Part shown: positions 1 through 32,993 of the stretch, one piece after another | How the letters are laid out: each line of letters starts with the position of its first letter | Position numbering within the stretch: the first letter of the stretch is position 1 | Made by a program: the position numbers and the translations under genes | Assembly: GCF_004362975.1 (NCBI RefSeq) | Contig: NZ_SNXO01000026.1 | Coordinates: 1-32,993 of the forward strand | DNA: 32,993 nucleotides | DNA from: Aminicella lysinilytica | GTDB lineage: Bacteria > Bacillota > Clostridia > Peptostreptococcales > Anaerovoracaceae | Direction of reading: 5' to 3' | Notes under the pieces: generated by a model | What the model was told of the DNA's origin: nothing | The model's input: the letters and a program-made list of their open reading frames with translations, nothing else | The model's database searches: none

Positions 1-154
1 AGACTGACCCTGTAAAAGCCGCATGATTTTGAAACAAAAAATAGCCGAATAACGGAGGCATATCACCATGCGTCTCTGTTTTGCGTTACTGAAATTAGTG
101 TGACACGAATTTCATACACCTTCATGAAACCTAGGGACCAAGCCGTTTAACGTA

Positions 155-202
155 AAAAGAGGCATATCGCATCAGAATTAGTCTAATGCGACAGCCCCTT
201 TT
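155..202 (-). terminator. Intrinsic terminator closing the long minus-strand operon
   Basis: Read on the minus strand this is a hairpin with an outer A-rich/T-rich stem (AAAAGGGGC against GCCTCTTTT) and an inner TCGCAT/ATGCGA stem, followed by a T run. It lies 25 bp past the stop of the M50 protease gene. The plus strand can form the same stem with CCCCTTTT, so it may also stop plus-strand transcripts. Positions 1-154 hold no gene I can support. GAGGCATATC occurs there at 55-64 and again inside this hairpin at 159-168. Confidence 0.75.
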
Positions 203-226
203 AATTATTAGTTATTTTTGTTAAAT

Positions 227-943
227 TTAGTAGATAATCGTCGTTACCAGCCAGTTTTCAATGAAACTGATACCCGGGTTCAAAATGTAACTGGTTATGT
301 TGAAAAGTACCAGGACAAGAAGTATAAGATACCCTTTGTCATAGACCTTCCAATACCAGCTGTATTTCTCCAGATTGAATATCTGAGTGATGATTCCGAA
401 GCCGTCTAACGGCGGTACCGGTATCAGATTAAATATCATCAGCACGACATTTATCATGACTACATACTGCAGCATCTGGATTATTACCGACCCTGCCGTC
501 GAAACGAAGAAGGCGCTGTTAGTATGCACTATTATATGCAATATAAACGAAAATAGTATTGCTATAAGGAAGTTCATAGCCACGCCTGCAAAGGCTACCA
601 GCATCTGGTCAAGCCTTTTGTGCTTGTAGTATCTCGGATCGATCTGCACAGGGATACCCCAGCCGAAACCCGCAAACAGCAGACACACGAAACCGATAAT
701 ATCCATATGCTTCACCGGATTGATAGTCAGCCTGCCCTGTAGTTTAGGAGTAGGATCTCCGCAGGCGTAAGACACTGCTCCATGAGCGAACTCGTGAAAT
801 GACAGTCCTATAACTATGCCCGGTAACATCAACAGTTCCGATATGAACCAGCTGCCAAAATCTGAAAACTGGCCATTGAGAAGATTCAACACTACCATAG
901 CCGCAATTACTATTGCCATCGGAGCTAAACTCTGTTTATTCAT
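227..943 (-). CDS. M50-family site-2 protease (membrane metalloprotease)
   Basis: A 238-residue polytopic membrane zinc protease of the site-2 protease (M50B) family, which cleaves substrates within the membrane. The HEFAH zinc motif is at residues 50-54 in an early hydrophobic helix. The second active-site motif, N-LIPVPPLDG, is at about 172-181 and supplies the third metal ligand, Asp. Several hydrophobic segments surround these. There is no PDZ domain and the length fits the short YwhC-like group rather than RseP, so it is probably not the sigma-factor regulating type. The start ATG overlaps the stop of the upstream 90-residue gene (TAATG), so the two are likely made together. It is the last gene before the terminator. 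The substrate is unknown. Confidence 0.88.
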   Translation of the reverse strand: MNKQSLAPMAIVIAAMVVLNLLNGQFSDFGSWFISELLMLPGIVIGLSFHEFAHGAVSYACGDPTPKLQGRLTINPVKHMDIIGFVCLLFAGFGWGIPVQIDPRYYKHKRLDQMLVAFAGVAMNFLIAILFSFILHIIVHTNSAFFVSTAGSVIIQMLQYVVMINVVLMIFNLIPVPPLDGFGIITQIFNLEKYSWYWKVYDKGYLILLVLVLFNITSYILNPGISFIENWLVTTIIY

Positions 944-1215
944 TATTCTCTTGTCAATCCTTCTATAGATTCCTGCAGTTCATCGATAGTCTTATTATGA
1001 GCGTCAACTCTTTCGCAGATATCCATTGCATCCTGCTCCAGTTCTTCGCCGGCCTTAGCCTTTTCATAATAGATCTTGCCGATCTTAGCAAATTCTATAT
1101 CGATTTCCTTTCTCTCAGCGCTTACTTTTCCCTTGAGTTTAGTCAGTTCGATCGCGTCGCCTGCTCTGTCCCCTGCCATCTTGGCTGCGTCTGTGATTTT
1201 GTCAAATAAAGCCAT
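943..1215 (-). CDS. Small coiled-coil protein, function unknown
   Basis: A 90-residue protein with no catalytic motif that I recognise. The N-terminus (residues 1-25) is an amphipathic Ala/Gly/Asp-rich helix. The rest is heptad-like and charged (about 28-88), consistent with a helical hairpin or coiled coil. It resembles the N-terminal part of short Firmicutes proteins that end in a zinc ribbon, but no Cys pair is present here, so it may be a shortened version. A strong GGAGGT site lies 6 bases ahead of the ATG. It overlaps the M50 protease start by one base, which suggests a functional partnership (inference). Confidence 0.75.
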   Translation of the reverse strand: MALFDKITDAAKMAGDRAGDAIELTKLKGKVSAERKEIDIEFAKIGKIYYEKAKAGEELEQDAMDICERVDAHNKTIDELQESIEGLTRE

Positions 1216-1238
1216 TACAATACCTCCATGTAAAATAG

Positions 1239-1997
1239 TTATTTGCAGTTTACCAGTCTGCTCTCTTTAGTAGTTATAAGCCTCTTCTTGGTCTCGAAGG
1301 ACTTCTTTTCAAGCTCCATATCGTAATCGATTCCCTTGAACTCTTCTCCCTTGTTGGAAGCTGCCACCTTGATGATTTCCACAGTCAGCCATGGATCGCA
1401 TATTAGCATAGGGCCCAGAGTATTAGTGAAAATGGAGTTGTTGACTATAGCCCCTTCTTCCCTGTTTTTACCGCAATTACCATATCCATATTCCAGTTTT
1501 CCGAAAGGCTCAGCGCCTGTCAGCACCAGATCGTTCATCTGTATCTGGTTACCTATCATCTGGAATTGTTGTCCATTATACACGCATTCGAACCAGTTGT
1601 CATCCCCGTATACATCATTATTTTCCGTGGCATACAGTGAAACAAGGCCCAGGCCTTTTATTTTGCTGCCGTCTGTTCTGACGATCTCACTGCCGAAAAG
1701 CCCAACGGACGTACCCGTTACGATGAGCGGTTTGCCGGCCTTGATAAACTCATCAAGCTTATCTTTGTACGGCAAAAGCCAGTCATACACTGCCGGGAAT
1801 GATGATATCTCCCCGGGAGCGCAGAAAATTATGTCGTAGTTTCCCGGATCGAATCCCTCAGTAGCAAAGTCTATCTTATTGACTGATACGGTCATGCCGG
1901 CCATTTCGCCGTAGCGTTTCAGTGCCAGCAGATTTCCACGTTCGCCGTGAAGGAACAAAGTGTCGGGAAACAGCCACGCGATCTTTAATTCACTCAT
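1239..1997 (-). CDS. gatD: GatD-like amidotransferase subunit lacking glutaminase residues
   Basis: A 252-residue homologue of GatD, the class I glutaminase that feeds ammonia to MurT for amidation of lipid II D-glutamate. Family features remain: an N-terminal P-D-x-L-F-L-x-x-x-x-G-N-L-L-A-L segment (about 11-26), DGSKIKGLGL after the nucleophile region, and a GYGN...EEG stretch before the C-terminal GP motif. The nucleophile elbow, usually ICGGYQ, reads TGTSVG at residues 94-99, so the catalytic Cys is absent. The usual TYLHGP motif reads TNTLGP, so the catalytic His is Leu. The ENHGGRT segment that holds the glutamine-binding Arg is also missing. It overlaps murT by 4 bp (ATGA). It is probably a structural subunit or a pseudo-glutaminase. 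The fold assignment is firm; the function is inferred. Confidence 0.8.
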   Translation of the reverse strand: MSELKIAWLFPDTLFLHGERGNLLALKRYGEMAGMTVSVNKIDFATEGFDPGNYDIIFCAPGEISSFPAVYDWLLPYKDKLDEFIKAGKPLIVTGTSVGLFGSEIVRTDGSKIKGLGLVSLYATENNDVYGDDNWFECVYNGQQFQMIGNQIQMNDLVLTGAEPFGKLEYGYGNCGKNREEGAIVNNSIFTNTLGPMLICDPWLTVEIIKVAASNKGEEFKGIDYDMELEKKSFETKKRLITTKESRLVNCK

Positions 1998-3352
1998 TTG
2001 TTACCCTCCTCTTTGATATATTTTTCCATATGTTCGTAGGTGTGGAGCCAGGTTATCAGGTAGATATTATCTGTCTCCGCCTCCTCTATTTCCTTGAATA
2101 TTACGTTAACATCCTCTGTATCGGCAACAGATATCATGGACGGATCCACGCCCTCGTATATGAATCTGTTGACAGTATCGTAGCACACATGGTCTGAGAA
2201 ACAGAAGTACTTCTCCACGTCGGACCTGACCAGTTTGGAAAAGTCGCAGTCGTATGCATAGAACGATACGGCGTAATGAGGTATCAGATCTACCAGCGGG
2301 CAAAGACCCAGGCAGACCATTTTTCTGTTGGGATCGTTGGCCATTACGTTGATACTTGTCTGCAATGTCTCCGGATTCTCCTGTTTGATACGCATGTACT
2401 TGATGGTCTTATTCTTATACTTGAGTATCTCGAATCTCCCTCCGACGTTCTTGAAGTTTCCGAAGGCCTTCGCTGAATCTTCCAGACTTATACCTGCCAG
2501 TTCCTTAGCCACGGCCGCCGCCGCCGAATAGTTGTATATCATGTATGGCGTGTCGTAAGGCATATCGAAGTCTACGCCGCCTATCTTGAATTTCCTGTTT
2601 GTAAAGTCCGCATCGGTCACGCTGTAGTCAGCCTCGGCATTGCTGGAATGACCGCAGTTGACGCAGTGGAACCTTCCTATGCCGTCGGTATTATAATAGT
2701 CAAAGGCTATCTTATGATGGCATTTAGGGCAGGCCATGGTAACATAGCTGGCGTCTTTATTAAAGGCTTCAGCATGTTTCTCTGCTCCGTAAGTTACTAC
2801 TGTCTTTCCATCGTCATCAAAGGACTTGGTGCGAGGCTCGTCGTTATTCAGAAACAGTCTCAGATCTCCGCCGGATACGGCGTCCTTGAGTTTTCTATAG
2901 ATATAATCAGGGTCTCCGTTACGCTGGACCTGATCCTTCTGCAGATTTGTAATGAGAAGATTCGCCGCCGGCAGCTGTTCTCTTATGACAGGTACATATC
3001 TCTCATCTGTCTCGAAGATATAATAATCAGCCTTGACGGTGCCGCCCAGTGAGGAAGCCTTGATCAGCGCGGTGCACACTCCGTAAATCAGGTTGGCCCC
3101 TTCCAGATTAGATACTACCTTCTTACCGTTAGCCTTGAATATGTGGTTGATAAGATTGTTAGTCGTAGACTTTCCGTTAGTGCCCGTTATGAACAGCACC
3201 TTCTCCGGATCTATTCCCTTGAAATGGGACACCATCAGCGGATCTATCTTCATGGCCTTTTCTCCGGCCAGATTGGTGCCTCTGGACTTGTCCACCATGC
3301 TTATGAGAAAGTTAATGAACTTTCCGAACCACAGTGCTAAATGAAATTTCAT
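1994..3352 (-). CDS. murT: MurT-like lipid II ligase/amidotransferase subunit
   Basis: A 452-residue Mur-ligase-family protein. The ATP-binding loop GTNGKST is at about 57-63 and EGAN follows. The MurT-specific zinc ribbon (CPKC and CVNC) lies between about 207 and 235, and a DUF1727-type C-terminal domain follows. In the known enzyme this subunit activates the D-Glu carboxylate of lipid II with ATP and receives ammonia from GatD. Here the N-D-N-x-x-D-G-R-D stretch of DUF1727 is replaced by GLCPLVDLIPHY, although YDCDF just after it is kept. The usual FRDQxDRxGE motif reads QKDQVQRNGD. The ATPase core is therefore intact and the partner-facing part has diverged, matching the changes in GatD. 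It overlaps miaB and gatD by 4 bp each (ATGA). Confidence 0.85.
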   Translation of the reverse strand: MKFHLALWFGKFINFLISMVDKSRGTNLAGEKAMKIDPLMVSHFKGIDPEKVLFITGTNGKSTTNNLINHIFKANGKKVVSNLEGANLIYGVCTALIKASSLGGTVKADYYIFETDERYVPVIREQLPAANLLITNLQKDQVQRNGDPDYIYRKLKDAVSGGDLRLFLNNDEPRTKSFDDDGKTVVTYGAEKHAEAFNKDASYVTMACPKCHHKIAFDYYNTDGIGRFHCVNCGHSSNAEADYSVTDADFTNRKFKIGGVDFDMPYDTPYMIYNYSAAAAVAKELAGISLEDSAKAFGNFKNVGGRFEILKYKNKTIKYMRIKQENPETLQTSINVMANDPNRKMVCLGLCPLVDLIPHYAVSFYAYDCDFSKLVRSDVEKYFCFSDHVCYDTVNRFIYEGVDPSMISVADTEDVNVIFKEIEEAETDNIYLITWLHTYEHMEKYIKEEGNK

Positions 3353-4674
3353 CTGATTCTTCCCTCCAGACTGAAGGTCTTTCCTTCTGTTATCTCTACG
3401 TCGACGAAATTGCCGACCATGTTTTCCTCTCCCTTAAAATTAACCAGCTTGAATCCGTCTGTACGACCGCTGAAGGCATTGCTGTTTCTTTTGCTCCTGC
3501 CTTCTACCAGGACCCTCTCGATCCTGCCGTCATACACGGCGTTTTTCTCTGCGCTGATAGAATTCACCAGTTCAACCAGCCTGTTGAACCTCTCATGCTT
3601 AACATCCTCCGGTATCTGATCCTCATAATCGGCCGCCGGCGTTCCCTGACGCACTGAATATAAGAAAGTGAACGCCGAATCATATCTGACCTGAGCCACC
3701 AGATCCAGTGTCTCCTGAAATTCTTCCTCAGTCTCTCCCGGGAATCCAACGATTATATCCGTTGAAATCGTTATGTCGGGAACTGCCTTCCGAAGTTTAT
3801 CCACCAGCAAAAGGTAACTGTCTCTGTCGTAATGCCGGTTCATGCGCTTCAAAATATTGGAACTGCCCGATTGTACCGGTAGATGGACATTCTTGCAGAG
3901 CTTGTAGCACCTGGCAAAAGCGTCTATCAGATCATCCGACATATCCTTTGGATGGGATGTCATGAATCTTATCCTGTCAATACCGTCGATCTCTGCGATC
4001 AACCACACGAGCCCCGCAAAGTCCACTTTGTCCCCGCCTGCGTTTACGCCTTTATAGGAGTTTACGTTTTGTCCCAGGAGCATTACCTCCCTGACACCGT
4101 CCACCGCAAGAGCCTGTATCTCCCTGACTATATCCTCCGGTCTGCGGCTGCGTTCACGGCCGCGGGTGTATGGCACGATGCAGTATGTACAAAAGTTATT
4201 GCAGCCGAACATTATGTTCACCAGGGCTTTGCTCTTGAAAAGCCGTTTGGCCGGCAGGCCTTCTACGATCTCGCCGCCGTCTGCCCATATCTCCATTTCC
4301 TTATCTTTCTCCTGCAGAACATTATTCAGGAGTTCCGGAAATCTGTGGATATTGTGAGTGCCGAAGATTATGTCTACCCAGGGGTATTTGGTCTTCAAAG
4401 TATCTATTATAGGTTGCTGCTGCATCATGCAGCCGCAGACGCAGACTATGAAGTCCGGCTGGTCTTCCTTCCTGCGTTTAAGCTGACCGAGGGTTCCGAA
4501 GAATCTTTTATCGGCGTTGTCGCGAACGCTGCATGTGTTGATAATAGCCACTGTTGCGTCTTTTCGCTCCGCCACTTCTTCATATCCCATATTCGTCAGC
4601 ATGCCTGCCAGTATTTCCGAATCGTGTTCATTCATCTGGCAACCAAAAGTTGTAATGTGAAAAGTCTTATTCAT
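3349..4674 (-). CDS. miaB: tRNA-2-methylthio-N6-dimethylallyladenosine synthase MiaB
   Basis: A 441-residue radical-SAM methylthiotransferase that adds a 2-methylthio group to i6A37 of tRNAs reading UNN codons. The N-terminal UPF0004 domain carries Cys12, Cys48 and Cys82 for one Fe-S cluster. The radical-SAM CxxxCxxC is Cys158, Cys162 and Cys165, followed by VPYTRGRERSR, the MiaB-type hallmark. A C-terminal TRAM domain occupies about 375-441. The start has an AAGGATC site overlapping the end of gpsA, 9 bp upstream. The next gene, murT, overlaps it by 4 bp. In many Clostridia miaB precedes mutS; here it precedes murT instead. Confidence 0.96.
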   Translation of the reverse strand: MNKTFHITTFGCQMNEHDSEILAGMLTNMGYEEVAERKDATVAIINTCSVRDNADKRFFGTLGQLKRRKEDQPDFIVCVCGCMMQQQPIIDTLKTKYPWVDIIFGTHNIHRFPELLNNVLQEKDKEMEIWADGGEIVEGLPAKRLFKSKALVNIMFGCNNFCTYCIVPYTRGRERSRRPEDIVREIQALAVDGVREVMLLGQNVNSYKGVNAGGDKVDFAGLVWLIAEIDGIDRIRFMTSHPKDMSDDLIDAFARCYKLCKNVHLPVQSGSSNILKRMNRHYDRDSYLLLVDKLRKAVPDITISTDIIVGFPGETEEEFQETLDLVAQVRYDSAFTFLYSVRQGTPAADYEDQIPEDVKHERFNRLVELVNSISAEKNAVYDGRIERVLVEGRSKRNSNAFSGRTDGFKLVNFKGEENMVGNFVDVEITEGKTFSLEGRIR

Positions 4675-4683
4675 TTATGATCC

Positions 4684-5685
4684 TTAAATTATGTGCATTT
4701 CGTTCTTTTTATCTCTGCCCATGAGCAGTTCTACGGCTTCTCTGGCGTCTATACGATCATTGATACAATCATAGATGGCCTCTGTGATAGGCATCTCCAC
4801 GCCTACCTGCTTAGCCAGTTCATAGGCCGCTTCAGTTGTAAACATGCCCTCAACGACCATGCCTACTTTCTTGGTGGCCTCAGAAGGTTTCATGCCCTCG
4901 CCTATCATTATACCGCAACGGCGGTTCCTTGAATGCATACTTGTGCATGTAACGATCAGATCGCCAACTCCGGCAAGTCCGGAAAAAGTTTCTATGTTAG
5001 CTCCCAGTTTGACTCCCAGCCTGCTCATCTCTGTGATTCCGCGGGTCATGAGGGCTGCCTTGGCGTTGTCTCCGAATCCGATACCATCTGATATTCCGGC
5101 TCCAAGTGCTATGATATTCTTCAGAGCGCCGCCCAGTTCTACACCGCAGACATCTTCATTGGTGTAAACTCTGAACCTCTCTGTCATGAATACTTCCTGT
5201 ATATACTCAGCCAGCTTGATGTCGCGTGATGCAACTGCAACTGTCGTAGGCAGGAATCTACCTACTTCTTCCGCATGGGACGGTCCCGACAATACTACGT
5301 ATTTTACATCAGGTCTCAGAATATATGCTATCTCTGACATCCTCATAAGCGTATGCTGCTCTATGCCCTTGGCAACATTCACCACTACCATATCATCATC
5401 CAGGAATGGGATGGCGCTTTCGAATGCGCTTCTGAAATGCTGTGCCGGCGCGGAAAACAGAGCTATGTCTGCTCCCTTCAGGGCTTCTTCTGTAGAGTCC
5501 ACTACTGTAAGGTTATCATTGAACTTGATACCCGGCAGATACTTTACATTTTCTCTGTGTTCCTTCATCTGAGCAATGTGCGCCTGATCTACATCGCATA
5601 TCTTCACCTGATGACCTTTATTACTTAAGGTAATAGCAAGAGCTGTTCCCCAGCTTCCTGCTCCTATTACTCCTATTTTCTTCAT
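4684..5685 (-). CDS. gpsA: NAD(P)-dependent glycerol-3-phosphate dehydrogenase
   Basis: A 333-residue cytosolic enzyme reducing dihydroxyacetone phosphate to sn-glycerol-3-phosphate, the backbone for phospholipids. The Rossmann motif GAGSWGTA is at 8-15. Conserved Lys106 lies in NVAKGIE, SGPSHAEEV is at about 133-141, and the catalytic Lys189 lies in GGALKN. LAGVGDLIVTC and SRNRRCG follow. Length is normal. Its ATG overlaps the stop of plsY (TAATG), so the producer of glycerol-3-phosphate is translationally coupled to the acyltransferase that uses it. Confidence 0.97.
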   Translation of the reverse strand: MKKIGVIGAGSWGTALAITLSNKGHQVKICDVDQAHIAQMKEHRENVKYLPGIKFNDNLTVVDSTEEALKGADIALFSAPAQHFRSAFESAIPFLDDDMVVVNVAKGIEQHTLMRMSEIAYILRPDVKYVVLSGPSHAEEVGRFLPTTVAVASRDIKLAEYIQEVFMTERFRVYTNEDVCGVELGGALKNIIALGAGISDGIGFGDNAKAALMTRGITEMSRLGVKLGANIETFSGLAGVGDLIVTCTSMHSRNRRCGIMIGEGMKPSEATKKVGMVVEGMFTTEAAYELAKQVGVEMPITEAIYDCINDRIDAREAVELLMGRDKKNEMHII

Positions 5686-6290
5686 TATTCTCCACCTTTC
5701 TTTTTGAAACGACTAAAACTTATGCTATCTTCTTCTCCATGTATGAGTCTTACGAAATTACTTCTATGTTTAAACAGCACCAGAAGCGCCATTATAGTAC
5801 CTACATAAATGAAATCCGGCTTCATAAAGTAACATTCCACCGGAAAAGCCAAACCTATTATTATGGATCCAAGGGAAACTTTCCTGGTGATCAAAACTGC
5901 AAGCACTACTATTACCAGCGATAGCAATCCCAGTCTCCAGTCTAAAGTAACTACTGCACCAAAAGCAGTAGCAACTCCCTTTCCGCCTTTAAATTTCAGG
6001 AATACCGGCCATATGTGACCTATAAATACAGCCAGGGCGCAGTACATAGCTGCATCCGGCGCAAAAATACAGGCCAGGCTGACGGCCAGGGCTCCTTTGG
6101 CAATATCTACTACCATAGTCACCAGAGCGGCCTTAGGCCCCAGTACTCTGAGTGTGTTGGTAGTTCCGGCGTTTCCACTGCCGGCTTTCTTGATGTCTAT
6201 ACCCTTCTCACGAGCCTGTAACGTAGATGGCGATATATTACCAAGGCAATATGAAATAACTATTACTAAAACAAACCAGGTATTTACCAT
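5685..6290 (-). CDS. plsY: Acyl-phosphate:glycerol-3-phosphate acyltransferase
   Basis: A 201-residue integral membrane acyltransferase that uses acyl-phosphate (made by PlsX) to form lysophosphatidic acid. The three signature motifs are present: SGNAGTTNTLR at 38-48, GHxWPVFLKFKGGKGVAT at 91-108 and KHRSNFVRL at 174-182. Hydrophobic segments separate them, as expected for the five-helix fold. It starts 3 bp past der with an AAGGA site. plsX lies in the same operon, so the substrate supplier, this enzyme and gpsA are encoded together. Confidence 0.96.
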   Translation of the reverse strand: MVNTWFVLVIVISYCLGNISPSTLQAREKGIDIKKAGSGNAGTTNTLRVLGPKAALVTMVVDIAKGALAVSLACIFAPDAAMYCALAVFIGHIWPVFLKFKGGKGVATAFGAVVTLDWRLGLLSLVIVVLAVLITRKVSLGSIIIGLAFPVECYFMKPDFIYVGTIMALLVLFKHRSNFVRLIHGEEDSISFSRFKKKGGE

Positions 6291-6293
6291 GTA

Positions 6294-7619
6294 TTATTGA
6301 TCCTTCTCTCTCTTTTCTCTGAATACGAACTTTATAGATGTGCCTTCAAAGCCAAAGGCATCCCTGATCTTATTTTCCAGATATCTCGAATATGAGAAAT
6401 GCAATAAATCGCGTTTATTGATCTGGAATGAGAACAGTGGAGGCTTGACGCCTACCTGTGAAACATAGTAGATCTTCAGTCTCTTACCTTTGTCTGCGGG
6501 AGGTTGTTTCATCATCATAGCATCTATTATCAAACTGTTCAACTGTCCCGTAGGTATACGGGTAGATCTTATTTCTGATACTGCCTTGGCTGTTCTCATG
6601 ACTTCGTCAAGTCTGAGCCTGTCCTTTACTGAAATAAACAGTATCGGAGCATAGGACATGAAAACAAGTTCCGAAGCTACTTTTTCCTTGAATTTTTTCA
6701 TAGTGTTGGTTTCTTTCTCTATAAGATCCCACTTATTCACTACGACTATTATGCCCTTACCGGCTTCATGAGCCAGGCCCGCTATCTTTTTGTCCTGCTC
6801 GGTGACGCCATCGTTAGCATCGATCATCACTATGCATACATCGCTTCGCTCAATCGCCGCCACGGCACGAATGACGCTGTATTTCTCAATATCTTCGTTT
6901 ACCTTGCTTTTACGTCTGATGCCGGCAGTATCTATCAGAGTATAATCATCGCCATCCCACCTGAATGGCGTATCTATAGAATCTCTGGTTGTTCCCGCAA
7001 TCGGCGATACTATTACTCTGTTTTCATTGATCAAAGCGTTGACTAATGAGGATTTACCGACATTTGGCTTTCCTATGACAGCCAGCTTGATGCTGTCATC
7101 ATCTTCCAGACCGGCTCCCTGCGGGAAGCTCTCTACTATGATGTCCAGAACGTCGCCAAAGTTCAGTTTGTTTGCAGAGGAAATCGGAATAGGTTCTCCT
7201 ATTCCAAGTTCATAAAAGTCATAGATGGTATCCGGCGGATTCAAAGGATTGTCCACCTTATTTACCAGAAGGATGACTTTCTTTCCTGTCCTTCTGAGCA
7301 TCGCCGCAACTTCTTCATCGGCTGCAGTCATGCCTTCCTTGCCATCTACCATGAATACTATTACATTGGCCATATCCATAGCTATCTGAGCCTGCTCGCG
7401 CATCTGAGACAAAATGACATCCTGATTGCTCATTTCGATACCACCTGTATCGACCAGACCAAAAGTCACGCCGTTCCATTCGGCTTCGGCATATATCCTG
7501 TCTCTGGTTACTCCCGGCGTATCCTCTACTATGGAAACTCTCCGGCCAACTATTCTATTGAAAAACGTCGACTTACCTACGTTAGGTCTTCCGACCACTG
7601 CTACTATCGGTTTACTCAT
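6294..7619 (-). CDS. der: Ribosome biogenesis GTPase Der
   Basis: A 441-residue double GTPase needed for 50S subunit assembly. The first G domain has GRPNVGKS at 10-17, DTGG at 57-60 and NKVD at 120-123. The second has GKPNVGKS at 183-190, DTAG at 230-233 and NKWD at 295-298. A KH-like domain fills the C-terminus. I chose the ATG at 7619 because GGAGG lies 8 bases ahead of it. An in-frame TTG at 7637 would add six residues but would place that ribosome site inside the gene. The start overlaps the end of ftsY by 8 bp. Confidence 0.95.
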   Translation of the reverse strand: MSKPIVAVVGRPNVGKSTFFNRIVGRRVSIVEDTPGVTRDRIYAEAEWNGVTFGLVDTGGIEMSNQDVILSQMREQAQIAMDMANVIVFMVDGKEGMTAADEEVAAMLRRTGKKVILLVNKVDNPLNPPDTIYDFYELGIGEPIPISSANKLNFGDVLDIIVESFPQGAGLEDDDSIKLAVIGKPNVGKSSLVNALINENRVIVSPIAGTTRDSIDTPFRWDGDDYTLIDTAGIRRKSKVNEDIEKYSVIRAVAAIERSDVCIVMIDANDGVTEQDKKIAGLAHEAGKGIIVVVNKWDLIEKETNTMKKFKEKVASELVFMSYAPILFISVKDRLRLDEVMRTAKAVSEIRSTRIPTGQLNSLIIDAMMMKQPPADKGKRLKIYYVSQVGVKPPLFSFQINKRDLLHFSYSRYLENKIRDAFGFEGTSIKFVFREKREKDQ

Positions 7620-8511
7620 TGAATATACCTCCGGCAAATTCTTCCGCGTTGAACTCTTCCAGATCTTCCATGCCCTCGCCTACTCCAAGGTATTTGATCG
7701 GCATGTCGAACTCATCGGCAATGGTTATTGCTATTCCGCCTTTGGCAGTTCCGTCCAACTTGGTTATTACTACTCCTGTCAATTCAGCAACTTCATTGAA
7801 TTCCTTGGCCTGAGATATGGCGTTCTTGCCGTTGGTTGCGTCAAGCACCAGCAGGGTCTCCCTGTCGGCCTCCGGATATTCACGAGATACTACTTTGTTC
7901 ATTTTTTCAAGCTCGGTCATAAGGTTCTTCTTCGTCTGCAGCCTGCCGGCCGTATCACAGATCAAAACATCTATTCCTTTTGCCTTGGCCGACTGTATAG
8001 CATCGAAAATCACAGCGCTCGGATCGGCGCCTTCCTGATGCATTACCGTATTCACTCCGATCCTGTCGCCCCATATGGCAAGCTGTTCGCCTGCGGCAGC
8101 TCTGAAGGTATCGGCAGCGGCAAACATTACCGTCTTGCCTTCTTCCTTCAGTTTATGACCCAGTTTGGCAATGGTAGTCGTCTTGCCACCGCCATTGATG
8201 CCTATCATCATTATAACAAGCGGAGTCTTATCCGAAAGCTTATTACGGTCTCCCTTATCTATGAGCCTTATTATAATATCAGTCAGGCCCTTTTTAATGT
8301 TCTTCGGCAGAGTTATCATATTGTCTTTAATATACTCGCGAAGTTCATTCATTATTTTCTCTGTCGTATCCATACCGATATCAGATGTAATGAGGATCTC
8401 CTCGATTTCATCCATCATATCCTCGTCGATCTTCTGACGCATAAACAATGCATCGCCGATACGCTCGGATAAACGACCGAAAAAGCCTTTTCTTTCTTTT
8501 GTTAAAGACAT
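7612..8511 (-). CDS. ftsY: Signal recognition particle receptor FtsY
   Basis: A 299-residue SRP-receptor GTPase that docks ribosome-SRP complexes at the membrane for co-translational insertion. It lacks the long acidic A domain of E. coli FtsY, as is usual in Firmicutes, and begins with a short basic segment and the N domain. G motifs: GINGGGKT at 104-111 (most homologues have GVNGxGKTT), DTFRAAA at about 134-140, DTAGR at 186-190 and TKLDGTAKGG at 250-259. A strong GGAGGT precedes the ATG. It lies 12 bp after smc and overlaps der by 8 bp. Confidence 0.97.
   Translation of the reverse strand: MSLTKERKGFFGRLSERIGDALFMRQKIDEDMMDEIEEILITSDIGMDTTEKIMNELREYIKDNMITLPKNIKKGLTDIIIRLIDKGDRNKLSDKTPLVIMMIGINGGGKTTTIAKLGHKLKEEGKTVMFAAADTFRAAAGEQLAIWGDRIGVNTVMHQEGADPSAVIFDAIQSAKAKGIDVLICDTAGRLQTKKNLMTELEKMNKVVSREYPEADRETLLVLDATNGKNAISQAKEFNEVAELTGVVITKLDGTAKGGIAITIADEFDMPIKYLGVGEGMEDLEEFNAEEFAGGIFNE
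7628..7632 (-). promoter_or_regulatory. Ribosome binding site deciding the der start
   Basis: GGAGG on the minus strand, 8 bases before ATG at 7619 and inside the last codons of ftsY. It favours ATG 7619 over the upstream TTG at 7637. Confidence 0.75.
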
Positions 8512-8523
8512 ATTAAACCTCCG

Positions 8524-11500
8524 TTAACTTGTGTAATCGTCCGGATCGTAGTCACCTAATCTCAGACTCAGGACTTTGGAAACTCCCTGCTCAGGCATAG
8601 TAACACCATAGAGCACGTCTGCATGTTCCATAGTTGCCTTCTGATGAGTGATCAGCGCAAACTGAGTCTTATTGAAATGTTTGAGATACGCAGCAAATTT
8701 CTCAATGTTATCATCATCGAGAGCAGCCTCTACCTCGTCAAGTATGCAAAATGGCGTAGGCTTGGCATCCAGGACAGCGAACATGAGCGCTATGGCAGTC
8801 ATGGTCTTCTCTCCGCCGGACATAAGATTGATATTCTGCAATCTCTTTCCTGGAGGTTGAGCGATTATATCTATTCCCGACTCAAGGGGATCGTTCTCAT
8901 TTTCCAATCTCAATTCGGCATGTCCACCACCGAAGAGTTCCGTAAATACTCTTTCAAAATTGGATTCTATAAGATTGAAATTATCTTTAAATGTACGAGT
9001 GATTGTAGTATTCATATTGCTTATGATGGATTCCAGTTCTCTCATTGCAGCTACTACATCGCTTCTCTGTTCCGTCAGGAAGTTGTAACGCTGGCTGACA
9101 GACTCGTATTCACTGATAGCGCCGACATTTACGTCACCAAGTTTTTTCATTTCATTTCTTATCTCGCGAGTCTCCTTAACGGCCGAAGACATAGCAAAAT
9201 CATCCAGTTTGTAATCATCTGCCTGAGCATAGGATACTTCGAATTCCTCCCAGAGTTTATCCTTCATGGTATCCAGCTGAGTATCATTTCTGGCCATTTT
9301 GATTTCCAACTGATATTTGGAATCCTGGTAAGTATTAAGGTCCCCCTCAGCATCCTGAAGCTGCTGCTTGATTTCCTCCATCCGCTGATTGAGTTCATTC
9401 TTCTCTTTCTCGATTCCTGATATGAATTCTTCTGTGGATTTGCGTTCCTGTTGAAGCTGCTCTAACTGAGCACCTTCATCAGTATAACCATACATAAGCT
9501 GATTCCGGGACCTGCCTAACTGAATCAATTCATTTGATTTTTCCTCAGTCTGCTTTCTGAGATCTTCATATTCTGCTTTGACTCGAGCCAGTACTGATTC
9601 CGTACCGGATAATTTACTTGACCACTTTCCGGCTTCTATACGGCTTTCAGTGACTTCCGCATTTGCCTTCTCTATTTCTTTCTTTCTGCTCTCATTGTCA
9701 GACATAGCCGCTTCCATATCCTGTGTTATTCTGGCTATGTCATTCTCCGCGTCTTTGCTTTCATTAAGCATCTTAGCTATCATGGAATCCGTATCTTCCA
9801 GTTCCCTGGCAATAGACTCGATTTCCAGCTTGTTTTTATTGATATTACTCTCCAGCTCAGCAATTGAATTGTCTACATTATTCTTTTTATTGTTAAGCCC
9901 GGCTATTTCAATTTCATTATCACGTTTTTCTTCTTCGATAATGGACAGGGATTTATTAACTGTTACGAAAGCTTCTTTTACTCCCTGTAGTTCCCTCATC
10001 TGTTCTTCAAGGTTGCGGTCAGTTTCTTCAATATCGTTTGCCAACTTGGCGATCTCATTTTTACGTTCCAAAAGGTTGGCTGTCTTATTTCTGTATTTGC
10101 CGCCTGTAATTGCTCCGCTGGCGTTGATTATCTCGCCATCCATAGTGACGAATCTCACGCCTCTACCACCGACTTTGGACAATTTGATTGCCGTCTCCAA
10201 TGTGTCTACAACAGCAACTCTGCCTAAAAGATATTCGAATACTCTTCTATACCTTGGATCGAATTTGATTATATCCGAACCTATACCCTTAAATCCTGCA
10301 TCATTGGAAACAGCGTCGTTAAGAGTTATCTTTCTGGCGTCTATAGATTCCACCGGCAAGAATGTCAATCTGCCTGCTCTATTATGTTTAAGTGAATTTA
10401 CAGCTTTCTGCGCACTCTGATCATTGGCACATACTACATTTTGCATAGAAGAGCCTAATGCTGTCTCAATGGCTGATTCAAATCCTCCGGGCACCTTCAT
10501 AAGATCGCCTACAACGCCTTCGATCCCGGATATGCCACTTTTCATAATAAATCTTACAGCGTAGTTATACCCCTCATAATTATTCTCCATTTCTTCGATG
10601 GTCTTCTTTCGGGATATCATCTGGCTACTGCTGATTCTAAGCTGTTCTATTGAAGGTCTGAGTCTGTCCTGTTGTTCTGTCAGGTTTCTCTGTCTACGCT
10701 GGATTTCCAGAGATTCCTTGTCTATTCTCTCCTTGTTATCTACAGCTGTCCTACCTGCGTTCTCCACTTCTCTGAGATTACTGTTAGCATCCAACAACTC
10801 AGATGATAACTGCTCCATATCTCTTTCCAGTTGAATACGACGCTTTTCCATAGTAGTCTTATAGCTTTCTATGCTCTTAGCCTCGCTCTTAGAAGCAGAC
10901 GCCTTACTGTGTAGTTTAAACAGTTTATCATTTCCTTCGTCTATTACAGCTGCAAACTTAGATGATTCAGAAGTTACATGATTATAAGCGTAGACCCTTT
11001 CTTCCAGGATATTCTCAGCTTCATGGAGCCTGGATGTATGATCTTCTTTCTCAGTAGTTAATCGATCTACTTCTTTATTTGAATCTTCGATTTTTGAATT
11101 CAATTCTGTTATTTCCGAATTCAATCTTTTCTCATCTTTATCCAAACTGGCAAGTTTTTCTCGATTGACCTCGCTTGTCTGGGAAATGCTGTTGATTTTA
11201 TCAACTATGTCCATTAGTTTATTACGGGCGTCACTTGACATCTTGTCTAAAGTAGCGCTCCTTTTGCTGACTTCATTGGACTCAGTATCTACACTCCGCT
11301 TATTATTACGTATGAAATTGATCTTGCCTTCAAAATCAGCTATGTCGCCTTTATACTGTTCATTTCTTTTATTGGCGTTATCGATATTTCTCAGAGTAAC
11401 ATTTATTTCAAGTGACTTATACTTTTCCTTTAACTCAAGATAGCGTTTAGCCTTGGTGCTGTCTGATTTCAAACCGTCAATACGGCCTTCTATCTCGTTG

Positions 11501-12084
11501 ACTATGTCATCGATACGTTCCAGATTGCCTCTGGTGTTCTCCAGTTTACGCTCAGACTCAGCCTTCCTGGTTTTGTACGCTACTACGCCTGCGGCCTCTT
11601 CAAATATCTGTCTTCGGCTCTCAGGTTTATTACTGACGATATCAGCAATTTTTCCCTGGCCTATAATAGAATAACCGTCTACTCCTATTCCGGTATCCAT
11701 GATAAGTTCACGGATATCCTTCAGTCTGCAGGCGTTACTGTTGATCATATATTCACTCTCGCCGGATCTGTACATTCGGCGTGTTATAGCTACCTCGTTG
11801 TAATCAATGTCCAGTATCCCTGCAGAATTATCTATTACCAGAGTAACTTCCGCAAGTCCACGTGGCCTTCTGTTTTCTGTGCCGTTGAAAATGACTTCTT
11901 CCATTTTCCCGCCTCTGAGAGCCTTGGGACTCTGTTCGCCAAGGACCCATCTTATGGCGTCACTAATATTGCTTTTACCGCTGCCATTCGGTCCTACCAC
12001 GCAGGTTATCCCCTCATGGAAATCTATGACTACCGGTTCGGCAAATGACTTAAATCCGTGTAATTCCAACCTCTTAAAGTACAT
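8524..12084 (-). CDS. smc: Chromosome segregation/condensation ATPase SMC
   Basis: A 1186-residue SMC protein, the core of the SMC-ScpAB condensin. The Walker A GPNGSGKS is at 31-38. Coiled coil runs to about 505, followed by the hinge (about 505-665, with the GG-rich VGGRGVRFVT and GAITGG segments), and then the return coiled coil. The C-terminal head has the ABC signature MSGGEK at 1088-1093 (usually LSGGE) and Walker B FCILDE at about 1112-1117. Length is typical. Its ATG overlaps the rnc stop (TAATG) and a GGGGGA site lies in the end of rnc. The rnc-smc-ftsY order is classic for Firmicutes. Confidence 0.97.
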   Translation of the reverse strand: MYFKRLELHGFKSFAEPVVIDFHEGITCVVGPNGSGKSNISDAIRWVLGEQSPKALRGGKMEEVIFNGTENRRPRGLAEVTLVIDNSAGILDIDYNEVAITRRMYRSGESEYMINSNACRLKDIRELIMDTGIGVDGYSIIGQGKIADIVSNKPESRRQIFEEAAGVVAYKTRKAESERKLENTRGNLERIDDIVNEIEGRIDGLKSDSTKAKRYLELKEKYKSLEINVTLRNIDNANKRNEQYKGDIADFEGKINFIRNNKRSVDTESNEVSKRSATLDKMSSDARNKLMDIVDKINSISQTSEVNREKLASLDKDEKRLNSEITELNSKIEDSNKEVDRLTTEKEDHTSRLHEAENILEERVYAYNHVTSESSKFAAVIDEGNDKLFKLHSKASASKSEAKSIESYKTTMEKRRIQLERDMEQLSSELLDANSNLREVENAGRTAVDNKERIDKESLEIQRRQRNLTEQQDRLRPSIEQLRISSSQMISRKKTIEEMENNYEGYNYAVRFIMKSGISGIEGVVGDLMKVPGGFESAIETALGSSMQNVVCANDQSAQKAVNSLKHNRAGRLTFLPVESIDARKITLNDAVSNDAGFKGIGSDIIKFDPRYRRVFEYLLGRVAVVDTLETAIKLSKVGGRGVRFVTMDGEIINASGAITGGKYRNKTANLLERKNEIAKLANDIEETDRNLEEQMRELQGVKEAFVTVNKSLSIIEEEKRDNEIEIAGLNNKKNNVDNSIAELESNINKNKLEIESIARELEDTDSMIAKMLNESKDAENDIARITQDMEAAMSDNESRKKEIEKANAEVTESRIEAGKWSSKLSGTESVLARVKAEYEDLRKQTEEKSNELIQLGRSRNQLMYGYTDEGAQLEQLQQERKSTEEFISGIEKEKNELNQRMEEIKQQLQDAEGDLNTYQDSKYQLEIKMARNDTQLDTMKDKLWEEFEVSYAQADDYKLDDFAMSSAVKETREIRNEMKKLGDVNVGAISEYESVSQRYNFLTEQRSDVVAAMRELESIISNMNTTITRTFKDNFNLIESNFERVFTELFGGGHAELRLENENDPLESGIDIIAQPPGKRLQNINLMSGGEKTMTAIALMFAVLDAKPTPFCILDEVEAALDDDNIEKFAAYLKHFNKTQFALITHQKATMEHADVLYGVTMPEQGVSKVLSLRLGDYDPDDYTS

Positions 12085-12773
12085 TAAATATATCCCCCTT
12101 CTAAGGTGTCTTTAGCCGCGTTCTGTTCAGCTTCTTTCTTGCTTTTGCCTATGCCGGATCCCAGTTTTCTATCATCAGATACCAGATGCACATAAAAAGT
12201 CTTATCGTGATCCGGTCCTTCTTCTTTATCCAAAACATATTTAATAACAGGTACTGTACCCTTGCTCTGCAATATCTCCTGGATCTCAGTCTTGTAGTCC
12301 GCGAAAATTCTGCCGGCCAGGGCGTCTTCTATAATGTCGTGGAATTCCCCCAAAACAAATTCCCTGGTATTTTCATAGCCGCTATCAAGAAAAATAGCGC
12401 CGATAACAGCTTCCATAGCATCTGCTACAATTGACTCTCTTTGCCTGCCGCCGTTATTCTTCTCGCCATTACCCATATTCAGATAATCGCCGATCTGAAG
12501 TCTGGTCCCTACTTTAGCCAATGATTTTTCGCATACCACCAGTGCTCTTGTCTTCGTTAACTTGCCCTCATTTACACTGAAAAGCCTGTCATACAACTCC
12601 GCGCCTGTAATGGCATCCAAAAAAGCATCACCCAGAAACTCCAGCCTCTCGTTGCTTTGACTGGATTCCATATTATTCTCTCTACAGTAAGAACTATGAG
12701 TAAGGGCTTTGTTTAAAAGCCCCTTATCATTAAAACTGTAATCTATTTTCTTTTCAAATTCCTGATTATTCAC
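12084..12773 (-). CDS. rnc: Ribonuclease III
   Basis: A 229-residue double-strand-specific endoribonuclease for rRNA and mRNA processing. The signature NERLEFLGDAFLD is at about 41-53. The second metal-binding Asp and Glu lie in VADAMEAVIG (about 116-124). A double-stranded RNA-binding domain starts near DYKTEIQE, about 159. I chose the GTG at 12773, which has AAGGA 5 bases upstream and overlaps plsX by 8 bp. An in-frame TTG at 12821 would give 245 residues but overlap plsX by 56 bp. Its stop overlaps the smc start. Confidence 0.93.
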   Translation of the reverse strand: MNNQEFEKKIDYSFNDKGLLNKALTHSSYCRENNMESSQSNERLEFLGDAFLDAITGAELYDRLFSVNEGKLTKTRALVVCEKSLAKVGTRLQIGDYLNMGNGEKNNGGRQRESIVADAMEAVIGAIFLDSGYENTREFVLGEFHDIIEDALAGRIFADYKTEIQEILQSKGTVPVIKYVLDKEEGPDHDKTFYVHLVSDDRKLGSGIGKSKKEAEQNAAKDTLEGGYI

Positions 12774-13779
12774 TGCTGTCCTTATCCTCGTTTCTGGAAA
12801 TAGCTTCTTCAATTTTTCCAACTACGTCCTCTTTCACATAAGGTATCGATTTCAATATGGTCTGCTTGACAGCAAGCTCATCGGAAGAACCGTGCATCTT
12901 CAGCAACGCTCCTTTGACTCCCAATATAGGCGCTCCGCCGTATTCAGCGTAGTTGAACTCCTTCTTCAGATCTCTTAACTGATCCTTCAACAGTACTGCG
13001 CCAAGTTTGGATTTCGCATTTGTAAGAAATCTGCGTTTCAGTTCCCTCAGTACCATAAGGCCCATACCTTCTGTCAGCTTGACTATAGCATTGCCTGTGA
13101 ACCCATCTGTAACTATGACATCACATACTGCATCCTGCAGTTCTCTGGTTTCTATATTCCCGATAAAGTTCAGATCGCTGGCCGAAAGGAGCTCATAAGC
13201 CTCTTTAGTCAGAGCCGTTCCCTTCCCCTCTTCAGTACCATTATTTACCAGCCCCACTGTCGGATTCTCCCGTCCAAGGACCTTCTCCATATAGAGACTG
13301 CCCATGGTAGCAAATTCCAGCAGGTTCTTAGCCTTACATTCAGCATTGGCTCCGGTATCTGTCAATATCGATGGTTCGTGGCTTATTACAGGATAAACCG
13401 TAGCGAGGGTAGGTCTGTCTATACCCTCGATACGGCCCAGGATGAACAGGCCTCCGGCCAACATAGCGCCGGTACTGCCAGCAGAAATAAACACATCTCC
13501 CTGGCCGTCTCTGACCATAGCGATGCCTTTTACTACAGATGAATCCTTCTTACGCCTCACAGCCTTAACAGGTGCCTCTTCATTGGTTATCACCTCATCA
13601 GCGTTAACTACGGTTATCTGGTCACCCTTATAACCATTAGCCTTCAGCGAGTCTGCTATCAGATCTTCCTTGCCTACTACGACAATATCATCTTCTATTT
13701 CTTTAGCGGCAGCTATAGCGCCCCTGACTATAGAGTCAGGAGCATTATCTCCGCCCATTCCGTCCAGAATGATCCTCAT
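12766..13779 (-). CDS. plsX: Phosphate acyltransferase PlsX
   Basis: A 337-residue peripheral enzyme that converts acyl-ACP to acyl-phosphate, the donor used by PlsY. The N-terminal ILDGMGGDNAP motif (about 4-14) and the GSTGAMLAGG segment (about 101-110) are characteristic, as are VSDGFTGN-like (VTDGFTGN) and EYGGAPILGVKG further on. Length is normal. Its ATG overlaps the glyA stop (TAATG). In Bacillus, fabD, fabG and acpP lie between plsX and rnc; here rnc follows directly with an 8 bp overlap. Confidence 0.96.
   Translation of the reverse strand: MRIILDGMGGDNAPDSIVRGAIAAAKEIEDDIVVVGKEDLIADSLKANGYKGDQITVVNADEVITNEEAPVKAVRRKKDSSVVKGIAMVRDGQGDVFISAGSTGAMLAGGLFILGRIEGIDRPTLATVYPVISHEPSILTDTGANAECKAKNLLEFATMGSLYMEKVLGRENPTVGLVNNGTEEGKGTALTKEAYELLSASDLNFIGNIETRELQDAVCDVIVTDGFTGNAIVKLTEGMGLMVLRELKRRFLTNAKSKLGAVLLKDQLRDLKKEFNYAEYGGAPILGVKGALLKMHGSSDELAVKQTILKSIPYVKEDVVGKIEEAISRNEDKDSSE
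12779..12783 (-). promoter_or_regulatory. Ribosome binding site deciding the rnc start
   Basis: AAGGA on the minus strand, 5 bases before GTG at 12773 and within the final codons of plsX. It supports the GTG start over the upstream TTG at 12821. Confidence 0.6.
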
Positions 13780-15044
13780 TATTTTTCTTCTTTCTTTTCC
13801 TTATCAAGTTTCTTAACTACTTCATCGATTCTTCTTGCAACTGCTCTGAAATCTTCCTCTTTGAATCCTCTTGTAGTCATAGGAGCTGTTCCGATCCTTA
13901 CGCCGCTTGTCTGCATAGGTGAACGCTTGTCGTTAGGAACGGCGTTCTTATTCAGAGTGATACCTACTGCATCGCAAGCTTCCTGAAGATCTCTTCCGCT
14001 AAATGAGAACTGTGAAAGGTCAAGGAGGAATACATGATTGTCTGTTCCGCCTGTAACGACTTTATATCCCATCTTCAGGAACTCATCGCATAATGCTGCG
14101 CAGTTTACAACTACCTGATGCTCATAAGTCTTGAATTCAGGTTTAAGTGCTTCCTCAGCGCATACAGCCTTTCCGGCGATAATGTGCTCCAGAGGGCCAC
14201 CCTGTGAATAAGGGAATACAGCGCTGTCGATCTTCTTGGCAAACTCCTGCTTACCAAATACCAGACCGCCTCTAGGTCCTCTCAGTGTCTTATGAGTAGT
14301 AGTAGTAACTATGTCTGCATATCCGAATGGTGTAGGATGCTCGCCTGCTGCAACAAGTCCGGCGATATGAGCCATATCTACCATGAAATATGCTCCTACT
14401 TCCTTAGCTATCTCCGAGAATGTCTTGAAATCGATAATTCTTGAATAAGCACTGGCTCCTGTCATGATAAGTTTAGGCTTAAGGTCATGAGCTTTCTTCC
14501 TGACATCATCCATATCGATGTATCCTTTTTCGTCAACATCATAGAAATGGACGTCATAAAGTTTACCACTGAAGTTTACTGATGAACCATGAGTAAGATG
14601 TCCGCCGTTGTCCAGGCTCAGTGAAAGAATCGTGTCGCCCGGCTCCAGAAGTGCCTTATATCCTGCGAAGTTAGCCTGTGATCCACTATGCGGCTGAACG
14701 TTTACGTGATAATCAGTCTTGAATACTTCTCTCCACTTATCGCAGCAGTATTCCTCAAGCTGATCTACGAACTCTGTTCCGCCATAGTATCTGCCTTTGT
14801 TTCCTGAAGTTCTTACATAAGGATATCCCTCTGCATACTTCCATGACAAACAACTTCCGCAAGCTGCAAGTACTGCCTCGGAACAATAATTCTCCGATGC
14901 GATCAGCTCAACGTTGTTTTTCTGCCTGTTATACTCCTTCTCAATAAGAGCTCCCACTGTCGGGGATGTCTTCTTGATAAATTCGTAATTGTCAACATTA
15001 TAAGTGCTATCGTCTTTACCATCTTTGTTAAACATTTTCTTCAC
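13779..15044 (-). CDS. glyA: Serine hydroxymethyltransferase
   Basis: A 421-residue PLP enzyme that converts serine and tetrahydrofolate to glycine and methylene-tetrahydrofolate. HSGSQAN is at about 119-125 and DMAHIAGL at 223-230. The PLP lysine is Lys252 in TTTTHKTLRGPRGG. An N-terminal extension of about 15 residues rich in Lys and Asp precedes the conserved core. The ribosome site AAGGAGTG lies 6 bases before the ATG. It is the first gene behind the promoter at 15074-15103 and is coupled to plsX by a TAATG overlap. Confidence 0.97.
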   Translation of the reverse strand: MKKMFNKDGKDDSTYNVDNYEFIKKTSPTVGALIEKEYNRQKNNVELIASENYCSEAVLAACGSCLSWKYAEGYPYVRTSGNKGRYYGGTEFVDQLEEYCCDKWREVFKTDYHVNVQPHSGSQANFAGYKALLEPGDTILSLSLDNGGHLTHGSSVNFSGKLYDVHFYDVDEKGYIDMDDVRKKAHDLKPKLIMTGASAYSRIIDFKTFSEIAKEVGAYFMVDMAHIAGLVAAGEHPTPFGYADIVTTTTHKTLRGPRGGLVFGKQEFAKKIDSAVFPYSQGGPLEHIIAGKAVCAEEALKPEFKTYEHQVVVNCAALCDEFLKMGYKVVTGGTDNHVFLLDLSQFSFSGRDLQEACDAVGITLNKNAVPNDKRSPMQTSGVRIGTAPMTTRGFKEEDFRAVARRIDEVVKKLDKEKKEEK

Positions 15045-15073
15045 TCCTTATTATTCAGTAACAATATGGGATA

Positions 15074-15103
15074 ATTATATCACAACGGGAAGAACTCTTA
15101 CAA
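15074..15103 (-). promoter_or_regulatory. Sigma-A-type promoter of the glyA operon
   Basis: On the minus strand, -35 TTGTAA (15098-15103) and -10 TATAAT (15074-15079) are 18 bp apart. A 9 bp direct repeat, GTTATAATC on the plus strand, sits just upstream of the -35 at 15104-15112 and 15117-15125. No terminator hairpin is seen between the upstream gene and this promoter, so read-through from the valS operon is likely. Confidence 0.6.
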
Positions 15104-15117
15104 GTTATAATCCACGG

Positions 15118-15573
15118 TTATAATCGGTCTTTTGCAAAATATTTCAATCTATTTAAGTATTTATTGATGACAGCAATGGATACGAAGCCCAGAGATATAG
15201 CCAGGGCTATTACCAGAGCCGTGACGCCGTTTTGCTGAGCCATGGCCATATCCTGCTTTACGATGCCATACATCATGTTGTAAAGGTTGGCTCCGGGTAT
15301 CAGCGGAACTGCGGCTGCCGTCAGGAATATGGTTGCAGGCGCTTTATTTACTCTGGCCATTACTTCAGCAAATACAGCAACAAAAAGTGCTGCAATAAGA
15401 TTCCCCCAGAAGTAACTGGTCAGCTGGTCGTATGCAAGCAGATATACTGCCCAGGTAAGGGCTCCGCCTATGCCGGCGAAAAATATCTGTCTGCCTTTTA
15501 TCTTAAGTATTATGGCAAATCCTACTGAGCCGACGAAGGCCGCCACGATCTGCATTATCATTACGATGTTCAT
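15118..15573 (-). CDS. ThrE-type threonine/serine exporter, small membrane subunit
   Basis: A 151-residue membrane protein of the ThrE_2 (DUF3815) type, corresponding to the C-terminal half of full-length ThrE exporters. It has about five hydrophobic segments and the characteristic VPLIPGANLYNMMYG motif (about 94-108). ATGA overlap (4 bp) with the larger subunit means the two halves are made together. Expected role: efflux of threonine or serine together with its partner. This is based on family knowledge; the substrate is not proven. Confidence 0.85.
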   Translation of the reverse strand: MNIVMIMQIVAAFVGSVGFAIILKIKGRQIFFAGIGGALTWAVYLLAYDQLTSYFWGNLIAALFVAVFAEVMARVNKAPATIFLTAAAVPLIPGANLYNMMYGIVKQDMAMAQQNGVTALVIALAISLGFVSIAVINKYLNRLKYFAKDRL

Positions 15574-16328
15574 AAGGCACCTCCCAGCAAAACTATAGCC
15601 AGAGCAAAGCCGCAGGCTATGGAAGCCGCTACGAGGAGCGCGTCTACAAGTCTAAGTGTGCCGGAAGCTATATCTCCTGTGAGCATATCTCTCACGGAGT
15701 TGGTCATGGCAATGCCAGGAATAAGTAGCATGATACCACCCATCATGATCCTGTCGGCGTTAGTTCCGAAACCTATTCTAACAAGGAATATAGCCAGAAG
15801 GCCTCCTATAAAAGAAACCACGAAGTTATACACCAGCTGATTCTTCTCTCTGGAGGACATTACCCGCTCCATGAAAACTATCAGAATGCCCATGAGCCCT
15901 GCCGACACTGCATCGGCCACGCCTCCCCCAAAGAAAACCGTGAACCCCGAGGCTACCATAACAGCTCCGATGAACTTCAGCACCTTAGGCTGCCTTTTGC
16001 GGTTCATAACACCCTCAAGCCTTTCCTGGAGTTCGTCTGTGTCCGGCCTGTTATGGCATACATATCTGGACAGATCGTTGAGGTAATCAAGTCTGTCGAA
16101 GTTTACGTCATATCTGACTATACATCTGATCTGTGTTATTATCCTTCCATCGGGCGATTCCAACGTTACCTGCAGGTTGGATGTGATTATGAAAACATTG
16201 ATCCTATCTGCTCCGTAGGCCTCACACATCCTGTAGACACTATCTTCTACACGATTGACCTCGGCGCCGCATACGACCATTTCCTCGCCTATATCAAGTA
16301 TTCCCTGTAATATTCTATCGTAATCCAT
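15570..16328 (-). CDS. ThrE-type threonine/serine exporter, large subunit
   Basis: A 252-residue protein of the ThrE (DUF1212) type. It has a soluble N-terminal domain with the typical CGAEVNRVEDS motif (about 20-30), followed by about five membrane helices, one carrying LLIPGIAMTNSVRDMLTGD. I chose ATG 16328 with AGGAAAGG upstream; an in-frame TTG at 16349 would overlap the GNAT gene. It lies 13 bp after the GNAT gene and overlaps the small subunit by 4 bp. Confidence 0.86.
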   Translation of the reverse strand: MDYDRILQGILDIGEEMVVCGAEVNRVEDSVYRMCEAYGADRINVFIITSNLQVTLESPDGRIITQIRCIVRYDVNFDRLDYLNDLSRYVCHNRPDTDELQERLEGVMNRKRQPKVLKFIGAVMVASGFTVFFGGGVADAVSAGLMGILIVFMERVMSSREKNQLVYNFVVSFIGGLLAIFLVRIGFGTNADRIMMGGIMLLIPGIAMTNSVRDMLTGDIASGTLRLVDALLVAASIACGFALAIVLLGGAL

Positions 16329-16341
16329 AGCAAGGCCTTTC

Positions 16342-16794
16342 CTACGCAATTACAGTTTTCATTATTTCCGGATGGCAGCTTACCATATACTGAGGGCACT
16401 GCTTACATTCGAAAAAGTTCGGGGCATTGTCCGCAGACACTTCTGTGAAGCCGTTTTTCCGGAAGAACTCCGGCGCCCTGGCCACCAGATATAATTCTGT
16501 GCCGCCCATTTCCTTTACCTGCTCCAGTATTTTCTTCAGCATTATCTCGCCGATCCTATGCTTTCTGGATTCCTGATTCACGGCTATGCCATCTATTATA
16601 TACTTTCCCTCTCGCTTAGCCAGAACTACAGCCCCCACCAGCTTATCATTGCCCGTAGTGACCTTATAGCACTTGACTATGTCCGTATCTACTTCCTCGT
16701 CTCCATCGAATTCCAACTGGTTTTCTACGAAAAACTTGACCAGTCGTTCGTACTCGTCAGTCGGTTCCATTCGCATCCATTTCCTGCAGCTCAT
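16342..16794 (-). CDS. GNAT-family N-acetyltransferase
   Basis: A 150-residue acetyl-CoA-dependent acyltransferase. The GNAT core shows DGIAVNQESRKHRIGEIML, an unusual form of the acetyl-CoA loop (R-K-H-R-I-G in place of Q/R-x-x-G-x-G/A), then a C-terminal FFRKNGF. The tail carries C-x-x-C-P-Q-x(5)-C-H-P, a Cys pattern seen in some clostridial GNATs. I chose ATG 16794, with AAGGAG 5 bases upstream and an ATGA overlap with the lipid kinase gene; an in-frame GTG at 16839 would add 15 unlikely residues. The substrate is unknown. Confidence 0.82.
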   Translation of the reverse strand: MSCRKWMRMEPTDEYERLVKFFVENQLEFDGDEEVDTDIVKCYKVTTGNDKLVGAVVLAKREGKYIIDGIAVNQESRKHRIGEIMLKKILEQVKEMGGTELYLVARAPEFFRKNGFTEVSADNAPNFFECKQCPQYMVSCHPEIMKTVIA

Positions 16795-17732
16795 TGATTC
16801 TCCTTCTCCGGTTCTCCAAGATTGTCTTCCAATGTGCACACCTTCAGGCGATTATGCAACACTCCAAATCTCAGAGGGAATTTTTCTCCGTGTTCTCCAT
16901 CTATGTCAGTAGCCATATCATTATCGCATTCAATAATCAGATCTGAAGTCTGGAAATTGAGTACCTTCCTGCTATGACGATGTTTTCCCTGTACTATTTT
17001 CATAAAAAACTGCGGCATCTCAAATACCGACAGCACTCTGAAGAGCATTACGTCAAGCATGCCGTCGTTTATTTCCGAATCCGGCGATATTTTCTTGAAT
17101 CCGCCGGCTGATTTGCCGTTCATGACCACCATAAAATACATTTTCTCATGGTAAGTCCGCTCGGGCGTCTTCAGCGTCACCTTGATAGGCTTCAGGTTGG
17201 GTACCTCCGAAAGCCCTTTCAGATAATATGCCAGCACGCCTATGGTGTTTTTCAGTGTAGGATCCGTCTTCTGACTTACATCAACTACCTGCCCCATAGC
17301 CGCTACGTTTATGAAGAATCTGTCATTTACCTTTCCGACATCTGCATAAGTGTGATTGCCGCTAAGGGCCACATTCAGCATGCCTTCAATATCATTTGGG
17401 ATATTGAAATAATAGGCAAAGTCGTTAGCCGTTCCTGCCGGGAACACTGCCAAAGGCAGATCTATATCATTGCGCACCATGGAATTGACGCAGACATTGA
17501 TCGTTCCGTCTCCTCCCGCTGCAATTATCTGAGCGTACTCCTGCTGATACGTAGCCTTCTCCATTTCCTGAAGATAATCATCCAGAGCGTGGCCGTAGCC
17601 CGCCCTAATGGGTATCACCTGGAATCCTTCCGCCTGATAACGCTCAACTATCCTGTCCAGATTACTCTTGAACACACCGCTTCCCGATGTAGGATTATAG
17701 AACAGGATCACCTTTCTTGTCTTTTTCTGCAT
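16791..17732 (-). CDS. Diacylglycerol kinase-family lipid kinase (YegS/DgkB type)
   Basis: A 313-residue soluble lipid kinase. NPTSGSG is at about 13-19, the nucleotide-binding GGDGTIN at 73-79 and PAGTANDFA at about 98-106. The C-terminal domain has the D-x-E-I-N-D-G-M-L-D segment. It probably phosphorylates diacylglycerol or a related lipid and recycles it into phospholipid synthesis, in line with plsX, plsY and gpsA downstream. The ATG is supported by AAGGAGGT 9 bases upstream. It overlaps folC by 38 bp, the longest overlap in the block. Confidence 0.9.
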   Translation of the reverse strand: MQKKTRKVILFYNPTSGSGVFKSNLDRIVERYQAEGFQVIPIRAGYGHALDDYLQEMEKATYQQEYAQIIAAGGDGTINVCVNSMVRNDIDLPLAVFPAGTANDFAYYFNIPNDIEGMLNVALSGNHTYADVGKVNDRFFINVAAMGQVVDVSQKTDPTLKNTIGVLAYYLKGLSEVPNLKPIKVTLKTPERTYHEKMYFMVVMNGKSAGGFKKISPDSEINDGMLDVMLFRVLSVFEMPQFFMKIVQGKHRHSRKVLNFQTSDLIIECDNDMATDIDGEHGEKFPLRFGVLHNRLKVCTLEDNLGEPEKENQ

Positions 17733-19011
17733 CTCTAAGCAACCTCCTTACCTCTCCAATAAGGTATAATGATCCGGCAAAAAGTATCAGATCATAGTCT
17801 CCCCTGTGTGACATTGCATGATCCACTGCTTTCTGCGGTGTTTCCATTATAATGCATTTTGCCCCTTTTGCATATATCTTTTGCGCAAGTTCTGCGGCAT
17901 TCATCTTCCGCGGGTTCTGCGGCTGAGTCGCTACGAACTCATCGGTTATGTCGCAGAAGTTGTCAAGTATCTCGCTTACGTCCTTATCTGCCAGTATTCC
18001 AACGACCATGAGTATGCGTTTCCCCGCAAAATGTTTGCGGATGGTATTCCTCAGGCTCAATGATCCGTCGGGGTTATGGGCTCCGTCGATTATAACAAAG
18101 GGATCCCTGGCCATGATCTCGAAGCGCCCTATTTGCCTGGCTTTCTTCATTCCCGCAGCTATGGCTTCATCGCTGACGCAGATCTTCCCCTGCGCATTCA
18201 TTAAAGTCAGAGCGTACATCGCCGCCATGGCATTGCTTATCTGGTACTCTCCGCCCATGGAAATTTCCATGCTCCTGTACTTTTTGTCCATGATGTCCAC
18301 ATCGAAAACACAGCCTTCCAAGGTCTCGCGCAGTACCTGCGGTCTGAGTTTTGTTGCATCGTAAAGGTCAGCTTCGCATTCTGCAGCCCTGGCAACAAAA
18401 ACTTCCCTGGCATCATCTTTGTCTGTATTGATGACTACAGGGCAGCCGTTTTTGATTATGCCGGCCTTCTCGAAGGCTATCTTAGCGATGGTATCGCCCA
18501 GGCGGTCTGTATGGTCCAGGGAAATCGACCCGATAACCGAACAAAGAGGCGACTTCACTACATTGGTGGAATCGCCGCGGCCGCCGAGGCCTACTTCAAG
18601 GACTGCATAATCGCAGCCCTTCTCTTTCAGATACAGGAAAGCTATGGCCGTTACGATCTCAAATTCCGTAGGCGAATCATGGCCTTCCTTTACCATTTCT
18701 CTGGATTTTTCCAGAACCCTGTCTGTATAACTGTTCAGGTCATCGTCTGAAATGTACTCTCCGTCAAACTCTATACGCTCGTTGAAAACTTCCAGAAATG
18801 GCGAAGTGTACAGGCCCGCCTTATATCCGGCGGCCCGCAGCACCTCATATATGTATTTACAAATAGAACCTTTTCCATTGGTCCCGGCAACGTGGATCAC
18901 CTTCAGATCATCCTGAGGGTTACCCAGTTTCTCCAGGATAACATTCATCCTTTCGAGTCCTAATACACTACCGAAACGTTCAAATTCGTGGATCTTATCT
19001 ATTGCTCCCAT
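17695..19011 (-). CDS. folC: Bifunctional folylpolyglutamate/dihydrofolate synthase
   Basis: A 438-residue Mur-ligase-fold enzyme that adds glutamates to folates. The ATP loop GTNGKGS is at 43-49, SPFLEVFNERI at about 70-80, and SLDHT...LGDTIAKIAFEKAGIIK carries the usual carbamylated-lysine region. A C-terminal ligase domain contains IDGAHNPDG. Length is normal. Its ATG overlaps the valS stop (TAATG). valS-folC is a common Firmicutes pair. Confidence 0.95.
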   Translation of the reverse strand: MGAIDKIHEFERFGSVLGLERMNVILEKLGNPQDDLKVIHVAGTNGKGSICKYIYEVLRAAGYKAGLYTSPFLEVFNERIEFDGEYISDDDLNSYTDRVLEKSREMVKEGHDSPTEFEIVTAIAFLYLKEKGCDYAVLEVGLGGRGDSTNVVKSPLCSVIGSISLDHTDRLGDTIAKIAFEKAGIIKNGCPVVINTDKDDAREVFVARAAECEADLYDATKLRPQVLRETLEGCVFDVDIMDKKYRSMEISMGGEYQISNAMAAMYALTLMNAQGKICVSDEAIAAGMKKARQIGRFEIMARDPFVIIDGAHNPDGSLSLRNTIRKHFAGKRILMVVGILADKDVSEILDNFCDITDEFVATQPQNPRKMNAAELAQKIYAKGAKCIIMETPQKAVDHAMSHRGDYDLILFAGSLYLIGEVRRLLRDAEKDKKGDPVL

Positions 19012-21752
19012 TATTTTCCGACCTTTTCCGCTACTGTAGCCAGCTGTTCTGTGACCTTAGAAAGCATTTCCTCATACTGAGCCTGTTTGGCCTTTTCCTC
19101 ATCTACTACTTTCTGTGGCGCCTTGGATACGAAGCCCTGGTTTGAAAGTTTCTTCTCTACTCTGGTAACTTCGCCTTCCAGACGTTTCTTCTCCTTGGTC
19201 AGACGATCGAATTCAGCGTTGTAATCTACCAGTTCATCCAGCGGTATGAATATCTGCGCCCCTGCGATAACTGCCGACATAACGTCTTCAGGTGCCTTGG
19301 CGGCGTCATCCACATAGCTTATTTCAGTAATGTTTGCCAGGTCTCTGATATATCTTTCTCCTGCCTTGATCCTGTCCATATCTGCGCCTTCAGCGAAAAT
19401 GACAGCAGTCAGTTTTCTGGAAGGAGCGGCTTCTGCTTCAGCTCTGATATTTCTTATAGCTGATATGGCCTCCATAGACATGTTCAGAATTGCCTCTTCT
19501 GATTCGAAATGCCTCTTATCGCTGTAAACAGGCCAGCTGGCATTGATCAGATAACCCTTAGGATTGTTCTGCAGTTCGCAGGTCGAATGAGGCAGGAAGC
19601 TCCATATTTCCTCCGTAATGAACGGCATGAATGGGTGAAGCATCTCCAGCATATTCTTAAGAGCTACGACTAGAACAAACCTTGCTACCTTTTTGTCCTC
19701 CTCGTCATCACTCCAGAGACGTTTCTTGACTATTTCTATGTACCAGTCGCAGTACTCGTTCCAGATCAGGTCATATACCCTCTGTCCGGCCATAGCCAGA
19801 TCGAACTTATCCATAGCTTCCGTCACATACTTAACGCTTTCATTGACCCTGCTGATCATCCACTTGTCCTCATCTTTAAGGGCTATGTAACTGAAATCAT
19901 CAGTGTCTCCGCAGGCCATACCACAACAATCTGCACAGCATTTAGCCAGTGGCCTGAAGTTGTCGTCTTCATCCTTAATGTTCATAATGACGAATCTGGA
20001 TGCGTTCCAGAGTTTGTTGGCAAAGTTTCTGGCAGCTATCATTCTCTCGTCCTGATAACGCATATCGTTGCCCGGGGTTATGCCCGTAGTCAGCATGAAT
20101 CTCAGAGCGTCGGCTCCGTATTTGTCTATCTCCAGCAGCGGATCTATGCCGTTGCCGAGGGATTTGCTCATTTTTCTGCCCTGGGCGTCTCTCACGAGGC
20201 CGTGAACATATACATACTCAAAAGGTGGCTCGCCCATGGCTTCGCAGCCGGAGAATACCATTCTTACTATCCAGAAGAATATGATGTCATAGCCTGTTAC
20301 CAGAACGTTGGTAGGATAGAAATAATCCAGATCTTCAGTCTTGTCAGGCCAGCCCAATGTTGAGAATGGCCACAGTGCTGATGAGAACCATGTATCCAGA
20401 ACGTCCTCGTCCTGGTGTATATGCTTGCTTCCGCACTTAGGGCAAACTGTAGGATCCTCTTCTTCTACGATTATTTCGCCGCAGTCCTCACAGTACCAGG
20501 CCGGTATCCTGTGGCCCCACCACAACTGTCTGGAAATGCACCAGTCTCTGATGTCATATAGCCAATGAAGGTAAGTTTTCTGGAATCTTTCCGGCACATG
20601 CTTGAGTTTCCCGGATTCTGCCGCTTCTATAGCAGGTTTGGCCAGATCTTCCATCTTTACAAACCACTGATCAGAAAGCATAGGTTCGATTACTGTATGA
20701 CACCTGTAGCATTCGCCTACAGGGATGACCATTTCCTCTGTTTTTACCAGATAGCCTGCGGCATCCAGGTCTGCGACCCACTGCTTCCTGCATTCATATC
20801 TGTCCATACCTGCGTATTTACCTGCCAGGTCGTTCATTGTAGCATCCAGGTTTATGCAGGAAAGTACTTCCAGGTCATGTCTCTCTCCGACTTCAAAATC
20901 GTTAGGGTCGTGAGCCGGCGTGATCTTAACTGCTCCGGTTCCCTTCTCCGGATCTGGATACGGGTCAGCTATAATAGGTATTTCCTTGCCGACTAAAGGC
21001 AGGATCACCTTCTGTCCGACCATATCCTTATATCTCTCATCTTCAGGATTTACTGCTATGGCCACATCGCCGAACATTGTCTCTGGTCTGGATGTAGCTA
21101 CGACCATATCCTTGCCGCCCTTTTCGGCAGCCGGATATCTGAAATACCAGTATAGTCCGTTCTTGTCCTCATGCTCTACCTCGGCGTCAGATAATGACGT
21201 TCCGCAGCTTGGGCACCAGTTGATAAGCCTGTTACCTTTATATATAAGTCCTTTTTTGTACAGTTTAACAAAGAAAGTCCTTACGGCCTTGCTGCAGCCT
21301 TCATCCATGGTGAAACGCTCGCGGCTCCAGTCGCATGAATCGCCCAGCTTCCTGCACTGACGCGTGATCCTGCCGCCGTATTCCTTTTTCCATGCCCAGG
21401 CACGCTTCAGGAATTCTTCACGGCCGAGATCCTCTTTCTCCAGGCCTTCCTCTTCTCTTATTTTGTTCACTACCTTTACCTCGGTAGCTATGCTGGCGTG
21501 GTCTGAACCCGGCAACCACAGAGCGCTGTAGCCCTGCATCCTCTTCCATCTGATGAGTACGTCCTGGAGAGTCTGATCCAGAGCGTGGCCCATATGAAGC
21601 TGCCCCGTGATATTAGGAGGCGGCATCACTATAGTGAAAGGTTTCTTGCTTCTGTCCACCTGTGCCTTGAAAGCGCCGTTTTCCTCCCACATCTGATAGA
21701 TCCTGTCTTCGAAATCTTTAGGATCATAAGTCTTAGCTAAATTCTTTTCCAT
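19011..21752 (-). CDS. valS: Valyl-tRNA synthetase with a Cys-rich insertion
   Basis: A 913-residue class I aminoacyl-tRNA synthetase. HMGH is at 53-56 and KMSKS at 527-531. The editing domain holds TSRPETMFGDVA (about 220-231). Zinc-type Cys pairs are at 180-183, 421-424 and 437-440. A C-terminal coiled coil (about 845-913) is the ValRS-specific tRNA arm. Between the catalytic and anticodon-binding domains (about 592-626) lies an extra segment, CCADCCGMAC, with five cysteines, not usual in the family. It is controlled by the T-box leader directly upstream. Confidence 0.97.
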   Translation of the reverse strand: MEKNLAKTYDPKDFEDRIYQMWEENGAFKAQVDRSKKPFTIVMPPPNITGQLHMGHALDQTLQDVLIRWKRMQGYSALWLPGSDHASIATEVKVVNKIREEEGLEKEDLGREEFLKRAWAWKKEYGGRITRQCRKLGDSCDWSRERFTMDEGCSKAVRTFFVKLYKKGLIYKGNRLINWCPSCGTSLSDAEVEHEDKNGLYWYFRYPAAEKGGKDMVVATSRPETMFGDVAIAVNPEDERYKDMVGQKVILPLVGKEIPIIADPYPDPEKGTGAVKITPAHDPNDFEVGERHDLEVLSCINLDATMNDLAGKYAGMDRYECRKQWVADLDAAGYLVKTEEMVIPVGECYRCHTVIEPMLSDQWFVKMEDLAKPAIEAAESGKLKHVPERFQKTYLHWLYDIRDWCISRQLWWGHRIPAWYCEDCGEIIVEEEDPTVCPKCGSKHIHQDEDVLDTWFSSALWPFSTLGWPDKTEDLDYFYPTNVLVTGYDIIFFWIVRMVFSGCEAMGEPPFEYVYVHGLVRDAQGRKMSKSLGNGIDPLLEIDKYGADALRFMLTTGITPGNDMRYQDERMIAARNFANKLWNASRFVIMNIKDEDDNFRPLAKCCADCCGMACGDTDDFSYIALKDEDKWMISRVNESVKYVTEAMDKFDLAMAGQRVYDLIWNEYCDWYIEIVKKRLWSDDEEDKKVARFVLVVALKNMLEMLHPFMPFITEEIWSFLPHSTCELQNNPKGYLINASWPVYSDKRHFESEEAILNMSMEAISAIRNIRAEAEAAPSRKLTAVIFAEGADMDRIKAGERYIRDLANITEISYVDDAAKAPEDVMSAVIAGAQIFIPLDELVDYNAEFDRLTKEKKRLEGEVTRVEKKLSNQGFVSKAPQKVVDEEKAKQAQYEEMLSKVTEQLATVAEKVGK

Positions 21753-21765
21753 TACATTTTCCTTT

Positions 21766-21807
21766 CAAAAAATAATTAAGTCCTCTGCACGTTTAAGTGC
21801 AAAGGAC
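21766..21807 (-). terminator. T-box terminator hairpin
   Basis: Minus strand: an 11 bp stem GTCCTTTGCAC/GTGCAGAGGAC with a 6-base loop (21780-21807), followed by TTAATTATTTTTT. It competes with the antiterminator formed around the T-box sequence. Confidence 0.88.
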
Positions 21808-21985
21808 GAATATTTCCGCGGTACCACCTTTATTCCAGGCCGCCTGGGCCTGACTCTCATTTATTATCTATGGACTAAGAAGCAACCTTCAACGACTACT
21901 GCCTCCGGGATATCTCAGCCTTAGTATCCCGCTCTCTGTAAAGGATTTTCCGTTTACTCCTCTTCCTCACTGTCCTCCTATAAAA
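21766..21985 (-). promoter_or_regulatory. T-box riboswitch (tRNA-Val sensing) upstream of valS
   Basis: The T-box core AAGGTGGTACCGCGG lies at about 21816-21830 and precedes the terminator hairpin at 21780-21807. Stem I runs from GGAC at 21972-21975 to its partner at 21872-21875. The specifier loop has AGTA on its 5' side (21955-21958) and GAAGGTTG on its 3' side (21883-21890). The Val codon GUU at 21884-21886, preceded by GAAG and followed by a purine, is the likely specifier. The distal stem CGGGATA/TATCCCG is clear. Uncharged tRNA-Val should stabilise the antiterminator and allow transcription of valS and the genes behind it. Confidence 0.93.
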
Positions 21986-21997
21986 TTGTACTATAAC

Positions 21998-22025
21998 ATT
22001 TTATCACATTTCCAAACATAATCAA
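21998..22025 (-). promoter_or_regulatory. Probable promoter of the T-box/valS operon
   Basis: Minus strand -35 TTGATT (22020-22025) and -10 TAAAAT (21998-22003), 16 bp apart, place the start of transcription just ahead of stem I of the T-box. Other AT-rich hexamers nearby make the exact choice uncertain. Confidence 0.4.
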
Positions 22026-22083
22026 GTAAGAAATAACTGATTGTACTTTTGTTAATGCAAACAACATTTTTTGTTATAAGTTG

Positions 22084-22112
22084 TTGACAGAATACAAGTT
22101 TTGCTGTAATAT
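22084..22112 (+). promoter_or_regulatory. Strong sigma-A promoter of ilvE
   Basis: -35 TTGACA (22084-22089) is a perfect match and -10 TAATAT (22107-22112) follows after 17 bp. It faces away from the valS promoter. About 45 bases of AT-rich leader precede ilvE, with no attenuator or T-box visible. Confidence 0.8.
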
Positions 22113-22164
22113 AATAGAGTAATTTTTAGAAAATAGTATTAAATAAACGAAAAGAGGGACCAAA

Positions 22165-23235
22165 ATGAAATATGAATTTCCTGTAACCAAGACAACGGCT
22201 CCCAAGACCAAACCTGATGCAAAGGGCCTGAGGTTTGGAACCGTATTTACTGACCACATGTTTGTCATGGATTATAACGAGAAGGATGGATGGAACAACG
22301 GCAGAATAGTGCCTTATGGACCTATTACTTTGGATCCTGCAGCTGTGGTACTCCATTATGGACAGGAAATGTTTGAAGGCCTTAAAGCCTATAAGACCGC
22401 GGCCGGCAGAGTTCAGCTCTTCCGCCCTGATATGAATGCTAAGAGAACCAATAACACCAACGACAGGCTTTGTATACCTAAGGTTGACGAAGAACTCTTC
22501 GTAGACGCAATCAAAGCGCTGGTCAAGATCGACCAGGATTGGATACCTGAAGGCGAAGGCACTGCCCTTTACATCAGACCTTTCATCTTCGGAGATGAAG
22601 CCTTCCTGGGCGTAAGAAAATCCGCAACATATAAATTTATGATAATCCTGAGCCCTGTAGGCCCTTACTTTGAAAATGGCCTGGCTCCTACTAAGATGTA
22701 TGTAGAGGATGTCTATGTCAGAGCTGTCAAAGGCGGCACCGGCGAAGCTAAATGCGGCGGAAACTACGGTGGTTCCCTGAAGGCTCAGGAAATAGCTCAT
22801 GAAAAGGGATTCGAGCAGATCCTGTGGCTGGACGCTTATGAACAAAAGTACATTGAAGAGATCGGCGCAGCTAACGCTTTCTTCGTCATCGGCGATGAGA
22901 TCGTGACCAGCGCACTTAACGGATCGATTCTTCCGGGCATCACGAGAAATTCGATAATTGCCCTTTGCAAGAAAAAAGGATATAAGATTTCCGAAAGGAA
23001 AATATCAATAGATGAATTGGAAAACGCTTATCATGCAGGCCAGCTGAAGGAAATGTTTGCCTCCGGCACAGCTGCCATCGTATCTCCTGTCGGAGAGCTC
23101 CTTTATAAGGGCGAAGACATGGTCATCAATGACAACAAGATCGGCCCGGTAGCGCAGGAAATGTACGATACTATCTATGGGATCCAGACCGGTAAGATGG
23201 ATGATTTCATGGGATGGACCGTACCGGTGGAGTAG
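22165..23235 (+). CDS. ilvE: Branched-chain amino acid aminotransferase
   Basis: A 356-residue class IV PLP aminotransferase for the last step of valine, leucine and isoleucine synthesis or the first step of their breakdown. The HYGQEMFEGLKAY segment (about 64-76), the PLP lysine Lys196 in EAKCGGNYGGS, the EEIGAANAFF segment and SILPGITRNSII mark it as the longer, IlvE/BCAT type. AGAGGGA precedes the ATG. It lies divergently from the T-box-controlled valS, so both neighbours concern branched-chain amino acids. The next gene begins 2 bp after its stop. Confidence 0.96.
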   Translation: MKYEFPVTKTTAPKTKPDAKGLRFGTVFTDHMFVMDYNEKDGWNNGRIVPYGPITLDPAAVVLHYGQEMFEGLKAYKTAAGRVQLFRPDMNAKRTNNTNDRLCIPKVDEELFVDAIKALVKIDQDWIPEGEGTALYIRPFIFGDEAFLGVRKSATYKFMIILSPVGPYFENGLAPTKMYVEDVYVRAVKGGTGEAKCGGNYGGSLKAQEIAHEKGFEQILWLDAYEQKYIEEIGAANAFFVIGDEIVTSALNGSILPGITRNSIIALCKKKGYKISERKISIDELENAYHAGQLKEMFASGTAAIVSPVGELLYKGEDMVINDNKIGPVAQEMYDTIYGIQTGKMDDFMGWTVPVE

Positions 23236-23237
23236 AA

Positions 23238-24431
23238 ATGAATAATTCATTATCCGATTTAAACAACAAACTAAACGCCCTCTCCGTTTTTCGAAGTATA
23301 CTGGAGACCCCAGTGGTTTCCAGCCTTCAAAAACTTTTATATGCAATTGAAAACGGCTCCTTGGAATCTCAACTGAGGTGCTACGGAGCCTTTTCAAGTG
23401 CTTTATACAGAGAAGGCGGAAATTTAAGCCACTTTATAAGTGAGTTTATCAGAGAAGACGAAAACTTCTTTATGATAAAAACGACTGAAAATGCCATAAT
23501 AAGTCGTACTATCAGCAATTGTCTTGATGAGGAATTAACAGTTCTACAGGAACTGTCAGATTTAAAAACTCCTCAACTTATTGATTTGATTGATTACAAA
23601 AACTACTTACCTCATTGGGACAATTCGCAGGTAGATCTGAAAACCGAATATTATAAAATGATTGATGCCATACCTACTAAGGGATACGGCATTTTTGCAC
23701 GTTACCGTGCTTTTAAAATTGTTGACGGTAATTTAGTTCCTGTCAAGAACGCAGACCCTCAGACTATAGATTCGCTCTATGGATATGATCGGGAAAGAAA
23801 TCTGGTTCTGGAAAACACCCGGGCTCTTGCCGAAGGCAAAGGCGCCAGCAATGTTTTGTTGTATGGTGACGCCGGCACGGGCAAATCCTCTACTATCAAG
23901 GCCTGCGCTAACTATTTCCAAGGCATGGGCGTACGCCTTATTGAGTTTGACAAAAGTCAGCTTGCGGATATCCCCGCGATCATAGATGATCTCTACGACA
24001 GTCCTCTAAAGTTTATCTTTTTCATAGATGACTTAAGTTTTTCTGCCGGCGATGATTCTTTCTGTTTCCTGAAGGGGATCCTGGAAGGTAATGTTACGGG
24101 GAATTCTAAGAATATTGCTATATATGCCACCAGTAACAGACGGCATCTGGTCCGTGAGACGGGCGAGGAACGCCAGGGTACTGATATCCACTTAAATGAT
24201 ACGCTCCAGCAGACTATGAGTCTGTCGGCCCGTTTTGGTCTGACGATCACTTTCTCTAAGCCGGAGAAGGATCTGTATCTGGAGATCGTTGAGAAACTTG
24301 CCGGTGAGCATAATGTTCAGATGGATCGGGATGAGTTGTTCCACCGTGCGGAGGCTTTTGCTATCCGCCACAACGGACGCAGCCCACGAACAGCAAAACA
24401 ATTTTTAGAACTACTATGTATTGGATTATGA
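23238..24431 (+). CDS. DUF815-type AAA ATPase
   Basis: A 397-residue protein with an N-terminal helical region (about 1-190) and a C-terminal AAA domain. Walker A GDAGTGKSS is at 210-218, Walker B FIFFIDD at 259-265, and a sensor-like ATSNRRHLVRE segment follows. This matches the DUF815 family, whose function is not established. The start ATG 23238 has GGTGGAG 5 bases upstream, formed by the end of ilvE. Co-transcription with ilvE is likely. The 5' half is visibly AT-richer than the ATPase half. The stop is followed after 4 bp by the large palindromic element at 24436. Confidence 0.88.
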   Translation: MNNSLSDLNNKLNALSVFRSILETPVVSSLQKLLYAIENGSLESQLRCYGAFSSALYREGGNLSHFISEFIREDENFFMIKTTENAIISRTISNCLDEELTVLQELSDLKTPQLIDLIDYKNYLPHWDNSQVDLKTEYYKMIDAIPTKGYGIFARYRAFKIVDGNLVPVKNADPQTIDSLYGYDRERNLVLENTRALAEGKGASNVLLYGDAGTGKSSTIKACANYFQGMGVRLIEFDKSQLADIPAIIDDLYDSPLKFIFFIDDLSFSAGDDSFCFLKGILEGNVTGNSKNIAIYATSNRRHLVRETGEERQGTDIHLNDTLQQTMSLSARFGLTITFSKPEKDLYLEIVEKLAGEHNVQMDRDELFHRAEAFAIRHNGRSPRTAKQFLELLCIGL

Positions 24432-24435
24432 CTCA

Positions 24436-24712
24436 GGTGGGCATACAACAACCCACTAGTCCTCGTGCGCAGACAGCCCGTACGGCTTGTTCGCCAAGAG
24501 CAGAACACGCTGTGAACTAGCCGAAATAGCCAAAGTCTCCTTCAGAGACTTTAAAAGAGGATCCCATGGCAGAATCATACAAGTATGATTCTGCTCACGG
24601 CATTCTCTTTTTTTCGGCGTCAAACAGCACAGCGTGTTTAGCTGCTCTTGTTGTTCCCTTCGTCTCGGGCTGTAACTGCTCCTGCGGAAGCGTGGGATGC
24701 TGTACGCCCACC
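24436..24712 (+). repeat. Palindromic element, copy 1 (structured intergenic repeat)
   Basis: An imperfect 277 bp inverted repeat centred near 24582. Outer ends match: 24436-24456 is nearly the reverse complement of 24692-24712. Middle arms pair: GAGCAG 24498-24503 with CTGCTC 24642-24647, AACACGCTGTG 24504-24514 with CACAGCGTGTT 24628-24638, and GCCGAAA 24520-24526 with TTTCGGC 24612-24618. The left arm alone has a side hairpin, AAAGTCTC/GAGACTTT, at 24532-24552. The core is the terminator-like hairpin at 24553-24612. A homologous element lies in opposite orientation at 24841-25095. No ORF is conserved between copies, so an RNA or DNA structural role is more likely than a protein. Confidence 0.75.
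24553..24612 (+). terminator. Bidirectional terminator-like core of palindromic copy 1
   Basis: Outer stem AAAAGAGGAT (24553-24562) pairs with ATTCTCTTTT (24602-24611). Inside is a perfect 12 bp stem, GCAGAATCATAC/GTATGATTCTGC (24569-24594), with a 2-base turn. T runs lie on the 3' side of both strands, so it can end the ilvE-DUF815 transcript and anything coming from the other side. Confidence 0.75.
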
Positions 24713-24840
24713 TTTGCAGGTTGAAAGAGTCCTTGGTTTTAATTTTGATTACCAGATTCTCAGAATCGTCTTCCCTGTTATGGTTCAACAGTATGGTGTT
24801 CTCCCACAGGTATCTGGTTTGCAGTGGGCAACTAAGCGGC
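24713..24840. other. Spacer between the two palindromic copies
   Basis: No gene is supported here. It contains a small perfect palindrome, GATTCTCAGAATC, at 24755-24767 and a CCCAC/GTGGG hairpin at 24803-24828. No convincing -35/-10 pair was found on either strand. Open frames covering it are not conserved and look like chance. Confidence 0.4.
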
Positions 24841-25095
24841 ACTTTCCGAGACCTGAACGATTCCGCAGGAGCAGGTTCAATCATAGTCGCAGACGAGTAA
24901 CAAGGACAGACAAATGTGCGGCGCTGTCTGAGTTGAAATAAAAAAGAGGATTCTGCAGAGTAAATCGTACTTGTATGATTTACTCAAGGGATTCTCTTTT
25001 TAAAGGCTCCGAAGGAGACTTGAGATATTTCAACGAGTTCGCCGCATATTCTGTCCTTGACGAGTGAGACTATATGATTGTCTGCGACGAGGACT
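24841..25095 (-). repeat. Palindromic element, copy 2 (inverted relative to copy 1)
   Basis: Homologous to copy 1 when read on the minus strand. Arms pair as AAGGACAGA 24902-24910 with TCTGTCCTT 25050-25058, ATGTGCGGCG 24914-24923 with CGCCGCATAT 25040-25049 (one G-U), and GTTGAAA 24932-24938 with TTTCAAC 25028-25034. The side hairpin (AGGCTCC...GGAGACTT, 25003-25021) is now on the right arm, as expected for an inverted copy. The minus strand just after the secreted-protein stop reads GTCCTCGTCGCAGACA, matching GTCCTCGTGCGCAGACA at 24459-24475 of copy 1. The left boundary is approximate. Confidence 0.72.
24941..25001 (-). terminator. Bidirectional terminator-like core of palindromic copy 2
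   Basis: Outer stem AAAAAGAGGAT (24941-24951) pairs with ATTCTCTTTTT (24991-25001), as in copy 1. The inner stem, GAGTAAATCGTAC/GTATGATTTACTC (24958-24985), differs in its lower half from copy 1 yet remains paired with one G-U. It probably ends the transcript of the secreted-protein gene. Confidence 0.75.
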
Positions 25096-26267
25096 CAGTG
25101 AAGGTCGCGGGCAAGTGCCGCCGCCATGATCACTTTGCCGCAGTCGGCACAGGTAAGCGGATATGCATGACCGGTAGTCTTGACCTTCTTGATATAAGTC
25201 TTCATGTAAATTTTTACCCTGGTCTTGTCCCCCATCTCAGCGGCCGCAAGAGGCATATCGCCCCAGTAATACTCATCGGGATACTGCATCTTATCCCAGC
25301 GATGATTCTTCACCTTAGCCGTTGACCAGTGCTTGTTGAAACTCTTGTAGAGAGTTTTAGCACGGCCGCTCTTAGCCGAGATCACCCCATACTCGATTGG
25401 GAACATCTGAGCCGTTGCATCCATATAAAACCTGCTCCATTTGAACTTCCCAGACGGCTTCCCGTTCTTCTCAAGAGCCGGATAATAGTAGCCGCCCTTC
25501 TTGTTCCACATTTTAGAATTCATAGTTTTCCTGATTTTAGCCGCCGCAGATTTCTGCACGGCTATGTTTTCATCACCGGCGAACAAAGCCGAATACAGCC
25601 TGGCACCATCACGTGCCCCGGCGTAGACCTCAGCGTTATCCATAGCGTACTTGACCTGGTAGTCTGGTCTCGCCATAGTCAGACCTTTGTTCATTGTACA
25701 AAGCATAGCGCTGATGACCCTGTCAATGTCAGCTTTGTGTGCTGTAATGCAGGTCGAATCACCTGTGACCCTGTAATATTTCCACAAAAGCTGCAGGAAT
25801 GTGGCCGCGTAGGAATCCGTAGAATCATAGAAGGCCTTGCCTTTGACCTTATACACCTTTTCTTCCTTCAGGTTGCCCTTCTGATCAACATATTCGTAAT
25901 AGTCGTAAATAGTCCCTTCCTGGCCGCAAATGTCCGTCTCTGCCCTATTCAGACGGTCGAAATGCCATTCCAGATATTTTCTGACGTTGGCTGCATACTT
26001 CTCTCCGCTCTCTAAGAGGGCCATAGCGGCAAAATCTGAAAAATACGGTGTTTCCTTCAATGCCCCGTTGGTGCCTTTGAAAGATGTTTCAGGAATGGCA
26101 CCGTTGGACAGCTGCAGCGATGCCAGCCACTCAGACTCGTCAGTGACTGTTTTGTTATAAAAATCAACGTCAGAAGCAGCAAAAACCGCGTCTGACGCCA
26201 GAAAAACGGTGACTAAAATAATAGTCAGCATTATGATTGCTATTCTATTGACTATCTTACCATACAC
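25095..26267 (-). CDS. Secreted protein, probable six-hairpin (alpha/alpha) fold
   Basis: A 390-residue exported protein. The N-terminus has a signal peptide: basic start, hydrophobic core (about 9-25) and a likely cleavage after DAVFA at about 30. The mature part has Trp/Tyr-rich helical repeats beginning with EWLASLQLSNGAIP (about 46-59), then YDSTDSYAATFLQLLWKYY and DMPLAAAEMGD, which resembles the six-hairpin glycosidase superfamily. I cannot name a substrate. A late C-x-x-C lies near the end. The GTG at 26267 is preferred: AAGGAG lies 9 bases upstream and it gives a clean signal peptide, starting 13 bp after the diguanylate cyclase gene. The His codon and stop fall at the edge of palindromic copy 2. 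Confidence 0.72.
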   Translation of the reverse strand: MYGKIVNRIAIIMLTIILVTVFLASDAVFAASDVDFYNKTVTDESEWLASLQLSNGAIPETSFKGTNGALKETPYFSDFAAMALLESGEKYAANVRKYLEWHFDRLNRAETDICGQEGTIYDYYEYVDQKGNLKEEKVYKVKGKAFYDSTDSYAATFLQLLWKYYRVTGDSTCITAHKADIDRVISAMLCTMNKGLTMARPDYQVKYAMDNAEVYAGARDGARLYSALFAGDENIAVQKSAAAKIRKTMNSKMWNKKGGYYYPALEKNGKPSGKFKWSRFYMDATAQMFPIEYGVISAKSGRAKTLYKSFNKHWSTAKVKNHRWDKMQYPDEYYWGDMPLAAAEMGDKTRVKIYMKTYIKKVKTTGHAYPLTCADCGKVIMAAALARDLH

Positions 26268-26280
26268 ACCTTCACACTCC

Positions 26281-27183
26281 TTACTGATCCTTATAGACAA
26301 CCACGCAGTTCTTCCCCTGTCTCTTGGCTTCATACAGTGCTCTGTCTGCATATTTCAGCAGTATGCTCTTCTCTGCGTTGGCATCAGGTATCATAGTGGC
26401 CAGCCCTGCGCTTACGGTCAGCGCCATGATTTGAGTCGATGTTGCGTCTACTACCTTCATCTTAGCCATCTCTGAACGTAATCTGTCAGATACAAGTTTC
26501 ACTCCGTCTTCATTGGTATCAGGAAGCAGAATCACGAACTCGTCTCCTCCGTATCTGCCTACGAAGTCACTGGCTCTCTTGACAGATCTGTCAAGAACTG
26601 CCGCTGTATATTGAAGGCACTCATCGCCCTTCAGATGACCGAAAGTATCGTTGATATGCTTGAAGTCATCTATATCGATTATAATACATGAAATCGGCTG
26701 CCTGTTTCTGATTGCCTGGGCAAGATACATCTCATATATATCATCTAGGGCACGCCTGTTGGAAAGTCCGGTCAGCGGATCTATAGTAACCAGAGCCTGG
26801 AGCTTATTGTTACTGTCCATAAGTTCCTGATTCTTCCTGTCAAATTTCTTTTTCAGCATGCCTACCATAATGACCATGAATATAATTGCGACGACCATAA
26901 CAACGATTTTCTCAAAATTACCCTCGGTGACAGATATACTGCCCCCGCTATGATCAGAATAGTAGAACAAAGTATAACCTACGGTGACGATCCCACTTGT
27001 GACACCGCCGGCATAACCATACACCAATGAGAAAAAGACTATAGCCACCAGTAAGATAGCGTCCGGATTAGGAACGTGTACACAGAAATTTAAAACACAC
27101 AAAGCCACAGTGATTGCAGCAGACACAAAAATAGTAACTGCGATACCTGTGTCTTCACCTACTCTATCGATCCGTTCATTCAT
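26281..27183 (-). CDS. Membrane-bound diguanylate cyclase (GGDEF)
   Basis: A 300-residue protein with four or so hydrophobic segments (about 15-112), then a short linker coil and a GGDEF domain starting at DPLTGLSNRRA (about 135). The active-site GGDEF is intact at 212-216. The RxxD inhibitory site, RASD at 203-206, lies five residues ahead, so product feedback is expected. It should make cyclic di-GMP in response to a signal sensed in the membrane region. AAGAGG precedes the ATG. It has its own promoter and is followed after 13 bp by the secreted-protein gene. Confidence 0.92.
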   Translation of the reverse strand: MNERIDRVGEDTGIAVTIFVSAAITVALCVLNFCVHVPNPDAILLVAIVFFSLVYGYAGGVTSGIVTVGYTLFYYSDHSGGSISVTEGNFEKIVVMVVAIIFMVIMVGMLKKKFDRKNQELMDSNNKLQALVTIDPLTGLSNRRALDDIYEMYLAQAIRNRQPISCIIIDIDDFKHINDTFGHLKGDECLQYTAAVLDRSVKRASDFVGRYGGDEFVILLPDTNEDGVKLVSDRLRSEMAKMKVVDATSTQIMALTVSAGLATMIPDANAEKSILLKYADRALYEAKRQGKNCVVVYKDQ

Positions 27184-27230
27184 AACAACCTCTTAAAAAA
27201 CTGACCACGTTAGTTAAAAATAATACATCT

Positions 27231-27259
27231 ATTTTATCATGGAACTATTTCCATTACAA
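27231..27259 (-). promoter_or_regulatory. Promoter of the diguanylate cyclase gene with an operator-like palindrome
   Basis: Minus strand -35 TTGTAA (27254-27259) and -10 TAAAAT (27231-27236) are 17 bp apart. The spacer is filled by a perfect inverted repeat, ATGGAA-CTAT-TTCCAT, at 27239-27254. A dimeric repressor bound there would block RNA polymerase directly (inference). Confidence 0.6.
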
Positions 27260-27263
27260 GATT

Positions 27264-27294
27264 TTTCAAAACAAGAGAGCTCCTAAGAGCCCTC
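27264..27294 (-). terminator. Terminator after the AGCS symporter gene
   Basis: Minus strand stem GAGGGCTC/GAGCTCTC (8 bp, one G-U) with a TTAG loop at 27275-27294, followed by TTGTTTTG. It lies about 45 bp past the symporter stop and just ahead of the next promoter. Confidence 0.7.
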
Positions 27295-27339
27295 CCATTA
27301 AAGATAGTATTACTATTTAGTATTATCGCTATTTTAGTT

Positions 27340-28860
27340 TCAGCTCACTATTTCCAATTCTTCTTCTTCGCTGATTTTAGCTCTTTTGGCAGCCTTTAAG
27401 TCAGCATAGTGTTCATCAACTATTTCATCCCAGAGTTCACAGTTTTCAAAACCGACATCTTCTGGTATAAATACAGGATCCAGTCCCATCTTTTTCTGTA
27501 TCTCATAGTCCTTTAAAAGTTTAAATGACTTCTTAGACATAAGCAGAAGTACAGGGAAATTCAGCCAGCAGCAGATGCCAACGCCTACATCGGCATAATT
27601 CCAAGCTGTTGTCATATCCTTGAATGATGCTGTGAATGCCAGTAAAGCAATTACTATACATCCTGCAAAATATGCGTATTTTTTCACCTTATCGGAGGTT
27701 GCCCCCAAAATATACTGGATATTCGCATCTGCATATATTGCAAATGATAACAGTGTAGTAAATGCGAAGAAGAACATCGCTATAGTAATGAAAGGTGCTC
27801 CCAATCCATTTATAAGGGTATCGATTGCTGCCTGAACATATCCAGGACCAGCTTCCACACCCGGAACGCCTTCATAAACTGCTTTTCCTGCATCAGTCAC
27901 AACATTGTACATACCTGTTGACAGCATCATTAAAGCTGTAGCTGTGCAAACCAGCAGTGTATCGATATATACTGAAAATGCCTGTGCCAGTCCCTGTTTA
28001 GCAGGATGTGATACCTCTGCAGTAGCTGCTGCATGAGCGCCTGAGCCCCAGCCTGCTTCATTAGAGTATATGCCTCTTTTAACTCCCTGCATTATTGTGT
28101 ATCCGAATACTGCTCCAAATACCGGTTCAAGGCCAAATGCTGATTTGAATATCAGAGCGAACATTGCCGGGACCTGAGCCGCATTTGCGATCAGGATAAC
28201 TACAGCAAGCAGCAGATAGATGCCAGCCATAATTGGAACTACATAGGATGCAAATGTTCCGATTCTCTTGATTCCGCCAATAGTTACTATTAAGAACAGT
28301 GCTGCTACTACAACGCCTACTACAACTGGACTAATATTATAATTCAATCCTTTGAAAGCTGTCGATATTGCATTTGCCTGGACCGTAGGTCCTGTAATTG
28401 TCATAGCCAGAATCGTGGCTAAAGCAAATACTATTGCAAGGGGCTTGCATTTTAAACCTTTCTCGATATAATATGCAGGGCCTCCTCTGTATTCTCCTAC
28501 TACCTTACCTTTGTAAGTCTGAGCAAGTGTGGATTCTGTAAACGCCGATCCAGCACCTACCAGCGCGATTACCCACATCCAGAAAACTGCTCCCGGACCG
28601 CCTACGCCTATGGCGCTTGCAACTCCGGCTATATTTCCGGTTCCAACTCTTCCACCAAGGGCCATTGCAAATCCCTGGAAAGAAGATACTCCGTTGTCAC
28701 TGCTTGATCCCTTCATCAGCTGAGAAACCATATCTTTGATCAACCTGAATTGTGGGAACTTAAGGCCTATCGAAAGAAATAATCCTACGCCTATGGCCAT
28801 ATATACCAATATCGGTGACCATAAAACACCATTTAATGTTGATGCTAACTCATTTAACAT
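27340..28860 (-). CDS. AGCS-family sodium:alanine/glycine/glutamine symporter
   Basis: A 506-residue polytopic membrane transporter of the alanine/glycine:cation symporter family. It shows SFQGFAMALGGRVGTGNIAG (about 60-79), the Na+/substrate region typical of AlsT and GlnT, and GVKRGIYSNEAGWGSGAHAAAT with SHPAKQG near the middle. About ten to eleven hydrophobic helices are visible and the C-terminal tail is acidic. Substrate within the family varies among alanine, glycine and glutamine. The GlnK/GlnL-like regulators just upstream point to glutamine or alanine (inference). Its promoter is not obvious, and a hairpin at 27264-27294 follows. Confidence 0.93.
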   Translation of the reverse strand: MLNELASTLNGVLWSPILVYMAIGVGLFLSIGLKFPQFRLIKDMVSQLMKGSSSDNGVSSFQGFAMALGGRVGTGNIAGVASAIGVGGPGAVFWMWVIALVGAGSAFTESTLAQTYKGKVVGEYRGGPAYYIEKGLKCKPLAIVFALATILAMTITGPTVQANAISTAFKGLNYNISPVVVGVVVAALFLIVTIGGIKRIGTFASYVVPIMAGIYLLLAVVILIANAAQVPAMFALIFKSAFGLEPVFGAVFGYTIMQGVKRGIYSNEAGWGSGAHAAATAEVSHPAKQGLAQAFSVYIDTLLVCTATALMMLSTGMYNVVTDAGKAVYEGVPGVEAGPGYVQAAIDTLINGLGAPFITIAMFFFAFTTLLSFAIYADANIQYILGATSDKVKKYAYFAGCIVIALLAFTASFKDMTTAWNYADVGVGICCWLNFPVLLLMSKKSFKLLKDYEIQKKMGLDPVFIPEDVGFENCELWDEIVDEHYADLKAAKRAKISEEEELEIVS

Positions 28861-29035
28861 ATAACATTCCTACCTTTCTAAAATGTATAACTCCTATAAG
28901 TAATAATTGCAGTTTAAGTATCTCCTGCGTTTACAATAAAAGTCAGATAACATCAAAAAAAATCATAGGAACATTTAGTTAATACAAATTATTTAGAAAA
29001 TTATAATTACCCGATTACAAGAAATGCATCGAATT
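28861..29035 (-). promoter_or_regulatory. AT-rich leader region of the symporter gene
   Basis: A 175 bp gap between the response regulator and the symporter. A weak pair on the minus strand (CTGACT, 18 bp, GATACT) could be a promoter. The strand also carries AATTTTCTAAATAATT, a partial match to a CodY-type box, and T-rich tracts. I saw no clear TTTTGT tandem repeat of the kind bound by Bacillus GlnL, and no terminator. Confidence 0.3.
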
Positions 29036-29875
29036 CTATTTCAGCGAACGGTAATATGTATGGAGTCCTTCCATAAATTTGGATATGCTGACTCTGCCGC
29101 CATTAACGCCTTTGCCTTTCAGATAGTTCATTTCATCCTTCAGGCACTTGAAGTCAAAGACATAGTTTGCATAGACAGAATATACCTCGTTACCGTAATC
29201 ATCGAGGCCTGCATTGGCCGCATTGGTAAGACCCTTTTTAATAGCCCGCCTGACACGCTGCTCGACATTTTTCACCGTATCGCCTTTGCTGTCTGCTACG
29301 GATTCGATTACTTTTTTGTCATATCCGCAATCGTGATCGACCATGTATTTAAGGATTTCTTTCACGTCCTGTGTGCCGTTTTCGCCCTGCATGCCCAGCA
29401 TGCTCAGGAAAACATTTATGTCATTATAGGAACCATTTGAATTTTGCGCAGCCTCGACCCTGGCCTCGCCCTCGAACATGCCCCTGATGTTGCTCATGAT
29501 GCTTTTCATCTTGATTTTCTCAGAGACATTGCCAAGGATCTTTTCAACTTCTATGATATTGATCGGTTTATTGATAAAGAACTCTACGCCGGCCGTATAG
29601 GCCTTCTGTATCATTTCCTTGTCCATGACCTTGGAAATCATAACGAAACTTATATCGGAATCTTTAGCCTTGATGGAATTGACCATGGTTATGCCGTCGA
29701 TACCTCCCATTAGCAGATCTACGAGAACGATGTCAGGTTTATCCTCCAGGATCTCGCCTATAGCAGCGTCCGGATCAGTAGAATACCCGCATACGCTACC
29801 TATTCCTCTGGATCTTATAATGTTTTCTAGAGTTTTTACTGTTCCAATATTGTCATCTACAATGTAATACTTCAT
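29036..29875 (-). CDS. GlnL (YcbB)-like response regulator
   Basis: A 279-residue transcription regulator. The receiver domain has Asp7/Asp8, the phospho-acceptor Asp53 in VLVDLLMGG, Ser81 and Lys103 in NKP. The C-terminal part (about 140-279) matches the YcbB-type DNA-binding domain (RVRRAIKKGLTNAANAGLDD segment) rather than OmpR or LuxR types. In Bacillus subtilis, GlnK/GlnL turn on a glutaminase and an AGCS-type glutamine transporter. Here an AGCS symporter is the next gene downstream, so it is the probable target. It lies 2 bp after the kinase gene. Confidence 0.87.
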   Translation of the reverse strand: MKYYIVDDNIGTVKTLENIIRSRGIGSVCGYSTDPDAAIGEILEDKPDIVLVDLLMGGIDGITMVNSIKAKDSDISFVMISKVMDKEMIQKAYTAGVEFFINKPINIIEVEKILGNVSEKIKMKSIMSNIRGMFEGEARVEAAQNSNGSYNDINVFLSMLGMQGENGTQDVKEILKYMVDHDCGYDKKVIESVADSKGDTVKNVEQRVRRAIKKGLTNAANAGLDDYGNEVYSVYANYVFDFKCLKDEMNYLKGKGVNGGRVSISKFMEGLHTYYRSLK

Positions 29876-29877
29876 TT

Positions 29878-31176
29878 TTAGACCTCGAAATCTTTTGCCG
29901 GTAAAGTAATAGTTATATCCGTGTATTTTCCTATTTCGCTGGAAACACTAATCGTTCCATGAAAATCCTTTTCAACATATTCTCTTACTATGCCCAGCCC
30001 CAGTCCGCGCTGTATATTACCGGTTTTGTCATCGAACTTGGTACTGTATCCGGTCAGGAAAATATTTTCCAGTTCTCTCTTCTCTATACCCGGTCCGTTA
30101 TCGTGAACATTTATGATATATTCCAGTTCCTCCCCTGTCTTTTTGTCCTTTATGGCGTTTACACCCAGCTGGATCCTGCCACCGCGCCCGTTTATGGCTT
30201 CCGCGCTGTTAGTCAACAGGTTTCTCAGGATTGACATCATCTTGAAGCTCTCTTTTACATGAAATTCGGTCCTCACTCTTGTCACGACCTCAGTCTGATT
30301 TCCGTGGTTTCTTATAGTGCTTAGGATGTTGGCCTTTTCCAGTGATACTATGTCGTTGATCGACATGCCTTTATCGCCGAATTCCCCTACGTAAGTCTCC
30401 TTCAAGGCGATTATAGCGTTGAGATAATCCCCTTTCACCTCATGGGCACACCGTGATATATCCAGAGAGGATTCTTTCAGTTCCCTGGGCACATCCATTG
30501 CATCCATTGATGAGTGAAGATCGTAGGCCTTTTTCATTATACTTTCGATATCGACTATATTCTTCTCCATAAGATGCAGCTCGCTCTCGAATATGGATGC
30601 CTGCGTCAGCAATTTCTTATACTCTTCATCGTGCTCCTGATTGACAAGAAAACTCGAATATGACTCTATGGCGATGACGATCATCTGAATGAGCAATGTC
30701 CTGAAGAAAGCGATGACAACCAGGAATATCACTATATTAACAGTAAATATCAGGTGCTCCGTCACTATGCAACGAGTCGTCATCTCGGCCAGATTAGAGC
30801 ACAGATCACAGACAAATACTACCACCGGGAAATTCCTTGTACTCTTAGGCTTTTTAATGATCCGCTTGAAGATAAATGTATATACTATTCCATAGGTGAA
30901 GAAAAATGCCAGATCCGGTAGAACCAGCAATGATGTCTGTTCGAAATGTCCGTTCTCTAGGAGCATTATGAACAGCCTGAAGAACACGGCGAAGATTCCT
31001 GAACAAAAGGCAATATACATTGCGGACAGATCCTCATAGCAGTAAATAAATATCGCCATTACCATTACGGACATGGCCACTATAAAGCCTTCTGTCAGGA
31101 AGTTGAACTTCACCTGTGATGCGGCCGAAACAAATATGGCCAATATGATGGTTCTCTTGATTTTTACTTTATCCAT
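29878..31176 (-). CDS. GlnK (YcbA)-like sensor histidine kinase
   Basis: A 432-residue membrane kinase. About six hydrophobic segments fill residues 8-170, with no large outside domain, so it may sense through the membrane or through a transporter. A coiled linker (about 180-235) leads to the phospho-acceptor His245 in SRCAHEVKGD, a non-classical H-box. The ATPase domain has an N-box at Asn323 (LLTNSAEAI), DNGPGI at 359-364 and GLGLGI at 391-396. It overlaps the amidohydrolase gene by 8 bp and precedes the response regulator by 2 bp, so all three are probably one transcript. Confidence 0.88.
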   Translation of the reverse strand: MDKVKIKRTIILAIFVSAASQVKFNFLTEGFIVAMSVMVMAIFIYCYEDLSAMYIAFCSGIFAVFFRLFIMLLENGHFEQTSLLVLPDLAFFFTYGIVYTFIFKRIIKKPKSTRNFPVVVFVCDLCSNLAEMTTRCIVTEHLIFTVNIVIFLVVIAFFRTLLIQMIVIAIESYSSFLVNQEHDEEYKKLLTQASIFESELHLMEKNIVDIESIMKKAYDLHSSMDAMDVPRELKESSLDISRCAHEVKGDYLNAIIALKETYVGEFGDKGMSINDIVSLEKANILSTIRNHGNQTEVVTRVRTEFHVKESFKMMSILRNLLTNSAEAINGRGGRIQLGVNAIKDKKTGEELEYIINVHDNGPGIEKRELENIFLTGYSTKFDDKTGNIQRGLGLGIVREYVEKDFHGTISVSSEIGKYTDITITLPAKDFEV

Positions 31177-32755
31177 ATACTCTTTCGCCTTCGATATAAG
31201 TTTGTTCTACCTTGATTTTGTCTATATCATCCGGGTCTACACTGAATATGTCATTGCTCAAAACTGCGAAGTCCGCCAGATATCCCGGCTTAAGTCTGCC
31301 TAGCCCCTGGAATCCCGAGACCTCCGCCGCCTCTGCAGTGTAAAGCATTATCGCCCTTTCAATATCTATTTTCTGTTCCTGCCCAATGTCCGTGCCATCG
31401 TAAGCGATTCGCGTAACTGCAGACTTTATATTAGGGAACGGGTCTGACGGTACTGCCCAGGATGTAGCCGGCGCATCCGTTGACAGACAAAGCTTCACGC
31501 CTGCGTCGAGCATATTCCGGATCGGGTATTCTCTCTTGATTCTCTCTGGGCCGAGGTTTTTCAGGTAGGTCTCGATCTCGCAAAATGCAAATATTGGCTG
31601 AGTCGCAAAGGCTATACCCTTGGCTGCAGCTTTCTCAATAGCTGACTCTGTTGGTTCTGTCAGGTGTTCGACCCGCACAAAAGGCACTCTGCCATCCATC
31701 CAATCGTCCTCTTTGCACACTCTGTCTACTACTCGGTCTATAGCTCTTCCGCCCATTGCGTGGACTGATATCTGACATTTATATTTCTTAGCGTAATCTA
31801 TAGCCTTTTCCAGGCTTTCATCTGAGTAGACTGCTATACCGCAGTCCTCTCCGCCAAGGTATGGCTCGTACATCCATGCGGTCCTGCCGGAAACGCTGCC
31901 GTCTCCTATAAGCTTGAGGCCCGCAATATGTATCCTTTGGTTCATGTCCATAAGCTCCGGAGTGAGTATAAAGTCCGGATCATCCATAAAGTAATCCCAC
32001 ATATAATACAAAGCTACTCTTTGTTTGAAGCCTTGTTCTTCAGCACCTTTATAAAGGCCATAGTTTCCGCCCTCGTGAAGATTTCCCATGTCAGTTACGG
32101 CAACTATTCCCTGAGAAGTCAGCAAATCACCCAGGTCCTTCAAAGCCCTGATCGAATCGGCCTCTGTCTCTTTAGGCATAAATGGCAGAACCAGATCCCT
32201 GGCGTTCTCTTTCAGGACGCCTGTAGGCTCACCATGTTCGTCTCTTTCTATCTCGCCGCCCTGAGGATCCGGGGTATCCCTGGTTATTCCGGCTATTTCC
32301 AAGGCTTTACTGTTGACGCAACGTATGTGCTCGCAACTCCTGACAAGAAATACCGGCAGATCACGTGATCCTTTGTCCAGGTCATATCTGTTGGGAGACC
32401 TGTGTTCAGCGAACTTGCCCTCATCATAGCCCCAGCCCTGTATCCAATCTCCGCCTTGTTTATCCTTCCCTGCCCTTGCGATCTCATCAATGAGCTGGGC
32501 TATGGAATTTATCTTCGGTGGCAGACATGCTATCTGCTGGCTGAAATCCGCCAGCATGACCGGGTGCATATGAGCGTCTACGAAGCCCGGTATAACCGTC
32601 TTCCCACCCAGATCCACAGCCTTACCACAGGCCGCAGGCATATCTTTGTTCATGCCGATCCACTCTATAACGCCGTCGGCAACTACCATTGCCTCCGCAT
32701 AAAGTGCTTCCCTGTCCGATGTGAAAATTTTTCCGTTTACATATGCTTGCTTCAT
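31169..32755 (-). CDS. Amidohydrolase of the YtcJ/Amidohydro_3 type
   Basis: A 528-residue metal-dependent hydrolase of the amidohydrolase superfamily. The metal-binding HxH is His62/His64 in VDAHMHP. Further ligands are visible: a Lys in LKLIGDGSVSGRTA, His in ISVHAMG, His in VRVEHLTEP, and Asp in LSTDAP. The C-terminal beta-sandwich strand GYLADFAVL is present. No signal peptide is seen. Substrates of this group are usually N-acyl or other amides and rarely predictable. Placement with GlnK/GlnL-like regulators and an AGCS symporter suggests an amino-acid amide or N-acyl amino acid (inference). GGGAGG lies 10 bases before the ATG. Confidence 0.9.
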   Translation of the reverse strand: MKQAYVNGKIFTSDREALYAEAMVVADGVIEWIGMNKDMPAACGKAVDLGGKTVIPGFVDAHMHPVMLADFSQQIACLPPKINSIAQLIDEIARAGKDKQGGDWIQGWGYDEGKFAEHRSPNRYDLDKGSRDLPVFLVRSCEHIRCVNSKALEIAGITRDTPDPQGGEIERDEHGEPTGVLKENARDLVLPFMPKETEADSIRALKDLGDLLTSQGIVAVTDMGNLHEGGNYGLYKGAEEQGFKQRVALYYMWDYFMDDPDFILTPELMDMNQRIHIAGLKLIGDGSVSGRTAWMYEPYLGGEDCGIAVYSDESLEKAIDYAKKYKCQISVHAMGGRAIDRVVDRVCKEDDWMDGRVPFVRVEHLTEPTESAIEKAAAKGIAFATQPIFAFCEIETYLKNLGPERIKREYPIRNMLDAGVKLCLSTDAPATSWAVPSDPFPNIKSAVTRIAYDGTDIGQEQKIDIERAIMLYTAEAAEVSGFQGLGRLKPGYLADFAVLSNDIFSVDPDDIDKIKVEQTYIEGERVYG

Positions 32756-32872
32756 GTCCTGTGTGCCTCCCGAATCTGCGGTTCTATATCCTATTTATCT
32801 GTCCTTAAGAATATCACGAAAAGTCGCAAAACTTCAAAAAACTTCAGATAAACTCAGCCTCCTCCATAGATG

Positions 32873-32901
32873 ATTATAGCATAATACCAATTGATTGTCC
32901 C
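32873..32901 (-). promoter_or_regulatory. Probable promoter of the amidohydrolase operon
   Basis: Minus strand -10 TATAAT (32873-32878) is a perfect match. The best -35, GGGACA (32896-32901), is 17 bp upstream and lies at the very edge of the group II intron end. A leader of about 110 bases follows, containing a GGAGGAGG stretch with only a 7-codon frame behind it. Confidence 0.5.
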
Positions 32902-32993
32902 AATCGAGTAGGGGCTAGCAAGTAGCCCCTCTCACACCACCGTACATGCCGTTCGGCATACGGCGGTTCAATTCATATAATAATCTAAACAAC
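32902..32993 (-). mobile_element. 3' end of a group II intron (domains V and VI), partial
   Basis: On the minus strand, 32936-32968 folds as domain V: ACCGCCGTATGCC pairs with GGCATGTACGGTGGT around a small GAAC-type loop, leaving the diagnostic 2-base bulge. The triad before CGTAT reads CGC, as in class C introns. GTGAGAGG then leads to domain VI, GGGGCTA/TAGCCCC, and the typical ending CCTACTCGAT. The splice end is near 32902-32904. The intron body and any maturase gene lie beyond the right edge. Confidence 0.78.

Follow-up and report, generated by a model that had tools for sequence, protein, structure and literature searches.

A patchy family of palindromic gene-end repeats in Aminicella lysinilytica and its relatives, with a probable role in transcription termination

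Two large palindromes lie between convergent genes in a 32,993-nucleotide stretch of an Aminicella lysinilytica contig (NZ_SNXO01000026.1, hereafter the window), raising the question of whether they are mobile DNA, structured RNA or part of the genes that they follow. The initial annotation had described them as inverted copies of one imperfect palindrome with an extra side hairpin on one arm, had recognized no RNA or repeat family in them, and had proposed a MITE-like element, a 3′-UTR RNA or a structured small RNA. The palindromes are real, as both fold far below their shuffles: copy 1 reached −140.2 kcal/mol, its shuffles −81.8 (z −10.8), and copy 2 (folded as 24838–25124, − strand) −103.2 against −69.0 (z −7.0), with none of 200 shuffles as stable as either. 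The two copies are in opposite orientation to each other, each sense to its own gene and directly behind it, and the genes (DUF815 on the + strand, a 418-aa ORF on the − strand) converge as had been described. The single side hairpin was seen in both copies, at 24532–24552 and at about 25003–25021. A profile search placed the best bounds of copy 2 at 24829–25123, which puts its left arm over the final codons of the 418-aa ORF (25095–26351); for this ORF, Pfam gave no match at E 0.001 and neither did a search of 16 congeners at E 1e-20. The failure to place the palindromes in an RNA family also held, as Rfam gave no match at the element at gathering score and below it only chance-level hits. 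Elsewhere in the window, a group II intron end domain (RF00029, 44.1 bits) lies at 32903–32968 (− strand), near the contig end. The parts of the locus are as follows.

23214–24431, + strand: DUF815 ATPase gene, upstream of copy 1 (Pfam)
24432–24716, + strand: copy 1, complete rod, directly after the stop codon of the DUF815 gene (fold z −10.8, blastn, profile search)
24432–24458, + strand: left outer arm of copy 1, copy-specific sequence, pairs with 24690–24716 (fold, alignment)
24459–24470, + strand: conserved 5′ box of copy 1, GTCCTCGTGCGC (alignment)
24515–24520, + strand: AACTAG of copy 1, equivalent of the conserved AACTCG box at the short-form apical loop (alignment)
24532–24552, + strand: side hairpin of copy 1 (sequence, fold)
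24553–24614, + strand: apical hairpin of copy 1, with an A-run before the stem and a T-run after it (fold)
24676–24689, + strand: conserved 3′ box of copy 1, CTGCTCCTGCGGAA (alignment)
24690–24716, + strand: right outer arm of copy 1 (fold, alignment)
24720–24749, + strand: conserved tail after copy 1, beginning GTTGAAAGAGTCCTTGGTTTTA (same tail behind other copies)
24829–25123, − strand: copy 2, sense, behind the ORF at 25095–26351 (fold z −7.0, blastn, profile search)
24838–24860, − strand: right outer arm of copy 2, mirroring the coding left arm (fold, alignment)
24861–24874, − strand: conserved 3′ box of copy 2, CTGCTCCTGCGGAA (sequence, alignment)
25084–25094, − strand: conserved 5′ box of copy 2, GTCCTCGTCGC, adjoining the TGA stop codon at 25095–25097 (sequence, alignment)
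25098–25123, − strand: left outer arm of copy 2, formed by the last codons of the ORF at 25095–26351 (sequence, ORF list, alignment)
25095–26351, − strand: 418-aa ORF, upstream of copy 2 (ORF list)

Further copies, which the initial annotation had suggested looking for, are plentiful. With copy 1 as DNA query, blastn returned 61 pieces in the host genome (G000, 2.29 Mb), itself included, the longer ones 66–79% identical to it. A profile built from these hits and run only on the G000 stretches fetched around them found 34 copies above 100 bits and 12 weaker pieces; because the search was limited to those stretches copies can be missed, and one (C4:93319) was later added by model R2. Common to the copies are the boxes GTCCTCGTGCGC in the 5′ arm and CTGCTCCTGCGGAA in the 3′ arm, and much of the stem varies. 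A tail running from GTTGAAAG to TTGGTTTT stood behind 17 of 29 copies examined in G000. At four convergent near-complete pairs in this genome (C8, C26, C28 and C41), exactly one copy per pair had the GTTGAAAG tail.

The family extends to relatives, where it is multicopy too. With one long copy as query, blastn in 40 relatives gave no hit beyond its own genome, so covariance models were needed to find the copies there. Elements range from about 200 to 330 bp. The short form (about 200 bp) has a small hairpin between AACTCG and CTCARACA; at that place the long form, found in the window, has about 100 nt with the side hairpin and the A-run/stem/T-run hairpin when the alignments are compared. A covariance model search, again a step that had been proposed, covered 118 other genomes in the family and matched the short form in 4 of them; a short-form IUPAC pattern, run on 393 genomes from the order, occurred in 11, all of them members of that family, with none for the reversed control pattern. 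The same pattern matched 60 stretches in GTDB species genomes, seven of which were judged chance and set aside by title and low self-complementarity (Streptomyces (2), Lentzea, Nevskia, Planctomycetota, Natrinema and an unclassified bacterium). By title, the remaining 53 came from uncultured Clostridiales, Clostridia, Bacillota, Firmicutes or Eubacterium; 21 of them derived from the gut of goats or roe deer, including one titled Mogibacterium, an Anaerovoracaceae genus. The short-form carriers are related gut Clostridia, probably of the Anaerovoracaceae.

Distribution among close relatives was patchy. A second model matched 35 times in G350 (some weak), 29 in G000, 25 in G374, 13 in G348, 11 in G345, 9 in G360, 8 in G014, 7 in G100, 6 each in G361 and G402, 5 in G413, 2 in G400, once each in G004 and G081, and not at all in G002. 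Three genomes of the genus of G348 (G435, G428 and G426, two of them less than 85% complete) had no match at E 1e-8. Plasmid and phage collections queried with copy 1 gave no match, nor did IMG/VR viral contigs queried with the short-form pattern (0 matches). We found no description of the family in the literature, where coverage of subscription journals and preprints was poor; it is apparently an undescribed family of palindromic gene-end repeats and a variant of the REP/MITE kind, unusual within that kind in the place of the element and the history of its stems. That the family exists and sits at gene ends can be stated with high confidence.

Copies stand in a regular relation to genes. Among 39 copies and pieces in G000, 29 have a sense stop codon no more than 20 nt from their start and two have an antisense one nearby (ORFs called mechanically, at least 80 codons), in line with the 3′ context that had been suspected. 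When all fetched loci are pooled, 75 copies follow a sense ORF (100 codons or longer) whose end lies 18–59 nt before the core. Neighbouring copies less than about 450 nt apart, among those listed, comprise at least 17 convergent and at least three tandem pairs and no divergent pair; tandem same-orientation copies were seen at G000:C11:17220-17836, L066 (G100) and L248 (G014). At many G374 and G402 loci the element begins behind the T-run of an ordinary terminator, not in its place. A second, shorter hairpin repeat, about TGTGTCAAAAGGGACGGTTCTTTTTGACACA, also occurs at gene ends, sometimes just before the element (L207, L209, L212, L215 and L297 in G374; L274 in G446). At L275 of G446 another hairpin repeat, with GTATCACTATT and AATAGTGATAC, lies behind the stop codon where the close relative G348 has the element.

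Sense orientation behind a gene is also a property of intrinsic terminators, and we compared seven orthologous gene ends within one genus, using a strict intrinsic-terminator rule over 150 nt (L304, truncated, was left out). An ordinary terminator was present at 24 of the 30 gene ends that lack the element. Where the element is present, the core lies within 45 nt of the stop codon in 15 of 18 cases, leaving no room for a separate terminator before it; the terminator-before-element test was run only on the other three, with cores more than 45 nt after the stop, and one of these has a terminator there. At most compared loci, then, no ordinary terminator stands between stop codon and element. At the DUF815 locus, six congeners have no element within 200 nt of the gene end, and the strict rule gives a terminator in five of them, one weak; in the sixth a hairpin with a longer loop can be seen by eye. 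Across copies, the eight nucleotides after the apical stem contained a mean of 4.17 T where no terminator lies upstream (n=58) versus 3.19 where one does (n=31; p 0.007), the split by upstream terminator being a rough one.

Direct scans for terminators were mostly negative. The strict scan of window positions 24100–25500 gave 0 sites, with 1.2 expected by chance, and did not recognize the apical hairpin of copy 1, which is terminator-like by eye. Our strict rule placed a site inside only 1 of 18 elements; at 3 of the 18 gene ends a site follows the core, always within the right arm or a tandem right arm. T-runs are often short, with at least four T in eight in 53 of 92 copies. Five of 29 G000 copies are followed, 30–180 nt beyond the core, by a terminator-like site, and this site may be the actual end of a few genes. 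With strict scans mostly negative, and position and replacement positive, it is from position and replacement that a terminator role is drawn: the element most likely acts as the transcription terminator of its gene through the apical hairpin and T-run, and we hold with moderate confidence that it ends transcription. With Rho-independent terminators, among them those related to DNA uptake signals, it shares the position that terminators occupy in orthologs and an apical hairpin with A-run and T-run, but it differs from them in the large rod around that hairpin, the boxes common to copies and its nature as an interspersed family.

Are the repeats mobile? Whole elements are replaced while their flanks stay: L235 and L276 are 0.973 identical in the flanks and 0.726 in the element, and L135 and L274 0.961 and 0.711. 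The element is palindromic throughout, and neither a target-site duplication nor a clean empty site was obtained among the loci compared; the word mobile therefore rests on copy number, patchiness and turnover. Candidate partners were sought among the genomes. Y1_Tnp was present in 3 of 11 genomes and absent from G000 and 7 of the 10 others; no integron integrase scored above cut-off in 16 genomes; and reverse transcriptase was missing from the carriers G374, G361, G014 and G402, all draft genomes. Among the genomes tested, the presence pattern thus fits none of RAYT, integron integrase or reverse transcriptase as partner. Weak matches to tyrosine recombinases occurred in all 16 genomes, and one of these enzymes may be the mover. 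True transposition, like hairpin-templated copying, is something that we infer.

REPs are dispersed palindromic intergenic repeats at gene ends, patchy in distribution and present in many copies per genome. The element resembles REP, REPIN and BIME sequences with RAYT in being dispersed, palindromic, intergenic, located at gene ends, patchy and multicopy; those are short hairpins, whereas here 200–330-bp rods with several internal loops carry other boxes, and the RAYT-type Y1_Tnp is mostly absent, as described above. MITEs and the pneumococcal BOX, RUP and SPRITE repeats are likewise non-coding, foldable and interspersed in intergenic space, and the element is, like MITEs, dispersed, non-coding and multicopy. 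It differs in its sense position at stop codons and in a variable stem with kept pairing, and no target duplication or parent insertion sequence was identified for it. Could it nonetheless be selfish, a non-autonomous MITE- or REP-like transposable element that a transposase moves, that has no host role and for which gene ends are tolerated landing sites? Many palindromic copies, patchiness among close relatives and turnover faster than the flanks at several loci would all agree with this. We consider it unlikely, as the tight stop-codon spacing, the sense orientation and the terminator places taken go beyond what tolerance would explain, neither terminal repeats nor a duplicated target could be defined, and Y1_Tnp is absent from most carriers tested.

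The alternative that the rod is a structured 3′-UTR RNA or small RNA, kept by selection on the transcript, draws on the sense position behind genes and on two features of structured RNA that the element possesses, folding above chance (z −10.8 and −7.0) and covariation. The covariation that the initial annotation had recommended looking for was strong, with changes on both sides in 44 of 60 RNAalifold pairs. A third feature, tolerance of G-U above A-C at covarying pairs, is lacking. We counted mispairs at pairs chosen by Watson–Crick frequency alone (two other thresholds agree) in alignments of 29 long-form copies (5 of 34 left out, with no clear box or odd spacing) and 50 short-form copies (6 of 56 left out as duplicates or cut off). 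GT:AC at covarying pairs was 47:69 in the long form and 35:44 in the short form, against 44:8 in an RNase P control (30 of 38 matching genomes, one genus; pairs picked with the same crude rule and not from the known structure). Over all pairs the ratios were 81:87 for the long form, 39:45 for the short form and 71:41 for RNase P, a weaker contrast than in covarying pairs. A raw short-form arm count (54 GT, 105 AC) was dropped in favour of the covarying-pair count because it included fixed mismatches. Since both strands, if transcribed and folded, could balance G-U and A-C, this result only disfavours an RNA.

Comparison of close orthologs pointed the same way. Twelve ortholog pairs with element identity of at least 0.89 had 75 one-arm changes, 3 compensated changes and 12 in neither class, counts that are not independent because some loci recur among the pairs (L087 in four, L094 in two); a small number of matches in this comparison seem misparsed. 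Stems between close relatives thus decay in one arm. Double changes appear at lower identity, partly as blocks: L230 and L273 keep their outer arms and have apical stems that differ on both sides, and L228 and L272 have the same apical-stem block difference plus arm changes. As the apical half is one contiguous stretch, a swap between copies gives covariation without selection. An RNA kept by selection is therefore quite improbable, given the absence of a G-U preference, the 75 one-arm against 3 double changes and the lack of an Rfam match. Pairing seems to be restored in the course of DNA copying or exchange and not guarded in place, and we have moderate confidence that stem pairing is a DNA-level matter. 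The A-C excess, which is slight, could come from a folded bottom strand or from mutation bias.

Template switching is a known DNA process that creates and mends hairpins (PMC8794818), and homogenization of the arms in place by replication template switching (quasipalindrome correction), with neither mobility nor function, would account for A-C and G-U being about equal. It would also suit some mirrored sequence: the last 12 nt of the gene are mirrored in the right flank with a mean score of 4.96 versus 4.29 in shuffles (sd 0.12), above all 200 shuffles, although strong mirroring (score at least 8) occurs in only 4 of 75 copies, and the coding arm of copy 2 is mirrored. An early idea took the outer arms for reverse copies of target sequence; it is weakened by the arms within G374 and within G000 looking alike by eye, and the mirrored gene end is what remains of it. 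Like the hairpins in PMC8794818, these stems would owe their perfection to the copying of DNA and not to selection on an RNA, but the cases there are RNA genes and not dispersed gene-end repeats. Correction in place is very improbable as the whole explanation, leaving unaccounted for the dozens of copies with common boxes and sense position and the turnover of whole elements between conserved flanks, and close orthologs show decay, not repair. Behind the core at L276 and L235, two or three tandem right arms occur, each starting GCTCCTGCGGAA, and by eye the left arms of these two close relatives pair with different ones. Tandem right arms are present at L230 as well, and at all three loci they resemble scars left by previous elements.

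Integron attC sites are imperfect palindromes behind a stop codon, sense to the gene, with structure kept over sequence and with core boxes GTTRRRY and RYYYAAC. The element shares the place, the gene's orientation and the kept structure, and its slight A-C excess is what a folded bottom strand would give, but an attC-like recombination site behind a cassette gene is scarcely credible, as copies are scattered over contigs with no cassette array, no integron integrase scored above cut-off in the 16 genomes, the conserved boxes are internal, and no GTTRRRY/RYYYAAC boxes were seen by eye at the ends of aligned copies.

The reading that we favour, at a probability of roughly 0.6, is a patchy, mobile-like palindromic DNA repeat that takes over as the terminator of the gene it follows and whose stems are renewed at the DNA level. 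A copy would settle in sense, immediately behind the stop codon or behind the T-run of a terminator, and in many places would stand where the intrinsic terminator of the gene would be, serving as 3′ end and terminator through its apical hairpin with T-run. The stem would be perfect or nearly so at the birth of the copy, would then decay in one arm or the other, and would be refreshed by exchange of apical modules or of whole elements or by re-copying from a hairpin; the long stem would persist for a reason other than the need of an RNA to fold. Of the readings proposed at the outset, MITE-like fits the many copies and their patchiness among close relatives and 3′-UTR fits their position, mostly behind genes, whereas the structured small RNA is disfavoured by covariation that has no G-U preference and by the near absence of compensation in close orthologs. 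More tentatively, the family might be a chromosomal element of a new kind, spreading to the ends of transcripts via a DNA hairpin intermediate and taking over host terminators. At each copying, one arm would be rewritten from the other, making every copy a perfect but different palindrome; the element would take over the terminator and decay until a fresh copy replaced it there.

Strong covariation commonly passes as proof that an RNA is functional. The present repeats covary very strongly and yet fail two simple checks for selection on RNA, the comparison of G-U with A-C and the pattern of change in close orthologs, which makes them both a warning and a test case for covariation-based RNA discovery. 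If the elements do end transcription, they would be a case of mobile-like DNA that has captured an essential signal at dozens of genes, and would themselves offer a natural swap series for the study of terminator evolution.
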